A DNA stretch of 64,000 nt from Streptomyces sp. NBC_01351 (GTDB lineage Bacteria > Actinomycetota > Actinomycetes > Streptomycetales > Streptomycetaceae). The stretch spans positions 6,763,501-6,827,500 of the forward strand of contig NZ_CP108356.1 of assembly GCF_036237315.1 (NCBI RefSeq), written 5' to 3'. The position numbers and the translations under genes are program-made. A model generated the notes under the pieces. It saw only the letters and a list, made by a program, of their open reading frames with translations, made no database searches and was not told where the DNA came from. Of this stretch, positions 1-64,000 are shown piece after piece. Numbering within the stretch: the stretch's first letter is position 1; each line of letters begins with the position of its first letter.

Positions 1-106
1 TGACGTGACCGTCACCCGCGAGCGGGGCGGTCGCGGTGAAGAAGACCGGCTGTTCCTCGATGAACTTGCGCAGCCGGCCGTCTATTCGTTCGTGGAGTTT
101 TCCCAT
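1..106 (-). CDS. Pyridoxamine 5'-phosphate oxidase-related flavin protein (N-terminal 35 residues only)
   Basis: The ATG is the reverse complement of CAT at 104-106. The reading frame runs off the left edge of the window. The visible protein begins MGKLHERIDGRLRKFIEEQP and continues to VFFTATAPLAGDGHV, which matches the N-terminus of the small FMN-binding, pyridoxamine-phosphate-oxidase-like proteins common in actinomycetes. The catalytic and flavin-binding parts lie outside the window, so the function is a family guess. It starts 7 bases after the stop of the HEAT-repeat gene on the same strand, so the two probably share a transcript. Confidence 0.65.
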   Translation of the reverse strand, partial: MGKLHERIDGRLRKFIEEQPVFFTATAPLAGDGHV

Positions 107-113
107 GATCCGA

Positions 114-1541
114 TTATCGGGCCTGGCGGCAGGTGGGGGCCGGGCAGTTCCACTCCCCGAGACCCAGCCGGGTGAAGTGCAGACCCAGTTGGTACTCGTC
201 GAAGAGGTACGCGGACCGCTCCAGCAGCGCGCCCAGCTCGGCCGCCTCGGCCTGGCCCCCTCGATGGGTGTACTGCCAGTCCCATGCCCGTACGGTGCCC
301 TCCGCGAGCTCGCGCAGGCCGGCGTCCCGTACGTCCAGCAGGGCGACGGCGGCCCGCAGTGCGGCGATCCCGCCCTGGGCCCGCAACAGGTGGAAGGCGG
401 CCCGGCGGGTGTGCAGCGGCCGCTCGGCGGAGACGCGCTCCGTCAGCCAGTCGGCGGGCAGCGGCCCCGCCGTGGCGCGCAGACTCCGGGAGGCCTCGCG
501 GGCCACGGCCGCCGAGGGGTCGTCGAGCAGCGGACGCAGCAGCCGCTCGTCGTCCGCGTCCAGCAGGCGCAGCCCGGAGACGGCGGCGGCCCGCACGGCA
601 CCGGCCGGGTGCCCGAGCAGGGCGCGCAGCAGCGGCCCGTCCTCGCGGCGGGCGCACTCGGCGAAGCCGTACACCGCGTACCTGGTCACCCGGGCCGGGT
701 CCGTGACCAGCTCGCGGTAGTGGGTGTACGGGTCGCCGCCGTCCTGGCGGACCACCCAGCGGGCGCAGGCTCGGACCAGCCCAGAGCGGTCGGTGAGGTG
801 CTCCCCGGCCTCGGCGGCCCGGCCGGCCCGGCGCAGGGCGGTGACCCCGGCGGCGCGGCCCATCGGGATGTGCGCGCCGAGCAGGCTGTCGATCGCCTCG
901 TCGTCGGGCCCGTCGGCCGCCATGGCGGCGAGCGCGGCGTCCGCCCACAGCCGGCTCATCAGCGGATCCAGCTCGGCGGCGGCCAGCCGGGCGAGCTCCC
1001 GCACCCCGAACTCGCCGCTCTCCAGCGACAGCCGCGCGGCGAACCGCCGGGTCGGCAGGTCCGAGCTCGCGCGCAGCTCGGCCCGCAGCCGCTCGCCGCG
1101 CAGCGCCGCGGGCAGCAGCTCCAGGGCCCAGGCGCCGTGCTCGCGGCGGCCCAGCCGCAGCAGGAGCGGGGTCAGCCGGCGCACCGTGCCCGCGGGGTCG
1201 GCGTCCAGCGCCGCGCGCAGCACGCGCCGGGCCTGTTCCCGTACGGCCGGAACCCAGTCGGTACAGCGGATCGCGACGAGTTCGAGCACCGGATCCGGCC
1301 CGCGGAGCGCGCCTTCGCGGACGTAGCCGTCGGGATGGCACAGCGCCACCACGTCCGCGCCGTTGTATGCGGTCCCGTACCGGAAGCGCTGGATATCGCG
1401 TACCGCCTGGTCGAAGGCGATCCATGTGTCGGCCACGCCCTCGGGGAGCGGCACCGGGGTGTGACCCGGGTGCCCGCCGTCCATCAGGCGATCCGCGCTC
1501 GCGTGCCCCGCCCGTATCGCACGTTCCCGCCTCGCGCTCAT
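114..1541 (-). CDS. HEAT-repeat protein
   Basis: A 475-residue, leucine/alanine/arginine-rich protein without signal peptide or membrane segment. Helical repeats of about 30 residues recur along its length, for example LLRALLGHPAGAVRAAAVSG and LLRPLLDDPSAAVAREASRS at about residues 300-365. This is the HEAT/armadillo pattern of a protein-binding scaffold. The ATG at 1541 is preceded by a strong GAGGAGG ribosome site about 9 bases upstream. It diverges from argG and lies directly upstream of the flavin-type oxidase gene. No catalytic motif is seen. The fold is clear but the partner and role are unknown. Confidence 0.75.
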   Translation of the reverse strand: MSARRERAIRAGHASADRLMDGGHPGHTPVPLPEGVADTWIAFDQAVRDIQRFRYGTAYNGADVVALCHPDGYVREGALRGPDPVLELVAIRCTDWVPAVREQARRVLRAALDADPAGTVRRLTPLLLRLGRREHGAWALELLPAALRGERLRAELRASSDLPTRRFAARLSLESGEFGVRELARLAAAELDPLMSRLWADAALAAMAADGPDDEAIDSLLGAHIPMGRAAGVTALRRAGRAAEAGEHLTDRSGLVRACARWVVRQDGGDPYTHYRELVTDPARVTRYAVYGFAECARREDGPLLRALLGHPAGAVRAAAVSGLRLLDADDERLLRPLLDDPSAAVAREASRSLRATAGPLPADWLTERVSAERPLHTRRAAFHLLRAQGGIAALRAAVALLDVRDAGLRELAEGTVRAWDWQYTHRGGQAEAAELGALLERSAYLFDEYQLGLHFTRLGLGEWNCPAPTCRQAR

Positions 1542-1644
1542 GCGGCCGCCTCCTCCTCTTGTCCCTTCCGTGGAGTCTAGGCAACGGAGCGGCCCTCACG
1601 TCTCCGATATACCCGCTGGTCAGGGAGGGGGCGGCGAAGCTCGA

Positions 1645-1678
1645 TTGACGAAACATACGGAGTAGTGCATAGTTATGC
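1645..1678 (+). promoter_or_regulatory. Candidate argG promoter with overlapping ARG-box-like palindrome
   Basis: A TTGACG (1645-1650) is followed 17 bases later by CATAGT (1668-1673), a plausible vegetative promoter. A perfect 5-bp inverted repeat GCATA-GT-TATGC (1667-1678) overlaps the -10 element. ArgR sites in streptomycetes use TGCATA-type half-sites, so arginine-dependent ArgR repression of argG is a reasonable inference. Only one clear palindrome is visible, so the assignment is tentative. Confidence 0.45.
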
Positions 1679-1709
1679 CTGTTGTTGGATGCACCGTAAG
1701 GAGAAACCC

Positions 1710-2903
1710 GTGACCGAGCGCGTCGTACTCGCCTACTCGGGCGGTCTTGACACCTCCGTCGCCATCGGCTGGATCGCCGAGGAGACGGGCGCCGAGGTCA
1801 TCGCCGTCGCGGTGGACGTCGGCCAGGGTGGCGAGGACCTGGACGTCATCCGCAAGCGGGCACTCGCCTGCGGCGCGGTCGAGGCCGAGGTCGCGGACGC
1901 CAAGGACGAGTTCGCCGACGAGTACTGCCTCCCGGCGATCAAGGCGAACGCCCTCTACATGGACCGCTACCCGCTGGTCTCGGCCCTCTCCCGGCCGGCC
2001 ATCGTCAAGCACCTGGTCGCCGCCGCCAACAAGCACGGCGCCTCGATCGTCGCCCACGGCTGCACCGGCAAGGGCAACGACCAGGTCCGCTTCGAGGCCG
2101 GCATCCAGGCCCTCGGCCCCCACCTCACGTGCATCGCCCCGGTCCGCGACTACGCGATGACCCGCGACAAGGCCATCGCCTTCGCCGAGAAGGCCGACCT
2201 GCCGATCGCGACCACCAAGAAGTCCCCGTACTCCATCGACCAGAACGTCTTCGGGCGCGCCGTCGAGACGGGCTTCCTGGAGGACATCTGGAACGCCCCG
2301 ATCGAGGACATCTACGAGTACACCGCGAACCCGGCCACCCCGCGCGAGGCCGACGAGGTCGTCATCTCCTTCAAGGAGGGCGTCCCGGTCGCCATCGACG
2401 GCAAGCCGGTCACCGTGCTCCAGGCCATCCAGCAGCTCAACGAGCGCGCCGGCGCCCAGGGCATCGGCCGGATCGACATGGTCGAGGACCGCCTCGTCGG
2501 CATCAAGTCCCGCGAGGTGTACGAGGCCCCGGGCGCGATCGCGCTGATCGCCGCCCACTCCGAGCTGGAGAGCGTCACCGTCGAGCGCGAGCTGGCCCGC
2601 TACAAGCGGCAGGTCGAGCAGCGGTGGAGCGAGCTCGTCTACGACGGCCTGTGGTTCTCCCCGCTCAAGCGCGCGCTGGACGGCTTCATCAACGAGGCCA
2701 ACCAGCACGTCACCGGTGACATCCGGATGACCCTGCACGGCGGTCGCGCCGTGGTCACCGGCCGCAGGTCCGAGGAGTCGCTGTACGACTTCAACCTGGC
2801 GACCTACGACTCGGGCGACACCTTCGACCAGTCGAAGGCCCAGGGGTTCATCGACATCTTCGCCCTCTCCGCGAAGATCGCCGCGCGTCGCGACCTCGCC
2901 TGA
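1710..2903 (+). CDS. argG: Argininosuccinate synthase
   Basis: Joins citrulline and aspartate, using ATP, to form argininosuccinate in the penultimate step of arginine synthesis (cytoplasm). The 397-residue protein opens with [20 protein letters not shown], containing the SGGLDTS PP-loop pyrophosphatase motif. Further family blocks include [13 protein letters not shown] near residue 117 and the C-terminal [16 protein letters not shown] region. I chose the GTG at 1710 because an AAGGAG ribosome site sits 7 bases upstream and family members begin here. Two in-frame starts further upstream (1665 GTG, 1689 ATG) would add non-conserved residues. argH follows 111 bases downstream. Confidence 0.97.
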
Positions 2904-2925
2904 GCCACCCGCCGTACCCGGAGCA

Positions 2926-2953
2926 CCTCCCCGTTACCTCCGCGGCGGGGAGG
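2926..2953 (+). terminator. Hairpin between argG and argH
   Basis: An 8-bp perfect stem, CCTCCCCG (2926-2933) with CGGGGAGG (2946-2953), encloses a 12-base loop. No U-run follows. It could be an attenuator or a partial terminator separating argG from argH. Confidence 0.45.
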
Positions 2954-3002
2954 CGGTTCCACATCCAAAGCCTTACAGGCAGTCAGAGCAATGCAGTCTT
3001 GA

Positions 3003-4442
<1,440 letters not shown>

Positions 4443-4453
4443 CGGCACCACCC

Positions 4454-4496
4454 CCGAAGGGGCGGCCGGGCGTACGCGCCCCGGCCGCCCCTTCGG
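4454..4496. terminator. Strong stem-loop after argH
   Basis: A 17-bp perfect inverted repeat, CCGAAGGGGCGGCCGGG paired with CCCGGCCGCCCCTTCGG, begins 12 bases after the argH stop. There is no U-tract. This is the usual form of actinomycete terminators and probably isolates argH from the beta-lactamase gene. Confidence 0.8.
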
Positions 4497-4588
4497 CATG
4501 CGCCGGGCTCTCCCGTCCCACGGGAACCATCAACCCCGGCAGTAGCGTGGTGGACGGTGACCTGATCACGGGATACGAGGAGACGATC

Positions 4589-5515
4589 GTGGACATCTCA
4601 CAAGCCGGCCCGTCCCGGCGCGCGTTACTGGCACTCGGCACGGGGACCGTACTGTTCACCGGCCTGGCCACGGCCGCCGGCGGCCGGGCACACGCCGAGG
4701 AACCCGGGGCAGCGGTGACCCGGCGGCTGCGGGACCTGGAGCGGGAGCACTCCGCCCGGCTGGGCGTGTTCGCCCGCCACATGTGCACGGGCCGGACGGT
4801 GGTGTACCGCGCGGACGAGCGGTTCCCGATCTGTTCGGTCTTCAAGGGGCTGGCCGCCGCGGCCGTGCTGCGGGACCTCGACGAGGACGGCGAGTTCCTC
4901 GCCAAGCGGATCCGGTACACGCAGGAGTACGTCGAGAAGTCGGGGTACGGCCCGGAAACCGGCAAGCCCGCGAACGTGGCCAACGGCATGACGGTCGAGG
5001 CCCTGTGCTCCGCCTCCGTCAGCGCGAGCGACAACGCCGCGGCCAACCTGCTCCTCGAGGAACTGGGCGGCCCCACGGCGATCACCCGGTTCAGCCGCTC
5101 GCTCGGCGACCGGATCACCCGGCTGGACCGCTACGAACCCGAACTGAACTCGGCGGAACCGGGGCGGGTGACCGACACCACCAGCCCCCGGGCCATCGGG
5201 AAGACCTACGCGCGCCTGCTCCTCGGCGACGCGCTGCCCTCCCGGGACCGCGGGCTGCTGACCGACTGGCTGATCGCGAACACGACGAACACCGAGCGGT
5301 TCAAGGCCGGGCTCCCGGCGGACTGGCTCCTGGCGGACAAGACCGGTGGCGGGCACGAGTACGGGGTGGCCAATGACGTGGGTGTGGTGTGGCCGCCGGA
5401 CGGCACCCCGATCGTGATGGCGGTCCTGACGACCAAGCCGGGCTCGCCGACCGGCCCCCGGGACAGCGCGCTGGTCGCGAAGACCGCCCGGCTGCTGGCC
5501 TCGGCCCTCACCTGA
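4589..5515 (+). CDS. bla: Class A beta-lactamase (secreted serine hydrolase)
   Basis: Hydrolyses beta-lactam rings through an acyl-serine intermediate. The 308-residue precursor has a twin-arginine-type signal (PSRRALLALG followed by a hydrophobic stretch and AHA), so Tat export is likely. All class A motifs are present: SVFK (Ser70-x-x-Lys), SDN (130 loop), EPELN (Glu166 omega loop) and KTG (234-236). The GTG at 4589 follows a GAGGAG at 4578-4583. A TAGCGT -10-like hexamer near 4543 may be its promoter. No blaI/blaR-type regulator adjoins it. It ends 3 bases before the convergent HAD fragment. Confidence 0.93.
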   Translation: MDISQAGPSRRALLALGTGTVLFTGLATAAGGRAHAEEPGAAVTRRLRDLEREHSARLGVFARHMCTGRTVVYRADERFPICSVFKGLAAAAVLRDLDEDGEFLAKRIRYTQEYVEKSGYGPETGKPANVANGMTVEALCSASVSASDNAAANLLLEELGGPTAITRFSRSLGDRITRLDRYEPELNSAEPGRVTDTTSPRAIGKTYARLLLGDALPSRDRGLLTDWLIANTTNTERFKAGLPADWLLADKTGGGHEYGVANDVGVVWPPDGTPIVMAVLTTKPGSPTGPRDSALVAKTARLLASALT

Positions 5516-5518
5516 TCC

Positions 5519-5996
5519 TCACGCCGCCCAGTCGCGCAGCGCGTCGAAGTCGGGCCGGGTCAGTCCGATCCGCTCGTCGATCCGCATGAGCAGGGTCCGT
5601 GCCGGGTGACGCTGGTCGACGTACTCGCGGTCCATGCCCGTGATGTCGTCGTCGATCCACGCGAACGGCCGGGCGCCCGCGTACTCCAGGACGTACTGGG
5701 TCTTCCAGAACGTGCCGCGCGGCGCCCGGCCGTGCATCACCGGCCAGTCGATGTAGGGGAGCCTCGGCAGGCCCAGGTGCGGCCCTATCCAGTCGTTCGC
5801 CTCGTCCTTCCACGTCGTGGCCCAGACGAGTTCGTACGCGTCCGCGAGCGCGAGCAGCTCCGCGCCGTGGGCGTGATTCAGCCAGACCCGCAGGGGCTTC
5901 GCGCTCTCGGCACCGGTCCAGCCCGTCGGACGCATCCGGTGGGTGGTGTAGCCCTCGGGGCGGCGCTGCGGCTTGGCCGCGTAGGGGTTCAGCGGT
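5519..5996 (-). pseudogene. HAD-type hydrolase, 3' part, cut off from its start by an insertion
   Basis: This fragment encodes LNPYAAKPQRRPEGYTTHRM through to the natural end DFDALRDWAA, about 158 residues. It resembles the small HAD proteins of the 'Swiss Army Knife RNA repair' group. The nucleophile-bearing N-terminus is missing here and lies 8.1 kb away at 14134-14171. The open frame continues 194 bases into the insertion, giving the foreign N-terminus MKVPRADVDR. Joining 14171-14134 to 5990-5519 restores a continuous 170-codon frame. The second acidic cluster, FAWIDDD, is intact. Unless the element excises, the product should be inactive. Confidence 0.9.
5991..5996. repeat. Left core copy of the element, AGCGGT
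   Basis: The HAD gene sequence (minus strand GAACCCCTACGCG) ends exactly here. The hexamer matches the right-end copy, so it is either the crossover core or a 6-bp duplication. Just inside, ACGTCCG (6015-6021) pairs with CGGACGT (6033-6039) and may be part of the recombinase-binding end. Confidence 0.8.
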
Positions 5997-6164
5997 CTTA
6001 TATGGGCATGAGACACGTCCGACCGATTCTCGCGGACGTTGAATGCATGGGTAGAGACCTGGACGGCGCCGGTCTGTGGGAAGTTGTCGTCGGAGCCGGG
6101 ATGCTCGGTCGGAGGCCGTCGGTGTTTCGTCTTGCAGCTCGCCTTCACATGCTGGCGCCGCCTG

Positions 6165-6629
6165 TCAACGTCGGCCCGAGGAACCTTCACCCTCCCGCAG
6201 TAGCCACTCCCTCACCGTCGGGACGCTGTCCAGGAGCTGACTGACCTGCATGCCTTCTTCGCGCGAGGTCACTCTCAACAGCGGGGTGAAGTCGTCGGGA
6301 AGCAGGTCCAGCAGGCTCATCACGCGATCTCCCGAACGTAGCGTGATCAACAGCTCGCACCGGAGCTGACGCGGGATGCCCGGGCGATGGGACAAGCTGT
6401 TCCACAGGGCTGGCCACAGGTAGTGGGTTCCATCGGGCGCCGCATTCGCTCGTACCCACGCCGGGTCCAACCGCTGGTTAAGGCTGAGTTCACACGCGCG
6501 CTCCTCCAGCCTGAGCAGCGAGGCCGTATCGATGACCTTCACCTCACGAGGCAGCGGCTGATCCGAGTCCATCGCCCCATGCTGCCCGACAGCACCCCAT
6601 AGCGGGCAGCCGACCCCGGTGAAGCTCAT
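6165..6629 (-). CDS. Unrecognised fifth gene of the recombinase operon
   Basis: A 154-residue protein of unknown function. Its ATG overlaps the stop of the TnpC-like gene as ATGA (6626-6629), so it is translationally coupled and part of the recombinase operon. An internal ATG (MDSDQPLPREVK, about residue 20) is an alternative start. Visible features are a mixed alpha/beta-looking acidic protein with LRLEERACEL, RQLRCELLITLRSGDRVMSL and an Arg/Ser-rich tail. There is no signal peptide, no membrane segment and no cysteine cluster. Its position suggests an accessory or regulatory role in transposition. I do not recognise the family. Confidence 0.7.
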   Translation of the reverse strand: MSFTGVGCPLWGAVGQHGAMDSDQPLPREVKVIDTASLLRLEERACELSLNQRLDPAWVRANAAPDGTHYLWPALWNSLSHRPGIPRQLRCELLITLRSGDRVMSLLDLLPDDFTPLLRVTSREEGMQVSQLLDSVPTVREWLLREGEGSSGRR

Positions 6630-7111
6630 TCCGTTAGGAGTTCTTCGGTCGATGGCGATGTGTTCCCTACCGCCCCGTGATGGGTGCGCGCCCGTGCCGG
6701 AAGCGTGCGGACGTTCCCACCGCCTTGGAGGGCTGCTCGGAGGCGCTGGATCTCGTCGTGCTGCTCGACGAGCCGGGACAGCGCCAGCATCTTGAACTCG
6801 GACGCTTCGGACGCCTCCTGCTTCATTCGGGAGAGCCGCCCCTTCAAGGCGGCTACCTCGGCTTTGAGGCGGTCAATCTGGGCGAGGCGGGGATCTGGCT
6901 CGCCGGTGACCTCTCGGGCCCTGCCAAGCCGGCTCTCGAACTCCTGCTTGATGTGGGGGTAGGTGCGGTACAGCGTCGCCCGGGGGACAGCCGCGAGGAT
7001 GCTGAGGGACTGGATGTCGCACCGCAGGCCCTCGGGGACGTCCCCGGCCATGAGCTGATCCATGGCGGCTTTCAAACGACTCTCAGCGTTGGCGTGGCGG
7101 TCACTGGGCAC
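6626..7111 (-). CDS. TnpC-like transposition accessory protein (DUF6262 type)
   Basis: A 161-residue protein. The N-terminal half, LSILAAVPRATLYRTYPHIK, reads like a helix-turn-helix. The second half, about residues 75-135, is a predicted coiled coil (IDRLKAEVAALKGRLSRM and LVEQHDEIQRLRAAL). This layout matches the small TnpC proteins that accompany Tn554-type tyrosine recombinases and help set element orientation. The GTG at 7111 overlaps the stop of the third recombinase gene by 11 bases (GTGCCCAGTGA), so translation is coupled. It is coupled again to the next gene by ATGA. Confidence 0.78.
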   Translation of the reverse strand: MPSDRHANAESRLKAAMDQLMAGDVPEGLRCDIQSLSILAAVPRATLYRTYPHIKQEFESRLGRAREVTGEPDPRLAQIDRLKAEVAALKGRLSRMKQEASEASEFKMLALSRLVEQHDEIQRLRAALQGGGNVRTLPARARTHHGAVGNTSPSTEELLTE

Positions 7112-9266
7112 TGGATGCCTCCTCGGTGGCTGCGGCGGCGTCGATGGATTCCACGATCCGCATGGATCGCTCGTAGGTCTGCTGGGCGCGTTGACGCTCC
7201 GGCGCCGACAGCCGGGGATTGCCAAGGAACACAGCCCGGGTGTTCTCGGCGTGGTCGGCCCACGCCTGCCGGTGCTGGGAGTGATGGGTGGCTTGGGGGC
7301 AGCGAGCGGAGTCGCACATGCCGAGCAGAGGCTCGCTGGCATTCGGAGTGCCGGCCAAGGCGAGGCACAAGGCCTTGGCGGGGTCGGTGAACCAGCAGTA
7401 GTTCGCCACGCCGATGTGAAGGGTCTTTGCCTTGCTCTTGAGGAGCTTCTCCACGCGACGGTCGTCGGCGACGGTGGCGGGGCCAGGGTCGTGTCCGGCG
7501 AGGGAGCGGTCGACGCTCTGGAAAGCGGCGACCAGGTCGCGTGCACCTCGGCCCGAGGGGAGGACGCCTTGCTGGTAGTCGTGGTAGGCGGCAACCGTGA
7601 GCCGCGTGTGTTCGAGCTCCTCTTCGGCCTGGACCTCGGCGAGGAACGCGGCCTGGTGGCCGCCCGGCCGGGCCGTGTAGCCCTCGGTAGTGGCCACCGA
7701 GACGTGCTTCAAGTGCCACTTTGTGGCCAGGAGGCCGTGGGGACGTTGGGCGATGGACAGAGCGAGGGTACGACGCAGGGCCCGCGGGTGGACCGGTCCA
7801 TCCGGGATCGGGGTGAGGCCGAGACGCTGTCCGAGGGGACCGTTGATCCAGTCCCGGAGCGCGGTGTACCGGTTGGCGGAATTGTTGGCGACGGGGAAGA
7901 TCAGGTCCCCGAGGTCCGTGCCGCCAAGGGCTTCGGCGGCTCCTACAGCGCGGTGTACATCCTCGATGACCACCCATGAGTCGGGCACTCCGCCGAACTT
8001 CTCACCTTTGACGCGGCGGGAGTCCAGCCAGTGACGGGAGCCGTAGGCGCGGTCTTCGCTGCGGTGGCAGCCATGGGTGAGTTCGGCCAGCTCTGAGGTC
8101 CGCATGCCAGACAGCGCCGAGGTGAGGTAGTAGGCAGCGGAAGTGACGGCGAACACCATGCTGTCCAGGGCGAAGTGATTCATAGGGAGGGCCCAGGGGA
8201 CGGGCTCTTCATCATCGGCGCGTGGCACCGCCGCTGCGTCACGGCACCACGCGTTCTCGGTGCCACAGGCAGCGACCCATGCCGCCAACTGAGGCCTGAG
8301 CCGCTCCAGATCCCGTTGGGTGGAGGAGAGCGCAAGGAAGTCCTTGGTGAAGGACGTGTGGGCGAGCGTGAGGAGGGGATCACCGATGTCCCAACCCGAG
8401 TTGAGTCTGCGGGCGATGCCGGAGGGGGCAGCACGAGGTGCCGGGATTCCGGCTGCGATACGCCGCTCGATCTCGGCGATGACGAGCGGGTGGTGTTCGA
8501 CGCGGAGCGACGATCGGATGCCGCCCCGGCGGACCATGGTCTGCCGGGCGTGAGTGGCTTCCCTGACGAGATGGGGGCTGATCGTGTCGACGAGGTAAGA
8601 GGCGCCGGCGAGGAGCGGCCGCAGGATGTCGTCTGGGACGGCGGGGGTCTGGTTGGTGGCGGGACGCTGGTATCCAGCGACCTGGGCGGCGGTGCGGTCG
8701 CCCCATGGGCGGAAGCCAGTCGGGTAGGCGTCGGGCAGTAGCGGTGCGTATGCGGCCAGGGCCTGCGTGGTCAGAACGAATCCTGCGATGGTGCCGGGGG
8801 TGACCGGCTGGTTGGGGTCGGTGCGGCTGACGGAGACAACGGGCAGGTAGGCGTCACAGTGCTGCTGGTGGATCTGTCGGAGGCCGGTGAGTCCCGCCTC
8901 AGTGAGGTGGTTGAACCAGGCTGTGAGGCGGACGAGTTCGTGTCGGAGCGTTTGCAGGGCGAGAGGGGAGCGGTATGCCTGTGGGAGTACAGCAACGGAC
9001 GGGTGGGTGGGCACAAGGCGGGCCATCAAGTAGGTGCGCGCGACCGCTCGCCAGGTCGGGTTGGTGACCTGGGTGAAGTCCAGGATCTGCTCGCTGCGGG
9101 GCCAGGACGCTGGGGCGTCGGCGACGCAGGTCAGGTCCCAGATGTCCTGGTCGAAGTGGGGGCGGCGAGTACCGGGCCGAGTGCGGTACCCAGCAGTCTG
9201 GAGGATGTCCAAGCCGGTGAAGGGACTGTGACCGGCGCCGGCGGTCAGAGCGTCGGATCTGGTCAC
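7101..9266 (-). CDS. Tyrosine recombinase, third of the trio (721 aa)
   Basis: Cuts and rejoins DNA through a phosphotyrosine. All catalytic positions are visible: Arg in ALSGMRTSELAEL, Lys in RVKGEKFG, HxxR in HPRALRR, and the C-terminal HLKHVSVATTEGY with the His and Tyr nucleophile. The long N-terminal part (about 400 residues) carries the DNA-binding region. The C-terminal extension has a Cys/His cluster (MCDSARCPQATHH) that may be a zinc finger. The GTG at 9266 overlaps the preceding recombinase stop as GTGA. Confidence 0.88.
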   Translation of the reverse strand: MTRSDALTAGAGHSPFTGLDILQTAGYRTRPGTRRPHFDQDIWDLTCVADAPASWPRSEQILDFTQVTNPTWRAVARTYLMARLVPTHPSVAVLPQAYRSPLALQTLRHELVRLTAWFNHLTEAGLTGLRQIHQQHCDAYLPVVSVSRTDPNQPVTPGTIAGFVLTTQALAAYAPLLPDAYPTGFRPWGDRTAAQVAGYQRPATNQTPAVPDDILRPLLAGASYLVDTISPHLVREATHARQTMVRRGGIRSSLRVEHHPLVIAEIERRIAAGIPAPRAAPSGIARRLNSGWDIGDPLLTLAHTSFTKDFLALSSTQRDLERLRPQLAAWVAACGTENAWCRDAAAVPRADDEEPVPWALPMNHFALDSMVFAVTSAAYYLTSALSGMRTSELAELTHGCHRSEDRAYGSRHWLDSRRVKGEKFGGVPDSWVVIEDVHRAVGAAEALGGTDLGDLIFPVANNSANRYTALRDWINGPLGQRLGLTPIPDGPVHPRALRRTLALSIAQRPHGLLATKWHLKHVSVATTEGYTARPGGHQAAFLAEVQAEEELEHTRLTVAAYHDYQQGVLPSGRGARDLVAAFQSVDRSLAGHDPGPATVADDRRVEKLLKSKAKTLHIGVANYCWFTDPAKALCLALAGTPNASEPLLGMCDSARCPQATHHSQHRQAWADHAENTRAVFLGNPRLSAPERQRAQQTYERSMRIVESIDAAAATEEASSAQ

Positions 9267-10939
9267 GGGATCTCCTCCGGCTGCAGGACCGCGAACACGT
9301 TTTCGGTGGCGGCCCGGATCGCTGTCGTGCTGAAACGGGGCAGCAGGTCGGTGCTGAGCCTGTCGGCGTAGGGGCCGAAGATGGCCAGGAACTGCGCGTT
9401 CGTCATGTGCCGTTCCTGGTCGGCGAAATAGCGCTGGAGGCGCAGCAGGTTGGGCAGGTGCCGGGGGGTGAACACGGCGAGCGGGCATAACAGGCACACC
9501 CAGGGACGGGCTGGGCAGGCGGTTCCGGATGGGGCGTGGGGGCTGTTGTAGAGACTGGCGCAGGATGCGACGAACACGTCCTGCTCGCCGGCCAGTAGGC
9601 GCTGGATGGCGTCGCCGTCGAGTCCGGCGTCCGCAACGAGGCGGGGGAAGTCGGTAGCGAACCGGGCGGCGTCTTGGCTGGTGACGATGACCGGCGGCGC
9701 GGCCTTGCGGCGGATGTCGCGCTGGGCTTCCTCGATGACTCCCTCGATGGCCTCCACCTGGGCGGGGGTGTGGTGGTGGAGGTAGTGGTCGCCTTCGATC
9801 GCCGGGGTGTGGTTGGGGTCGATGGTGGTGCGTCCTGTCCAGGCGGAGCGGTCGCGCCTGTGATGGCAGGTCGTGCGGATCCGGCCGCCGTGCGGGGTCA
9901 TGGGCTGGCCGTTGTCGTCGGTCAGGCCGACGGTTTTCGCCCACTTGATCCGCTGCCATGGGGTACGGGGATGCCCGGACAACGCCGTGCCGTTGTAGTT
10001 GATCCACATGGAGTCGGAGAGTTCTCCGGCGTGCTCGCGAAGAGGCGCGGAGTGGGAGAGCCACTGGTCCAGGAGCCGTACGGTGGGGCCGCGCAGGTTG
10101 AGGGCTTCGCGGGCGGTCCGACCCTTGCGATAGGACAGCAGGCCTGTGGCGGGGCCGGAGTGTGTGAAGTCGGGTACGGACAGGGTGTCGATACCGTCGG
10201 GCACAGCGCCGGTCAGCATGGCCAGCCGGAGGTTGTAGACGAGTGCCGTATACCCGGATGGGAACAGGGCGTCGCGAATCTCCAGGACCGCGGTTGTGAT
10301 CGCCCAAGGAGCTCCGGGGATCATCGCGCGGATCGCGCGAACCGTCACCGGGCCAGTTCTACGGATCAGCCAGGCCAGGTTGTCCCGGGTGATGCCATGG
10401 GCGATCGGGTCGGCCCCGCGTTCAGCGGATTCCAGAGCCTTGAGGTGATCCTGCCAGGCGGTGTCGATGGCGGTGCGGGCGGCTTGATCGATGCGCCGCC
10501 ATTCTGCGTCGCTGTACGGCCGGTGAGGGGTGGACCCGGCCTGCTGGTTGATCGGCCTTCCGTCGAGGTGGGCTCGGATGCTGGCGTGGAGGGTGCCGCC
10601 GTCGGCGAGGAAGCCATTGAGGGTGATGCGGCTGTGCCGCTCGAATGTGAATCCGAACTTCAGCCAGTAGGACGTGAGTTGTGTCGCAGTGAGACCGGAG
10701 AGAGTGCCGGTGAAACCGGTCTCGTGCAGGTAGCGGGCGAGGTGTCGGGCACACCGGACAGCGTGCCGGGCATCGCGGTAGGTGCGGATCGGGCCGTTGG
10801 GATGGGCGGCTGCGGTAAGTCCTTGGGCGAGGTCGCCAGCTAGTACCGAGTCGGGCAGCTCGTGAAGCGTGCCGAGGTAAGGCCGCTGACCCGGGAGCGT
10901 GTATTGAACGGCGAGCGGTTGTCGGATTTCAGCGGGCAT
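9263..10939 (-). CDS. Tyrosine recombinase-like protein, second of the trio (558 aa), catalytic Arg I apparently lost
   Basis: The protein aligns by eye with tyrosine recombinases: Lys in SYRKGRTARE, HxxR as TPHGGRIR, and DPNHTPAIEGDHYL supplying the second His and the Tyr. At the usual TGxR motif it reads LTGAVPDGIDTL, so the first catalytic arginine appears replaced by valine. It may be an impaired or structural partner of the other two. The C-terminus has a cysteine cluster (CPARPWVCLLCP). The ATG at 10939 overlaps the first recombinase stop by 11 bases (ATGCCCGCTGA). Confidence 0.83.
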   Translation of the reverse strand: MPAEIRQPLAVQYTLPGQRPYLGTLHELPDSVLAGDLAQGLTAAAHPNGPIRTYRDARHAVRCARHLARYLHETGFTGTLSGLTATQLTSYWLKFGFTFERHSRITLNGFLADGGTLHASIRAHLDGRPINQQAGSTPHRPYSDAEWRRIDQAARTAIDTAWQDHLKALESAERGADPIAHGITRDNLAWLIRRTGPVTVRAIRAMIPGAPWAITTAVLEIRDALFPSGYTALVYNLRLAMLTGAVPDGIDTLSVPDFTHSGPATGLLSYRKGRTAREALNLRGPTVRLLDQWLSHSAPLREHAGELSDSMWINYNGTALSGHPRTPWQRIKWAKTVGLTDDNGQPMTPHGGRIRTTCHHRRDRSAWTGRTTIDPNHTPAIEGDHYLHHHTPAQVEAIEGVIEEAQRDIRRKAAPPVIVTSQDAARFATDFPRLVADAGLDGDAIQRLLAGEQDVFVASCASLYNSPHAPSGTACPARPWVCLLCPLAVFTPRHLPNLLRLQRYFADQERHMTNAQFLAIFGPYADRLSTDLLPRFSTTAIRAATENVFAVLQPEEIP

Positions 10940-12365
10940 GGGTGTCCTGGAATTCTGCGTCGGCTTCCCGGCGGGCGACCGGGTTGGGGTCGGCGTCCGC
11001 GTATGCCTGGCGGAAGATTCTCTGGGTGTCCAGGAGATGGAGGTACACCTGTGTGGTGGCGACGCTGGCATGGCCGAGGAGGTCCCGCAGGATCAGCAGA
11101 GGATCGGCCTTGGTGAGGTAGAGAGCCATGGCGTTGTCATCGCCGGTGTCGAGGACTAGGCGGGCTGCCTGCTGGTAGTAGCCGCGCACCAGCTTTTCCA
11201 GGGTGGCCATAGCCATCGTGTGGCGTGTCATGTGGGGGTGGACGTGCGGATACGCGGGTTCCCACCGATCGCGGATGCGGGCGGAGGTCCGGCGGAGGGT
11301 GGTCGCCCAGTCCAGGAACGGCGAGCCGTCGGACTGGACGGCGAGGAGGGCACTTCCGCCGCCGGGGCCGACCAGGCGGAGCCGTTCGGCCGGAGTCAGC
11401 AGGTGCCAGCGGCGGTAGGTGCCGTTGAGGTAGGCGCCCTCGTACGTCGGGTCTTCTACGTGGAGGGCATGGGTGGGGCGCCATCGCGAGCCGTCCACGT
11501 GGGTGGCCCGCTCCAGCGTCGTGTAGTCGTGAACGCGGGCCAAGGCGTCGTACTCCACCCAGGTCTGTCGACCCTTGCTGCCCTTCGTGGTCGGAGGCGC
11601 GAGCGGCAACGGGATGGGGACGGCGGTGCGCTGGCGGGGCAGTGGAGGGATCTCCCACGGAGTGAGAAGCCGCCATTCTCGAAGCCGCAGACCGGTGGAG
11701 ACCGCAAGCGAGCCGCCGGCGGCGTTCCTGCCGGTCTCGCGGCCCCGAAACGTGGCGTCGGGTTCGCCGCCCGGGTCGTTGCCGGCGAGAGCGTTGATCA
11801 GCAGCTCGGAGTACGGCCGCTCCAGGTACTTGCGCGTTGCGTGCCGTCTGGCACCCCGCACGGTGGCGAGGTTACGGGCGGACTCCATGCGTACGCCGTC
11901 AGGGCGCAGGTAGGAGCCCATGGCGTAGGAGAACGGAGCATCGTGGCAGTGCCCCTCGTTCACCGCCCACTGGTAGAACGCCGCGATGGTCTTGACCGCA
12001 AGGTTCCAACTGGACGCTCCAAGCCGGACTTCCAGTGGGCCTGACAAGCGATGCTCAGCGTAGAGGGACAGGCCGTCGCGCAGCAGTTGACGGTTGGAGA
12101 ACAGGGCGATGTCGTGGGTGGAGAGGAACTCGGCCCAGGGCTTGAGTTGTAGAGCGTATGTCTTCCACGAGTTCTCGGCGGGTGCTCCGCTGATCGGCAG
12201 CTCTCGCAGCCAGCGATTGATGACTGTCACTGGTCGGGGGCCGTTCTCGTCTTCGAAGCGGAGATCGTCGTCCACGAGTACTGGCATGCCGTCGCGGTTG
12301 AGCGGCGGCGACGAGAGGTCCCAATCCTCCCAGCCGGCTTTGGAGAAGCGGAAGAGAATCACCAT
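10929..12365 (-). CDS. Tyrosine recombinase, first of the trio (478 aa)
   Basis: The lead gene of the recombinase operon. The N-terminal SAM-like DNA-binding part (NSWKTYALQLKPWAEFL) precedes a complete catalytic domain: Arg in STGLRLREWRLL, Lys in TTKGSKGRQ, HxxR in HPHMTRH, and LLGHASVATTQVYLHLL with the second His and Tyr nucleophile. I chose the ATG at 12365 (MVILFRFSKAG). A TTG at 12386 is also in frame, and neither has a clear ribosome site. Gene order, overlaps and trio arrangement match recombinase-in-trio and Tn554-type modules. Confidence 0.88.
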   Translation of the reverse strand: MVILFRFSKAGWEDWDLSSPPLNRDGMPVLVDDDLRFEDENGPRPVTVINRWLRELPISGAPAENSWKTYALQLKPWAEFLSTHDIALFSNRQLLRDGLSLYAEHRLSGPLEVRLGASSWNLAVKTIAAFYQWAVNEGHCHDAPFSYAMGSYLRPDGVRMESARNLATVRGARRHATRKYLERPYSELLINALAGNDPGGEPDATFRGRETGRNAAGGSLAVSTGLRLREWRLLTPWEIPPLPRQRTAVPIPLPLAPPTTKGSKGRQTWVEYDALARVHDYTTLERATHVDGSRWRPTHALHVEDPTYEGAYLNGTYRRWHLLTPAERLRLVGPGGGSALLAVQSDGSPFLDWATTLRRTSARIRDRWEPAYPHVHPHMTRHTMAMATLEKLVRGYYQQAARLVLDTGDDNAMALYLTKADPLLILRDLLGHASVATTQVYLHLLDTQRIFRQAYADADPNPVARREADAEFQDTHAR

Positions 12366-12410
12366 TGCACGGTAGGTGAGACGCAATCAGCTGTGCCCGA
12401 TATTTGTGAA

Positions 12411-12450
12411 ACTGCCAGTCTCATGACGATTAATCAGATAATCCGGCAGT
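12411..12450. promoter_or_regulatory. AT-rich inverted repeat upstream of the recombinase operon
   Basis: ACTGCC (12411-12416) and GGCAGT (12445-12450) flank an unusually AT-rich core that contains the palindrome GATTAATC (12428-12435). It lies 46-85 bases upstream of the first recombinase start. In a high-GC genome this is a likely promoter or operator for the operon. No exact -35/-10 pair could be fixed. The rest of 12366-12568 shows nothing else. Confidence 0.45.
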
Positions 12451-12568
12451 AAGGGTGTCTCGCGACTGGGGGCCGTTGGGAATGCCGGGTGAGAGTCGCA
12501 GCTGGAGATGGCCGCGCATCGTCACTTGGTTCGGCGGACCCGGCTGTGAGGCTGTCCGCGGCTTTCGC

Positions 12569-13954
12569 CTACAGGCTGCCTTTTGATTCGTATGTCCAGA
12601 CGTTGCCTACGTTGCGTCCGCCCCGGCGCATCACGGTGCCGAGGATGGCTGTGAGGTCGTCCTCGACCTCGGCCAGGAGCTCTGTGCCGAAGACGCACAG
12701 GGACTCCTCCCATGGGTGCCAGAAGGTACCCATGCGCAGGTCACGGGTGAGGAGCTTGTAGTACTCGCCTTCCCAGCATGCGGCGCCCGGCCAGGCCGGC
12801 TGCCCTGGCGCGCCGACACGTGCTGGGTCGAAACGGTAGCCCTGATGCCACCAGCTGACCGAGTAGAGATGCTCGCCGGGGCTGACGCGGGCGCGCAGGC
12901 CGCGCTCGACGGTGTCCTGAAGGCGTGCGACCCGGTGTTCATCCGGGAGGTCTCGCATGAGGCCGTAGGTGTGACGAGTGTCGGTGACGTCCCCGACGTG
13001 CCAGGTAACGGAGTCGGGTGGCTCCTCAATAGCCGGGTAGTAGGTGTAACTGGGTTTGAAGGCGAAGCGGGCTTTGAATTCGTCGCACAGCGCCTCGTGC
13101 TCCCGGTCGTCGAGCAACATGGATACGGGGCGGGTGCTGGCGGGTAGCGTGCCGACCGACGTCCAGGCATAGATGCGTACGGTCGAAATGGCGCGGAAGC
13201 CGGCTGCGAGAAGGGCGTCCAAGATCGGGCCGGTCGGCGCCTCGGCCGTGAGGTAGCGGCGGTCCGGCGCCGCACCGGTGCCCATGTGAAGGCTGCGGCT
13301 GTTGCGGGCCCAGCGGACCCAGTGGTGCACGAACTCTGCGTGGGGGCCGGTCACCCCCCGAACGGCTGCGAACTCTGTCGACCCGACGGCCTCCGCCCAG
13401 CCTGCGCCGACGATCCTGGTCTCCGTTTCCAGGACCTGGACGTTCAGCCCCCAGTTCAGCAAGTTCCCGTGGTCCTCGCGGATGTCCGCCAGCCCGCGTA
13501 TGTACGGACCGCAGGCCTCGACCAGACGGTCCAACTCCTGAAGTCGACGGTAGCCGTAGCCGAGCCTGCGCACATGCATGCCCCTCGCCGGTGCCACCTC
13601 AGCCGCGAGGTCGTCGAGCTCGGCAATGAGCAGCGTCCGCGCGGGTCCGACAGTCCTGAAACCGGCGGCGCGCAGAGGCTCGTCCATCTGGATCGGGTCG
13701 TGGCTGTACGCCCGCCACTCGGCACGCTCTCGCCGGGCGGCGAACGCCTCTTGCTGCCGTCGGATCAGCCCGGTGACTTCTGTCGGGTCGGTCCGGTCGG
13801 GCAAGGGGGAGTGCCGAACCGTGCCGTGCGTGCCGTAGTGAGTCCTAATTACCGGTCCGTCCCGCTCGACCACGGCCCCTACCGGGGCCCGCTCCGGGAC
13901 ATGCCCCCGCACCTGCTCGTCATACGCTGCCAGCAGCGCGTCCACCCCATTCAT
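12569..13954 (-). CDS. GNAT-type acetyltransferase fused to a DUF2716 domain (element cargo)
   Basis: A 461-residue protein. Residues about 60-270 resemble a GNAT acetyltransferase (EPLRAAGFRTVGPARTLLIA, then ILDALLAAGFRAISTVRIYAW). Residues about 280-455 carry the DUF2716 pattern, with the paired motifs WHVGDVTDTRHTY, LYSVSWWHQGYRF and FWHPWEESLCVFG. The substrate is unknown. It is transcribed in the same direction as the recombinases, about 200 bases upstream of them, and is the only gene of the element not obviously tied to transposition. The ATG at 13954 has a weak ribosome site. Confidence 0.7.
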   Translation of the reverse strand: MNGVDALLAAYDEQVRGHVPERAPVGAVVERDGPVIRTHYGTHGTVRHSPLPDRTDPTEVTGLIRRQQEAFAARRERAEWRAYSHDPIQMDEPLRAAGFRTVGPARTLLIAELDDLAAEVAPARGMHVRRLGYGYRRLQELDRLVEACGPYIRGLADIREDHGNLLNWGLNVQVLETETRIVGAGWAEAVGSTEFAAVRGVTGPHAEFVHHWVRWARNSRSLHMGTGAAPDRRYLTAEAPTGPILDALLAAGFRAISTVRIYAWTSVGTLPASTRPVSMLLDDREHEALCDEFKARFAFKPSYTYYPAIEEPPDSVTWHVGDVTDTRHTYGLMRDLPDEHRVARLQDTVERGLRARVSPGEHLYSVSWWHQGYRFDPARVGAPGQPAWPGAACWEGEYYKLLTRDLRMGTFWHPWEESLCVFGTELLAEVEDDLTAILGTVMRRGGRNVGNVWTYESKGSL

Positions 13955-14114
13955 CAGGCTGTCGGCCTGGCGGATACCTGTCCGCGGCCTTGGTGATTAT
14001 CGGGACCATCGCCGACGCCATCCAGTCATTTAACGGTCACCTCGTGGCGTGAGGCATGCCTGCAGGCGCCCTGTAGCGGGGGTGGATGCGACTGGTGGGT
14101 GAGACAGCGAGACT

Positions 14115-14171
14115 TCACGGAACCGCATAGATAAGCGGTCCGTCGACATCGATCAGCAGCAGGGGCTTCAT
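14115..14171 (-). pseudogene. HAD-type hydrolase, 5' stub carrying the DVDG nucleophile motif
   Basis: The ATG at 14171 begins MKPLLLIDVDGPL, the classic HAD motif I with the nucleophilic Asp. The native sequence stops at the AGCGGT at 14134. Beyond it the frame reads five foreign codons (IYAVP) and a TGA at 14115-14117, giving an 18-residue peptide. The remainder of the gene is at 5519-5990. The join is in frame: 38 + 472 = 510 bases, or 170 codons with stop. Confidence 0.92.
14134..14139. repeat. Right core copy of the element, AGCGGT
   Basis: Identical to 5991-5996 and in the same orientation. Host HAD sequence resumes immediately to the right (CCGTCGACATC). Reading inward the right end begins TATCTATGCGG, which shares only short stretches with the left end (CTTATATGGGC), so there is no long terminal inverted repeat. 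Confidence 0.8.
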
Positions 14172-14223
14172 TTCGGCAGTTTTCCGTTCCGGCGGCCCGA
14201 TGGCAGCCCATTTTCTTCATCGA

Positions 14224-14263
14224 ATGAGACAGTGACGTCTCATTTGGGGTATGCTTGTCTCAT
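14224..14263. promoter_or_regulatory. TetR-type operator and leaderless tetR promoter
   Basis: A perfect inverted repeat ATGAGAC-N6-GTCTCAT (14224-14243) is followed by a third half-site GTCTCAT (14257-14263) overlapping the start codon. A TATGCT -10 (14250-14255) lies only 6 bases before the ATG at 14262. The mRNA should therefore start at or next to the ATG. The operator covers the expected -35, consistent with autorepression. Confidence 0.7.
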
Positions 14264-14810
14264 GGCCATGGATCGTGACCAGGTGCTCCGCGACGCGGCG
14301 GCCCTGCTCTCCCGGAAATCGACCGCCACGATGGACGAGGTCGCCCGCGCCGCAGGAATCGGGCGCGCGACCCTCCACCGGCACTTCGCCGGGCGCGACG
14401 CCCTCGTACGGGCCCTCGAAGAGCTCGGGATCCGGGAGTTCGAGGTGGCCTTCGACAACGCCCGCCTCGACGAGGGCAGCGCGATCGACGCGCTGCGCCG
14501 GCTCGTGGCCGAATCGGAGCCCAACGCCGGGCTGCTGGCCTTCCTCGTCACCGAGAACCAGCTGTTCGAGGGCGACCAGATCAACGAGGGCTGGGAGCGG
14601 CTCGACGCCCGCGTCGGCGCGCTCTTCCGGCGCGGCCAGGAAGAGGGCGACATCCGGATCGACCTGAGCCCCGCCTGGCTCACCGAGGCCCTCTACGGCC
14701 TCATCGGCACCTGCGCCTGGGCCGTCATGGACGGCCGGGTCGCACCGAAGGACTTTCAGTACATGATCATCGAGCTGCTGCTCGGTGGCGCAAGACGGAG
14801 CGTGCAGTGA
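14262..14810 (+). CDS. TetR-family transcriptional repressor
   Basis: A 182-residue regulator. The N-terminal helix-turn-helix is clear (TMDEVARAAGIGRATLHRHFAGRDALVRALEE, residues about 22-53 in two parts), followed by an all-helical ligand-binding domain. It overlaps the transporter gene (TGATG at 14808-14812), so it very probably controls that efflux pump and itself through the ATGAGAC palindrome upstream. I chose the ATG at 14262 because the -10 hexamer is 6 bases upstream and no ribosome site exists. Upstream in-frame codons to 14232 lie within the operator. The ligand is unknown. Confidence 0.9.
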   Translation: MAMDRDQVLRDAAALLSRKSTATMDEVARAAGIGRATLHRHFAGRDALVRALEELGIREFEVAFDNARLDEGSAIDALRRLVAESEPNAGLLAFLVTENQLFEGDQINEGWERLDARVGALFRRGQEEGDIRIDLSPAWLTEALYGLIGTCAWAVMDGRVAPKDFQYMIIELLLGGARRSVQ

Positions 14811-16360
14811 TGAGCGGTACCAAGCAGTCGAGCCCGATCGAGGAGACGGAGGTCAAGAGCGGCGGCCGCGGGCGCTGGCTGGCGCTCTCCGTCCTCGTGC
14901 TGGCCGTGCTGCTGGTCGCGGTGGACGCCACCGTGCTCGGCCTCGCCACCCCCTCGCTCTCCGAGGACCTCAAGCCGTCCGGCACCCAGCTGCTGTGGAT
15001 CGGCGACATCTACTCGTTCGTCATCGCCGGTCTGCTGGTGTCGATGGGCAGCCTCGGCGACCGCATCGGCCGCAAGAAGCTGCTCCTCGTCGGCGCCACC
15101 GCCTTCGGCGCCGTCTCGGTCCTCAACGCGTACGCGACCAGCCCCGAGATGATGATCGTCGCCCGGGCCCTGCTCGGCGTGGCCGGCGCGACCCTGATGC
15201 CGTCCACCCTCGCGCTGATCCGCAACATCTTCCACGACCCCAAGGAACGCAGCCTCGCCATCGGCATCTGGGGCGCGACCGCCTCGGCCGGCGCGGCCGT
15301 CGGACCGGTCGTCGGCGGAGCACTGCTCCAGCACTTCTGGTGGGGCTCGGTCTTCCTGATCAACCTCCCCGTGATGATCGTCCTGGTCATCGTCGGCGTC
15401 AAGCTGCTTCCCGAGTCCAAGAACCCGGTCGCCGGCCCCTGGGACCTCGTCAGCGTCGGCCTCTCCCTCGTCGGTGTCATCGGCGTCGTCTACGCCGTCA
15501 AGGAAGCCGCCACCCACGGCCTGACCTGGGAGGTCGCGGCCACCGCGGTGCTCGGTGCGGCCGCCCTGTACGCCTTCGTCCGGCGCCAGTTCACCCTCCC
15601 GTCCCCGCTGCTCGACATGCGGCTCTTCCGGCACCGCGGCTTCTCCGGCGCGGTCCTCGCCGACCTGCTCACCGTCTTCGGCCTCTCCGGGCTGGTCTTC
15701 TTCCTCTCCCAGTTCCTCCAGCTCGTCCAGGGCCGCGACCCGCTGGAAGCCGGCCTCGCCGAACTGCCCGCCGCCATCGGCGCGGTGGTCACCGGCCTCG
15801 TCGCGGGCCGCTACGCCCGCAGGTACTCGGTACGCGTCATCGTGACGGGCGGCCTCGCCGCCATCGGCCTGGCCCTCGGCGCGCTGACCGTGCTCCACAA
15901 GGAGAGCGGCTACCCGCTGCTCGGCGCGGCCCTGCTCGCCGTCGGCCTCGGCGCCGGCTTCTCCTTCACCGTCACCGCCGACGTGATCCTCTCCAGCGTC
16001 CCCAAGGAGCAGGCCGGTTCGGCCTCCGCCGTCTCCGAGACGGCGTACGAACTCGGCGCCGCCCTCGGCATCGCCCTGCTCGGCTCCATCGTCACCGGCG
16101 TCTACCAGGGCTTCACCGCCCCGGCATCCGTCCCGGGGCCCGTCGCCGACGCCGCCCACGAGTCCCTCGGCGGAGCCGTCGAAGCCGCCAAGACGCTGGA
16201 TCCGGGCACCGCGGGGCAGATGCTGGACGCCGCCCAGGAGGCCTTCGTGGACGGGCTGCGGCTCGCCTCCGGCGTCGGCGCCGCCGTGCTCCTGGCCACC
16301 GCCGCGGCCGCCTGGTTCCTGCTCAAGGGCCAGGAGCTCCAGGACGGCGTCGAACACTGA
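14810..16360 (+). CDS. MFS drug-efflux transporter (DHA2, 14-helix type)
   Basis: A 516-residue inner-membrane antiporter, likely proton-driven export of cationic or lipophilic drugs as in QacA/SmvA. Motif A is present (GSLGDRIGRKK), as are motif C-like GAAVGPVVGGAL and an acidic residue in helix 1 (VAVDATVLGLATP). About 14 hydrophobic segments are visible. It is translationally coupled to the TetR gene. The ATG at 14810 is preferred over an adjacent GTG at 14807. The C-terminal periplasmic loop before the last helix (about residues 450-480) is typical of the DHA2 group. Confidence 0.92.
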   Translation: MSGTKQSSPIEETEVKSGGRGRWLALSVLVLAVLLVAVDATVLGLATPSLSEDLKPSGTQLLWIGDIYSFVIAGLLVSMGSLGDRIGRKKLLLVGATAFGAVSVLNAYATSPEMMIVARALLGVAGATLMPSTLALIRNIFHDPKERSLAIGIWGATASAGAAVGPVVGGALLQHFWWGSVFLINLPVMIVLVIVGVKLLPESKNPVAGPWDLVSVGLSLVGVIGVVYAVKEAATHGLTWEVAATAVLGAAALYAFVRRQFTLPSPLLDMRLFRHRGFSGAVLADLLTVFGLSGLVFFLSQFLQLVQGRDPLEAGLAELPAAIGAVVTGLVAGRYARRYSVRVIVTGGLAAIGLALGALTVLHKESGYPLLGAALLAVGLGAGFSFTVTADVILSSVPKEQAGSASAVSETAYELGAALGIALLGSIVTGVYQGFTAPASVPGPVADAAHESLGGAVEAAKTLDPGTAGQMLDAAQEAFVDGLRLASGVGAAVLLATAAAAWFLLKGQELQDGVEH

Positions 16361-16376
16361 GGTCCCGTCAAGGGAC

Positions 16377-16420
16377 GGTGTCCCGCGCGCGGTTGACAGT
16401 TCGTCGAAGCGCGGGACACC
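16377..16420. promoter_or_regulatory. 12-bp palindrome enclosing a TTGACA box
   Basis: GGTGTCCCGCGC (16377-16388) pairs perfectly with GCGCGGGACACC (16409-16420). The 20-base loop contains TTGACA (16393-16398), a consensus -35. CACCAT (16417-16422) sits 18 bases further on and 7 bases before the next start. It could act as terminator for the transporter operon, as operator for the following gene, or both. Confidence 0.55.
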
Positions 16421-16429
16421 ATCCCGGCG

Positions 16430-17926
16430 ATGGAGATCAACGATCTGACCCCGGCCGAACGCCGCGTATGGGAAGCCTTCCCGCGCGGTGAGGGCGTCGA
16501 CTTCCGGGAACACCCCGACGAGACCGGAGCCGCCGGCGAGACCTGGGGCCCCGAGCGGACCGTACGCGCCGAGGTGCTCACCGCCCTCCTGCTGAGCGGA
16601 CCGGGCACCGAGGGCCAGGTCCCCGGGCTCAACATCCGGGGCGCCCGGATCACCGGCAAACTGAACCTGAGGTACGCCGTCGTGGAGCACCCGATCCGGC
16701 TGCGCGCCTCCTGGTTCGAGCGCAAACCGCTGCTCTACGGAGCCCAGTTGCGGGTCTTCGTGGCCAACGACTCGACCCTGCCCGGGCTGACCGCCGACGC
16801 CGTCCGTGTCGACATGGCCCTCAGACTGTCCTGCTGCCGGATCACGGGGCCCGTCCGGCTCTCCGGAGCCCGGATAGCCGGCGGCCTCTTCATCCGCAAG
16901 GCGGTCATCGGCACACCGCCGGCGGGCGCGGCGGACGAGCGGCCTCCGGAGGGGGAGCAGGAGCCCCTGCTCCAGGTCAACCACGCCGACATCGGCACCG
17001 ACGTCATCGCCATGGAGCTCACCGTCCACGGCCAGACCCGCATCAACGGCAGCACCGTCGGCGGTCAGGTCAACCTCGACGGCGCCCGCCTGCTGGCCCC
17101 CGGCTCCACGGCCCTGCACGCCGAGACCCTGACCGTCGGCACCGACCTGCGGGCCATGCGCGCCGAGCTGACCGGCCGGGTCAACCTCACCGGCGCCCGC
17201 ATACCCGGCCAGCTCAACCTCGCGTACGCCCGGCTCGTCAACCCCGGCGGAGTCGCCCTGCGCGCCTCCAGCTGCGTGATCGGCGAGGTGTGGCTGAGGG
17301 CCTGCGACACCATCCAGGGCGGGGTGAACCTGCGCCGCTCGCAGTTCGACCTGCTGCACATGCCGGCCGCGACCTGGCCCGAGCAGATCCGCATCGACGG
17401 GCTCAGCTACCGCACGCTGGCCCCCCACCTCCCCGCCGAGGAGCGGCTGCCCGCCCTGGAACGCGAGGAGTCCGGCTACCTCCCGTACGCCTACGAACAG
17501 CTCGCCGCGGCCTACCGCACCGCCGGCGACGAGGCGGCCGCCCGGACCGTGCAGCTCGCCAAGCTGCGGCGGCACCGCCGCACGCTGCCCCGGCACGCCC
17601 GGTTCTGGGGACTCCTCCAGGACGCCACGGTCGGCTACGGCTTCCGGCCGCTGCGCGCGGCGGGCTGGCTGCTGGCGCTGCTGCTGACCGGCTGCATCGC
17701 GTACGGGATCGATCCGCCCCGGCCGCTCAAGCCCGGGGAGGCTCCGGAGTTCAATCCGGTCTTCTACACGATCGACCTGATGCTGCCGATCATCAGCTTC
17801 GGCCAGGAACAGGCCTTCGCGCCGGTCGGCTGGCACCAGTGGCTGTCGTACCTGCTGATCGTGACCGGCTGGGTCCTCGCCACGACCACGTTGGCGGGCG
17901 TCAGCCGGTCGCTCCAGCGGCAGTAG
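16430..17926 (+). CDS. Membrane-anchored beta-helix (pentapeptide-like) protein
   Basis: A 498-residue protein. Residues about 60-330 contain repeated hydrophobic ladders such as LNIRGARITGKLNLRYAVV, RITGPVRLSGARIAGGLFI and LTGRVNLTGARIPGQLNLAYA, typical of right-handed beta-helix or pentapeptide-like solenoids. Two hydrophobic segments near the C-terminus (AAGWLLALLLTGCIAYGI and LSYLLIVTGWVLATTTLAGV) anchor it in the membrane. Streptomyces homologues are often labelled membrane-associated oxidoreductase, but no redox motif is visible. It has no ribosome site, and a leaderless transcript from the palindromic promoter is possible. Confidence 0.7.
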   Translation: MEINDLTPAERRVWEAFPRGEGVDFREHPDETGAAGETWGPERTVRAEVLTALLLSGPGTEGQVPGLNIRGARITGKLNLRYAVVEHPIRLRASWFERKPLLYGAQLRVFVANDSTLPGLTADAVRVDMALRLSCCRITGPVRLSGARIAGGLFIRKAVIGTPPAGAADERPPEGEQEPLLQVNHADIGTDVIAMELTVHGQTRINGSTVGGQVNLDGARLLAPGSTALHAETLTVGTDLRAMRAELTGRVNLTGARIPGQLNLAYARLVNPGGVALRASSCVIGEVWLRACDTIQGGVNLRRSQFDLLHMPAATWPEQIRIDGLSYRTLAPHLPAEERLPALEREESGYLPYAYEQLAAAYRTAGDEAAARTVQLAKLRRHRRTLPRHARFWGLLQDATVGYGFRPLRAAGWLLALLLTGCIAYGIDPPRPLKPGEAPEFNPVFYTIDLMLPIISFGQEQAFAPVGWHQWLSYLLIVTGWVLATTTLAGVSRSLQRQ

Positions 17927-17929
17927 GAG

Positions 17930-18601
17930 CTACGCGGCCTTCGCCTTGGTCGCGTACATGTCCACGTACTCCTGGCCCGAGAGCCGCATGACCTCGGCCA
18001 TCACCGAGTCCGTGACGGCGCGCAGCACGTACCGGTCGCGGTCCATGCCCTCGTAGCGGGAGAACTCCATCGCCTCGCCGAAGCGGACGGTGACCCGGCC
18101 CGGGCGCGGCATGCCGGCCCCGCCCGGCTGGAGCTTGTCGGTCCCGATCATCGCGAACGGGACCACCGGGGCGCCGGTCATCAGCGTCAGTCGGGCGATG
18201 CCGGTGCGGCCGCGGTAGAGCCGGCCGTCGGGGGAGCGGGTGCCCTCGGGGTAGATGCCGAAGATCCGGCCCTCTTCGAGGATGCGGCGGCCGGTCATCA
18301 GGGCCGCGACCCCGCCGTTGGCCCCGTCACGGTCGACGGGGATCATGCCGGCGCCGGTGAAGAACCAGGCCATGAGCCGACCCTTGAGGCCCTTGCCCGT
18401 CACGTATTCGTCCTTGCCGATGAAGTGGACCGTGCGGTCGCACACCAGCGGCAGGATCATCGAGTCGATGAAAGTGAGGTGATTGCCCGCCAAAATCACC
18501 GGTCCCGAACCCGGGATGTTCTCGATGCCCTCCACGCGGGTGCGGAACATCAGGCGCATGACCGGTCCGACAGTGGCTTTGATGAGGCGCGTACGGAACA
18601 A
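17930..18601 (-). CDS. plsC: 1-acyl-sn-glycerol-3-phosphate acyltransferase (PlsC family)
   Basis: Transfers an acyl chain to lysophosphatidic acid in membrane phospholipid synthesis. Family motifs are NHLTFID (HxxxxD, about residue 42), GMIPVDRD and FGIYPEGTRS (about residue 116), and VVPFAMIG. I chose the TTG at 18601 (product starting MFRTRLIKATVG, 223 residues) because GGAGGG lies 6-7 bases upstream. A GTG at 18637 would add 12 residues not typical of the family. It converges with the beta-helix gene, the stops being 3 bases apart. Confidence 0.9.
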   Translation of the reverse strand: MFRTRLIKATVGPVMRLMFRTRVEGIENIPGSGPVILAGNHLTFIDSMILPLVCDRTVHFIGKDEYVTGKGLKGRLMAWFFTGAGMIPVDRDGANGGVAALMTGRRILEEGRIFGIYPEGTRSPDGRLYRGRTGIARLTLMTGAPVVPFAMIGTDKLQPGGAGMPRPGRVTVRFGEAMEFSRYEGMDRDRYVLRAVTDSVMAEVMRLSGQEYVDMYATKAKAA

Positions 18602-18833
18602 CGTGGGCCCTCCGGCATCAAAAAGCGGATCGCACACCCACCCTACGGCGGGCAGTGCAGGTGAGGACGATACTCGCGGGCCGGTGCTGATCGCACATCG
18701 GGTTCACGTATCGGATACGCAGTGTTGACGCACGTTTCCGCCATGTTCCCCGCGCGCTGGCCCGGCGGACATCCCCCTTTGCCTACGATCGGCGCGCAGT
18801 TTCGGGCCTTTTCACGAGCGGGGAGTAACACTC

Positions 18834-19988
18834 ATGACGCAGGGTGGGGCAGCGCGGCGCACGGTCCTGGGGGCGGCCGTCCTGGCGGCGGGAGGCGGTA
18901 TGGCCGGACTCTCGGCGGGATCGGCCTCGGCCACCGACAACGGAGCGGGCCACCGGGAACTTCCCTACCCGACGGTCATCGGACACCGCGGGGCCAGCGG
19001 CTACCGGCCGGAGCACACGATCGGCTCCTACCAGCTCGCCCTCGACCTCGGCGCCGACGTCATCGAGCAGGACCTGGTCCCCACCCGCGACGGGCACCTC
19101 GTCTGCCGTCACGAGAACGAGATCGGCGGGACCACCGACGTCGCCGACCACCCCGAGTTCGCCTCCCGGCGCACCACCAAGTCCATCGACGGGGTCTCCG
19201 TCACGGGCTGGTTCACCGAGGACTTCACCCTCGCCGAGCTGAAGACCCTGCGCGCGAAGGAACGCATCCCCGCCCTGCGCCAGCGCAACACGCTCTACGA
19301 CGGCCAGTGGGCCGTGCCCACCTTCGAGGAGGTGCTGCGCTGGGCGAACCGGGAGGGCCGCCGGCGCGACAAGCAGGTCTGGCTACACGTCGAGACCAAG
19401 CACCCCAGCTACTTCCGGGGCCTCGGCCTCGGCCTGGAGGAGCCCCTCGCCAAGCTGCTGCGCCGCTACGGGCGGGACCACCGCGACGCGGCCGTCTTCC
19501 TCCAGTCCTTCGAGCCCTCCAGCATCCAGCGGCTCTCCCGGCTGGTCTCCGCGCCCCGCGTGGTACTGCTCTCCGCGGCGGGCACCCGCCCCTGGGACTT
19601 CGAGCAGGCCAAGGACCCCCGTACGGTCGCCGACCTGGTCAAGCCCGAGGGGCTGAAGTGGATCGCCGGCTTCGCCCAGGGCATCGGCCCGACCATGGAC
19701 CTGATCCTCCCGCGCACCGCGGACGGCACGCTGGGAGCCCCGACCACCCTGGTCAAGGACGCCCACGCGCAGGGGCTGCTGCTGCACCCCTACACCGCGC
19801 GCAACGAGAACAACTTCCTGCCGGCCGAGTACCGCAAGGGCGCCGACCCGACCGCGTACGGGGACGCCCTCGGCGCCTTCAAGAAGTACTTCGAACAGGG
19901 CATCGACGGCATCTTCACCGACAATCCGGACACCGGGCTGCTCGCCGCGGAGGCCTTCCGCCCCGGCCGACGCCCCGTCAACCGCTGA
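18834..19988 (+). CDS. glpQ: Secreted glycerophosphodiester phosphodiesterase
   Basis: Hydrolyses glycerophosphodiesters to glycerol 3-phosphate and an alcohol outside the cell. The 384-residue precursor has a twin-arginine-type signal peptide (AARRTVLGAAVLAAGG, cleavage near ASA). The GDPD catalytic core follows: IGHRGASGYRPEHT (catalytic His), DVIEQDLVPTRDG and VCRHENEIGG, then HVETKHP, LQSFEP and the terminal GIFTDNPD. A GGGGAG ribosome site precedes the ATG, and a TACGAT -10-like hexamer lies near 18783. A long hairpin follows. Phosphate control is plausible, but no PHO box was identified. Confidence 0.93.
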   Translation: MTQGGAARRTVLGAAVLAAGGGMAGLSAGSASATDNGAGHRELPYPTVIGHRGASGYRPEHTIGSYQLALDLGADVIEQDLVPTRDGHLVCRHENEIGGTTDVADHPEFASRRTTKSIDGVSVTGWFTEDFTLAELKTLRAKERIPALRQRNTLYDGQWAVPTFEEVLRWANREGRRRDKQVWLHVETKHPSYFRGLGLGLEEPLAKLLRRYGRDHRDAAVFLQSFEPSSIQRLSRLVSAPRVVLLSAAGTRPWDFEQAKDPRTVADLVKPEGLKWIAGFAQGIGPTMDLILPRTADGTLGAPTTLVKDAHAQGLLLHPYTARNENNFLPAEYRKGADPTAYGDALGAFKKYFEQGIDGIFTDNPDTGLLAAEAFRPGRRPVNR

Positions 19989-20002
19989 GCGTAGCTTCCC
20001 GT

Positions 20003-20051
20003 ACGAGTGGGCCGGGCCCGGTGGGGAAACCACCGGGCCAGGCCCACTCGT
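20003..20051. terminator. Terminator stem-loop after glpQ
   Basis: A near-continuous stem from ACGAGTGGGCC (20003-20013) to GGCCCACTCGT (20041-20051) with an inner CCGGTGG/CCACCGG stem and loop GGAAA. It ends 10 bases before the next start codon, so it may also shape expression of the sigma-like gene. Confidence 0.75.
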
Positions 20052-20061
20052 CCCGCCCGGC

Positions 20062-20598
20062 ATGGACCTGCTGAACGAACTGGGCCCGCTGCTCTCCGCC
20101 GAAGCGGCCGCGGAGGCTCCGGGCACCGGAGTGGACGCGGCCGATCTGGAACAGGCCGTCTGGGTCAGGCTGCTGGAGCACGGGGGACACACCCCCGATC
20201 CGGCCGAGCCGGCCCGCTGGCTCCGCCGGGCGGTGCGCGCCGAGGCCCGCCGCGCCCGGCGCCGAGCCCGCCGCGAGATCCCCTATGACTACCGTCATCA
20301 CTCCGTGGACGGCCGCCACCCGCACCGCTCGCCCGTCGCCGACGAACCGGAGGACGCCCTCCTGCATGGCGAGGAGAACCGCGCACTGCGATCGGCCGTC
20401 GCCCGATTGCCCGGACGGTGTCCCGAGCTGATGAAGGCACTTCTTTCGCCCAGAGACCTCACTTACCGTGAAATCGCAGGAGAGTTGGGTATCTCACAAG
20501 GAAGTTTGGGGCCCGTCCGTTCCCGTTGCCTGGGATGTCTGCGCAGAATGCTGGCTGCAGAGGTTGCGGCTCCTGGCCCACGGGGAAAGGAGCGGTAG
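20062..20598 (+). CDS. Small sigma-70-like (ECF-type) factor
   Basis: A 178-residue protein. The N-terminal region reads like sigma region 2 (ADLEQAVWVRLLEHGG). Residues about 130-165 form a region 4 helix-turn-helix (DLTYREIAGELGISQGSLGP, then VRSRCLGCLRRML). A basic stretch (AEARRARRRARREIPYDYRH) lies between. It would recruit RNA polymerase to unknown promoters. No anti-sigma gene adjoins. The ATG at 20062 lacks a strong ribosome site and directly follows the glpQ terminator. Homologues in streptomycetes are usually annotated as sigma factor-like proteins. Confidence 0.8.
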   Translation: MDLLNELGPLLSAEAAAEAPGTGVDAADLEQAVWVRLLEHGGHTPDPAEPARWLRRAVRAEARRARRRARREIPYDYRHHSVDGRHPHRSPVADEPEDALLHGEENRALRSAVARLPGRCPELMKALLSPRDLTYREIAGELGISQGSLGPVRSRCLGCLRRMLAAEVAAPGPRGKER

Positions 20599-20635
20599 AC
20601 CAACGGGCTACCAGGTGAGCTGGAGGCATGCGCAC

Positions 20636-21142
20636 ATGGGCATGAGCGTGACCATTTCGGCGGCGGCTGCCGAGGACGCTGAGCAGATCTTCAAACTGCA
20701 GTACCTGGCCTTCCAGCGCGAGGCCGAGCTGTACGGCAACTACCTCATCCAGCCGCTCACCCAGTCCCTGGACTCCCTCAAGGAGGAGCTGGCGACGGAC
20801 ACCGTCCTCGTGGCCAGGCTCGGCGACGAGGTGGTCGGCACCGTCCGCGGCAACGTCGACGAGGAGGGCACGGGCAAGATCGCCAAGCTCTGCGTCCACC
20901 CCCGCCTGCAGGGCCACGGACTCGGCGCCCGCCTGCTGCGCGCCGTGGAGGAGGCCCTCGCCGGGCACGCCGGCACCACCCGCTTCCGCCTGCACACCGG
21001 CCACAAGAGCGAGTCGAACCTGAGGCTCTACCGCAACGCGGGCTACACCCAGGTCGGCGGCCGCACCGCCTCCGACGGCGTGCAGCTGGTGATCCTGGAG
21101 AAGGACACCAAGGACCCGACCGAGTTCGCGGTCAGCGCCTAG
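20636..21142 (+). CDS. GNAT-family N-acetyltransferase
   Basis: A 168-residue GNAT enzyme transferring acetyl from acetyl-CoA to an unknown amine. Acetyl-CoA binding motif A is seen in IAKLCVHPRLQGHGLGARLL (about residues 82-101), followed by motif B, ESNLRLYRNAGYTQVGGRTA. The ATG at 20636 is preferred because GGAGG (20622-20626) is 9 bases upstream. An ATG at 20642 is a close alternative. It follows the sigma-like gene by 37 bases and may share its transcript. Confidence 0.88.
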   Translation: MGMSVTISAAAAEDAEQIFKLQYLAFQREAELYGNYLIQPLTQSLDSLKEELATDTVLVARLGDEVVGTVRGNVDEEGTGKIAKLCVHPRLQGHGLGARLLRAVEEALAGHAGTTRFRLHTGHKSESNLRLYRNAGYTQVGGRTASDGVQLVILEKDTKDPTEFAVSA

Positions 21143-21174
21143 CCGGCGCCCGGCGCCCGGCCCCTGGCCCCGCG

Positions 21175-21591
21175 TCAGCGCTTGCGCCGCAGCCAGAGCA
21201 TCCCGGTGACCGGAAGGATCACCGGGATGAACAGGTAGCCCAGCCCGAAGTTCGACCACACGGTCGGCTCAGGGAACGCCTCGGGGCGCACCACCGTCCA
21301 GGTGCCCACGATCAGTACGCCGGCCAGCTCGGCGGCGCAGCACAGCAGCGCCGCCCGGCGGGCCGTCTCCCCGCCGCGCACCAGCGAGTACGTGATGAAC
21401 GCATAGACCAGCGCCGCCACCGCGGACAGCGAGATCGCCAGCGGCGCCCGGTCGAACTGGGTCGAGATCTGGTAGGCCGAGCGCGAGAGCGCGCCCACAA
21501 CCATCACCCCGTACAGCCACACGAGCAGCAGCCCGGGGCCGGAGACCAGCCGCTCGCGCTCCGCCGGTGCGGCGCTCGCAGCCTCAGGCAC
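21175..21591 (-). CDS. Small integral membrane protein (4 helices)
   Basis: A 138-residue protein with about four hydrophobic segments (LLLVWLYGVMVVGAL, AISLSAVAALVYAFITYSLV, AALLCCAAELAGVLIVGTW, LGYLFIPVILPVTGMLWL) and a short positively charged end (RRKR). No catalytic motif is seen. It overlaps the upstream membrane-protein gene by 8 bases, so the two are co-translated and may form a pair. The function is unknown; it resembles conserved hypothetical membrane proteins of streptomycetes. Confidence 0.75.
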   Translation of the reverse strand: MPEAASAAPAERERLVSGPGLLLVWLYGVMVVGALSRSAYQISTQFDRAPLAISLSAVAALVYAFITYSLVRGGETARRAALLCCAAELAGVLIVGTWTVVRPEAFPEPTVWSNFGLGYLFIPVILPVTGMLWLRRKR

Positions 21592-21952
21592 CGGGGGTCC
21601 CCCAGATGTCGTGGAGGCGTACTTCGAGGACGGCGAGGACGAAGGCGCCGGCGGCCACCGTCACCGAGCCCCACTTGGTCCGCTCGGTGAGCGACATCAT
21701 TCCGGCGGCCGGTACCGCGGCGAACGCGCCCACCAGGTAGGCCACGAAGATCACCTTGCCCTCGTCGGGCTTCTCGCCCCGGGCCAGCAGGACCAGGCCG
21801 ATCACCAGCTGGGCCAGGACCAGTACGGTCACCACGGCCATCCCGATGAAGTGCCAGTCCTTGGTCGGCTGGTCCCGCCACGCGGCGTGACCGCACCAGG
21901 CGGCGAGGGCGAGTGCGGCCACGCCGATGGCGACCGTCAGGGCGTCGAGCAT
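21584..21952 (-). CDS. Small integral membrane protein (4 helices), partner of the next gene
   Basis: A 122-residue protein with an N-terminal helix (ALTVAIGVAALALAAW) and three more hydrophobic stretches (AVVTVLVLAQLVIGLVLLA, VIFVAYLVGAFAAVPAAGMM, SVTVAAGAFVLAVLEVRL). The loop ERTKWGSV resembles that of other small Streptomyces membrane proteins. The first gene of a two-gene unit, overlapping the second by 8 bases. The role is unknown. Confidence 0.75.
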   Translation of the reverse strand: MLDALTVAIGVAALALAAWCGHAAWRDQPTKDWHFIGMAVVTVLVLAQLVIGLVLLARGEKPDEGKVIFVAYLVGAFAAVPAAGMMSLTERTKWGSVTVAAGAFVLAVLEVRLHDIWGTPGA

Positions 21953-22282
21953 GCTGCGAGGGTATTACGGGCCGAAAGACCCGATGCGCGCACCCCTGGC
22001 CCCGGGCCTCGCCGGAAGGAAGTGAACCGGGCTGTTTGCCCCCGCAGTCGCGAAGCCGCGTAGTAGCTTGGGGCCCTGCCCTCGGGTAGCGGTCAGGGCT
22101 TGGCCGTCATGACGCTCCGCGGAGCCGAGTGAGAAGCCGACCCGTTTACGGGGCGGAGGAGTCACGGAATCGGTGCACCGCTGCTGGGCCTGAGGCCCGA
22201 GAGCGCAAGATCACCGACGAGGGGGTCGTGTGGGTCGAGCTGAATGGTCGCCCCGCTCGGCGAGATCATTTACGGATCTGCA
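21953..22282. other. 330-base stretch without a supported gene
   Basis: No conserved protein, tRNA or recognisable riboswitch was found on either strand. It contains several GC-rich palindromic patches and a possible promoter (TTGCCC near 22036, TAGTAG near 22061). It is where the missing 5' part of the downstream HAD phosphatase gene should be, so it is probably the scar of a deletion or replacement. Confidence 0.4.
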
Positions 22283-22649
22283 GACCACGGCCGCTGGGCC
22301 GTGGTCGCCTCGGTCACCCGGCACCCGGCCGCTCGCCGAGGCCCGGCTGCGCGAGGCGGGCATCGAGACGCCGGAGCTGGTGGCCGCCGACGACATCACC
22401 CGCGGCAAACCCGACCCGGAGCCCTTCCTGCTCGCCGCCCGCCGACTGGGCGTCGACCCGGCCCGCTGCGTGGTCTTCGAGGACGCCTCGGCCGGCCTGG
22501 CGGCGGGCCGCGCGGCCGGCCTGCGAACCGTGGCGTTGACCACAACGCACACCGCCGACGAGCTCGACGCGGACGTGGTCGTACGGGACCTGTCGGCCGT
22601 GTCGGTGCAGGTGACCGACGGGGTCCTGACCCTCGGGACGGACGGCTGA
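22283..22649 (+). pseudogene. HAD-superfamily sugar-phosphatase remnant, 5'-truncated and frameshifted
   Basis: Two frames together give a HAD phosphatase C-terminal half. One reads HGRWAVVASVTR, and the other continues RPLAEARLREAGIETPELVA with the later motifs GKPDPEPFLLAARRLG and VVFEDASAGLAAGRAAG. The break is a 7-base tandem duplication, CACCCGG twice (22315-22328). Removing one copy restores the expected VVASVTRPLAEARL reading. The N-terminal half with the DxDG nucleophile is absent upstream. Both defects mark it as non-functional. Confidence 0.8.
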
Positions 22650-22663
22650 GTCCGACCGGTGTC

Positions 22664-22698
22664 GTCCGGTATGCGGCCGAAATGCGTCCGCTATACGG
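22664..22698. promoter_or_regulatory. Tandem operator-like repeat upstream of metNIQ
   Basis: GTCCGGTATGCGG (22664-22676) and GTCCGCTATACGG (22686-22698) match at 11 of 13 positions and are 22 bases apart, two helical turns. The second is itself palindromic (GTCCG-CTATA-CGGAC). They lie just upstream of a TTGATC (22705-22710) box and the leader peptide, so a regulator of methionine uptake is the natural candidate to bind. Confidence 0.5.
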
Positions 22699-22742
22699 AC
22701 ACTGTTGATCGGTGAAGTGACATGTCTGCTTTACTTGGGCCC

Positions 22743-22829
22743 ATGACCACGACGAGCAGCCGCACCCTTGCGACCGAGGCGACGATGACGCCCGGTGCTC
22801 GTTGTATGTGTCGAATGCGCGCCTTCTGA
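22743..22829 (+). CDS. 28-residue Met/Cys leader peptide upstream of metNIQ
   Basis: The open frame encodes MTTTSSRTLATEATM, then TPGARCMCRMRAF, and stops with TGA. The end is dense in sulfur amino acids (Cys-Met-Cys-Arg-Met) and uses codons rare in this genome (TGT twice, CGA, CGT). This is the arrangement expected of a ribosome-stalling attenuator that senses cysteine or methionine supply. TTTACT/TTACTT (22730-22736) lies 6-7 bases before the ATG and no ribosome site is visible, so the mRNA may begin at the ATG. metN starts 190 bases further on. The function is inferred. Confidence 0.6.
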   Translation: MTTTSSRTLATEATMTPGARCMCRMRAF

Positions 22830-23019
22830 GGGCCCCTTCCGCACGCCTCGCGCCCCGAAGCGAGACCGGCCGAGCCCGTCCACGTACCCGGACCGCTCCT
22901 GCCCGCGCACGCGCCGAGACCAACGATTCATCCCGGTTTCAGCCTGTATCGCGTCCCCAGATCCTTGCCCCGTGCCCGGCACCCGCACGCGCCGCGCACT
23001 CGACAGCGACGGAATTCCT

Positions 23020-24084
23020 GTGATCACCACATCGGGCCTCACGAAGGTCTACCAGTCCCGTGACCGCGAGGTCACCGCCCTGGACGGCGTCGACCTGCAC
23101 GTCCGCCAGGGCGAGGTCTACGGAGTCATCGGCCAGAGCGGCGCCGGCAAGTCCTCCCTGATCCGCTGCGTGAACCTGTTGGAGCGCCCCACCACCGGCA
23201 CCGTGACCGTCGACGGCGTCGACCTCACCGCCCTCGCCGGACGGGGCCGCCGCGCCGGCAAGGAACTCCGCCAGGCCCGCAGCCGCATCGGCATGGTCTT
23301 CCAGCACTTCAACCTGCTGTCCTCGCGCACGGTCCAGGGCAACATCGAACTGCCCCTGGAGATCCTCGGCGTCTCCGGCCGCGACCGCTCCCGCAAGGCA
23401 CTCGAACTCCTCGACCTGGTCGGCCTCGCAGACAAGGCCAAGGCCTACCCGACCCAGCTCTCCGGCGGCCAGAAGCAGCGCGTCGGCATCGCCCGCGCCC
23501 TGGCCGGCGACCCCAAGGTGCTGCTCTCCGACGAGGCCACCAGCGCCCTGGACCCCGAGACCACCCGCTCCATCCTCCAGCTGCTGCGCGACCTCAACCG
23601 GCAGCTCGGCCTCACCGTCCTCCTCATCACGCACGAGATGGACGTGGTCAAGTCCGTCTGCGACTCGGCCGCCCTCATGAAGCGGGGCCGGATCATCGAG
23701 TCCGGCACCGTCGCCGAGCTGCTCGCCACCCCCGGCTCGGAGCTCGCCGGCGAACTCTTCCCCGTCACCGGCTCCGCCACCGGACCCGACCGCACCGTCG
23801 TCGACGTCACCTTCCACGGCGACGCGGCCACCCAGCCGGTCATCTCCCAGCTCTCGCGTACCTACAACGTCGACATCTCGATCCTCGGCGCCGCGATGGA
23901 CACCGTCGCGGGCAAGCAGATCGGCCGGATGCGCATCGAGCTCCCCGGCCGCTACGAGGACAACGTCGTTCCGGTGGGCTTCCTGCGCGAGCAGGGGCTC
24001 CAGGTCGAACTCGTCGACGGCGGCGAGAGCGCCGACGCCCTCGCCGACGAACTCTCCGCACTGGTCAAGGATGGTGCCAAGTGA
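23020..24084 (+). CDS. metN: Methionine ABC importer, ATP-binding subunit
   Basis: The ATPase of the MetNIQ methionine uptake system at the inner membrane face. The 354-residue protein has Walker A GQSGAGKSS (about residues 38-46), the signature LSGGQKQRVGIARAL, Walker B VLLSDEATSALDPET and the switch His in LLITHEMD. The C-terminal 80 residues form a NIL domain (VVDVTFHGDAATQPVISQLS), which binds methionine and inhibits transport. The GTG at 23020 follows a weak GACGGA. It overlaps metI by 4 bases (GTGA). Confidence 0.95.
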   Translation: MITTSGLTKVYQSRDREVTALDGVDLHVRQGEVYGVIGQSGAGKSSLIRCVNLLERPTTGTVTVDGVDLTALAGRGRRAGKELRQARSRIGMVFQHFNLLSSRTVQGNIELPLEILGVSGRDRSRKALELLDLVGLADKAKAYPTQLSGGQKQRVGIARALAGDPKVLLSDEATSALDPETTRSILQLLRDLNRQLGLTVLLITHEMDVVKSVCDSAALMKRGRIIESGTVAELLATPGSELAGELFPVTGSATGPDRTVVDVTFHGDAATQPVISQLSRTYNVDISILGAAMDTVAGKQIGRMRIELPGRYEDNVVPVGFLREQGLQVELVDGGESADALADELSALVKDGAK

Positions 24085-24749
24085 CCTGGTCCGAGATGCA
24101 GCCCCTGCTCACCCAGGGCACCTACGACACCCTCTACATGGTGCTGTGGTCCACCCTGGTGACCGTCCTCGGCGGACTGCCCATCGGCATCCTCCTCGTC
24201 CTCACCGACAAGGGCGGCCTCCTGCAGAACCGGCCGCTCAACAAGGTCCTCGGCGTGATCGTGAACATGGGCCGCTCGCTCCCGTTCATCATCCTGCTGA
24301 TCTTCCTGATCCCGGTCACCACGGCGATCGTCGGCACCTTCATCGGCCCCACCGCCATGATCGTCCCGCTCGCCATCGGCGCCATCCCCTTCTTCGCCCG
24401 GCTCGTCGAGACCGCCGTCCGCGAGGTGGACCACGGCCTGATCGAAGCCGTCGAGTCCATGGGCGGCGGCATCCCCACCCTGGTCGGCAAGGTGCTCCTC
24501 CCGCAGGCCCTGCCCTCCCTGGTCGCCGGGGTCACCACCACCGTCATCACCCTGGTCGGCTACTCGGCGATGGCCGGCGCCGTCGGCGGCGAAGGGCTCG
24601 GCTCCAAGGCCATCACCTACGGCTTCCAGCGCTTCGAGACCGGCTTCATGATCGCCACCGTCGTGGTCCTGATCGCCATCGTCACGGTGATCCAGCTGAT
24701 CGGCGACGGCGTGGTCCGCCTCCTGGCCCGCCGCGGCCGGACAGCCTGA
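24081..24749 (+). CDS. metI: Methionine ABC importer, permease subunit
   Basis: The 222-residue membrane subunit with five hydrophobic segments. It contains the coupling loop typical of importers, EAVESMGGGIPTLVGKVLLPQALPSL (about residues 120-145), with the EAA-type glycine. The GTG start overlaps the metN stop, so the ATPase and permease are made together. metQ follows 78 bases later. Confidence 0.95.
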   Translation: MTWSEMQPLLTQGTYDTLYMVLWSTLVTVLGGLPIGILLVLTDKGGLLQNRPLNKVLGVIVNMGRSLPFIILLIFLIPVTTAIVGTFIGPTAMIVPLAIGAIPFFARLVETAVREVDHGLIEAVESMGGGIPTLVGKVLLPQALPSLVAGVTTTVITLVGYSAMAGAVGGEGLGSKAITYGFQRFETGFMIATVVVLIAIVTVIQLIGDGVVRLLARRGRTA

Positions 24750-24827
24750 ACAGAACTTTCCCCCCCAGAGAGCCCGCACTTGTCGTGCTTGGGCCACCAC
24801 CCGTAAAAAGCAAGAAAGGCACTCTTC

Positions 24828-25691
24828 GTGCGTAAGAACATCAAGCTCACCGCCCTCGCCGCCACCGCCTCCGCGCTCGCCCTCGGCCTCACCGCCTGCG
24901 GCAGCTCCTCGGACCCGTCCTCCACCAAGGCCGACGGCGGCAAGACCGACGAGAGCAAGCCCCTGGTGATCGCGGCCTCCCCGAGCCCGCACGCCGACAT
25001 CCTCAACTTCGTCAAGGACAAGCTCGCCGCCAAGGAAGGCCTGGGGCTCGAGGTCAAGGAGTTCACGGACTACGTCCTGCCGAACACCGCCACCGAGCAG
25101 GGCCAGGTCGACGGCAACTTCTTCCAGCACAAGCCGTACCTCGACGACTTCAACAAGAAGAACAACACGCACATCGTTCCCGTCGTGAACGTGCACCTGG
25201 AGCCCCTCGGCCTCTACTCCAAGAAGGTCAAGGCCCTCTCCGACATCAAGGCCGGCCAGACCATCGCCGTCCCCAACGACACCACCAACGAGGGCCGCGC
25301 CCTCCAGCTGCTCGCCGCCAACAACCTGATCACCCTCAAGGAAGGTGTCGGCACCAGCGCCAAGCTGTCCGACATCACCGACAAGAAGGGCCTGGAGTTC
25401 AAGGAGCTGGAGGCCGCCACGGTCCCGCGCGCCCTGAACGACGTGGACGCCGCCGTCATCAACGGCAACTACGCCATCGAGGCCAACCTGTCGCCCGCCA
25501 AGGACGCGCTGATCCTGGAGAAGGCCGAGGGCAACCCCTACGCCAACTTCCTCGCGGTCAAGGACGGCAACCAGAACGACCCGCGGATCCAGAAGCTCGC
25601 CAAGCTCCTGAACTCCGACGAGGTCAAGAAGTTCATCGACGAGAAGTACCAGGGCTCGGTCATCCCGGCCTTCGGCACCCCGAAGTCCTGA
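24828..25691 (+). CDS. metQ: Methionine-binding lipoprotein
   Basis: The substrate-binding protein of MetNIQ. The 287-residue precursor has a lipoprotein signal ending in the lipobox LTAC (about residue 24), then a Ser-rich linker and the NlpA/MetQ fold: LVIAASPSPHADIL, NFFQHKPYLDDFNK and IAVPNDTTNEGRALQLL. It is tethered outside the membrane, where it hands methionine to MetI. The GTG at 24828 has an AGAAAGG ribosome site. A strong hairpin terminates the operon. Confidence 0.95.
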   Translation: MRKNIKLTALAATASALALGLTACGSSSDPSSTKADGGKTDESKPLVIAASPSPHADILNFVKDKLAAKEGLGLEVKEFTDYVLPNTATEQGQVDGNFFQHKPYLDDFNKKNNTHIVPVVNVHLEPLGLYSKKVKALSDIKAGQTIAVPNDTTNEGRALQLLAANNLITLKEGVGTSAKLSDITDKKGLEFKELEAATVPRALNDVDAAVINGNYAIEANLSPAKDALILEKAEGNPYANFLAVKDGNQNDPRIQKLAKLLNSDEVKKFIDEKYQGSVIPAFGTPKS

Positions 25692-25700
25692 CCCACGGCT

Positions 25701-25744
25701 GAGACGGGCCCCGTACTCCCCGGCGGGGGTGCGGGGCCCGTCTC
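25701..25744. terminator. Terminator stem-loop after metQ
   Basis: GAGACGGGCCCCG (25701-25713) pairs perfectly with CGGGGCCCGTCTC (25732-25744), a 13-bp stem starting 9 bases after the metQ stop. Confidence 0.85.
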
Positions 25745-25864
25745 GTGGATCATGCCCGGCTCTGCCCGCTTCCGGGCAACCCGGCCATGCACTCCCCGCG
25801 GCCCATGCTGCATGCTGTGGCCTACGACCCACGCAAACGGTCCAGCAACGGCATGGAGCTGCGC

Positions 25865-26545
25865 ATGACTACCACCTTCCCGGACGTCACCATCAGCACG
25901 GACCGGCTGGTGCTGCGCCCCTTCGAGGAAGACGACGTCACCGCGCTCGCCGAGATGATGAACGACGAGAACGTCACCGCCTGGACCTCCGCACCGCACC
26001 CCTACACCCGGGCGGACGCGCACGGATGGGCCACCCGGCAGTCCCACGCCGAACGCACCGAGGGCCGCGGCATCGTCTTCGCCGTCACCGAGTTCCTCAC
26101 CCAACGCCTCGTCGGCATCGTCCACCTCCAGAACACCAACTGGCGCACCCGCGCCACCGAGGTCGGCTACGTCACCGCCCCCTGGGCCCGCGGCGAGGGC
26201 TACGCGAGCGAGTCCGTGCTCGCCGTCGCCCAGTGGCTCTTCCGCGACCAGCGCTTCGAACGCCTCGAACTGCGCACCGCGGCCGACAACACCGCCTCCC
26301 AGCAGGTGGCCCAGAAGATCGGCTGCATCAGCGAAGGCGTCCTGCGCAACGCGTGGATAGTGCGCACGCAGACACCCGAAGGCACCTGGGCCGACACCCG
26401 TACCGACCTCATCGTCTGGAGCCTGCTCCCCGAGGACCTCGACGAATCAGACGCCTACGACAACGGCTACGGGTACGAGGACAACTACTCCTTCGGGCAG
26501 CGGGCCGACGCGAACAACTACGCCGTCGGCGCCGACTGGAGCTGA
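25865..26545 (+). CDS. GNAT-family acetyltransferase (RimJ/RimL-like)
   Basis: A 226-residue enzyme with the RimJ/RimL-type GNAT layout: ISTDRLVLRPFEEDDVTALA at the N-terminus, then GIVHLQNTNWRTRATEVGYV, the acetyl-CoA loop WARGEGYASESV and LELRTAADNTASQQVAQKIG. A polar, Asn/Tyr/Asp-rich tail (YDNGYGYEDNYSFG) is added at the C-terminus. The ATG at 25865 has GGAG 7 bases upstream. In-frame ATGs at 25853 and further upstream are possible. The substrate is unknown. Confidence 0.88.
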   Translation: MTTTFPDVTISTDRLVLRPFEEDDVTALAEMMNDENVTAWTSAPHPYTRADAHGWATRQSHAERTEGRGIVFAVTEFLTQRLVGIVHLQNTNWRTRATEVGYVTAPWARGEGYASESVLAVAQWLFRDQRFERLELRTAADNTASQQVAQKIGCISEGVLRNAWIVRTQTPEGTWADTRTDLIVWSLLPEDLDESDAYDNGYGYEDNYSFGQRADANNYAVGADWS

Positions 26546-26624
26546 GCCGATGACCAGGTAGTCTCACCGTGCCCGACCCCACCCCGACGAATTCGCCTGC
26601 CCCCACACCAGGAGACTGACGACG

Positions 26625-27827
26625 ATGGCCGACCGGGTCACGGTGATCGGCTGGGACGGTTCTACGCTGACCGCGGCCGCCCGGTCCGCGCTCTCCGCCG
26701 CCACCCTGGTGGCCGGCGCGGCCCACCACCTCGCACTCCCAGAGGTCCCGCCCACCGCGGAACGCATCCGCCTCGGCAGCCTCGGCCTCGCCGCCCGCCG
26801 CATCGCCGGCCACCGCGGCACCGCCGTCGTCTTCGCCGACGGCGACCCCGGCTTCTTCGGCGTCGTACGCACCCTCCGCGCGCCCGAACACGGCCTGGAG
26901 GTGGAAGTCATCCCGGCCGTCTCCTCCGTCGCCGCCGCCTTCGCCCGGGCCGGGATGCCCTGGGACGACGCGCAGGTCGTCGTCGCCCACCGCCGCACCC
27001 TGCGCCGCGCCGTCAACGTCTGCCGCGCCCACCCCAAGGTCGCCGTCCTCACCTCGCCCGGCGCCGGACCCGCCGAACTCGCGCTGCTCCTCGAAGGAGT
27101 CCACCGCACCTTCGTCGTCTGCGAGGAACTCGGCACCGACCGCGAGCAGGTGAGCGTCCTCACCTCCGACAAGGCCGCCGACCACAACTGGCGCGACCCG
27201 AACGTCGTCATCGTCATCGGCGGCGGGGGACAGGCCCCGGAGGCCGAACCGGGCTGGCTGCTCGGACAGCGCCCCGCCCCGGCCGCCGGCCGCGGCTGGG
27301 CCCGCCCCCAGGCCGAAGCGGGGGAGGGGCAGTCCGCACAACTGCGGGCCGCGCAGCTCGCCCGGCTCGGCCCTCGCACCGGCGACCTCGTCTGGGACAT
27401 CGGCACCGGCACCGGCGGCGTCGCCGTGGACGCCGCCGCGTTCGGCGCGGCCGTCATCGCCGTGGACGCCGACCCCGACGCCTGCGAACGCGTAACTGCC
27501 GCCGCCCGCAAGCGAGGCGTGCAGCTCCAGGTCGTCGCCGGACGCGCGCCCCACGTACTGGAAGACCTGCCCGAACCCGACGTCGTACGCGTCGGCGGCG
27601 GCGGAGCCGAAGTGGTCGCGGCCGTCGCCGACCGGCGCCCCGAACGGATCGTCAGCCACGCCTCCACGCGCGACGAGGCGGAGGCCATCGGCCGCGCACT
27701 GACGGAACACGGGTACGCCGTCGAGTGCGCGCTCCTCCAGTCCGTCGGCCTCGACACCCGGACCTGGGCCGAACAGGACCGTTCCGTCGTCTTCCTGCTG
27801 TCGGCACAGCGCCCGGTGAACCGCTGA
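26625..27827 (+). CDS. cobL: Precorrin-6Y C5,15-methyltransferase (decarboxylating), CbiE-CbiT fusion
   Basis: Methylates the corrin ring at C5 and C15 and removes the C12 acetate carboxyl in aerobic cobalamin synthesis, using S-adenosylmethionine. The 400-residue protein has an N-terminal CbiE-type tetrapyrrole methylase (VTVIGWDGS, then ADGDPGFFGVVRTL) and a C-terminal CbiT domain from about residue 235 (LVWDIGTGTGGVAVDAA). AGGAG precedes the ATG. The next gene in the same direction supplies BluB-CobT. Confidence 0.95.
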   Translation: MADRVTVIGWDGSTLTAAARSALSAATLVAGAAHHLALPEVPPTAERIRLGSLGLAARRIAGHRGTAVVFADGDPGFFGVVRTLRAPEHGLEVEVIPAVSSVAAAFARAGMPWDDAQVVVAHRRTLRRAVNVCRAHPKVAVLTSPGAGPAELALLLEGVHRTFVVCEELGTDREQVSVLTSDKAADHNWRDPNVVIVIGGGGQAPEAEPGWLLGQRPAPAAGRGWARPQAEAGEGQSAQLRAAQLARLGPRTGDLVWDIGTGTGGVAVDAAAFGAAVIAVDADPDACERVTAAARKRGVQLQVVAGRAPHVLEDLPEPDVVRVGGGGAEVVAAVADRRPERIVSHASTRDEAEAIGRALTEHGYAVECALLQSVGLDTRTWAEQDRSVVFLLSAQRPVNR

Positions 27828-27929
27828 GACGGAGGCCGGGGTAGGCTGGCCGATCGTCGTACCGCCCAGGACGATTCGGGCATCGCGGCACAGCTCGTAC
27901 GCACGACGTGGCGCAGTCCACAGAGGACC

Positions 27930-28007
27930 GTGGCGGTTATGGCCGCCACGGTGACGAACGGGCGCGACAATGCTTACTGGTTGTCGCGCGGACCGTTCGT
28001 TCGTCAC
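27930..28007. promoter_or_regulatory. Two consecutive hairpins upstream of bluB-cobT
   Basis: Hairpin 1 is GTGGCGG (27930-27936) with CCGCCAC (27943-27949). Hairpin 2 is nested: GTGACGAACG (27951-27960) pairs with CGTTCGTCAC (27998-28007), and inside it GCGCGACAA (27962-27970) pairs with TTGTCGCGC (27981-27989). The pair lies 50 bases before the bluB-cobT start. It may terminate the cobL transcript, structure the leader, or hold operators. It lacks the conserved cobalamin-riboswitch box. Confidence 0.55.
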
Positions 28008-28056
28008 GTGGGCGCCGGGCGATCGAAGAGGCAACACCGATGGGCGAGGGGTACGC

Positions 28057-31000
28057 ATGACTGACACCGGCCAGGTCCCGGGCGAGGGTCACCCGGACAA
28101 CGGGGGCATGGTGGATCAGCAGGGCATCCCCGGTCCCGTCCAGATCCCGGCACCGCTTCCCGCCGGCTACGCCTTCCAGGACCTCGTGGACGACCCGGCC
28201 GAGCCGGAGGACGAGGAACTCCTGCTGATGCCGAGCGGCCAGGGCGCGTGGAGCGACCCCCAGGTCGTCCCGCCGGCCCCCGAGTTCCCGGCCTACGGCA
28301 CCGAGCCCGCCTACCCCGAGGCCCCGGTGTACACCGAGCCGGCCGCGTACCCCGAGTACCCCTCCTACGGCGCCGGCGCGCACGAGGCGGGTGGCCGTGA
28401 CTCCGGCGCGCTCGACCTCGGCGGACTCACCGTTCCTCCCCCAGACTCCGTCCAGGGGTACCCCCTGCCCGCGGCCCCCGCCGTCGCCGCCCCGGTCCGC
28501 CGCCCGCTGCACATGGGTCCGCCCGTGCCCGAGGCCACCGGCGGAGTCGTACGCTCCCTCGCGGACCGCGGTCCGGCCGCGGCGCCCGCCCCCGTGCGCC
28601 AGCCCGGCGTGCCGACCGCGGGCCCCGAGTACCTCGACATCCCGGGGACCCCCGCCCCGCAGCTCGCCGAGATCCCGCCGCAGGCCGGCACCCCGTGGAC
28701 CCCGCAGCAGCAGCCCCAGTTCGCCGAGCAGCAGCAGCCGCAGCCGCAGCCCGTGATGGAGGCCGCCCCGGCCCCCGAGCCGGAGCACCAGCCGCAGGCC
28801 GAGCACCAGCCCGAGTACCACCCCGAGCCGCAGCCGGATTCCGTCCTCGCCGCGGAGCCCGTCTTCGCCGTGGATCCCGCCTCCGCCGCCGAGCCCGCGC
28901 CGGCAGGCCCCGTGCCCCCGGCCGAGCCCGAGCCCTTCCCGGCAGCCCCGATGGCCGTGGAGCTCCCGGCCGAGCCCGTGGCCCTGCCGGTCGAGCCCGC
29001 CGCGCTCCCGGCCGAGCCCGCAGAAACGGTGATCCAGCCCACCGAGCCGCCGTCCGCCGAGGTGCCCCCGGCGGAGGCCCTGCCGATCGAGCCCGCCCAG
29101 GCCGGGCCGGCCGAGGCCGAGCCGGCCCAGGCCGAGCCGGCCCTGGCGGAAGCCCTGCCCGTCGAGCCGCTCGCCGCCGCGCCGGTCTCCTCCGACGCCC
29201 CGCCCGTGGCCGCCGTACCGGCCGAGCCGGTTGCCGCTGCCGTCGCCGTCGAGCCCGGCTTCGCCACACCCGCACCCGTCGCCGTCGAGCCCGAGCCCGC
29301 TGAGCCGGTCGTCGCCGAGGCCCTGCCCCAGGCGGCCGACCAGCCCGCACCCGTACCCGCCACGCCGGAGCAGCCGGCCGAGCCCGTGGCAGAGGCCCCG
29401 GCCGCCCCGGCCGATTCGGTACCCGCTGAGCCCGAGGCTGTCGAACCGGCCGAGCCCGTCGCGGACGCACCGGCCGACCAGCTCGCACCCGTACTCGAAG
29501 AGGCGCAGCCCGGGACCACCGAACCGGCGCAGCCCGAGGCCGTCGACCCGGCCCAGCCGGTGGCGGTCGAACCGCCGGAGCCCGCCGCAGGCGACCCGGC
29601 TCCGGCCTACGACGACGCCGAGCGCGAGGCCGTCCTGCGGGTGATGCGCGAGCGCCGCGACATCCGCAAGGGCTTCCGTACCGACCCCATTCCGCACGAG
29701 GTGCTGCTCCGCGTGCTGGAGGCGGCCCACACCGCGCCCAGCGTCGGCCACTCCCAGCCCTGGGACTTCGTCGTGATCCGCTCGGGCGAGACCCGTCGGA
29801 CCATGCACGAGCTCGCCCAGCGCCAGCGCGAGGCCTACGCGAACTCGCTGCCCAAGGCCCGGGCGAAGCAGTTCAAGGAACTCAAGATCGAGGCCATCCT
29901 CGACACCCCGGTGAACATCGTCGTCACCGCCGACCCCACCCGCGGCGGCCGCCACACCCTCGGCCGGCACACGCAGCCGCAGATGGCCCCGTACTCCTCG
30001 GCCCTGGCCGTCGAGAACCTGTGGCTCGCGGCCCGCGCCGAAGGCCTCGGCGTCGGTTGGGTCAGCTTCTTCGACGAGCGCGAGATGGTCCGCACGCTCG
30101 GCCTCCCCGAGCACCTGGAGGTCGTCGCCTACCTGTGCGTCGGCTACGTCGACGAGTTCCCCGAGGAGCCCGAGCTGGCCCAGGCCGGCTGGTCCCAGCG
30201 CCGTCCGCTCTCCTGGGTGGTCCACGAGGAGACGTACGGACGCCGCGCGCTGCCCGGCGAGGAGCCGCACGACCTGCTCTCCGAGACGGTCGCCAGCATC
30301 CGCCCGCTCGACGCGAAGGCGCTCGGCGAGGCCTGGGAGCGGCAGAAGCGCATGACCAAGCCCGCCGGGGCCCTGGGCATGCTCGAAATCATCTCCGCGC
30401 AGCTCGCCGGCCTGTCTCGGGTCTGCCCGCCGCCGATCCCGGAGCCGGCCGCTGTCGCGATCTTCGCGGGCGACCACGGGGTCCACGCCCAGGGCGTCAC
30501 CCCCTGGCCGCAGGAGGTCACCACCCAGATGGTGGCCAACTTCCTCGGCGGCGGCGCGGTCTGCAACGCCTTCGCCAACCAGGTCGGCGCCGAGGTCTGC
30601 GTGATCGACGTCGGCGTCGCCGGGGACCTCCCGGCCACCCCCGGCCTCCTGCCCCGCAAGGTCCGCCCGGGCACGGCGGACCTCTCCACCGGCCCGGCGA
30701 TGACCCGCGAGGAAGCGATCGCGGCCATCGAGGTCGGCATCGAGACCGCCCGCGACCTGGTCGCGGCCGGCAACAAGGCGCTCCTCACGGGCGAGATGGG
30801 CATCGCGAACACCACGGTCTCCGCGGCCCTCATCTCGGTCTTCACCGGGGTCGACCCGGCGGAGGTCACCGGCCGCGGCACCGGCATCAACGACGAGACC
30901 CACGCCCGCAAGGTCGAGGTCGTACGCCGAGCCCTGGAACTCCACCAGCCGGACCCGGCGGACCCGATCGGCGTCCTGGCGGCGATCGGCGGCCTGGAGC

Positions 31001-31323
31001 ACGCGGCCATCGTGGGCCTCCTCCTCGGCGGAGCCTCCCTCCGTACGCCGGTCATCCTCGACGGCGTGAGCGCGGGCGCGGCCGCCCTGGTGGCCCGCGC
31101 CATCGCCCCCGAGTCCCTCTCCGCGTGCATCGCGGGCCACCGCAGCGCCGAGCCCGGCCACGTGGCGGCCCTGAACAAGCTGGGCCTGCGCCCGCTGGTC
31201 GACCTGGACCTCCGCCTCGGCGAGGGCACGGGCGCCCTGCTGGCCCTCCCGCTGGTCCAGAGCGCGGCCCGCGCGATGCACGAGGTAGCCACCTTCGACT
31301 CCGCGGGCGTCACCGAAAAGTAG
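28057..31323 (+). CDS. cobT: BluB-CobT fusion: DMB synthase and nicotinate-nucleotide-DMB phosphoribosyltransferase
   Basis: A 1088-residue fusion. Residues 1 to about 515 are a low-complexity Pro/Ala/Glu/Val region with repeated PAEP and VEP units. Residues about 518-733 match BluB, the oxygen-dependent flavin enzyme that fragments FMN to 5,6-dimethylbenzimidazole (RRDIRKGFRTDPIPHEVL, SVGHSQPWDFVVI, GVGWVSFFD). Residues about 740-1088 match CobT, which attaches that base to nicotinate mononucleotide (KPAGALGMLE, IFAGDHGVHAQGVTPWPQEV, GEMGIANTT). One chain thus makes and activates the B12 lower ligand. The ATG at 28057 has a GAGGGG site. Confidence 0.92.
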   Translation: MTDTGQVPGEGHPDNGGMVDQQGIPGPVQIPAPLPAGYAFQDLVDDPAEPEDEELLLMPSGQGAWSDPQVVPPAPEFPAYGTEPAYPEAPVYTEPAAYPEYPSYGAGAHEAGGRDSGALDLGGLTVPPPDSVQGYPLPAAPAVAAPVRRPLHMGPPVPEATGGVVRSLADRGPAAAPAPVRQPGVPTAGPEYLDIPGTPAPQLAEIPPQAGTPWTPQQQPQFAEQQQPQPQPVMEAAPAPEPEHQPQAEHQPEYHPEPQPDSVLAAEPVFAVDPASAAEPAPAGPVPPAEPEPFPAAPMAVELPAEPVALPVEPAALPAEPAETVIQPTEPPSAEVPPAEALPIEPAQAGPAEAEPAQAEPALAEALPVEPLAAAPVSSDAPPVAAVPAEPVAAAVAVEPGFATPAPVAVEPEPAEPVVAEALPQAADQPAPVPATPEQPAEPVAEAPAAPADSVPAEPEAVEPAEPVADAPADQLAPVLEEAQPGTTEPAQPEAVDPAQPVAVEPPEPAAGDPAPAYDDAEREAVLRVMRERRDIRKGFRTDPIPHEVLLRVLEAAHTAPSVGHSQPWDFVVIRSGETRRTMHELAQRQREAYANSLPKARAKQFKELKIEAILDTPVNIVVTADPTRGGRHTLGRHTQPQMAPYSSALAVENLWLAARAEGLGVGWVSFFDEREMVRTLGLPEHLEVVAYLCVGYVDEFPEEPELAQAGWSQRRPLSWVVHEETYGRRALPGEEPHDLLSETVASIRPLDAKALGEAWERQKRMTKPAGALGMLEIISAQLAGLSRVCPPPIPEPAAVAIFAGDHGVHAQGVTPWPQEVTTQMVANFLGGGAVCNAFANQVGAEVCVIDVGVAGDLPATPGLLPRKVRPGTADLSTGPAMTREEAIAAIEVGIETARDLVAAGNKALLTGEMGIANTTVSAALISVFTGVDPAEVTGRGTGINDETHARKVEVVRRALELHQPDPADPIGVLAAIGGLEHAAIVGLLLGGASLRTPVILDGVSAGAAALVARAIAPESLSACIAGHRSAEPGHVAALNKLGLRPLVDLDLRLGEGTGALLALPLVQSAARAMHEVATFDSAGVTEK

Positions 31324-31365
31324 CCCCGCGGTCCGCCTCCCTGGGGCCCGCCCCAGACCGGGCGA

Positions 31366-31505
31366 CTCAAACGCCGGCGAGGCTGGAATTGCCCTCCGGG
31401 CAATCCAGCCCGCCCGGCGGGACGGCGTCAGCCGAAATCCAGCGGAAGCGAAATTCAGCCCCTCCGGCGTGTGAGGAGCGGGGTCCGGGGCGGAGCCCCG
31501 GGAGC
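31366..31505. repeat. Dispersed Streptomyces intergenic palindromic repeats
   Basis: The 330-base gap between bluB-cobT and cobA contains the familiar streptomycete repeat modules CTCAAACGCCGGCGAGGCTG near 31371, AATTGCCC/GGGCAATC around 31388-31406, and CGGGGTCCGGGGCGGAGCCC near 31480. These occur in many copies between genes in this genus, and are recalled here by pattern. No gene is seen in 31324-31653. Confidence 0.65.
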
Positions 31506-31653
31506 CCCCGCGCAGCGGGACCGGCCCGCCCCGCGCCACCGCCCCCGCCGGGCCGTATCGTGGACCCGCACAAGAAACCGCACGTCAGTACCCCGCCGCT
31601 CCAACGCCGCAGCGGCAAGACAGAACGACCGCCGCATCAGGAGCCGCACCGCC

Positions 31654-32886
31654 ATGGCCGAACACCCCGCGTACCCCGTCGGTCTCCGACTCGCCGGCCG
31701 CCGCGTCGTCGTCATCGGCGGCGGACAGGTCGCCCAGCGCCGCCTCCCCGCGCTCATCGCGGCCGGCGCCGACGTCCTCCTGATCTCCCCCTCCGCCACC
31801 CCCTCCGTGGACGCCATGGCCGAGACCGGCGAGATCCGCTGGGAGCGCCGCCGCTACGAGGACGGCGACCTCGCCGGAACCTGGTACGCCCTCATCGCCA
31901 CCCGCGACCGCGCCGCCAACGACCGCGCCTCCGCCGAAGCCGAGCGCGAGCGGGTCTGGTGCGTCCGCGCCGACGACGCCGAGGCCGCCACCGCCTGGAC
32001 CCCGGCCACCGGCCGCGTCGAGGGCGTCACCGTCGCCGTCCTGAGCGGCAACGACCCCCGCCGCTCCGCCGCCGTCCGCGACGCGGTCGTCGAGGGTCTG
32101 CGCGACGGCTCCCTCACCGCCGCCCGCCCGCACACCCCCGGCGTGTCCCTCGTCGGCGGCGGCCCCGGCGACCCCGACCTCATCACCGTGCGCGGCCGCC
32201 GCCTCCTCGCCGAGGCCGACGTGGTCATCGCCGACCGGCTCGGCCCCCGCGACCTCCTCGACGAGCTCCCCCCGCACGTCGAGGTCATCGACGCGGCGAA
32301 GATCCCGTACGGCCGGTTCATGGCCCAGGAGGCCATCAACAACGCCCTGATCGAGCACGCCAAGGCCGGTAAGGCCGTGGTGCGCCTCAAGGGCGGCGAC
32401 CCGTACGTCTTCGGCCGCGGCATGGAGGAGCTCCAGGCCCTCGCCGAGGCCGGCATCCCCTGCACCGTGGTCCCCGGCATCTCCAGCTCCATCTCGGTGC
32501 CCGGCGCCGTCGGCATCCCCGTCACCCACCGCGGCGTGGCCCACGAGTTCACCGTGGTCAGCGGCCACGTCGGCCCCGACGACCCGCGCTCGCTCGTGGA
32601 CTGGGCCTCCCTCGCCAAGCTCACCGGCACCCTGGTGATCCTGATGGGCGTCGACAAGATCGGCCTGATCGCCGAGGCGCTGGTCCGCCACGGACGCTCC
32701 GCCGACACTCCGGTGGCGGTCGTCCAGGAGGGCACCACCGCCACTCAGCGTCGGGTGGACGCCACCCTCGCCACGGTCGGCGAGAGGGTCCGCGCCGAGG
32801 AGGTCCGCCCGCCGGCCGTCATCGTGATCGGCGAGGTCGTCCGGGTCAACACCCCCGGTGACGCGCTTCCCACCACCAACGCCTGA
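31654..32886 (+). CDS. cobA: Uroporphyrinogen-III C-methyltransferase with N-terminal precorrin-2 dehydrogenase-like domain
   Basis: Methylates uroporphyrinogen III to precorrin-2, the entry to cobalamin and siroheme. The 410-residue protein has two parts. Residues 1-150 carry a Rossmann-type domain like the CysG/Met8 dehydrogenase (VVVIGGGQVAQRRLPALIAA). Residues about 160-400 are the SUMT domain (SLVGGGPGDPDLITVRGRRL, VRLKGGDPYVFGRG, VVPGISSSISVPG, PVTHRGVAHEFTVVSGH). AGGAG at 31639-31643 precedes the ATG at 31654. Whether the N-terminal domain is active as dehydrogenase or ferrochelatase cannot be told. Confidence 0.93.
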   Translation: MAEHPAYPVGLRLAGRRVVVIGGGQVAQRRLPALIAAGADVLLISPSATPSVDAMAETGEIRWERRRYEDGDLAGTWYALIATRDRAANDRASAEAERERVWCVRADDAEAATAWTPATGRVEGVTVAVLSGNDPRRSAAVRDAVVEGLRDGSLTAARPHTPGVSLVGGGPGDPDLITVRGRRLLAEADVVIADRLGPRDLLDELPPHVEVIDAAKIPYGRFMAQEAINNALIEHAKAGKAVVRLKGGDPYVFGRGMEELQALAEAGIPCTVVPGISSSISVPGAVGIPVTHRGVAHEFTVVSGHVGPDDPRSLVDWASLAKLTGTLVILMGVDKIGLIAEALVRHGRSADTPVAVVQEGTTATQRRVDATLATVGERVRAEEVRPPAVIVIGEVVRVNTPGDALPTTNA

Positions 32887-32928
32887 CAGGCCGTTGGCAC
32901 CGCACCCAGGACAAGGCAGTATCACCCT

Positions 32929-33741
32929 GTGGCTGATCTCATCACCGTCGAAGACCCCGACGACCCGCGCCTGCGCGACTACACGGGCCTGACCGACGTC
33001 GAACTCCGGCGCCGGCGCGAGCCCGCGGAAGGCCTCTTCATCGCCGAGGGCGAGAAGGTCATCAGACGGGCCAAGGACGCCGGGTACGAGATGCGCTCGA
33101 TGCTGCTCTCGGCCAAGTGGGTCGACGTCATGCGCGATGTCATCGACGAGCTCCCGGCCCCGGTCTACGCCGTCAGCCCCGAGCTCGCCGAACGCGTCAC
33201 CGGCTACCACGTGCACCGCGGCGCCCTCGCCTCCATGCAGCGCAAGCCGCTGCCGACGGCCGAGGAGCTCCTCGCCACGACCCGCCGCGTGGTCATCATG
33301 GAAGCGGTCAACGACCACACCAACATCGGCGCCATCTTCCGTAGCGCCGCCGCCCTCGGCATGGACGCGGTCCTGCTGTCGCCCGACTGCGCGGACCCGC
33401 TCTACCGCCGCTCGGTGAAGGTCTCCATGGGCGCGGTCTTCTCCGTGCCCTACGCCCGCCTCGACACCTGGCCCAAGGGCCTGGACTCGGTGCGCGAGGC
33501 GGGCTTCAAGCTGCTCGCCCTCACCCCGCACCAGAAGGCCTCGCCGATCGACGTGGCCGCCCCGCAGACCCTGGACCGGGTCGCGCTGATGCTCGGAGCC
33601 GAGGGCGACGGCCTGTCCACGCAGGCGCTGGTCGCCGCCGACGAATGGGTACGGATCCCCATGGCGCACGGCGTGGACTCGCTGAACGTGGGCGCCGCGG
33701 CCGCCGTCGCCTTCTACGCGGTGGCCGGCGGCCGCGCGTAA
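32929..33741 (+). CDS. SpoU/TrmH-family RNA 2'-O-ribose methyltransferase
   Basis: A 270-residue SPOUT-class enzyme that methylates ribose 2'-OH in rRNA or tRNA with S-adenosylmethionine. An N-terminal substrate-binding domain precedes the knot: NDHTNIGAIFRSAAALGMDA (motif 1, Asn-x-Gly-x-x-x-Arg), ALMLGAEGDGLS (motif 2) and IPMAHGVDSLNVGAAAAVAFY (motif 3). The GTG at 32929 lies 42 bases after cobA. The target base is unknown. Confidence 0.93.
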   Translation: MADLITVEDPDDPRLRDYTGLTDVELRRRREPAEGLFIAEGEKVIRRAKDAGYEMRSMLLSAKWVDVMRDVIDELPAPVYAVSPELAERVTGYHVHRGALASMQRKPLPTAEELLATTRRVVIMEAVNDHTNIGAIFRSAAALGMDAVLLSPDCADPLYRRSVKVSMGAVFSVPYARLDTWPKGLDSVREAGFKLLALTPHQKASPIDVAAPQTLDRVALMLGAEGDGLSTQALVAADEWVRIPMAHGVDSLNVGAAAAVAFYAVAGGRA

Positions 33742-33768
33742 CCCGCGGGCGGCGGCCGGCGGCGGCCC

Positions 33769-34974
33769 CTAAAGCTTCTGGGCCGCCGCGATGCCCAGCG
33801 CCACGATCAGCGTCACCACGACGAACACGATCAGCCGCTGCCGCATCAGCCTCGGGTCCGGCCGCGAGGGGCGCCGGCCTGTCCCGGTCGTCCGGGGCGC
33901 AGGGCGGCCTCCCGTACGGCCCGAGGTGGGCCGCGAGGACGGACCGCCGGGACTGCGCGGATTGCGCGAGGACGAGGGCCGCGAGTGCGGTCCGCTCGGG
34001 ACCCCGCCCTGGCCCCGGGGCACGGTGCCGCCGCCGGTACGACGCTCCGCGCGCTGGTCGGCGTACTCCTCGGCCCCTTCGGGGAGCCGCCCCGTCGGCC
34101 GCTCGGTCCGGCCGCGCTGCGCCGGCGGGCGGACCTCCGCCAGCCCCTGCGCCTCGCGGGCCGCGATCTCCTTGAGCCGCATCGACAGCTGGAGCGTGCT
34201 GGGCCGGTCCTCGGGATCCTTGGCCAGGCAGGCCCGTACGAGCGGCGCGAGCGCGTCCGGGACCCCCTGCAGGTGGGGCTCCTCGTGCACCACGCGGTAC
34301 AGCATGACCTCGGAACTGCCGTGCCCGAACGGGGAGTCGGCCGTCGCCGCGTAGGCCAGGGTGGCGCCGAGGGAGAACACGTCGGTGGCCGGGGTGACGG
34401 CGGCCCCGCGCACCTGCTCGGGCGCGAGGAAACCGGGGGAGCCGACGGCGGTGCCCACATGGGTGAGGGTGCTCGCGCCGGTGGCCCAGGCGATCCCGAA
34501 GTCGATGATCCGCGGGCCCTTGGGGGACAACAGGATGTTCGACGGCTTGAGGTCCCGATGGACGACCCCCGCCTCGTGCACGGCGACCAGCCCCTCGGAC
34601 AGGGCGGCCCCGATCGCGGCGATCTGCGAGGCCGTGAGGGGGCCTTCCTCGGCCACCTTGTCGTGCAGCGAGGGTCCGGGAACGTACTGGGTGGCGAACC
34701 ACGGCCGCTCGGCCTCCAGGTCCGCCGCCACCAGGCGTGCGGTGCACCCGCCCCGGATCCGCCGGGCGGCGGACACCTCGCGGGCGAACCGCGAGCGGAA
34801 CTCCTGGTCCTCGGCCAGATCCGGCCGGATCACCTTGAGCGCGACGCGCTGCCCGCGCCGGTCGGATCCCAGGTAGACCACGCCCATGCCGCCGGCGCCG
34901 AGCCGTCGGTGCAGTCTGAACGAGCCGACGACACGCGGGTCCTCGCGCCGGAGCCGCATCATCGCCATGTCCAC
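33769..34974 (-). CDS. Membrane-anchored Hanks-type serine/threonine protein kinase
   Basis: A 401-residue eukaryotic-like kinase. The kinase domain spans residues about 18-270: glycine loop LGAGGMGVVY, Lys in ALKVI, catalytic HRDLKPSN, metal-binding DFGIA, and APEQVRG. A 100-residue Pro/Arg/Gly/Ser-rich juxtamembrane region follows, then a single C-terminal helix (RLIVFVVVTLIVALGIAAAQ). There are no extracellular PASTA or sensor domains, so the kinase lacks a visible sensor. The GTG at 34974 is used. ATGs 2 and 4 codons later are alternatives. Confidence 0.93.
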   Translation of the reverse strand: MDMAMMRLRREDPRVVGSFRLHRRLGAGGMGVVYLGSDRRGQRVALKVIRPDLAEDQEFRSRFAREVSAARRIRGGCTARLVAADLEAERPWFATQYVPGPSLHDKVAEEGPLTASQIAAIGAALSEGLVAVHEAGVVHRDLKPSNILLSPKGPRIIDFGIAWATGASTLTHVGTAVGSPGFLAPEQVRGAAVTPATDVFSLGATLAYAATADSPFGHGSSEVMLYRVVHEEPHLQGVPDALAPLVRACLAKDPEDRPSTLQLSMRLKEIAAREAQGLAEVRPPAQRGRTERPTGRLPEGAEEYADQRAERRTGGGTVPRGQGGVPSGPHSRPSSSRNPRSPGGPSSRPTSGRTGGRPAPRTTGTGRRPSRPDPRLMRQRLIVFVVVTLIVALGIAAAQKL

Positions 34975-35462
34975 CCCGCTGACCGGTCGTCCTGTTGACG
35001 TGGCACAGCTTACGGACCATCCGGCATGCGCGCTCAGAGGCCGCGCCCTCGCCGGAGGATTCGATCGTCAGTACGCCACAACACACTTGAGGGATCCTCA
35101 GGGGGCCGGCCCCTCATCCGCCGACCCTTCCGCCCCGTCCCCAAACGGCTTTCCACCCAAGGGGGTTGGGCCGGCAGGGCGGTCACCTGCGTCGGCGTCC
35201 GCCGGCCAGGGCGCACCCGTACGCCACCCGCACCGAGTCGATCTTGTCGACACCCGACGGACGGACACCCGTGTGCAGGGAGTGACGGAAGTGAGCGAAG
35301 TCACTACGCTCCGGTCATCCCCTCCGGGAAGACCCCGACTCGCGGGGGACGGTCTCCACCCAGGGGAGTACGCCGGGCGCGGCCCGTCATCCTCCTGGAG
35401 GCCCGCCAATGGGTACGAGGGCATGAGGCCACGGGCCCCCCGCCCGCCTAGTGTTGAAGTCA
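34975..35462. other. About 490-base intergenic stretch before the 61-residue protein gene
   Basis: No conserved protein or RNA was recognised here. It holds the divergent upstream regions of the kinase (minus) and the small membrane protein (plus). A TAGTGT -10-like hexamer at 35449-35454 is the most likely promoter for the latter. Tandem-looking patches such as GTGAGCGAAGTCACT near 35292 are short imperfect palindromes. Confidence 0.4.
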
Positions 35463-35508
35463 AGCGGCGGGCAGTGCTCTCGTCCCCCGAGGTCAAAAGC
35501 CCGCCGCT
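35463..35508 (+). promoter_or_regulatory. 5'-UTR hairpin of the 61-residue membrane protein
   Basis: AGCGGCGGGC (35463-35472) pairs perfectly with GCCCGCCGCT (35499-35508) around a 26-base loop. It begins about 8 bases after the TAGTGT hexamer, right at the predicted mRNA 5' end, and 22 bases before the start codon. It would protect or regulate the message. Confidence 0.5.
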
Positions 35509-35530
35509 GCCAAACGACAGGGAGAGGACC

Positions 35531-35716
35531 ATGGCGGACATCGCACGGCAGGGACGCAAGGCATTCGCGTTCAACGGCCATGAGTCCGGTACGCGCCACC
35601 CGCTGGTGGCCGCGGCCATGGTCCTCCCCCTGGCCGCCCTCCTGCTCTTCCTCTTCGGAGGCTTCGACCAGGTGGCGGCACAGGCGTCGTCCGTTGGCGT
35701 GATGCTGGGGCGCTGA
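35531..35716 (+). CDS. 61-residue single-helix membrane protein
   Basis: A small protein with a polar N-terminus (ADIARQGRKAFAFNGHESGT) and one hydrophobic segment (LVAAAMVLPLAALLLFLFGG, residues about 25-44), ending GVMLGR. GGGAGAGG precedes the ATG at 35531. It stands alone between the kinase and a phosphotransferase gene. The function is unknown; I recall similar small proteins in other streptomycetes but cannot name a family. Confidence 0.65.
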   Translation: MADIARQGRKAFAFNGHESGTRHPLVAAAMVLPLAALLLFLFGGFDQVAAQASSVGVMLGR

Positions 35717-35809
35717 GCGGCGCCCCAGGTCCGGGAGAGCGGCCCGGACCGGGACATCGGCCTGTCGGACCCCGTGGGGACGGGGGAACGACGACGGACG
35801 GCAGGTGAA

Positions 35810-35856
35810 GGGTGCTGCCCGTACGACTGGGGAGTCGGACGGGCAGCACCCTTTTT
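35810..35856 (+). terminator. Intrinsic terminator with T-run
   Basis: GGGTGCTGCCCGT and ACGGGCAGCACCC form a 13-bp perfect stem followed by TTTTT (35852-35856). This is an unusually canonical rho-independent terminator for this genome. A smaller hairpin, GGTCCGGG/CCCGGACC (35728-35750), precedes it. Confidence 0.9.
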
Positions 35857-35942
35857 CGTGCCCGGACGTCCTGCCCCGATCCGCCCTCCCCGGCGTACGA
35901 TCCCCGAGAGGCTGCTGCCGCACCACCCACCCCGGGGTTCCC

Positions 35943-36884
35943 ATGACCGACTCGCTGCCCGAGGCCCTCGCTGCCTGTACCGCCCAACCGCTTCCGTACG
36001 CCCTCCTCGCGGACCGGGACGACGGCACCGTGGTGCGCTGCGGGGAGGTCGTGGCCAAAGCCCACGCGGGGGACGCCGATCACGAGGCCCTCGCCGTACG
36101 CCTGCGGATCGCCGGCCACCAGGCCCTCGGCGGCGTACTGCTGCCCCCGCTGCTCCCCGTGCCCGGACGGGTGCAGAACAGGCCCGTCTCCCTGTGGCCC
36201 TACGGAACCCCCGTCGACCCGCGGCGCCCCGAAGAGGCCCCCTGGGAGGCGACCGCCGGGCTCCTGGCCGCCCTGCACCGGACACCGCTCTCCGCCCTCC
36301 CCGGCCCGCTCCCGCCGATGCGCGGCCCGGCCAAGCTCGCCCGCGCCCTGGACCGCCTGCGCCTCGCGGAGGCCCTGCCCGCCGGCCCGGACCCGGGCGA
36401 GGTGCGCTCCGTACGGGCCGCCGCGCGGACCCTGCCCGCCTGGGCGCGCGGGGAGGCCGAGGCGCCGCCCGGCGGGGCGCTGTGCCACGGGGACCTGCAC
36501 CTCGGGCAGCTGGTCCGCTACCCCGCCCCCCAGGGGCCCTGGTTCCTCATCGACGTCGACGACCTCGGCCTCGGCACCCCCACCTGGGACCTCGGCCGCC
36601 CCGCCGCCTGGTACGCGGCCGGGCTGCTCGCCCCCCAAGCCTGGGAGCGCTTCCTCGACGCCTACCGGGACGCCGGCGGCCCGGCCGCCGGACCGCCCGG
36701 CACCGATCCGTGGCCGGAACTCGACCTCGCGGCTCGCGCCCTCACCGTGCAGACGGCCGCGCTCGCCCTGGCCAAGGCGGCGGAGGGGCGCCGCCGACTC
36801 GACGAGGGGGAGCGGCTGATGGTGGACGCGTGTGCCCGAATAGCCGCTCTCCCGGCCGACTTGGAACGAGAGCCTCCGTCGTAG
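35943..36884 (+). CDS. Aminoglycoside/choline-kinase-type phosphotransferase
   Basis: A 313-residue small-molecule kinase fold. The catalytic loop CHGDLHLGQL (about residue 179) and metal-binding LIDVDDLGLG (about residue 202) are the APH-family Brenner and DFG-equivalent motifs. The N-lobe has GEVVAKAH with the expected ATP-binding Lys. The substrate is not evident and need not be an antibiotic. The ATG at 35943 is chosen from the conserved MTDSLPEALA start. The stop overlaps a TAGGGT hexamer that may drive the next gene. Confidence 0.85.
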   Translation: MTDSLPEALAACTAQPLPYALLADRDDGTVVRCGEVVAKAHAGDADHEALAVRLRIAGHQALGGVLLPPLLPVPGRVQNRPVSLWPYGTPVDPRRPEEAPWEATAGLLAALHRTPLSALPGPLPPMRGPAKLARALDRLRLAEALPAGPDPGEVRSVRAAARTLPAWARGEAEAPPGGALCHGDLHLGQLVRYPAPQGPWFLIDVDDLGLGTPTWDLGRPAAWYAAGLLAPQAWERFLDAYRDAGGPAAGPPGTDPWPELDLAARALTVQTAALALAKAAEGRRRLDEGERLMVDACARIAALPADLEREPPS

Positions 36885-36957
36885 GGTGAGCTCCGCGCCA
36901 CCGGGCATGCATTCCGGCGTCCGGTGGCCCCGTCCACGCCGAGGAGTTGAACCGCCC

Positions 36958-37254
36958 ATGCAGTGTCCGAAGTGTCACGCGATGATGCACACCTACAACC
37001 GCAACGGCGTCCAGATAGAGCAGTGCAGCGGCTGCCGCGGCATCTTCCTCGACTACGGCGAGCTGGAGGCGCTGACCCGCCTGGAGTCCCAGTACACCTC
37101 CCAGCAGTACGGCCAGGTCCCGCCGCCCGCCGCGCCGCCGGCCCCGTACCCGCCCCAGCACGTGGCCTCCGCCCCCGCCTGGGGCGCCCCGCACCACGGC
37201 GGCCACGGCCAGCACCACCGCGGCGGTTTCGGCCGGATGCTCTTCTCGTCCTGA
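36958..37254 (+). CDS. TFIIB-type zinc-ribbon protein
   Basis: A 98-residue protein. Two CxxC knuckles (MQCPKCHAMM and IEQCSGCRGIFLDYGELEAL) make the zinc ribbon of the TF_Zn_Ribbon (YjdC-like) family. The remainder is a Pro/Ala/His/Gly-rich tail with many histidines (HHGGHGQHHRGG) that could bind metal. A GAGGAG ribosome site lies 11 bases upstream. An inverted repeat GCCACCGG/CCGGTGGC (36897-36928) sits in its leader. The role is unknown; nucleic-acid or protein binding is likely. Confidence 0.85.
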   Translation: MQCPKCHAMMHTYNRNGVQIEQCSGCRGIFLDYGELEALTRLESQYTSQQYGQVPPPAAPPAPYPPQHVASAPAWGAPHHGGHGQHHRGGFGRMLFSS

Positions 37255-37270
37255 CCCGAGGGGACAACGC

Positions 37271-37303
37271 GGAAGCCCCGGCCGTGAGACGGCCGGGGCT
37301 TCC
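37271..37303. terminator. Bidirectional terminator between zinc-ribbon gene and tRNA cluster
   Basis: GGAAGCCCCGGCCGT and ACGGCCGGGGCTTCC form a 15-bp perfect stem with a 3-base loop. It closes the zinc-ribbon gene on one strand and the tRNA cluster on the other. Confidence 0.88.
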
Positions 37304-37309
37304 GGATGG

Positions 37310-37381
37310 TGCGCGATACTGGGATTGAACCAGTGACCTCTTCCGTGTCAGGGAAGCGCTCTCCCGCTGAGCTAATCGCGC
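37310..37381 (-). tRNA. tRNA-Val (GAC), copy 1
   Basis: The minus strand reads GCGCGATTAGCTCAGCGGGA, with anticodon loop CTGACAC in CTTCC/GGAAG arms, T-arm GGTTCAATCCC and acceptor ATCGCGC plus discriminator A. The length is 72 bases. CCA is not encoded. Confidence 0.96.
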
Positions 37382-37433
37382 GGGCTCCACGGCTCGAAAG
37401 CCGCAGGTCGAACAGGTGGTGCTTGGTGCTGCG

Positions 37434-37505
37434 TGCGCGATACTGGGATTGAACCAGTGACCTCTTCCGTGTCAGGGAAGCGCTCTCCCGCTGAGCTAAT
37501 CGCGC
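37434..37505 (-). tRNA. tRNA-Val (GAC), copy 2
   Basis: Identical to copy 1 over its 72 bases, 52 bases further along. Tandem duplicates of this isoacceptor raise gene dosage for the preferred Val codon GTC. Confidence 0.96.
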
Positions 37506-37524
37506 GGGGATCCTTGCGGATCAG

Positions 37525-37596
37525 TGGACGATACTGGGATTGAACCAGTGACCTCTTCCGTGTCAGGGAAGCGCTCTCCCGCTGAGCTAATCGTCC
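37525..37596 (-). tRNA. tRNA-Val (GAC), copy 3, with altered acceptor stem
   Basis: The body and anticodon are the same as copies 1 and 2, but the acceptor stem is GGACGAT/ATCGTCC instead of GCGCGAT/ATCGCGC. The changes are compensatory on both sides, so pairing is kept. Confidence 0.95.
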
Positions 37597-37597
37597 T

Positions 37598-37671
37598 TGG
37601 AGGTGGAGACGGGATTTGAACCCGTGTAGACGGCTTTGCAGGCCGTTGCCTCGCCTCTCGGCCACTCCACC
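37598..37671 (-). tRNA. tRNA-Cys (GCA)
   Basis: The minus strand starts GGTGGAGTGGCCGAGAGGCG, with anticodon loop CTGCAAA, T-arm GGGTTCAAATCCC and acceptor CTCCACC, then T and an encoded CCA. The length is 74 bases with CCA. Confidence 0.95.
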
Positions 37672-37712
37672 ATGGAGCTGCAGGGGTTCTCGGGAAGAAG
37701 ACCCCCACTTCG

Positions 37713-37785
<73 letters not shown>

Positions 37786-37840
37786 AGGTCACCGTGTTGG
37801 CTCCGGGGTTTTGCCCCTTCGCTCCCTGGCGACGTGTTGA

Positions 37841-37868
37841 ACTCTAGCGGATTCCCGGGCCAGCTCAA
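37841..37868 (-). promoter_or_regulatory. Promoter of the tRNA cluster
   Basis: The minus strand has TTGAGC (37863-37868) and TAGAGT (37841-37846) separated by 16 bases. It is about 55 bases upstream of tRNA-Gly and is the only good promoter before the five tRNAs, which are probably one transcript. Confidence 0.6.
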
Positions 37869-37965
37869 AAACGCGTTTCCGCAGCGTGCTGCCGCTCGAT
37901 CACCAGCGGTCACGCGACCGTCACCTCTCCGGCGCCGTCGCGTCACCGGTCATAGACTCGCAGCC

Positions 37966-39024
37966 GTGCACGACCTGCCTCCCATGGCCCGCTTCGGCGG
38001 CCTGCTCGCGACCGACCTCCGAGACGTCACCGGCGACCCCGGTGCCCTCGACTCCACCGGCTTCTGGGCCGTGGCCGCCGACTTCGAGGGGCGGCTCGTC
38101 TGCGCGCGCTTCGGGGACATACGCCCCGATCCCGTCCCCGATCCCGTCCCCGGTGCCTGGCGCGGGCCCGGCGCCGACGAGTGGACCTCCTCCCTGGACC
38201 GCGCCGCCTACGTGGCAGGCGTCCGCCGCATCCGCGAGCACATCGCGGCCGGCGAGGTCTACCAGGCCAACCTCTGCCGCGTGCTGTCCGCGCCCCTGGC
38301 CGACGCCGCCGGCGCCGATGTCGACGCGCTCACCGCGCTCCTCGCCCGCGGCAATCCGGCGCCCTACGCAGGAACGATTCGGCTGCCCGCGCACGGCGTG
38401 GAGATCGCCACCGCCTCCCCGGAACTGTTCCTGCGCCGGAGCGGCAGCCACGTCGAGTCCGGCCCCATCAAGGGCACCGGCCGCACCGCCGCCGACCTGC
38501 TGCCCAAGGACCACGCCGAGAACGTGATGATCGTGGACCTCGTGCGCAACGACCTCGGCCGCGTCTGCGCCACCGGCTCGGTGACCGTCCCCGAGCTGTG
38601 CGCCGTCGAGGAACACCCGGGCCTGGTCCACCTCGTCTCCACCGTCAGCGGCGAACTCGCCGACGGCGCGGGCTGGCCCGAGCTCCTCGCGGCCACCTTC
38701 CCGCCCGGCTCCGTCACCGGGGCCCCCAAATCCTCCGCCCTGCGGATCATCGAAGCCCTGGAGACCGCCCCCCGGGGCCCCTACTGCGGGGGCATCGGCT
38801 GGGTCGACGCCGACCGGGGCACCGCCGAGCTCGCCGTCGGCATCCGCACCTTCTGGATCGACCGCGAGGCCCCCGGCGGCCCCCGCCTGCTCTTCGGCAC
38901 CGGAGCCGGCATCACCTGGGGCTCCGACCCCGACGGCGAGTGGGCGGAGACCGAACTGAAGGCCGCCCGGCTGCTGCGGGTAGCGTCGGGGGCGCACCAG
39001 GCATCGGAACGCACGGGACCATGA
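37966..39024 (+). CDS. pabB: Aminodeoxychorismate synthase component I (chorismate-binding)
   Basis: Converts chorismate with ammonia to 4-amino-4-deoxychorismate for folate's p-aminobenzoate. The 352-residue protein is the chorismate-binding catalytic domain: EVYQANLCRVL, GPIKGTGRTAADLLPKDHAE, MIVDLVRNDLGRVC, GSVTGAPKSSALRIIE and YCGGIGWVD. It lacks the glutamine amidotransferase domain, so a separate PabA is needed. The GTG at 37966 lies 7 bases after a TAGACT hexamer (37953-37958), suggesting a leaderless mRNA. pabC follows 22 bases later. Confidence 0.93.
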   Translation: MHDLPPMARFGGLLATDLRDVTGDPGALDSTGFWAVAADFEGRLVCARFGDIRPDPVPDPVPGAWRGPGADEWTSSLDRAAYVAGVRRIREHIAAGEVYQANLCRVLSAPLADAAGADVDALTALLARGNPAPYAGTIRLPAHGVEIATASPELFLRRSGSHVESGPIKGTGRTAADLLPKDHAENVMIVDLVRNDLGRVCATGSVTVPELCAVEEHPGLVHLVSTVSGELADGAGWPELLAATFPPGSVTGAPKSSALRIIEALETAPRGPYCGGIGWVDADRGTAELAVGIRTFWIDREAPGGPRLLFGTGAGITWGSDPDGEWAETELKAARLLRVASGAHQASERTGP

Positions 39025-39046
39025 GAAACACGAGAGGGGCCGCACG

Positions 39047-39868
39047 GTGAGCATCTGGCTCGACGGAGCACTTCGGGACGTGGACAGCGCGAAGGTGTCC
39101 GTCTTCGACCACGGGCTGACCGTGGGGGACGGCGTCTTCGAGACCCTCAAGGCGGAGCGGGGCCGCGCCTTCGCGCTCACCCGCCACCTGGAGCGGCTGA
39201 CCCGCTCGGCCCGCGGCCTCGGCCTGCCGGACCCCGACCACGACGAGGTGCGCCGGGCCTGCGCCGCCGTACTCGAAGCCAACCCCGTGGAGCACGGGCG
39301 GCTGCGCGTCACCTACACGGGCGGTCTCTCCCCGCTCGGCTCCGACCGCGGCGAGAGCGGCCCCACGCTGATCGTGGCCGTCGCCGCCTCCGTACGCCGC
39401 CCCGACACCACGGCCGTCGTCACGGTGCCCTGGGTCCGCAACGAGCGCTCCGCCGTCGCCGGCCTGAAGACCACCTCCTACGCGGAGAACGTCGTCGCCC
39501 TCGCCGCCGCCCACCGGGCCGGCGCCTCCGAAGCGCTCCTCGCCAACACCCTCGGCCGCCTCTGCGAGGGCACCGGCTCCAACGTCTTCGCCGTCCTCGA
39601 CGGGCAGCTGCACACCCCGCCCCTGGCCTCCGGCTGCCTGGCCGGCATCACCCGCGCCCTCGTCGTCGAGTGGGCCGGAGCCAAGGAGACCGACCTGCCC
39701 TCCGAGGCCCTTGAGCAGGCCGAGGAGGTCTTCCTGACCTCCTCCCTCCGTGATGTCCAGGCGGTCGTACGGATCGACGGGCGCGAGGTCTCCGCGGCCC
39801 CCGGCCCGGTCACGGCCGAGGCCATGCGGATCTTCGACGCACAGGCCGGCGCGGACCTGGATCCGTGA
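39047..39868 (+). CDS. pabC: 4-amino-4-deoxychorismate lyase (aminotransferase class IV)
   Basis: A PLP enzyme that releases pyruvate from aminodeoxychorismate to give p-aminobenzoate. The 273-residue fold-type IV protein has VFDHGLTVGDGVFETLKAER, the Schiff-base lysine in AGLKTTSYAENV (about residue 144), and LCEGTGSNVFAVLDG. The GTG at 39047 follows GAGAGGGG. Its position just after pabB argues for this role rather than branched-chain or D-amino-acid transamination. Confidence 0.88.
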   Translation: MSIWLDGALRDVDSAKVSVFDHGLTVGDGVFETLKAERGRAFALTRHLERLTRSARGLGLPDPDHDEVRRACAAVLEANPVEHGRLRVTYTGGLSPLGSDRGESGPTLIVAVAASVRRPDTTAVVTVPWVRNERSAVAGLKTTSYAENVVALAAAHRAGASEALLANTLGRLCEGTGSNVFAVLDGQLHTPPLASGCLAGITRALVVEWAGAKETDLPSEALEQAEEVFLTSSLRDVQAVVRIDGREVSAAPGPVTAEAMRIFDAQAGADLDP

Positions 39869-39911
39869 ACACCGGTGACGCGGGGCCGCGGGGCAGGTAG
39901 AACACCAGGTG

Positions 39912-40754
39912 ATGACCACTACCCTGCGGCCCGCACAGCCGCTCCAGCGCAACAGTGACGGCACCCGCTCGCGGACGTACGAGGTCCGGGTGAACAGCCG
40001 GCGCGTCGGCTCGCTCGAACTGGCCACCCGCTCGGCCGCCCAACCCGAGGTCGGTGTGATCCGCGGGCTGTGGATCGACGCGCCGGACCGGCGGCGCGGG
40101 CGCGGCACGGTGGCCGCGCTCGCCGCCGAGGAAGTACTGCGCTCCTGGGGATGCAAGAGCATCGCCGTGTCGGTGCCCGCCGACGCGGAGCGGGCGCTGC
40201 GCATGACCTCGTCCCTCGGCTACCGGGTGACCGGCCGCGTCATGGTCAAGGAGCTGGCGGCCGAGCCGCCCGCGCTCCCGGGCGGCGGCACGGGGCGCCC
40301 GATGACCCAGGCCGAGTTCGACTCCTGGCTGGAGGCGGCCGTCGTGGCGTACGGCACCCACCTCGTCGCCCCGGGCCTGACCGCCGAGCAGGGCCTGGAG
40401 GCCTCGCGCCTCGAACACGCCCGGATGCTCCCCGCCGGGCGCGAGACCCCCGGCGCGGCCTTCCTCCTGCTGGAGGCGCCCGGGGGAGCGACCCTGGGCA
40501 CCCTGTGGGTGGGGGAGCGGGACCTGCCCGACCTCGGCCCCGTCCCGTACGTGTACGACATCGACGTCGACCCCGGCCACCGCAGGCAGGGCCACGGGCG
40601 GACGCTGATGCTGCTGGCCGAGCACGCGGCCCTGGACTCCGGCGCCCGCACGCTGGGCCTGCACGTCCACGAGGGCAACACCCCGGCCCGGCGGCTCTAC
40701 GAATCGCTCGGGTACCGGGACGTCTCGGTCAACGCCATCAAGGCGCTGATCTAG
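39912..40754 (+). CDS. Tandem GNAT acetyltransferase
   Basis: A 280-residue protein with two GNAT-like halves. The first (about residues 20-115) has RGLWIDAPDRRRGRGTVAAL. The second (about residues 150-280) has DIDVDPGHRRQGHGRTLMLL and NTPARRLYESLGYRDVS, the full acetyl-CoA-binding and C-terminal motifs. The substrate is unknown. The ATG at 39912 is preferred, with the GTG at 39909 an adjacent alternative. Confidence 0.83.
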   Translation: MTTTLRPAQPLQRNSDGTRSRTYEVRVNSRRVGSLELATRSAAQPEVGVIRGLWIDAPDRRRGRGTVAALAAEEVLRSWGCKSIAVSVPADAERALRMTSSLGYRVTGRVMVKELAAEPPALPGGGTGRPMTQAEFDSWLEAAVVAYGTHLVAPGLTAEQGLEASRLEHARMLPAGRETPGAAFLLLEAPGGATLGTLWVGERDLPDLGPVPYVYDIDVDPGHRRQGHGRTLMLLAEHAALDSGARTLGLHVHEGNTPARRLYESLGYRDVSVNAIKALI

Positions 40755-40775
40755 GCCGTCCAGGGCGATCCCGGG

Positions 40776-41270
40776 CTACGCGGCCAGCAGGCGGTCGACG
40801 ATCTCCTCGATGCGGGCGCGCAGGCCCTCCTGGCTCTTGCCGCCGTCGAGGCGCTCGCCGTCGATCACGTACGTCGGGGTGCCGGTCACACCGATCGCCT
40901 TGCCCTCGGCCTGATCCGCGTCGACGATCAGGATGTGCCGACCGTCGATCAGGGCGGTGTCGAACTCCTCGGCGTCCAGGCCCAGTTCACGGGCCACGTC
41001 CAGCAGTACGGCCTCGCCGCGCTCGCCGAGCTCGGCGGTCCTGGCCAGCAGCGCCTCGGCGTACGCCCAGCCCTGCCCCTGCTCCAGGGCCTCCTCGGCG
41101 GCCTGCGCCGCGGCGAAGGCGTGCTTGTGCTTATCCAGGGGGAAGTGGCGCAGCCGGATGTCCAGCCGGTCGCCGTAACGGGCCCGCAGGGCGCGCACGT
41201 CGTCCAGCGCGCTGTGGCAGTCCGGGCACTGGAGTTCGCACCAGACGTCGAGGATCACGGAATCGGTCAT
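40776..41270 (-). CDS. DsbA-family thiol oxidoreductase-like protein
   Basis: A 164-residue cytoplasmic thioredoxin-fold protein of the DsbA/FrnE type. The active site is LQCPDCHS (CxxC at about residues 15-18). The helical insertion spans about residues 45-110, and the cis-proline loop is GVTGTPTYVIDGERL. No signal peptide. It may act as an isomerase or oxidoreductase on thiols. The ATG at 41270 gives the conserved start MTDSVILDVWCE. Confidence 0.87.
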   Translation of the reverse strand: MTDSVILDVWCELQCPDCHSALDDVRALRARYGDRLDIRLRHFPLDKHKHAFAAAQAAEEALEQGQGWAYAEALLARTAELGERGEAVLLDVARELGLDAEEFDTALIDGRHILIVDADQAEGKAIGVTGTPTYVIDGERLDGGKSQEGLRARIEEIVDRLLAA

Positions 41271-41440
41271 GCCCCCAGTCTCCCAGCCGCCGTGGGCACC
41301 CACTCCTCAGGGATGAGGCCCGACCCCGAGATGTCCCGGAGATCCGGCCGGGGACGCCCCCGGACCTGGCCGCGGGGGCGGGGGCCGGTGCAGGATGGAT
41401 GGGGACAGATCGCCCAGCCGTCGAACCGCCGGAGGACCGC

Positions 41441-41875
41441 ATGCTTGCCGAGACCATATGTTCCGCGGTGTCCGCGGCGGGCCTGGGCATCGCCGCGCTG
41501 ACCGCCTACCGGAAGCGGTTCCTGGCGGCCACGCGCATCGCCGCCTACTCGCTGGTGCCGGTCGCCCTCGTGATGACGGGCGTCGTGCAGTGGGTCTCCG
41601 GGATCGTCTTCAAGCCGACCGTCTGGATCGGCTTCGGCCTGCTGGGCGTGGCCTGGCTGCTCTTCCTCACCACCCGCGCCGTAGAGCGCCGGGGCCTGGG
41701 GAAGAAGGCCGGCCGGACCCCGGAAGCCGTTGCCCCGGCCGCCTCCGCGCCCTCGCTCGGCGCCGGAACGGGCTCCCGCCCGCAGGACGCGGGGAGCCGG
41801 AAGCCGGCTGCCGCGGCGGACGCCGGGGAGGACTTCTCCGACATCGAGGCGATCCTCAAGAAGCACGGCATCTGA
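41441..41875 (+). CDS. Small integral membrane protein with Ala/Pro-rich tail
   Basis: A 144-residue protein with about three hydrophobic segments (AVSAAGLGIAALTAY, IAAYSLVPVALVMTGVVQWV, TVWIGFGLLGVAWLLFLTT), then a disordered Ala/Pro/Ser stretch and an acidic C-terminus, FSDIEAILKKHGI. GGAGGA precedes the ATG at 41441. A conserved hypothetical of streptomycetes as far as I recall. The function is unknown. Confidence 0.75.
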   Translation: MLAETICSAVSAAGLGIAALTAYRKRFLAATRIAAYSLVPVALVMTGVVQWVSGIVFKPTVWIGFGLLGVAWLLFLTTRAVERRGLGKKAGRTPEAVAPAASAPSLGAGTGSRPQDAGSRKPAAAADAGEDFSDIEAILKKHGI

Positions 41876-41984
41876 CCCGAGGCCCCGGATTCGCGCCACG
41901 ATCCACGAGATCGGGCGAACTACCGAGCGGATGTTGGCGTGTTGAAGGGCGGTCGGTGGCGGGCTGCGCCATCATCGGCCCGAC

Positions 41985-42158
41985 ATGCTCGAGACATCGC
42001 AGGGTGAGCCGTCGGTTCCCGCGCCGGTCCCCGCCCCCGTTGCCGAGGAGCCGAGAGGCTGCCTCTTCGCCCTGTCCCAGCCGCCCCTGATGATCTTCCT
42101 AGCGGTGATCGGTGTCCTGCTGCTGCTCGCCGCCGTGCACGACCTCTTCATGCTCTGA
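41985..42158 (+). CDS. 57-residue single-helix membrane protein
   Basis: Encodes MLETSQGEPSVPAPVPAPVA, then a Glu/Pro linker and one hydrophobic segment (LMIFLAVIGVLLLLAAV, residues about 35-51), ending HDLFML. It has an ATG start but no clear ribosome site. The last 60 bases overlap the convergent CGNR gene. The Pro-rich cytoplasmic part and good hydrophobic helix make chance unlikely, but no family is recognised. Confidence 0.5.
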   Translation: MLETSQGEPSVPAPVPAPVAEEPRGCLFALSQPPLMIFLAVIGVLLLLAAVHDLFML

Positions 42159-42719
42159 CGGCCCGGCGTCGGCTCCCTTGCGCCGCGCCCGGTACGCGGC
42201 CACGTGCAGCCGGTTCCCGCAGGTCCGGCTGTCGCAGTAGCGCCGCGAGCGGTTCCGGGAGAGGTCCACGAAGGCGCGCCGGCAGTCCGGGGCCTCGCAG
42301 CGGCGCAGCCGCTCCTGCTCCCCGGAGACCACGATGAAGGCCAGGGCCATGCCGCCGTCGGCCGCCAGGTGGTCGCCCACCGAGGCGCCCGGCGCGAAGT
42401 AGTGCACGTGCCAGTCGTAGCCGTCGTGGTCGGTCAGCTGCGGAGTGGTGCCGGCCGTCGCCACCAGTTCGTTGATGAGCGCGGACGCGGCGCGCGGGTT
42501 CGGCGCCGCGAAGACCTGCGCGAACTTGCTGCGCACCGTACGCACACCGGAGAGGTCGCGGGCGCCGAGCTCGCCGACGCCGCTGATCGAGTACTCCTGG
42601 ACGAATCCGCGCAGCGCGGCGATGTCCGCGAGCCCGTCGGGATGCTCCGATTCGGCCGCGGTGTTCACCAGCGCGACGACGACGTCGAGCGCGCGACGGG
42701 TGTCGTGGGGGATCTGCAC
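42099..42719 (-). CDS. CGNR zinc-finger transcription regulator
   Basis: A 206-residue protein. Residues about 1-130 form the ABATE-type stress-response domain (DTRRALDVVVALVNTA). Residues about 138-180 hold the zf-CGNR finger, RRCEAPDCRRAFVDLSRNRS then RRYCDSRTCGNR, a likely DNA-binding zinc domain. The last 20 residues (GPSEHEEVVHGGEQQQDTDH) are low-complexity and overlap the small membrane-protein gene on the other strand, so the tail is probably unconstrained. The target genes are unknown. Confidence 0.87.
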   Translation of the reverse strand: MQIPHDTRRALDVVVALVNTAAESEHPDGLADIAALRGFVQEYSISGVGELGARDLSGVRTVRSKFAQVFAAPNPRAASALINELVATAGTTPQLTDHDGYDWHVHYFAPGASVGDHLAADGGMALAFIVVSGEQERLRRCEAPDCRRAFVDLSRNRSRRYCDSRTCGNRLHVAAYRARRKGADAGPSEHEEVVHGGEQQQDTDHR

Positions 42720-42877
42720 GGGGTCTCCCTCAGGGGCCGGGCCTGCGGCGACGACCTGTGCCGCCGCTGGGGGCCGACTCTAGCGGGTCACTCCGAGGGG
42801 GTGCCCAACGCGCACCGGCGCCGTCCCCACGGGTGGCTTCCGCGAGAACAGCGCCGGCACGTCCGTATGTGGTTGTC

Positions 42878-42912
42878 CGACACGCACCGTCGCCCCGAGT
42901 CGGACGGTGTCG
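42878..42912 (-). terminator. Candidate terminator of ssgB
   Basis: CGACACGCACCGTC (42878-42891) pairs with GACGGTGTCG (42903-42912), leaving a 4-base bulge in the first arm. It lies 19 bases after the ssgB stop on the minus strand. Confidence 0.6.
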
Positions 42913-42930
42913 CGCGGGTGTGGGCCTGGC

Positions 42931-43344
42931 TCAGCTCTCGGCCAGGATGTGGGAGAGCTCCTTGTCGAGGTCGAAGTGCCGGTGTTCGGTCCCGGGTGGG
43001 ACCGCGGCATCCGTCCGCTTGAGGAACGACTCCAGTGCTCGGGCTGGTGCTTCGAGCAGTGCTTCTCCCTCCGGTGAGCTCAGGGCGATGCACACGACGC
43101 CCTGACCGTGGCTGCGGGACGGCCAGACGCGGACGTCGCCGGTTCCGGTGGGCCGGTGGAGGCCCTCTGCGAGGAGGTCGCGGGCGAATACCCATTCGAC
43201 CGTCTCCTCGGCGCCGGTGTGGAAGGTGGCGTGCACGGCGTAGGGGTCGGCCGTGTCATACCGCAGGCCCGCGGGAACAGGCAGTGAGGACTCGCTCGAC
43301 ACAACGAGGCGCAGGTGCAGCTCGCAGCTGACCGTGGTGTTCAT
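42931..43344 (-). CDS. ssgB: Sporulation-specific cell division activator SsgB
   Basis: Marks the sites of sporulation septa and recruits FtsZ in aerial hyphae. The 137-residue protein has the exact family length and the well-conserved sequence: MNTTVSCELHLRLVVSSESS, TADPYAVHATFHTGAEETVE, WVFARDLLAEGLHRPTGTGD and the terminal DLDKELSHILAES. The ATG at 43344 follows a GAAAGG. It is a strong marker that the host is a sporulating streptomycete. A TIGR02611-type membrane protein is transcribed divergently. Confidence 0.96.
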   Translation of the reverse strand: MNTTVSCELHLRLVVSSESSLPVPAGLRYDTADPYAVHATFHTGAEETVEWVFARDLLAEGLHRPTGTGDVRVWPSRSHGQGVVCIALSSPEGEALLEAPARALESFLKRTDAAVPPGTEHRHFDLDKELSHILAES

Positions 43345-43521
43345 AAGCGCCAGGGCCTTTCGCTCAGTGTGCGCTCGGGGATTCGCACGTCGGCGAAATC
43401 GACATGCCACCTACGGTGCCGTTGTAAACCCCTCTGACCGTTTTGCGGACCTCTGGGTCCCTCGGACGGCGGATCCAAAGCATCATTCACGTGTGCTTCC
43501 GGCTCGGGTAGATTCGATCCC

Positions 43522-44040
43522 ATGAATACGGGGAGTGACCGCGGGGCCAACGAGCCCGCAGCCGACGAATCCGCCGCCCAGGCCGCCGCAGAGATCACTG
43601 CCGGGGCCGCCGCGGAACCCACTGCCGGGCCAGCCGCGGAACCCACTGCCGAGGCAGCCGAGGAGACACCGCACGTATCGAAGGCACCCGCCTTCATCAA
43701 GGCCCGCCGCAGCCTGCACCTGAGCTGGCAGGTCGGCGTCTTCGTCGTCGGCCTGGCGGTCATCGGCGCCGGTGTCGCGATGCTCGTGCTGCCCGGCCCC
43801 GGCTGGGTGGCGATCTTCGCGGGCCTGGCGATCTGGGCCACCGAGTTCGCCTGGGCCCACCTCGTGCTGCGCTGGACCAAGCGCAAGGTCACCGAGGCCG
43901 CCCAGAAGGCGCTCGACCCGAAGGTCCGGCGCCGCAACATCATCCTGACCAGCGTGGGCCTCGTCATCGCGGGCGCGCTGATCGGCTTCTACCTGTGGAA
44001 GTACGGGCTCGTCCTGCCCTGGCGCATCAAGGACCAGTGA
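43522..44040 (+). CDS. TIGR02611-type PGPGW membrane protein
   Basis: A 172-residue protein. A 50-residue Ala/Glu/Pro-rich N-terminus contains repeated AAEPTAG/AAEPTAE units. Then LSWQVGVFVVGLAVIGAGVA, the hallmark LVLPGPGWVAIFAGLAIWATE, a basic amphipathic stretch (WTKRKVTEAAQKALDPKVRR) and a last helix (VGLVIAGALIGFYLW). The function is unknown. TAGATT (43509-43514) lies 7 bases before the ATG, so the message is probably leaderless. Confidence 0.88.
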   Translation: MNTGSDRGANEPAADESAAQAAAEITAGAAAEPTAGPAAEPTAEAAEETPHVSKAPAFIKARRSLHLSWQVGVFVVGLAVIGAGVAMLVLPGPGWVAIFAGLAIWATEFAWAHLVLRWTKRKVTEAAQKALDPKVRRRNIILTSVGLVIAGALIGFYLWKYGLVLPWRIKDQ

Positions 44041-44086
44041 TGGTCAAGGAGCACCGCTGACATGCGGTAATGTTTGCGGTGCGTCC

Positions 44087-44158
44087 GGGCGATTAGCTCA
44101 GTGGGAGAGCACTTCGTTCACACCGAAGGGGTCACTGGTTCGAACCCAGTATCGCCCA
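44087..44158 (+). tRNA. tRNA-Val (CAC), copy 1
   Basis: Starts GGGCGATTAGCTCAGTGGGA, with anticodon loop TTCACAC in TTCG.../CGAA arms, T-arm GGTTCGAACCC and acceptor ATCGCCC plus A. The length is 72 bases. A TAATGT hexamer (44068-44073) is a likely -10. Confidence 0.96.
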
Positions 44159-44164
44159 CCCGGA

Positions 44165-44203
44165 CCAGAGGCCCGGAGACTTTCACAGTCTCCGGGCCTC
44201 TGG
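44165..44203. terminator. Terminator after tRNA-Val(CAC) copy 1
   Basis: CCAGAGGCCCGGAGACT and AGTCTCCGGGCCTCTGG form a 17-bp perfect stem with loop TTCAC. It also lies 5 bases beyond the stop of the convergent membrane-protein gene. Confidence 0.88.
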
Positions 44204-44207
44204 CGTT

Positions 44208-46526
44208 TCACCGGAGCCGGCCGATCGCGTCCCGCAGCCGGCGGGCGTCGCGCAGCCGCTTCTCGTACGTCGCGCCCACCGCCAGCAGCAGCAGGCCCGC
44301 CAGCGCCGGCGGCACCCAGCGCGGCAGCGCCCCCGCCACCTGCACCACGTACGGCGCCAGCTCGTGCAGCGCCACCACCGCCAGCACCGCGCCGCCCAGC
44401 AGCAGCGGGGCCTGGAGCCGTCGCTGCGCGCCCGCCAGGGTCACCGCCAGCGCGGCCACGCCCAGCAGCAGCGGGCGCACCCAGTCCGGGTCCCCCCAGG
44501 CCGCCAGCAGGCTCGGCAGCAGTGTCGCGGAGAGCCCCGCGCCGTACGCCGTCCACGAGGAGACCGCGGGGTCCTTGCGCCGCCGCAGCAAGCCCACCGC
44601 CAGGGCGGGCAGCGTCACCGGCAGGGTGTACGCCTCCGGCGCCGAGACCCCGGAATCGGCCAGCCGGACCCAGGTCGCCGCCACGAACAGCGCCCCCGCC
44701 GCCCAGCCCAGCACGCGCCGGTCCGGCCGTACCGCCGCCCCGGCGCAGACCACCCCGAGCAGTGCCAGGACCAGGGCGAGGGTCCCCGGCCGCCCGGCCG
44801 ACAGGGCCACCGCCAGGGCGCCCGCCGCGCCCGCCGCGATCTCCGCGGGCAGCCGGACGCCGCCCAGCCGGGGCCCGAGCGCGGCCACCACGGCCGGGAC
44901 CGCGAGCACCCACAGCGCCCACCACACCACCGCCAGGTCCGTCAGCGCCGCCGCGGCCACCAGCAGCCCCGTGGCGTACCCGACGGCGCACGCCGCCGCC
45001 CCGGCGCGGGCCCACCGCGCGGCGGGCCCGTACGCCGCCGCGGCCGCGCAGAGCGCGCCCAGCAGCCCCCACACCGCGAAGGTGGCCAGCCGGCCGTCCA
45101 GGGCGCCCAGGGACACGTTCGCGGCCCCGGCCAGCGCGCAGGCGCCGGCCGTGATGCCGGTCCCGCGCTCCGGGGACCGCAGGGCGAGCAGTCCCGCCGC
45201 CGCCGTGACCGCCAGCTGCGCCGCGAACGCCGCCGCCACCGGGAAGCCGAGCAGCAGCGGAGCCGCGAACAGCCCCGCCCAGCCGAGGACCACCGCCACC
45301 GCCGCCGGCTCCGGCCGGGACAGCACCCGCGACAGCCACCAGGCGGACCCCGCCGTCAGCAGCAGGCCCAGTACGACGGCCACCCCCGACCCGTACGGAT
45401 CCGCGGCCGGGCTCGTCGCGGCCCACACCTCGTCCAGCACCCCGACCCGGCCGAGCAGCGCCGGAGCGACCGCCACCCACCCGGACAGCGCCGTCAGGGC
45501 TCCCACCACCGCGCCCGCCCAGCCCAGCCCGCGCCGGACGTGCGCCGGGAGAGCGTGGACCCGTACGGCCGCCAGCAGCGGCAGCGCCACCAGCAGGTGC
45601 ACCAGCACCGACCACGACGGCTCGAGCTCCGGCCGGGACAGCCCGCCCACCGCCACCACCGCCAGCACGCCGCCCACCAGCGCGGCGACCCAGGCGCGCG
45701 GCTCCCGCCAGGCCGCGGCCACCCCGAGGGCCGCGCCCGCCAGCAGCAGCGCCGACGGGGGCCACGCCTCCGCGGCCGAGACCGCCGCCCAGGACTCCGA
45801 CACCCCGGTCAGCACCGCGGCCGTGCCGAGTGCGACCGCGGGGAGCGCCGCCCACCGAAGCCGCACCGCGAGCGCCGCGTCCAGCGCGGCCGTCGCCAGC
45901 AGCGCCCAGGCGAGCTCCAGCGGGCCCGCCTGCGCGGCCAGCGCCGCGAGCGGCAGCGGGAACTGCGCCGCCAGCACCGCGGCCGGCCGCGGGATCCGCA
46001 GCTCGCGCAGGGCGAACCCGTACCCGGCCCAGACTGCCGCCAGCACCGCGGCCGCACCCGCCGCGTACGCCCGGGGGTCCGTGCCCGGCATGCCGACCCG
46101 GTGGAGCGCGTACGCGTCCAGCGCCGTCAGCAGCAGCCCCACCGCCGCGACCGACTCCGCCGTCGAGCGCAGCCCGCGGCGCAGCAGCGGCACGGGCGCG
46201 GCCAGTGCCGCCGCCGTCACCGCGCCGAGCACCACCGAGCGCCCGGCGATCCCGAGCGAGCCCCAGCTCACCAGGGTGAACGCCAGCGCGGCCACGGCCA
46301 GCAGCACGGCGCCCAGGGTGAGCAGCACGTTCTGCGCACTCGGAGCCGAGGCGTCCTTCGCGGGCCCGGCCGTCGGGGCGGGCGGTGCCGCCAACGGCAC
46401 CGCTGCGTGCAGCAGCCGCAGCAGCCAGTCCCTGCGGGCCAGCAAGTACTGGCGGCGGCTGTCCAGTTGAGCCAGCTCGCGGTCGATGAGCGCCAGCTCT
46501 TCGGCGGGCGGCAGGGGCATGTTCAT
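44208..46526 (-). CDS. Large polytopic membrane protein (SCO7613 C-terminal domain type)
   Basis: A 772-residue protein with a short N-terminal coiled segment (EELALIDRELAQLDSRRQYL) and then about 20 or more Ala/Leu/Val-rich membrane helices to the end, for example LLTLGAVLLAVAALAFTLV. It matches the 'SCO7613 C-terminal domain-containing membrane protein' group by composition and N-terminal pattern. No catalytic motif is seen. The ATG at 46526 is used. It shares a divergent promoter region with the SRPBCC gene. Confidence 0.8.
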   Translation of the reverse strand: MNMPLPPAEELALIDRELAQLDSRRQYLLARRDWLLRLLHAAVPLAAPPAPTAGPAKDASAPSAQNVLLTLGAVLLAVAALAFTLVSWGSLGIAGRSVVLGAVTAAALAAPVPLLRRGLRSTAESVAAVGLLLTALDAYALHRVGMPGTDPRAYAAGAAAVLAAVWAGYGFALRELRIPRPAAVLAAQFPLPLAALAAQAGPLELAWALLATAALDAALAVRLRWAALPAVALGTAAVLTGVSESWAAVSAAEAWPPSALLLAGAALGVAAAWREPRAWVAALVGGVLAVVAVGGLSRPELEPSWSVLVHLLVALPLLAAVRVHALPAHVRRGLGWAGAVVGALTALSGWVAVAPALLGRVGVLDEVWAATSPAADPYGSGVAVVLGLLLTAGSAWWLSRVLSRPEPAAVAVVLGWAGLFAAPLLLGFPVAAAFAAQLAVTAAAGLLALRSPERGTGITAGACALAGAANVSLGALDGRLATFAVWGLLGALCAAAAAYGPAARWARAGAAACAVGYATGLLVAAAALTDLAVVWWALWVLAVPAVVAALGPRLGGVRLPAEIAAGAAGALAVALSAGRPGTLALVLALLGVVCAGAAVRPDRRVLGWAAGALFVAATWVRLADSGVSAPEAYTLPVTLPALAVGLLRRRKDPAVSSWTAYGAGLSATLLPSLLAAWGDPDWVRPLLLGVAALAVTLAGAQRRLQAPLLLGGAVLAVVALHELAPYVVQVAGALPRWVPPALAGLLLLAVGATYEKRLRDARRLRDAIGRLR

Positions 46527-46565
46527 ATCCGGAGTGTGGCGGCGGTCACGCGGTCAGGACATGGG

Positions 46566-46598
46566 CGTACGTACTCAGATGCACACTGAGTACGTACG
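46566..46598. promoter_or_regulatory. 12-bp palindrome in the divergent promoter region
   Basis: CGTACGTACTCA (46566-46577) and TGAGTACGTACG (46587-46598) form a perfect inverted repeat with a 9-base spacer, midway between two divergent starts (46526 and 46640). This is the placement expected of an operator controlling both genes. Confidence 0.6.
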
Positions 46599-46639
46599 AA
46601 CAGGGCACACGCGCACCCCGCGCGCGCCACACTGGATCC

Positions 46640-47131
46640 ATGGACCGCAGCCGCTGGGACCGCTGGAACCGCTACCGCTTCCGCAGCGCGTGGGACCTCG
46701 ACGCCCCGCCCGCACAGGTCTTCGCCGTCCTGGAACTCCCCGGTGAGTACCCGCAGTGGTGGCCCCAGATCCGCCGGGTCGAAGAGCTCGACGAGCGCAG
46801 CGGCGCCGCCACCATCCGCTCGGCCCTCCCGTACTCCCTCCACGTCACCGCCACCCAGCTGCTGCGCGACACGCGGCGAGGGGTGCTGGAAGTGGCCCTG
46901 CGCGGCGATCTCGACGGCTGGGCGCGGTGGACCGTACGGGCGCGCGCCGCGGCCGGCGGCGGCCCGCGCACCCGGGCGCTGTACGAGCAGGAGGTCGAGG
47001 TGCGGCGGCCGCTGATGCGAAGGCTCGCGCTGCCCGGGCGGCCGGTGTTCCGGCTGAACCACGCGCTGATGATGCGGGCGGGGCGACGCGGTCTGGAGGC
47101 CCGGCTGGCCGGCTTCCGGGAAGCGGTTTGA
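46640..47131 (+). CDS. SRPBCC-family (polyketide cyclase/START-like) protein
   Basis: A 163-residue helix-grip protein that would bind a hydrophobic ligand. It has YRFRSAWDLDAPPAQVFAVL, GEYPQWWPQIRRVEELDER and a basic C-terminus (RPVFRLNHALMMRAGRRGLE). The ligand is unknown. CACACT (46628-46633) sits 6 bases before the ATG, and no ribosome site is visible. The last codons overlap the -35 of the downstream tRNA promoter. Confidence 0.85.
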   Translation: MDRSRWDRWNRYRFRSAWDLDAPPAQVFAVLELPGEYPQWWPQIRRVEELDERSGAATIRSALPYSLHVTATQLLRDTRRGVLEVALRGDLDGWARWTVRARAAAGGGPRTRALYEQEVEVRRPLMRRLALPGRPVFRLNHALMMRAGRRGLEARLAGFREAV

Positions 47132-47156
47132 ACCAGCCCCGAGCCTTCTGTATTGT
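47128..47156 (+). promoter_or_regulatory. Promoter of tRNA-Val(CAC) copy 2
   Basis: TTGAAC (47128-47133) and TATTGT (47151-47156) are separated by exactly 17 bases, the best vegetative promoter in the window. The -35 overlaps the SRPBCC stop codon. Confidence 0.8.
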
Positions 47157-47169
47157 TCAGTCCGTTCCC

Positions 47170-47241
47170 GGGCGATTAGCTCAGCGGGAGAGCACTTCGT
47201 TCACACCGAAGGGGTCACTGGTTCGATCCCAGTATCGCCCA
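47170..47241 (+). tRNA. tRNA-Val (CAC), copy 2
   Basis: The 72-base sequence differs from copy 1 at only two places, a C in the D-arm (CAGCGGG for CAGTGGG) and a T in the T-loop region (GATCCC for GAACCC). The anticodon loop TTCACAC is the same. Confidence 0.96.
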
Positions 47242-47248
47242 CCGGGAC

Positions 47249-47278
47249 AGGCCGGTCCGTCTTATGACGGACCGGCCT
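47249..47278. terminator. Terminator after tRNA-Val(CAC) copy 2
   Basis: AGGCCGGTCCGTC and GACGGACCGGCCT form a 13-bp stem with loop TTAT, followed by TCCGC. Confidence 0.85.
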
Positions 47279-47317
47279 TCCGCATGTACGGGGCCGGGTA
47301 GGGCGCCGGGTACGGGG

Positions 47318-48046
47318 CTACGCGGCCGTCGACAGGTCCCCCGGCCGCAGCGGCCAGTGCGGATCCACCGCCTCCGGCGTCCCCTGGCGCGCGAACCACG
47401 CCTGCAGCCCGCGCGCCTGTGCCGCGTGCCACACCGCCTGGAGCGTGTGCAGTTCGGCCGGGCTCAGCCGCTCCAGCCGCGCCGCGAACCGGCGGCCCAC
47501 CGCCCGTACCAGCTCCAGCGAGGCCTGCGCGTCCGCCGCCGCGTCGTGGGCGCCCTCCAGCTCTATCCCGTAGTGCGCGCACAGGTCCGTCAGCGTCCTG
47601 CGGCCCTTGCGGTACCGGTCCAGGTGCTTGTCCAGCACGCGCGGATCCAGCACCGTCAGCGGCCGGTTGTCCAAATAGCGGGTCAGCGACGACGCCCGGT
47701 GCCGGCGCAACTCCCGGTCCAGCAGCGTCAGATCGAACGGCGCGTTCATCACCACCACCGGGCGGCCCGCCACCTGCTGCTCAGCGAGCGCGCGCGCTAT
47801 CTCCTCCACCACCGGCGCCGGCCAGCGGCCGTGGCGCTGCAGGTGCTCGTCGGTCAGGCCGTGCACCTCCGTGGCGCCGGGAGGCACCGGAACCCCGGGA
47901 TTGACCAGCCAGCGCGTGGTGCGGACCCGGCCGCCCGCACACTCCTGGACGACGAGCGCGGCGGACACGATCCGGTCCTGCTCGACGTCCACCCCGGTGG
48001 TCTCCGTGTCAAATGCGGCCAGCGGGCCCTCGTACCAGCGTGTCAT
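47318..48046 (-). CDS. DEDDh 3'-5' exonuclease (DNA polymerase III epsilon-like)
   Basis: A 242-residue exonuclease. The metal-binding residues are all visible: Asp/Glu in LAAFDTETTGVD (Exo I), Asp in VMNAPFDLTLLD (Exo II), and His/Asp in EGAHDAAADAQA (Exo III). It degrades or proofreads single-stranded DNA or RNA. The ATG at 48046 is used (MTRWYEGPLAAF). The C-terminal 70 residues (RRFAARLERLSPAELHTLQ...) are typical of the streptomycete homologues. It stands alone downstream of the tRNA. Confidence 0.9.
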   Translation of the reverse strand: MTRWYEGPLAAFDTETTGVDVEQDRIVSAALVVQECAGGRVRTTRWLVNPGVPVPPGATEVHGLTDEHLQRHGRWPAPVVEEIARALAEQQVAGRPVVVMNAPFDLTLLDRELRRHRASSLTRYLDNRPLTVLDPRVLDKHLDRYRKGRRTLTDLCAHYGIELEGAHDAAADAQASLELVRAVGRRFAARLERLSPAELHTLQAVWHAAQARGLQAWFARQGTPEAVDPHWPLRPGDLSTAA

Positions 48047-48246
48047 GGCGAACTCCTCGTCCACGGTCGGCAGATGGCCCGGATCACGCCACCCTTGCCC
48101 GAATCGGTGATACCCGTGCTGTTTGCCGCGTACGCCGTTTGCGGGGGTTCGGGTGCGGAGACAACTCCAGTGGGGGGCCGTACACATGACCGGTCGTCAC
48201 CCCGTCCACCAGACACGGCAGAGCCCGGAGGCATGGGGAGTCGGCC

Positions 48247-48849
48247 ATGGCGCTCGCGCAGCCCGAACCGAGCGGGGTGCCGGCGCTGCAGATCGATCCG
48301 CGCACCGGCGAGCCGGACGCAGCGCGGAGCGGACCGCTGCGCGGCACACTCGCCACCACCGCCTGCATGGAGACCCTTCAGGTGGGATACCTGCACGCCG
48401 TCGCGGCAGCGGCCGGCTGCTCGCTCTCGCAGCCCTTTCCCGACAACGGCATCGACTGGCACGTCAGCCACGGTGCCCCCGAACACGTCGTCGACGACGA
48501 GGTCACCATCAAGGTGCAGTTGAAGGCGACCTACCAGATACCGCCGCGGCCGGCCGGGCCCACCTTCGCCTTCACCCTCGACAACGAGCACCTGGTGAAA
48601 CTGGCCCGCACCCCGGTCGCCGTCCACAAGATCCTCGTCGTGATGCTCGTCCCGCGCGAGCGCGACCAGTGGCTCGCCGCCGGGCACGACCGGCTCGACC
48701 TGCGGCACTGCTGCTACTGGACCAACCTCGCGGGACACCCCGTGACCGGCCGGCGCCGGACCACCGTACGGATCCCGACCACGCGGATCTTCGACGACCG
48801 CGCGCTGTGCGAGATCATGACCCGGGTCGGGTCGGGAGGGACACCCTGA
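48247..48849 (+). CDS. DUF4365 protein (nuclease-like fold)
   Basis: A 200-residue protein. Residues about 35-190 match DUF4365: TTACMETLQVGYLHAVAAAA, GIDWHVSHG, VTIKVQLKATYQ and FDDRALCEIM. The spaced acidic residues and xVQLKAT resemble the D...ExK core of restriction-endonuclease-like folds (D in GIDW, Q-x-K in VQLKA). It is coupled to the next gene (TGATG). DUF4365 proteins are sometimes found near defence genes. The function here is unproven. Confidence 0.8.
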   Translation: MALAQPEPSGVPALQIDPRTGEPDAARSGPLRGTLATTACMETLQVGYLHAVAAAAGCSLSQPFPDNGIDWHVSHGAPEHVVDDEVTIKVQLKATYQIPPRPAGPTFAFTLDNEHLVKLARTPVAVHKILVVMLVPRERDQWLAAGHDRLDLRHCCYWTNLAGHPVTGRRRTTVRIPTTRIFDDRALCEIMTRVGSGGTP

Positions 48850-50057
48850 TGCACTGGAACCCGCCGCACCTCGAACCGCTGCCGCCCCCGGAGTTCGCGG
48901 ACCCGGCCGTGCCCGACCCCGAGCACGTCGACCCCGCCGTGCTGGGCGCGCTGCTGCACCGGCACGGCTGGCTGCGGCGCGGCGGGGCCGCCGGACGGTA
49001 CGGCCGCTGGACGCCGCCGGCCGCCCACCGTGCGGGCAGCTCCGGTACGAGCCTGCTCGTCCCCGAGAGCAGCGCCTTCCCCGACTGCGCGGACCTGCTG
49101 GAGGAGGCGCTCACGGCCCTCTCGCTCAGCGGGCTGCCCTCGGCGCGGGAGGTGCTGTACGGGCTGAGCGTGCCCAGCGACGAGATCCGCTGGGAGCGGG
49201 AGATCCCGGAGGGGCCGCAGGGCCTCCAGGGTGAGGCCGACTGGACGGCGCAGGAGCAACTGCGGGCGGCGGCCCGGCGCTTGCTGCTGGCGGGCGCCTT
49301 GGCGGACCGGGCGCGGGCGGGCTATTACGGGGCCCGCCACCGCGGCCAGGCCGAACGGGCGCTGGACGGCGTGCTGGTGGGGCCCTCGCCGGGTGGTCGG
49401 CGGCTGAGTGCGTACGTCCCGGTGGACGGGGGCCGGGGCACGGTGAAGCGGTTGCACCACGCCCTGCACGCGGCCCGCGAGGCCGTGGACTACCAGCGGG
49501 CCACTGGCGGCATGGAGGCCTTCGACGCGGCGGTGGAAGCGGGGGTCAGCCGCGAGCTCGCGGACGCGCTCATCGCGCTCGTCCGGGGCTCGGAGGGGGC
49601 ACGGATCACCCTCGCGTGGGCGCCGGCGGCGGGGGTCCCGGCGGGGTGCGCGGCGCGGCCGGAGCCGGTGGAGTTCTCGCCGGGCGACCTCCTGGTCCTG
49701 AGGGAGGCCGCCGCCCGCTACACCCGGGACGAGCCGGCGGTCACGGTCCGGGTGGTGGGGACGGTCGTACGGATGCGGCGCTCGGCCCCGGGCGGGGGCG
49801 GCACGGTACGGCTGCGGGTCCTCGCCGGGGCGGAGATCTCCTCGATCCGGGCGGAGCTGGACGAGGAGGCGTACCGGGTGGCGGGCCACGCGCACCTGGT
49901 GGGCCTGCCGATCAAACTGACCGGGCGGCTGCACCGGAGGGGCGGCTTCCGGCGCTTGACGCACGCGGCGGAGGTGACACCGGTCCCGCTGGACGAGGTC
50001 GAGCGGGACCGGCTGATGAAGTCCCTGGACACGGCGTTCGACCCGACGGAGGACTAG
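48849..50057 (+). CDS. Uncharacterised partner of the DUF4365 protein
   Basis: A 402-residue protein. The ATG overlaps the DUF4365 stop. It begins HWNPPHLEPLPPPEFADPAV with a Pro-rich segment, then a helical middle (SLLVPESSAFPDCADLLEEA, AARRLLLAGALADRARAGYY) and a C-terminal beta-rich part (VTVRVVGTVVRMRRSAPGGG, then AELDEEAYRVAGHAHLVGLP) that could be an OB-like fold. I recognise no catalytic motif. Coupling implies joint function with DUF4365. Confidence 0.65.
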   Translation: MHWNPPHLEPLPPPEFADPAVPDPEHVDPAVLGALLHRHGWLRRGGAAGRYGRWTPPAAHRAGSSGTSLLVPESSAFPDCADLLEEALTALSLSGLPSAREVLYGLSVPSDEIRWEREIPEGPQGLQGEADWTAQEQLRAAARRLLLAGALADRARAGYYGARHRGQAERALDGVLVGPSPGGRRLSAYVPVDGGRGTVKRLHHALHAAREAVDYQRATGGMEAFDAAVEAGVSRELADALIALVRGSEGARITLAWAPAAGVPAGCAARPEPVEFSPGDLLVLREAAARYTRDEPAVTVRVVGTVVRMRRSAPGGGGTVRLRVLAGAEISSIRAELDEEAYRVAGHAHLVGLPIKLTGRLHRRGGFRRLTHAAEVTPVPLDEVERDRLMKSLDTAFDPTED

Positions 50058-50094
50058 GCGGCCGCCTTCGGGTCGGGCCGGTTGCGCGGGGGCC

Positions 50095-50126
50095 GGCCGG
50101 TGGGGTGGGCGGCCGGTGGGGTGGGC
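50095..50126. repeat. 16-bp tandem G-rich repeat
   Basis: GGCCGGTGGGGTGGGC occurs twice head to tail (50095-50110 and 50111-50126). Its runs of G could form a quadruplex. It lies in the 250-base gap between convergent genes. The rest of that gap shows nothing recognisable. Confidence 0.75.
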
Positions 50127-50308
50127 GGGCTCAGCCGGGGCGGGGTCGGTGTGGTGCCGGCCCGGCCGGTGCCGGGCGCGCGCCGGGGCGTCTCCTCGGG
50201 CGTCGAACGGTTCCAGGGGTCGGTGGGCCGAGGGGGCCCGGTTCGACGCCCTGCGGGGACGCCCCACCGCACACCCGGCCCCGTCCGAGCCGGCGGGGAC
50301 CAGCCTGG

Positions 50309-51496
50309 CTACGGGATGCCGACGATCGACTCGCAGCGCACGGCGACATCCGCGGTGCCCGCTTCGCCGTCGCAGCCGTCGGTGTCCGGGCCGCCGTCCA
50401 GGACGTCGTTGTCCGGGCCGCCGAAGAGCTTGTCGGCCCCGGCGCCCGAGCGCAGGGTGTCGGAGCCGCCCGCCGTCCCGGCCGTCGCGTCCGCGAGGAA
50501 GGTGACGTTGTCGCCGAAGAGGGAGTCGGCGCCGCCGCGGCCGTCGATCACGTCGTTGCCCGCGACGGTCGAAGTGGCGTCCGCGACCGAGCTGTCGCCG
50601 ATGAGGATCTCGTCGGCGCTGCCGCCCAGGATCCGGTCGTGGCCCGCTCCGAAGGCCCCGCCGCCGTCCGGGTCGCCGATGTTGTGGTCGCCGACGGCGA
50701 ACGACCCGCCGTCGGCCCCGAGGTCCAGCACATCGTTGCCGCTGCCGTAAACGGCGACGTTGCTCTCGCTGTCGCCGATGAGGTTGTCGCCCGTGCCGGG
50801 CCCGCCCAGGAGGGTGTCGTTGCCCCCGCCGGTCGCCGTGCCGACGAAGGGCGCCGCCGAGTCGCCGAGCAGGCCGTCGTTGCCGTCTCCGCCGTCCATG
50901 AAGTCGTTCCCGCCGCCTTCGACGTTCCCGCCGAAGGTGACGCTGTCGCCCGTCATGTGGACGTCGTCGCCGTCACCGCCGTAGAGCCGGTCGTGCCCGC
51001 CGCCCTTGGCGAAGCCGGCGTCGTCGCTCTCGGAGTCGCCGACGAGGAAGTCCTCGCCGGGCCCGCCCTCCAGCCGGTCGTTGCCGCCGCCGGTGGCGTT
51101 GCCGCTCGCGGTGAAGGAGTCGCCGACCATGTCGTCGTCACCGGCCCCGCCCAGCAGGGTGTCGTTCCCGCCGCCCTCGACGTCACCGCCGGTCGAGTGG
51201 GCGTCACCGCGCAGCACGTCGTTGCCCGCTCCGCCGTCGAGCCGGTCGTTCCCGTCCCCGCCGACGATGACGTCGTTGCCGCCGAGCCCGCAGATGAGGT
51301 CGTTGCCGCCGTTGCCGGAGATGACATCGACACCGGCCGAGCCGACGATCACGTCGTTGCCGGGGCCACCGCCGAACAGGCCCGAGCCGATGATCGTGGC
51401 CTTCGCGCCGAAGCAGGTGGTCTGCGCGGCGCCGGCCGGCGGGCCGAAGGCGAGCATCGCGGCGGTGATCACGCCGATCGTGAGGAGTCGAGCCAT
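50309..51496 (-). CDS. Secreted RTX (calcium-binding nonapeptide) repeat protein
   Basis: A 395-residue protein. The N-terminal signal peptide (LLTIGVITAAMLAFGPPAGA) precedes about 20 RTX units of the type GGxGxDxxx, for example GGNGGNDLICGLGGNDVIVG and GGDGNDRLDGGAGNDVLRGD. These form a calcium-stabilised parallel beta-roll. No protease or lipase domain is attached, so the protein is all repeat. A pair of cysteines near the end (DGCDGEAGTADVAVRCES) may form a disulfide. The role is unknown. Confidence 0.88.
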   Translation of the reverse strand: MARLLTIGVITAAMLAFGPPAGAAQTTCFGAKATIIGSGLFGGGPGNDVIVGSAGVDVISGNGGNDLICGLGGNDVIVGGDGNDRLDGGAGNDVLRGDAHSTGGDVEGGGNDTLLGGAGDDDMVGDSFTASGNATGGGNDRLEGGPGEDFLVGDSESDDAGFAKGGGHDRLYGGDGDDVHMTGDSVTFGGNVEGGGNDFMDGGDGNDGLLGDSAAPFVGTATGGGNDTLLGGPGTGDNLIGDSESNVAVYGSGNDVLDLGADGGSFAVGDHNIGDPDGGGAFGAGHDRILGGSADEILIGDSSVADATSTVAGNDVIDGRGGADSLFGDNVTFLADATAGTAGGSDTLRSGAGADKLFGGPDNDVLDGGPDTDGCDGEAGTADVAVRCESIVGIP

Positions 51497-51584
51497 GCCG
51501 GGGCCTCCGGTTCGGGAAGAGCGGTCACACGCCCTACTGCCCCTTGCGCGGCAGGCCGCGGCCCCACCTACGCTGTCTGCCCGC

Positions 51585-52052
51585 TCACTTCCGTCGTACG
51601 GATGACCCCGCGCGGGAGAAGGAGGCCATGCGCAGACCGGGGGCGGGGGAGAAGTCCGCGCCGCGAGCGAAGCCGAAGCGTTCGTACAGTGCGACCGCCG
51701 GGGCGTTGTCCGCGCCCGTCGTCACCGTGACGTCCCGGTCGGCCGGTACGTGGCCCAGCAGCAGGGAGGCGACCCCCCGGCGGAACCAGGCCGGGTCCAC
51801 ACACACCCGGTCGATGCACACACCGCCCTCAGCCCCGTCCTCCCAGGCGAGGAAACCGGCGATCTCCCCGTCCTCGGACACCGCGCCGACCCACGTGAGT
51901 GCCTGCGCCCGCATCTCGGCGAGGCTCTCCCGCAGCGCCGGGATGCCGTCGAAGCCGATGAGCTCCGCCTCCACCGCGTACGCGGCCCGCCCGATCCGGT
52001 GCACGGCAGCCGCGACGGCATCGTCGGCCAGGTCCAGCGGTCGTATCTGCAT
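51585..52052 (-). CDS. GNAT-family acetyltransferase
   Basis: A 155-residue enzyme beginning [20 protein letters not shown]. The acetyl-CoA loop is seen in [19 protein letters not shown] and motif B in [16 protein letters not shown]. The substrate is unknown. TAGCGT at 52081-52086 on the minus strand is a likely -10. Confidence 0.87.
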
Positions 52053-52132
52053 GGGCGTCCCTCGGTCGGCAGTCCGGACCACGCTACCTGCGGTTTCGCC
52101 CCTCGGGATCGGGGCCGCGCTTCGGATGGAGC

Positions 52133-52347
52133 GGGGACGCTCCGGGGCGTCCCCACAGGTCGAGCGAACCCAACGCCGCCCGACAGGCCGGTCCGGCCCG
52201 GGTTCGCGAGCCGAGGAGACGCCCCGGAGGGGCCCCGCCCCACAGGCCGCCCGCTCGTACGGGCCGCGGCCCGTACGCCTCCTCGGGACATCCCGACCGT
52301 CCCCGCCCGAGGGCGCCCGGCGGGGCCCGGGGCGGGGTCCGGGCGCC
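52133..52347. repeat. Cluster of long inverted repeats between GNAT gene and thrS
   Basis: The 387-base gap holds CTCCGGGGCGTC (52140-52151) pairing with GACGCCCCGGAG (52218-52229), inside it GCGAACCC/GGGTTCGC (52164-52171/52200-52207), a competing local stem GGGGACGC/GCGTCCCC (52133-52154), GTACGGGCC/GGCCCGTAC (52257-52276) and GGCGCCCGG/CCGGGCGCC (52312-52347). Likely promoters lie outside it on both sides (TAGCGT 52081-52086; TACGAT 52386-52391), so it may not belong to either mRNA leader. Confidence 0.6.
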
Positions 52348-52439
52348 TCCCGGTAACCGTTTCGCGGCGCAGCCACTCCGCTCGGTACGATTCAGGCGCG
52401 CAGTGTTCGCTCGCGCACCCCCTGAGTCAGGAGAGACCG

Positions 52440-54416
52440 GTGTCAGACGTCCGTGTGATCATCCAACGCGATTCCGAGCGGGACGAGCGCGTGGTGGCCA
52501 CGGGCACTACGGCGGCGGAGCTCTTCGCCGGCGAGCGCACCATCGTCGCCGCGCGCGTTGCCGGGGAACTGAAGGACCTCGCGTACGAGGTGCAGGACGG
52601 CGAGACCGTCGAGCCGGTGGAGATCTCCTCCGAGGACGGCCTGAACATCCTGCGCCACTCGACCGCGCACGTCATGGCGCAGGCCGTGCAGGAGCTGTTC
52701 CCCGAGGCCAAGCTCGGCATCGGCCCGCCGGTCCAGAACGGTTTCTACTACGACTTCGATGTCGCCCGGCCCTTCACTCCGGAGGACCTGAAGGCCATCG
52801 AGAAGAAGATGCAGGAGATCCAGAAGCGCGGGCAGAAGTTCTCCCGCCGCGTGGTCACCGACGAGGCCGCCCGCGAGGAGCTCGCCGACGAGCCGTACAA
52901 GCTGGAGCTCATCGGCATCAAGGGTGCGGCCTCGACCGATGACGGCGCGAACGTCGAGGTGGGCGGCGGCGAGCTGACCATCTACGACAACCTGGACGGC
53001 AAGACCGGCGAGCTGTGCTGGAAGGACCTGTGTCGTGGTCCGCACCTGCCCACCACCCGCAACATCCCGGCCTTCAAGCTCATGCGCAACGCGGCCGCCT
53101 ACTGGCGCGGCAGCGAGAAGAACCCGATGCTCCAGCGCATCTACGGCACCGCGTGGCCGTCGAAGGAGGAGCTGAAGGCCCACCTCGACTTCCTCGCCGA
53201 GGCCGAGAAGCGCGATCACCGCAAGCTCGGCAACGAGCTGGACCTCTTCTCCATCCCGGACGAGATCGGTTCCGGCCTGGCCGTCTTCCACCCGCGCGGC
53301 GGCGTCATCCGCCGGACCATGGAGGACTACAGCAGGAAGCGTCACGAGGAGGAGGGCTACGAGTTCGTCTACTCCCCGCACGCCACCAAGGGCGCGCTGT
53401 TCGAGAAGAGCGGCCACCTGGACTGGTACGCGGAGGGCATGTACCCCCCCATGCAGCTCGACGGTGGTACCGACTACTACCTCAAGCCCATGAACTGCCC
53501 GATGCACAACCTGATCTTCGACGCGCGCGGCCGCTCCTACCGCGAACTGCCGCTGCGCCTGTTCGAGTTCGGCACGGTGTACCGGTACGAGAAGTCGGGC
53601 GTCGTGCACGGCCTGACCCGCGCCCGGGGCTTCACCCAGGACGACGCGCACATCTACTGCACCCGTGAGCAGATGGCGGAGGAGCTCGACCGCACGCTCA
53701 CCTTCGTGCTGAACCTCCTGCGCGACTACGGTCTGACCGACTTCTACCTGGAGCTGTCCACCAAGGACCCGGAGAAGTTCGTCGGCTCGGACGAGGTGTG
53801 GGAGGAGGCGACCGCCGTCCTCCAGCAGGTCGCCGAGAAGCAGGGTCTCCCGCTGACCCCCGACCCGGGCGGCGCGGCCTTCTACGGCCCGAAGATCTCC
53901 GTGCAGGCGCGCGACGCCATCGGGCGTACCTGGCAGATGTCGACCGTGCAGCTCGACTTCAACCTGCCGGAGCGCTTCAACCTGGAGTACACCGCGCCCG
54001 ACGGCTCCCGCCAGCGGCCGGTCATGATCCACCGCGCGCTGTTCGGCTCGATCGAGCGGTTCTTCGCCGTGCTGCTGGAGCACTACGCGGGCGCCATGCC
54101 GCCGTGGCTGGCCCCGGTCCAGGCGGTCGGCATCCCGATCGGTGACGGGCACGTGGAGTACCTGCAGGAGTTCGCCGCCGCGGCGAAGAAGCAGGGCCTG
54201 CGGGTCGAGGTGGACGCCTCCTCCGACCGCATGCAGAAGAAGATCCGCAACCACCAGAAGCTCAAGGTCCCGTTCATGATCATCGTCGGTGACGAGGACA
54301 TGGCCGCGGGCACCGTCTCCTTCCGCTACCGCGACGGTTCGCAGGAGAACGGCATCGCCAAGGACGAGGCGCTGGCCAAGCTGGCCAAGGTCGTCGCGGA
54401 CCGCGTCCAGGTCTGA
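52440..54416 (+). CDS. thrS: Threonyl-tRNA synthetase
   Basis: Charges tRNA-Thr with threonine. The 658-residue protein has a TGS domain (about 1-65), the editing domain with [11 protein letters not shown] (HxxxH), the class II catalytic core ([24 protein letters not shown] block reading [20 protein letters not shown], then [20 protein letters not shown] with the zinc Cys) and a C-terminal anticodon-binding domain ([20 protein letters not shown]). The GTG at 52440 follows AGGAGA. TACGAT (52386-52391) is the probable -10. No T-box sequence is present upstream. Confidence 0.96.
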
Positions 54417-54442
54417 CGGATCCGGCAGGTCCGAGAGGACCC

Positions 54443-54474
54443 GGCCCCCGGAGAGTGATCACTTTCCGGGGGCC
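54443..54474. terminator. Terminator after thrS
   Basis: GGCCCCCGGA (54443-54452) and TCCGGGGGCC (54465-54474) form a 10-bp stem, extended inside by GTGATCAC. Confidence 0.85.
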
Positions 54475-54512
54475 TTCTCCGTCCGTACCGGCAAGGTCAT
54501 ATGCTTGCCGCC

Positions 54513-55061
54513 ATGACGAGTGAGCCGGAGCAGCAGAACGGCGTTGGCACGCATGACGGGTTCCAGCGCCTGTGGACCCCGCATCGGATGGCCTACATCC
54601 AGGGCGAGAACAAGCCCACCGGCCCCGAGGCCGGCGACGGGTGTCCGTTCTGCGGGATTCCGGAGATGAGCGACGAGGACGGGCTGGTCGTCGCCCGCGG
54701 CAAGCACGTCTTCGCGGTGCTCAACCTGTACCCGTACAACGGCGGGCACCTCATGGTCGTCCCGTACCGGCACGTCGCCGACTACACCGACCTGGACGCG
54801 CTGGAGACCGGCGAGCTGGCGGACCTGACCAAGCGGGCCATGGTCGCGCTGCGCAAGGCCTCCGGGGCGCACGGTTTCAACATCGGCATGAACCAGGGCG
54901 CCGCCGCCGGCGCCGGCATCGCCGCGCACCTGCACCAGCACATCGTGCCCCGCTGGGGCGGGGACGCGAACTTCATGCCGATCGTCGGCCACACCCGCGT
55001 CCTGCCGCAGCTCCTCGCGGACACCCGGCAGATGCTCGCCGATGCCTGGCCCACGGGCTGA
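54513..55061 (+). CDS. HIT-family nucleotide hydrolase/phosphorylase
   Basis: A 182-residue protein. The active-site triad is HLHQHIVPRW (HxHxHxx). It also has CPFCGI and a conserved block VLNLYPYNGGHLMVVPYRHV. Members act on dinucleoside polyphosphates such as Ap4A. The ATG at 54513 is chosen because TATGCT (54500-54505) lies 7 bases upstream and there is no ribosome site, so the message is probably leaderless. An upstream in-frame ATG at 54501 overlaps that hexamer. It leads toward pgsA-patA-pimA as in other streptomycetes. Confidence 0.9.
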   Translation: MTSEPEQQNGVGTHDGFQRLWTPHRMAYIQGENKPTGPEAGDGCPFCGIPEMSDEDGLVVARGKHVFAVLNLYPYNGGHLMVVPYRHVADYTDLDALETGELADLTKRAMVALRKASGAHGFNIGMNQGAAAGAGIAAHLHQHIVPRWGGDANFMPIVGHTRVLPQLLADTRQMLADAWPTG

Positions 55062-55071
55062 GGCGGGCTGA

Positions 55072-55473
55072 TCAGGCGGCGCGTGCCGCGCGCCATTCCT
55101 CCAGTAAGCCTTCGACGTCGAACTCGGTGAGGTTCAGCGGCGGCCCCGACGGGGGCATGCGCAGGGCCGCGGCGATCTTCTCGTTGATCTCCGTGAGGAT
55201 CGCCCGCACCTGCCGTTCCGAGCGGGCCGCGCGGGCCGCCTCCAGCGCGTCCTCCGCCTCCTTGCGCAGCGCGAGCGCCGGGGGCAGGGCCGAGAAGCCC
55301 TCGCGGTGCAACTTCCCCTTGATCCACCACAGCTCGTCGTAGGGCGCGTCGAGGGAGGCCAGCGGCTTTCCGTAGCCCGGCAGGTTCTCGAACTCGCCGC
55401 GGTCGGCGGCCTCTCTGATCTGCCGGTCCACCCAGGACTCGATGTCGACGCCAGGGGGTTTGCGCTCGGTCAC
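55072..55473 (-). CDS. DUF1992 (DnaJ-homologue subfamily C28 domain) protein
   Basis: A 133-residue protein with the DUF1992 core: VDRQIREAADRGEFENLPGY, GKPL, ELWWIKGKLHREGFS and RAILTEINEKIAA. No J-domain is present. The cellular role is unknown. It has a GTG start at 55473 and converges on the HIT gene, the stops being 10 bases apart. Confidence 0.87.
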   Translation of the reverse strand: MTERKPPGVDIESWVDRQIREAADRGEFENLPGYGKPLASLDAPYDELWWIKGKLHREGFSALPPALALRKEAEDALEAARAARSERQVRAILTEINEKIAAALRMPPSGPPLNLTEFDVEGLLEEWRAARAA

Positions 55474-55563
55474 GGTGCCTCCTCGGGGGATGCGACGGCC
55501 TCGGGGCCTTCAGCCTACCCAGACCGGCCCGCCCGGCCAGAGGTCCGCGTAGGGTCCGTGACC

Positions 55564-56253
55564 ATGATCATGCGATTCAGCGAAGAGTTCCTGTCGGAGA
55601 CGGAGCATCACGCGGCCTGGGGCGCCGCGCAGCTCGAAACCCTGACCTCCTTCCTGCCCGAGGGTCCGTGGACGGCGGACCTGGAGGCCTGTCTGTACCG
55701 CCAGGGCGACCTCACACTGCGGGTCTCGGTCCTGGGCACCTACGACACGGACGAGCAGTCCTGGATGTGGGGCTGGGCCAACCCCGGCCTGCGGGGCACC
55801 GAAGCGGTCGCCCTCGCGAGCGCGGTCGAGCGCTACGGACGGGCCCGCGGCATAGCCGAGTTCACCGCGGAGACCCTGGACCTGTCGGGCTTCCCCGACC
55901 CGCGGTTCGCGGCGGAGACCCTGGCGTTCGCCGGGATGGGCGTCGCCGAGACCCCCGGTTACATCGGTGTCGAGGCGGGACCCGGCACGCGGGTCTACTT
56001 CCTGCCGGACGACCCGCAGGTCCCCCGGGCGCCCCTCGACCCGATCACCCTGCCGCGGACCCTCATCACCGGGGCCTCGCTCCTCGGCCATGCCCCGCGC
56101 CACGTCGTCACCGGGTACTTCGACCACCACGGTGTACCGGTGCACGAGGCCGGAGACCGGATCACGGCCGAGCTTCCCGAGGGGGTCCCGGTACGGATCG
56201 CGTTCGACGCACTCGGCCGCATCGCGGAAGTGAGTCTCGCCGGCCGGCCCTGA
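55564..56253 (+). CDS. DUF6882 domain protein
   Basis: A 229-residue soluble protein with MRFSEEFLSETEHHAAWGAA, SWMWGWANPGLRGTEAVALA and an acidic, Tyr/Trp-rich centre, matching the DUF6882 family as I recall it. The function is unknown. TAGGGT (55550-55555) is 8 bases before the ATG, another probable leaderless start. A GTG at 55558 is also in frame. Confidence 0.72.
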   Translation: MIMRFSEEFLSETEHHAAWGAAQLETLTSFLPEGPWTADLEACLYRQGDLTLRVSVLGTYDTDEQSWMWGWANPGLRGTEAVALASAVERYGRARGIAEFTAETLDLSGFPDPRFAAETLAFAGMGVAETPGYIGVEAGPGTRVYFLPDDPQVPRAPLDPITLPRTLITGASLLGHAPRHVVTGYFDHHGVPVHEAGDRITAELPEGVPVRIAFDALGRIAEVSLAGRP

Positions 56254-56284
56254 CCCGCGCGCCCGCCGCCCGGCCCCGCCCCGC

Positions 56285-57964
56285 CTACGCGTCGTACACG
56301 TCCGCCTTGCGCGGGGCCGGCTCCTGGATGAGGCCGCTCATGATCGAGGAGCGGTTGGTGAAGCGGTCGGTGTCGACGCCGTTCTCCTCCAGGACCTTGA
56401 AGGTGGCGGCGTGGACCGAGCGCAGCACCGGGGCCACCGTGCGCAGGGCGTCGTCCGCCATGAAGCGGTGGCGCCACATCGAGCCGGCCCACACGTGGCG
56501 GATGCCGAAGGGCTCGGGCAGGACCAGCTTGCCGCCGAGGAAGTCCAGGAGCGGCGGGAACCAGGTCAGCGGGGCACGTACGGCGAGGCGCACGACCTCA
56601 TCGGTGTCCACCAGCGGCTGCGGGCGCTCGACGGTCTCCCAGAAGCGGATGCTCTTGGGTACCTCCACCACTGGGGCCTTGGACTTCGTAGTGAACAGGC
56701 CGTGTACGGGTCCCAGGGCGTGCGCGGTGACGTCCACGCGCAGTGTCTTGTAGAGCACGGTGACGGTGACCAGCATGTTGATGACGAGCTGGCCGTCCCA
56801 GAGCGGGTACTGGATGCCGAGATAGTGCCGGTTTCCTGCGCTGAACTGCTGCTCGTTGCAGATCCGCGTGATCTCGTGCGGCTTGATCAGGAAGTTGTCG
56901 ATGTTCTCGCCAGAGGGGCGGGCCACTTCGGCGGCACCCTCGCCGATCGGCGTGACGATCCAGTGCTGGATGGCGGCCGTCGGGAAACCGCCGGTGTGCA
57001 GGGGGCCGCGCTCCAGCTTGCGGAGCTGGGCGTCGATCGCGCGTACGACGTCCCAGCTGCGGAAGGGGTGGATCTCGGCGCCCTCCGTCGTGGGCTCGAG
57101 TTCCTCGGCCATCTGCCAGCTGCCCCATCGGGTGCCCATGCCGAGTATGCCCTTGGGGCCCGCGTAGAAGACCTGGTTGCTGCGGTCCTCCGCGGTCAGC
57201 TTCGCGAGCTGGTGACGCAGGTCTTCGCGGGCCTTCTCGTCGGGGTTGCCCGGCACTGCCTCCGGGATCTTCGCTCCGACCCCGTCACCTGCGAGCAGCC
57301 CGTCCCAGCGGGCGCGCAGGTCGGCGGCGGTGGACTCGCACAGCCGACGGGCGAGCAGCCAGCCCAGGGCCGGGGCGATCACCATGCCCCGCAGGTAGAG
57401 GCCGAGGAAGCCGGTCAGGGGCAGCCGGAACATCAGTACCGCCACCACGATGGCGATGCCGACCAGTACCGCCGTGCCCATCCAGGAGGAGCGCTTGCCC
57501 TCGCCGGCGGCCAGGGTCTTGCGGAGCTGGAACAGGCCCAGCCACAGGAGCAGGCCGGGCAGGAACACCACACCGCAGACCAGCATGATCAGCCGGAGCT
57601 TGCGGTCCCGTTCCTTGCGGATGCGCGTGGCGGCCAGGCAGTGCTCTACGACCGTCTGGGGGTCGGCGCCGAAGGACTGGATGAGTGGTTTGCGGGTGGA
57701 TCCGAGAGTGCGGGCCTCGACGGCGCGGCAGAAGGCCTCGCCGAAATTGGGCTCGAAGAGGGATATCTTGCCGGGTTTGACCGTGGCGGGGTGGTTCTCG
57801 CTGTTGGCGGTGAGTATCACCTTGAGTTCGGTGTCCTTGCCGCCGTCGCGGTAGGCGGCCGAGGCCAGCGCGTTGGTCGCCGCCGTCTGCCCGCCACCGC
57901 CCTGGAGAGGAATCTGCGCTCCGGGCCTGAAGTCGAATCCGTCGTCCGCCACCGCTGCCCCCAT
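56285..57964 (-). CDS. Large uncharacterised membrane protein
   Basis: A 559-residue protein. The N-terminal soluble part (about 1-120) has a Gly-rich start (PLQGGGGQTAATNALASAA). Three hydrophobic segments follow (LIMLVCGVVFLPGLLLWLGL, TAVLVGIAIVVAVLMF, LYLRGMVIAPALGWLLA). The C-terminal cytoplasmic half contains QVFYAGPKGILGMGTRWGSW and HYLGIQYPLWDGQLVINMLV. No known catalytic motif is seen. The ATG at 57964 is used. It lies alone between DUF6882 and EF-G2. Confidence 0.75.
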   Translation of the reverse strand: MGAAVADDGFDFRPGAQIPLQGGGGQTAATNALASAAYRDGGKDTELKVILTANSENHPATVKPGKISLFEPNFGEAFCRAVEARTLGSTRKPLIQSFGADPQTVVEHCLAATRIRKERDRKLRLIMLVCGVVFLPGLLLWLGLFQLRKTLAAGEGKRSSWMGTAVLVGIAIVVAVLMFRLPLTGFLGLYLRGMVIAPALGWLLARRLCESTAADLRARWDGLLAGDGVGAKIPEAVPGNPDEKAREDLRHQLAKLTAEDRSNQVFYAGPKGILGMGTRWGSWQMAEELEPTTEGAEIHPFRSWDVVRAIDAQLRKLERGPLHTGGFPTAAIQHWIVTPIGEGAAEVARPSGENIDNFLIKPHEITRICNEQQFSAGNRHYLGIQYPLWDGQLVINMLVTVTVLYKTLRVDVTAHALGPVHGLFTTKSKAPVVEVPKSIRFWETVERPQPLVDTDEVVRLAVRAPLTWFPPLLDFLGGKLVLPEPFGIRHVWAGSMWRHRFMADDALRTVAPVLRSVHAATFKVLEENGVDTDRFTNRSSIMSGLIQEPAPRKADVYDA

Positions 57965-58083
57965 CGCTGTGCGTTCGTGCTCTTTGGTGCGCCGATGAGC
58001 CTATCGGCGGATCCCGCCCCATGGTCATGGGACAGGGAAATGCCGCCCACCGCAAGCGGGTTGGCGGGCGGCGGCTCCCGACG

Positions 58084-60288
58084 CTATGTCAGTTGGCTCC
58101 CCTTCTCAGCCTGTTCGCGCATCTTGTCCGCGATCTGCGGCGGCATCGGCTCGTGCCGGGCGTAGGCCCGGGCGAAGCGGCCCGTGCCGTGCGAGACGGA
58201 GCGCAGCTCGACGGCGTACCGGCCGATCTCGATCTCGGGGATCTCGGCGCGGACCCGGGTGCGCCCGTGACCTGCCTGATCGCTGCCGACGACGCGGCCG
58301 CGGCGGCCCGCGAGGTCGCTCATCACCGGGCCCACGTACTCGTCGGGGACCAGGACGGCGAGCTCGGCGACCGGTTCGAGCAGCTCGATGCGCGCCTCGG
58401 CGGCGGCCTCGCGCAGGGCCAGCGCGCCGGCCGTCTGGAAGGCCGCGTCGGAGGAGTCCACCGAGTGCGCCTTGCCGTCGAGCAGGGTGACGCGCACGTC
58501 GACCAGCGGATAGCCGGCGGCGACCCCGCGCGCGGCCTGTGCGCGTACGCCCTTCTCCACGGACGGGATGAACTGGCGCGGCACGGCGCCGCCGACGACC
58601 TTGTCCACGAACTCGATGCCGCTGCCGGGCGGGAGCGGCTCGACCTCGATCTCGCAGATCGCGAACTGGCCGTGGCCGCCGGACTGCTTGACGTGCCGGC
58701 CGCGGCCGGCGGACTTGCCGCCGAAGGTCTCGCGCAGGCTCACCTTGTGGGGGACCGGGTCGACCTGGACGCCGTAGCGGGTGCGCAGCCGCTCCAGGGC
58801 GAGGTCCTGGTGCGCCTCGCCCAGGCACCACAGGACGACCTGGTGGGTGTGCGCGTTCAGTTCCAGCCGCATCGTCGGGTCCTCGGCGACGAGCCGGGCC
58901 AGGCCCTGGGAGAGTTTGTCCTCGTCGGCCTTGCTGTGCGCCTCGATGGCGAGGGGGAGCAGCGGGTCGGGCATGGTCCAGGGCTCCATGAGGAGCGGAT
59001 CGTCCTTGGCGGAGAGGGTGTCACCGGTCTCCGCGCGGTTCAGTTTGGCCACGCAGGCCAGGTCGCCGGCGATGCAGTGGTTCAGGGTGCGCTGCTGCTT
59101 GCCGAAGGGGGAGCTGAGGGCGCCGATCTTCTCGTCGACGTCGTGGTCCTCGTGCCCCCGGTCGGCGAGCCCGTGCCCGCTGACGTGGACGGTCACCTCG
59201 GGGCGCAGGGTGCCGGAGAAGACGCGGACGAGGGAGACGCGCCCGACGTACGGGTCGGAGGAGGTCTTGACGACCTCGGCGACCAGCGGGCCGTCCGGGT
59301 CGCAGGTGACGGCGGGGCGCGGGGTGCCGTCGGGGGTGGTGACGTTCACGGCGGGCCGTTCCGGGGGAGTGGGGAAGCCGCCGGTGATCAGTTCGAGGAG
59401 CTCGACGGTGCCCAGGCCCTGCTTGGCCCCGTCGGCGGCGGGGGCCGCCATCAGGACGGGGTGGAAGGTACCGCGGGCGACGGCCCGCTCCAGGTCGTCC
59501 ACGAGGGTCTTGAGGTCGATGTCCTCGCCGCCCAGGTAGCGGTCCATGAGGCTCTCGTCCTCGCTCTCGGCGATGATCCCCTCGATCAGGCGGGAGCGGG
59601 CGCCGTCGATGAGGGCGCGCTCGGCCGGGTCCGGGTCGCGCTCCACGCGCGCGCCGGAGGAGTACTCGTACACGCGCTGGGAGAGCAGGCCGAGCAGGCC
59701 GGTGACGGGGGCGTGGCCGTTGGCTCCGGCGGGGCCGTGCAGGGGGAGGTAGAGGGGGATGACGGCATCGGGGTCGTCGGCGCCGAAGATCTCGCCGCAG
59801 ACGGCCGTCATCTGGGTGTAGTCGGAGCGGGCGGCCTCCAGGTGGGTGACGACGATGGCGCGCGGCATGCCGACGGCCTCGCACTCGTCCCAGACCATGC
59901 GGGTGGCCCCGTCGACGCCGTCGGAGGCGGAGACGACGAAGAGGGCCGCGTCCGCGGCGCGCAGACCTGCCCTGAGCTCACCGACGAAGTCGGCGTACCC
60001 GGGGGTATCCAGGATGTTGATCTTGATTCCGTCCCATTCGACGGGGACGAGGGAGAGCTGGACGGAGCGTTGTCGGCGCTGCTCGATCTCGTCGTAGTCG
60101 GAGACGGTCCCGCCGTCCTCGACCCGGCCCGCCCGGTTGACCGCCCCGGAGGTCAGGGCGAGGGCTTCGACCAGCGTGGTCTTGCCGGATCCGCTGTGGC
60201 CGACCAGCACGACGTTCCGTATGGACGACGGCCGGTCGGCCGTCAGTGCCCTGCCGGCGGCTCCGGCGTGGTGTGATGTGGCTCCCAT
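58084..60288 (-). CDS. Elongation factor G-like GTPase EF-G2
   Basis: A 734-residue EF-G paralogue with all five domains by length. The P-loop GHSGSGKTTL (about residues 30-39) and the DTPGYADF switch II are kept. Switch I reads QRRQRSVQLSLVP in place of the usual RGITI, and the guanine-specificity NKxD position reads VVTHLEAARS. The mycobacterial EF-G2 paralogue is reported to bind nucleotide with little ribosome-stimulated GTPase activity, so this protein may not be a conventional translocase. The ATG at 60288 is used. It diverges from pgsA. Confidence 0.92.
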   Translation of the reverse strand: MGATSHHAGAAGRALTADRPSSIRNVVLVGHSGSGKTTLVEALALTSGAVNRAGRVEDGGTVSDYDEIEQRRQRSVQLSLVPVEWDGIKINILDTPGYADFVGELRAGLRAADAALFVVSASDGVDGATRMVWDECEAVGMPRAIVVTHLEAARSDYTQMTAVCGEIFGADDPDAVIPLYLPLHGPAGANGHAPVTGLLGLLSQRVYEYSSGARVERDPDPAERALIDGARSRLIEGIIAESEDESLMDRYLGGEDIDLKTLVDDLERAVARGTFHPVLMAAPAADGAKQGLGTVELLELITGGFPTPPERPAVNVTTPDGTPRPAVTCDPDGPLVAEVVKTSSDPYVGRVSLVRVFSGTLRPEVTVHVSGHGLADRGHEDHDVDEKIGALSSPFGKQQRTLNHCIAGDLACVAKLNRAETGDTLSAKDDPLLMEPWTMPDPLLPLAIEAHSKADEDKLSQGLARLVAEDPTMRLELNAHTHQVVLWCLGEAHQDLALERLRTRYGVQVDPVPHKVSLRETFGGKSAGRGRHVKQSGGHGQFAICEIEVEPLPPGSGIEFVDKVVGGAVPRQFIPSVEKGVRAQAARGVAAGYPLVDVRVTLLDGKAHSVDSSDAAFQTAGALALREAAAEARIELLEPVAELAVLVPDEYVGPVMSDLAGRRGRVVGSDQAGHGRTRVRAEIPEIEIGRYAVELRSVSHGTGRFARAYARHEPMPPQIADKMREQAEKGSQLT

Positions 60289-60527
60289 GATTCTCGTGCC
60301 TCCCGATGGTGACGGTGAGGAGGTGGGTGTCCTTCGAGCTTTGCACCGCTGTCACACCGCGTCCATACGTCGTACCGGAGGCGGGTCCGGCAGGGGGCCG
60401 AGGCGTGAAGGAAGGCTCGACGGGCCGAACCGGTGGGTGCGCGGCGTCCGGGGGGCGGCGTGCTGGCTACGATGGGCCAGCCGGTGGCCGTGGTGGCCGT
60501 GCGGCCCAGCGACCCTCCGGGAAGGCC

Positions 60528-61193
60528 ATGCTGAACAAGTACGCGCGTGCATTCTTTACGCGTGTTCTCACGCCATTCGCCGCTTTTCTGCTCCGGCGGG
60601 GGGTGAGCCCGGATGCGGTGACCCTGATCGGCACGGCCGGAGTGGTGGCCGGAGCGCTGGTCTTCTTCCCCCGGGGAGAGTTCTTCTGGGGCACCATCAC
60701 CATCACCCTCTTCGTCTTCTCCGACCTGGTCGACGGGAACATGGCCCGCCAGGCCGGTGTCTCCAGCCGCTGGGGCGCCTTCCTCGACTCCACCCTCGAC
60801 CGGGTGGCGGACGCGGCGATCTTCGGCGGGCTCGCGCTCTGGTACGCGGGCAGCGGGAACGACAACGCGCTGTGCGCGGTCTCGATCTTCTGCCTGGCCA
60901 GCGGGCAGGTGGTCTCGTACACCAAGGCCCGCGGCGAGTCGATCGGACTGCCGGTGGCCGTCAACGGGCTCATCGAACGGGCCGAGCGCCTCGTCATCTC
61001 ACTGGTCGCGGCCGGCCTGTCCGGGCTGCAGACCTTCGGCCTGCCCTCCTGGATCGGAGTGCTGCTGCCGGCCGCGCTGTGGATCGTGGCGGCGGGCTCG
61101 CTCGTCACGCTGATCCAGCGCGTGGTGACCGTACGCCGTGAGTCGGCGGAGGCCGACGCGGCCGCCGCGACCGCCGAAGGGGGGACCGCCTGA
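60528..61193 (+). CDS. pgsA: Phosphatidylinositol phosphate synthase (CDP-alcohol phosphatidyltransferase)
   Basis: Joins CDP-diacylglycerol with inositol 1-phosphate to make phosphatidylinositol phosphate, the base of phosphatidylinositol mannosides. The 221-residue membrane protein has the full CDP-OH motif, DLVDGNMARQAGVSSRWGAF then LDSTLD, and about six helices. The TGATG overlap with patA couples translation. Neighbours patA and pimA confirm the phosphatidylinositol role over phosphatidylglycerol. Confidence 0.93.
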   Translation: MLNKYARAFFTRVLTPFAAFLLRRGVSPDAVTLIGTAGVVAGALVFFPRGEFFWGTITITLFVFSDLVDGNMARQAGVSSRWGAFLDSTLDRVADAAIFGGLALWYAGSGNDNALCAVSIFCLASGQVVSYTKARGESIGLPVAVNGLIERAERLVISLVAAGLSGLQTFGLPSWIGVLLPAALWIVAAGSLVTLIQRVVTVRRESAEADAAAATAEGGTA

Positions 61194-62095
61194 TGGGCAA
61201 GGCGCAGGACAAGCTGGTCGACGGGCTGTACGGGCTCGGCTGGGCCGGCGTGAAGAAGCTGCCCGAACCGGCCGCCGTGGCCCTCGGCCGCCGCATCGCC
61301 GACTACGCCTGGAAGCGGCGCGGCAAGAGCGTGCTGCGGCTGGAGTCGAACCTGGCCCGGGTGGTGCCGGACGCCGGCCCCGAGCGGCTGCGCGAGCTGT
61401 CCAAGGCCGGCATGCGCTCGTACATGCGGTACTGGATGGAATCCTTCCGGCTGCCGACCATGGACCCGAAACGGTTCAGCACGGACGTCGAGTTCAAGGA
61501 CGAGCACCTGCTGCGCGAGGCCCTCGCCACCGGGCGCGGTGTCGTCATCGCCCTGCCGCACCTGGCCAACTGGGACCTCGCCGGCGCCTGGGCCATCGGC
61601 CACATCGGCGTCCGGTTCACCACGGTCGCCGAGCGGCTCAAGCCCGAGACGCTCTACGACCGCTTCGTGGCCTACCGCGAGAGCCTCGGCATGGAGGTGC
61701 TGCCGCACAGCGGCGGCGCCGCCTTCGGCACTCTCGCCCGCCGGCTCCGCTCCGGCGGCCTCGTCTGCCTGGTCGCGGACCGGGACCTCTCGGCCTCGGG
61801 GGTCGAGGTGGACTTCTTCGGCTCCACGACGCGGATGCCGGCCGGGCCGGCGCTGCTGGCCCAGCAGACGGGCGCGGTGCTGCTCGCGGCCACCCTGCAC
61901 TACGGAGACACCCCGAAGATGTACGGCCGGATCCACCCCGAGGTGGAGGTCCCGAAGACCGGGACCCGGGTCGAGAAGACGGCTTCCATGACCCAGGCGC
62001 TCGCGGACGCCTTCGCGTGGGGCATCGCCGAGCACCCGGAGGACTGGCACATGCTGCAACGGCTGTGGCTGGACGATTTGGAGGAGCGCCCGTAG
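61193..62095 (+). CDS. patA: Phosphatidylinositol mannoside acyltransferase
   Basis: A 300-residue LpxL/HtrB-like acyltransferase that palmitoylates the mannose of phosphatidylinositol mannoside. The catalytic HxxxxD is seen in LPHLANWDLAGAWA (about residue 124). Other family blocks are RSYMRYWMESFRLP, VCLVADRDLSASG and PEDWHMLQRLW. It overlaps pgsA (TGATG) and pimA (TAGTG), so the three genes form a tight operon. Confidence 0.92.
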   Translation: MGKAQDKLVDGLYGLGWAGVKKLPEPAAVALGRRIADYAWKRRGKSVLRLESNLARVVPDAGPERLRELSKAGMRSYMRYWMESFRLPTMDPKRFSTDVEFKDEHLLREALATGRGVVIALPHLANWDLAGAWAIGHIGVRFTTVAERLKPETLYDRFVAYRESLGMEVLPHSGGAAFGTLARRLRSGGLVCLVADRDLSASGVEVDFFGSTTRMPAGPALLAQQTGAVLLAATLHYGDTPKMYGRIHPEVEVPKTGTRVEKTASMTQALADAFAWGIAEHPEDWHMLQRLWLDDLEERP

Positions 62096-63270
62096 TGAAG
62101 ATCGGCATCGTGTGCCCGTACTCGTGGGACGTGCCGGGCGGCGTCCAGTTCCACATCCGGGACCTGGCGGAGCACCTGATCCACCTCGGCCACGAGGTGT
62201 CGGTCCTGGCCCCGGCCGACGACGAGACGCCCCTGCCGCCGTACGTGATCTCCGCAGGCCGGGCCGTCCCCGTCCCCTACAACGGCTCCGTCGCCCGCCT
62301 CAACTTCGGCTTCCTCTCCGCGGCCCGGGTCCGCCGCTGGCTGCACGACGGCACCTTCGACGTGATCCACATCCACGAGCCGGCCTCGCCCTCGCTGGGG
62401 CTGCTGTCCTGCTGGGCGGCGCAGGGTCCGATCGTGGCCACCTTCCACACCTCGAACCCGCGCTCGCGGGCGATGATCGCGGCGTACCCGATCCTCCAGC
62501 CGGCGCTGGAGAAGATCAGCGCGCGGATCGCGGTGAGCGAGTACGCGCGCCGCACCCTGGTCGAGCACCTGGGCGGGGACGCCGTCGTCATCCCGAACGG
62601 CGTCGACGTCGACTTCTTCGCCAAGGCCGAGCCGAACCCCGACTGGTCCGGCCAGACCCTCGGCTTCATCGGCCGCATCGACGAACCGCGCAAGGGCCTG
62701 CCCGTCCTGATGGCGGCCTTCCCGAAGATCGTGGAAGCCTGCCCGGACGTCCGCCTCCTCGTGGCGGGCCGCGGCGACGAGGAGGAAGCGGTGGCGGCCC
62801 TCCCCGCCGACCTCCGCTCCCGCGTGGAATTCCTCGGCATGGTCTCGGACGAGGACAAGGCGCGGCTGCTGCGCAGCGTCGACGTGTACGTCGCCCCGAA
62901 CACGGGCGGCGAGAGCTTCGGCATCATCCTCGTCGAGGCGCTGTCGGCGGGCGCCGCGGTCCTGGCCTCCGACCTGGACGCCTTCGCCCAGGTCCTGGAC
63001 CAGGGCGGCGCGGGCGACCTCTTCGCCAACGAGAACGCCGACGCCCTCGCGGCCGGCGCCATCGCCCTCCTCCGCGACCCGGCCCGCCGTGCGGAACTCG
63101 GCACCCGCGGCTCGGCCCACGTGCGCCGCTTCGACTGGTCCACGGTCGCGGCGGACATCCTGGCGGTCTACGAAACGGTCACGGACGGCGCGGCGGCGGT
63201 GGCCACCGACGAGCGGGTGCCGCTCCGCACCCGGCTGGGCCTGGGCTTCTCGCGGGACGCGTCCTCCTGA
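62095..63270 (+). CDS. pimA: Phosphatidylinositol alpha-mannosyltransferase
   Basis: A GT4-family enzyme that adds the first mannose from GDP-mannose to phosphatidylinositol. The 391-residue GT-B protein has the N-terminal GIVCPYSWDVPGGVQFHIRD loop, HIHEPASPSLGLL, and the C-terminal donor site GGESFGIILVEALSAG with the E-x7-E pair. The GTG at 62095 overlaps the patA stop, and GGAGGAG lies 8 bases upstream. No terminator was recognised after the stop. Confidence 0.94.
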   Translation: MKIGIVCPYSWDVPGGVQFHIRDLAEHLIHLGHEVSVLAPADDETPLPPYVISAGRAVPVPYNGSVARLNFGFLSAARVRRWLHDGTFDVIHIHEPASPSLGLLSCWAAQGPIVATFHTSNPRSRAMIAAYPILQPALEKISARIAVSEYARRTLVEHLGGDAVVIPNGVDVDFFAKAEPNPDWSGQTLGFIGRIDEPRKGLPVLMAAFPKIVEACPDVRLLVAGRGDEEEAVAALPADLRSRVEFLGMVSDEDKARLLRSVDVYVAPNTGGESFGIILVEALSAGAAVLASDLDAFAQVLDQGGAGDLFANENADALAAGAIALLRDPARRAELGTRGSAHVRRFDWSTVAADILAVYETVTDGAAAVATDERVPLRTRLGLGFSRDASS

Positions 63271-63287
63271 GGCCCGGCGCCGGCCGG

Positions 63288-63869
63288 TCAGCGCCTGTCG
63301 TTGAACACCTGTTCCCTACTGCCGTCGGAGGCGATGGTCGCCTCCACGACCCGGCCTTCCCGGGTGGTCATCCGGATTCGGTCCGGGGCCGTCCACCGGG
63401 CGTCGACCAGCTCGTTGGTCTGGGAGTCGCCATTGAAGGACGTGACGAACCAGCGGCGCTCCGCGAGCCCCTCGCCCTGTTGGACGTACACGATCCAGAG
63501 CGGGTCGATTCCGGCCGAGCCCCGTACCACGACCATCCGGCGGTCGTCGCGGCCGGGCGCGTGGGCACGATGGGTCTCCGGGGCGTCGTACGGTTGTGCG
63601 AGCGAGAGCAGGAGCGGGAGTCCCAGGACGGCCAGCGTGACGAACGCCGAAACCCGCAGGAGGAGCGTGCGCAAGCCGAGTAGGGCGGCGCCGCTCAGAG
63701 CGACCAGGGCGAGCTGGGTGCACGTGACGGTGTACTGGCGCGCCCGGACCCACAGGAGCCGGTAGCCGTCCGGTTCCGCGCTCAGCGGCACCAGCGCTGC
63801 CGCCAGGAAGACACCAGCCGCCAGGACCAGCAGCACGGCCGCAGGCCCGCGTAAGCGTGTCAACGTCAA
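63288..63869 (-). CDS. Membrane protein with extracytoplasmic C-terminal domain
   Basis: A 193-residue protein. Three hydrophobic segments occupy the first 90 residues (AAVLLVLAAGVFLAAALVPL, LALVALSGAALLGLR, VTLAVLGLPLLLSL). The remaining 100 residues are soluble (GIDPLWIVYVQQGEGLAERR, EGRVVEATIASDGSREQVF) and probably lie outside the membrane. The TTG at 63869, close behind GGGGGGAAAG, is the best start. The function is unknown. Confidence 0.7.
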   Translation of the reverse strand: MTLTRLRGPAAVLLVLAAGVFLAAALVPLSAEPDGYRLLWVRARQYTVTCTQLALVALSGAALLGLRTLLLRVSAFVTLAVLGLPLLLSLAQPYDAPETHRAHAPGRDDRRMVVVRGSAGIDPLWIVYVQQGEGLAERRWFVTSFNGDSQTNELVDARWTAPDRIRMTTREGRVVEATIASDGSREQVFNDRR

Positions 63870-63973
63870 CTTTCCCCCCGGAACGGTCGGTTGGCGAGCC
63901 TACGCGGAGCGCTGCGCTCGGTACAGGGCCGGCCGGAGCGGGCCTCCCGCCCGGGAGGGTAGGGTCGCGCAGC

Positions 63974-64000
63974 GTGATCGAAACCCTTGTCTGGATTGCC
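63974..64000 (+). CDS. Start of a conserved membrane/coiled-coil protein (9 residues visible)
   Basis: GTG at 63974 opens MIETLVWIA and runs off the right edge. It matches the N-terminus of the small single-helix protein that follows pimA in other streptomycetes, as far as I recall. A TAGGGT hexamer (63960-63965) 8 bases upstream indicates a leaderless start. Confidence 0.45.

Follow-up and report, generated by a model that had tools for sequence, protein, structure and literature searches.

Strand-biased circularizing integrative elements (SEs) (Idola et al. 2023, PMC10214605; PLoS One 2022, PMC9345347) have been reported to produce circles without an empty site (PMC10214605; PMC9345347). 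In the 2023 survey, SE synteny blocks were found in Gammaproteobacteria only (PMC10214605), and the locus described here now places four-gene SE-like elements in Actinomycetota. GInts are genomic islands with three integrases (Bardaji et al. 2017, PMC5385486), and Tn554-like elements of actinobacteria were described by Van Houdt et al. 2012 (PMC3414803). Tn554 uses one fixed target; the 6-bp footprint that it carries is described in PMC10214605. We analyzed a 64,000-nucleotide stretch of Streptomyces sp. NBC_01351 DNA (the window), in which an element breaks a hydrolase gene in the codons for Gly-Pro-Leu, directly after the DxD motif. This 8,137-bp element with one 6-bp core very probably entered the HAD gene by site-specific insertion of the SE/GInt/Tn554 type.

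Removal of 8,143 bp from the window gives an open 510-bp frame (169 residues plus stop, first residues MKPLLLIDVDGPLNPYAAKPQRRPEGY), so that the stub and the 3′ part join through the motif just as the original prediction had claimed. The ends, held to be defined to the base, are unambiguous as a join, but the crossover is ambiguous, with 7 bp (AGCGGTC) common to both junctions at 5991-5997 and 14134-14140. The direct repeat had been given as the 6-bp AGCGGT; the exchanged hexamer, placed by comparison with relatives, is one base off from this, GCGGTC (5992-5997 and 14135-14140). Of the terminal inverted repeats in the window, the outermost TTAT alone is clearly inverted, and a TGTCTC motif has its right-end copy in GAGACA at 6010-6015. 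Two nearby tRNA-Val genes were considered as ends of another element and rejected, as their copies are not identical.

Features of the split HAD gene and of the inserted element (positions in the window)
Feature	Position	Strand	Remarks
HAD gene 3′ part	5519..5991	-	Part of split gene; target bases after core, NPYAAKP... to stop
attR core hexamer GCGGTC (gene strand GACCGC)	5992..5997	.	IntA-distal; donor-site copy in SE/Tn554 model
Right-end arm	5998..6012	.	TTATATGGGCATGAG
Small gene	6165..6629	-	Start overlaps stop of srap-like gene
srap/tnpC-like gene	6626..7111	-	161 aa; no Pfam match at cutoff
IntB-like large tyrosine recombinase	7101..9266	-	721 aa; R389, K420, R498, H521, Y530 present; Pfam match below cutoff
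Tfp/GinC-like protein	9263..10939 (open frame reaches 11071)	-	Arg I absent; K316, R397, H421, Y430 kept (602-aa frame numbering); Cys-rich C-terminus
IntA-like tyrosine recombinase	10929..12365 (frame reaches 12386)	-	R234, K268, H385, R388, H439, Y448 (485-aa frame numbering)
Cargo gene	12569..13954	-	461 aa; C-terminal DUF2716
Left-end arm	14120..14134	.	Gene strand TTATCTATGCGGTTC
attL core hexamer GCGGTC (gene strand GACCGC)	14135..14140	.	IntA-proximal; target's own copy in SE/Tn554 model
HAD gene 5′ stub	14141..14171	-	Upstream of core; MKPLLLIDVD plus one base

The split gene is predicted to encode a HAD-like protein, as judged from Pfam matches and the modeled fold of its orthologues, which bears out the HAD identity proposed earlier. 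Pfam HAD_SAK_2 was matched by all six intact orthologues scanned (L004 among them), with scores exceeding the curated cutoff in three, and the window's own 3′ piece scores under the Pfam cutoff for HAD. When one orthologue was modeled (mean pLDDT 92), the PDB matches of its structure were mostly HAD-type phosphatases, with a best E-value of 4e-3 and no match at 1e-3, and a sequence search of the PDB with a HAD profile returned nothing useful. No second HAD copy able to replace the split one was found in the host, whose genome (G000) gave a single match with an E-value of 0.001 or below.

A search of 61 genomes with the HAD 3′ part gave matches in 27, the window's own genome included. In 27 of the 28 loci examined (L004-L031) the frame is open for 130 residues or more and contains the motif D[VI][DA]GPLN[PH], ruling out a chance in-frame repair; the remaining locus, L026, has the motif and an early stop. 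Eight of these loci (L004-L011) are flanked as in the window, by argH and, on the opposite side, by TetR and MFS genes. At 74% identity, the nearest homologue is that of G012, where the site is also occupied. The proposed comparison with insertion-free Streptomyces therefore depends on less similar relatives; among these, L004-L008, the five best with an intact gene, have 56-64% identity to the HAD 3′ part. In this comparison the HAD gene proved to be uninterrupted, and the syntenic empty sites, together with three further occupied sites, confirm the predicted insertion, its target and its orientation.

The element carries an overlapping operon, which encodes a tyrosine recombinase, a recombinase-like protein without Arg I, a large tyrosine recombinase and a small TnpC/Srap-like protein, the three recombinase-type products being ~478, 558 and 721 aa long. 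The IntA-like protein has a complete catalytic set, and the IntB-like protein has an Arg (R495) at the position where box II usually has its first His. The Tfp/GinC-like protein is predicted to have a tyrosine-recombinase fold, with pLDDT below 50 in residues 410-434 of the model, which include H421 and Y430; its K316, R397, H421 and Y430 are invariant across 35 sequences, with Arg I absent. PDB sequence searches with the IntB and Tfp profiles produced nothing useful, and the L052 relative of the srap/tnpC-like gene showed a DUF6262 match below the cutoff. The four-gene order is complete in 71 of 80 loci, with the srap-like gene not found in eight and two genes missing in one. Among these loci, the small gene at the right end was matched in L062 only, in inverted orientation; the cargo gene is also present in L062 and was not found in L034.

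We propose that IntA, IntB, the Tfp-like partner and the TnpC/Srap-like protein would act on short arms (TTAT...ATAA) flanking a 6-bp crossover. A circular copy would most likely be made that takes along the 6 bp next to IntA at the old site; the circle would recombine with a conserved 6-bp target, whose hexamer would remain on the IntA side with the carried hexamer ending up on the other side. We infer which protein would cut, that a circular intermediate would form and that the window copy may still be active. Copy-out rather than excision, taken alone, appears somewhat the better choice for the first step. An ordinary ICE/IME-like element, cut out and pasted in by integrases with an empty site left each time, agrees with this whole scheme except for the copy-out step. 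Tyrosine recombinases and a short core also fit such an element, and the empty sites detected for some GInts (Bardaji et al., PMC5385486) fit cut-and-paste. However, the gene order is that of SEs, no transfer gene was recognized among the six element proteins scanned, and one genome (G079) contains three near-identical copies in serine-recombinase genes (0-1 mismatches and 3-9 gap columns over 6,938 columns). These observations remain compatible with cut-and-paste but speak against an ICE/IME-like element, which we consider unlikely.

The repeat could also be read as a 6-7 bp target-site duplication made by a target-duplicating transposase, in line with the identical end hexamers of the window, L034, L062, L050 and L051 (among nine elements) and of L104 (among eight further loci). 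In contrast, the two hexamers are unequal in the other four of the nine elements and in seven of the eight further loci, and the only recombination enzymes recognized are of the tyrosine-recombinase type. Because of the unequal hexamers (L066, L095, L112, L113 and others), target-site duplication is refuted for the family, and we assign it a negligible probability.

The site-specific insertion proposed above includes a rule for the hexamers, and L066, where they differ at four of six positions (left GCGGCC, right CGTGCG), supports it. Compared with uninterrupted genes of Natronoglycomyces and Streptosporangium, the left hexamer agrees at 5/6 and 3/6 bases, the right one at 3/6 and 0/6; in L148 and L164, two serine-recombinase sites without an insertion, CGTGCG is the native hexamer. 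This one case supports retention of the target's own hexamer at the IntA end, with a foreign one at the opposite end, the arrangement of SE and Tn554. L052, which lies in a serine-recombinase gene by similarity, is consistent with the donor-hexamer rule; the direction of the rule was taken from L066 and, by inference, from L052. In the HAD clade both ends are readable in three elements, the window included, and each of these has identical end hexamers, so the window itself does not reveal the rule. Since the hexamer at the IntA-distal end can betray an earlier site, the rule is open to a genomic test.

G012, ISL-87 and S. griseoruber, three more genomes of the genus, also have the HAD site occupied, with different cargo or signs of decay. 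Descent of all four insertions from a single old event, passed on together with the gene, would be in keeping with their shared site, with the neighbors common to the window, L034 and L062, and with the HAD-site elements forming one clade. This explanation is disfavored by the fourfold-site identities, which for the window and G012 are 87.1% in element genes versus 77.9% in flanking genes (72.4% versus 77.0% for the window and ISL-87). Of the three pairs, only window-G012 has element genes that are closer than its host genes. The HAD codon base within the core also varies by insertion (A, C, C, G). Thus, a single inherited insertion seems improbable, with window-G012 the sole pair clearly showing transfer; such comparisons could be blurred by codon bias or by gene conversion.

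Elsewhere in the family, the targets include the serine-recombinase YARVST codons and the tyrosine-recombinase box II codons, as read from loci with mapped ends, a minority of the 80. A candidate left end was obtained in 29 of 67 loci (40%-identity relatives), and pairwise alignment for the boundaries of L074 and L075 gave no ends. We tentatively suggest, at slightly less than even probability, that four-gene SE-like elements form an actinobacterial family whose attachment sites are conserved active-site codons (the HAD motif I region, YARVST, and box II, including that of the IntB-like genes of related elements). Each insertion would disable an enzyme, often the recombinase of a rival mobile element, and the carried hexamer would be a readable record of the previous site. 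If general, active-site targeting would explain attachment sites that are stable across species without tRNA genes, and would suggest that mobile elements switch off other mobile elements.

Similarity to SE and GInt was judged by motifs, fold and gene order, the published SE/GInt proteins being compared by description only. RIT (recombinase in trio) elements share three overlapping recombinase-type genes, but their recombinases are 315-410 aa long with the catalytic Tyr in all and their terminal repeats are 34 bp (quoted in PMC10214605), whereas the element in the window has larger proteins, a fourth gene and far shorter terminal repeats. Tn554 resembles it in having a long and an ordinary tyrosine recombinase and, in most cases, a TnpC-like third protein, and Tn554-like hosts include Actinobacteria, Streptomyces among them (PMC3414803). 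However, Tn554 has two recombinase genes (in a tnpA, tnpB, tnpC set), between which a third, Tfp-like gene lies here. RIT and plain Tn554 are thus ruled out by gene number and size.

GInts likewise combine three integrase-type genes with a small HLH/TnpC-like (GinD-like) gene, and they have one integrase without the first Arg, variable cargo and a proposed 6-nt staggered exchange. In contrast to the 7 bp shared in the window, they are flanked by imperfect direct repeats of 10-17 nt, and several sit at the end of ssb with the product unaltered, whereas here the frame is broken beside the catalytic motif. SEs share the overlapping intA-tfp-intB-srap operon, the long IntB, the partner without Arg I and the 6-bp hexamer rule. 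They differ in host, in their longer imperfect terminal inverted repeats (13-19 bp) and in a Tfp without a catalytic motif, where the Tfp-like protein here retains Tyr; SE IntA and IntB both have the catalytic R-H-R-Y, which is complete here in IntA, and in IntB Arg takes the place of the usual first box II His. As in the family described here, SEs insert in a few conserved target genes (bcp, insJ). The window therefore contains an SE-like element of a familiar type, but with unusual targets.

Excision in silico of 8,143 bp from the window joined the two parts of the split HAD hydrolase gene into an open frame of 510 bp, as the original prediction had claimed, with the reading MKPLLLIDVDGPLNPYAAKP. 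The 3' part of this gene was matched in 27 of the 61 genomes searched, including the 8.9-Mb host genome (G000, of the same genus as G079, Streptomyces violaceusniger), and an open frame with the motif was present in 27 of the 28 HAD-gene loci examined (L004-L031); in the remaining locus, L026, the motif is present and the frame ends early. The expected empty sites were found in eight syntenic loci (L004-L011), which carry the gene between argH and TetR/MFS genes, as in the window. The assignment to the HAD family was likewise upheld: all six orthologues scanned matched Pfam HAD_SAK_2 (above the curated cutoff in L005, L006 and L008), and the predicted structure of the L004 orthologue (mean pLDDT 92) retrieved mostly HAD-type phosphatases from the PDB, with a best E-value of 4e-3 and none at 1e-3. 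A search of the host genome gave no match to a second copy of the split gene. Between argH and the HAD remnant, the window contains a class A β-lactamase-like gene (PF13354, E 7e-42), to which tblastn found no match in L003-L011, L034, L062 or L063. Elsewhere in the window, 3.1 kb separates two tRNA-Val(cac) genes that are not identical.

The hexamer AGCGGT, originally proposed as the exact boundary, has to be revised, as the two window junctions share 7 bp, AGCGGTC. Along the gene strand, the element sequence is core-TTATCTATGCGG on the IntA side (left end) and CATGCCCATATAA-core on the other, and comparison across relatives identified the exchanged segment as the six bases between these arms. 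This core is GACCGC in the window, GCCCGC in the elements of G012 (L034) and ISL-87 (L062), CGCGCG or CGAGCG in S. violaceusniger, and GCGGCC and CGTGCG in the Glycomyces element L066. Because the two ends of L066 differ at the first core position, the exchanged stretch includes a base outside the hexamer first proposed, while the T following the core is identical in target and element and hence uninformative. The motif TGTCTC[AG] lies less than 80 bp from the left end in all six elements checked; near the right end, TGTCTC[AG] or CGTCTC[AG] is present in five of them (the exception being L062), with 0-2 copies elsewhere in the same elements on either strand.

The HAD site has been occupied repeatedly. 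G012 carries at the same position a recombinase module with 93.7% DNA identity to that of the window. The module is accompanied by a gene for a protein kinase, and the DUF2716 cargo, which the ISL-87 element carries, had no match there. In S. griseoruber (L063), the right junction alone was located and intB is interrupted. Identity at fourfold sites between the window and G012 was 999/1147 (87.1%) for element genes versus 617/792 (77.9%) for host genes (p 1e-7), compared with 748/1033 (72.4%) versus 614/797 (77.0%) for the window and ISL-87 (p 0.03) and 811/1065 (76.2%) versus 663/835 (79.4%) for G012 and ISL-87 (p 0.10). Since greater identity in element genes than in host genes is confined to the window and G012, we infer element transfer for this pair, short of proof because individual flanking genes span 58-89% identity. 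In all four HAD insertions the HAD remnant continues the reading frame of the element's right end, downstream of a GTG or ATG codon (SHA.I.PLNPY; judged by eye for L062 and L063), so that a truncated HAD protein lacking the catalytic motif could be produced.

Features of the window and of related loci, with coordinates
Feature	Sequence	Positions	Strand
Class A β-lactamase-like gene	window	4592-5515	+
In-frame right end and HAD remnant	window	5519-6190	-
In-frame right end and HAD remnant	L003	1478-1993	
Terminal small gene	window	6165-6629	
Terminal small gene, reversed relative to window	L062	14431-14889	
Tfp-like protein	window	9263-10939	
tRNA-Val(cac)	window	44087-44160	
tRNA-Val(cac)	window	47170-47243	

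The two end hexamers were equal in five of nine elements compared (window, L034, L062, L050 and L051) and unequal in four (L052, L066, L112 and L113). Eight more loci, with both ends placed by motif and chosen for box II at the junction rather than for their hexamers, included seven unequal pairs (L073, L090, L095, L117, L118, L124 and L138) and one equal (L104). The three S. violaceusniger copies (L050-L052) are inserted in serine-recombinase genes and are nearly identical to one another (0-1 mismatches and 3-9 gap columns in an alignment of 6,938 columns); L052 has CGAGCG on the IntA side, and its far side carries the CGCGCG seen in L050 and L051. L066 interrupts an 86-aa gene that is intact on plasmids of Natronoglycomyces and Streptosporangium. 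The left hexamer of L066 agrees with these intact genes at 5/6 and 3/6 bases and the right hexamer at 3/6 and 0/6, respectively; because of this better agreement, we treat the left hexamer as native and the right one as foreign. Two empty serine-recombinase sites (L148 and L164) have the right hexamer, CGTGCG, as their native sequence. This pattern agrees with the published hexamer rule for strand-biased circularizing integrative elements (SEs; PMC9345347). In the HAD clade the hexamers are equal in all three pairs despite 11 different hexamers among 27 orthologues, suggesting that matching hexamers are favoured.

In L050 and L051 the joined site gives an uninterrupted frame spanning YARVST, and the L051 target piece matches the Pfam Resolvase domain; in L052 the longest frame at the joined site is another one, and the target was assigned from flank similarity to L050 and to empty relatives. 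Two Rhodococcus koreensis elements end within box II (PHQLRH / HTLATQ...) of two genes for tyrosine recombinases; their hexamers are GGCATA/GGCACA (L112) and GGCACA/GGCATA (L113), and L109 occupies the same site as L112; these three were compared as near-identical copies, not chosen by target. Box II was then sought after being noticed, so the counts that follow are selected: an IntA hit was available in 67 of the 80 loci (the other 13 being excluded), a candidate left end in 29 of these 67, and box II at that end in nine. Ten left and ten right junction pieces were scanned separately: six left pieces matched Phage_integrase, all ending at profile position 134, and six right pieces matched it, all starting at 134, with no match for the rest. 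The L117 element sits in an IntB-like gene, broken on both sides at residue 516 of the Sphingobium protein; the right-hand piece of L138 is likewise IntB-like, and the left piece of L124 bears only a weak resemblance to IntA. L117 and L138 are SE-like elements at box II of IntB-like recombinase genes belonging to related elements. Target labels were given to 22 of 83 rows (HAD 4, serine 3, tyrosine 14, other 1; L070 and L129 labelled by their right ends only); on the Tfp tree these labels need no more changes than the minimum that is possible, so target choice follows descent as far as rows are labelled.

In the window element the DUF2716 cargo gene precedes an operon with overlapping starts, in the order IntA-like, Tfp-like, IntB-like, Srap/TnpC-like (named by likeness to SE genes) and a small gene of no known function. 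The patterns matched 251 stretches of the genome collection, of which 150 encoded a relative; among the best 80 of these 150, all four genes occur in order in 71 loci, the first three in eight and the first two in one. Titles of these 80 are actinobacterial wherever an organism is named, including L101, a MAG titled Rhodococcus and filed under Cyanobacteriota. Five short contigs (L068, L070, L099, L115 and L119) start at an element terminus or three bases before it, as expected if a multi-copy element breaks assemblies. Four genes of like size and order are present on a Serratia plasmid, three recombinase genes with no annotated small fourth gene on a Sphingobium plasmid, and an interrupted version of the operon on an Erwinia plasmid.

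No Pfam family matched the Tfp-like protein, and its AlphaFold2 model (mean pLDDT 74, pTM 0.51) best matched XerH (E 7e-5) and Cre in the PDB. It lacks Arg I; K316, R397, H421 and Y430 are invariant in 35 actinobacterial sequences, and K316, H421 and Y430 remain so after addition of three proteobacterial ones, with residues 410-434, including H421 and Y430, modelled at pLDDT below 50. The literature searched, which covers few subscription journals, yielded no account of such four-gene elements in Actinobacteria, nor of targeting to active sites. The 2023 survey of Idola et al. (PMC10214605) found SE synteny blocks only in Gammaproteobacteria, and Van Houdt et al. (PMC3414803) describe actinobacterial Tn554-like elements with two recombinases. 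Whereas Tfp/GinC is described in published work on SEs as being without the RHRY motif, the Tfp-like protein retains the Lys, box II Arg, His and Tyr.
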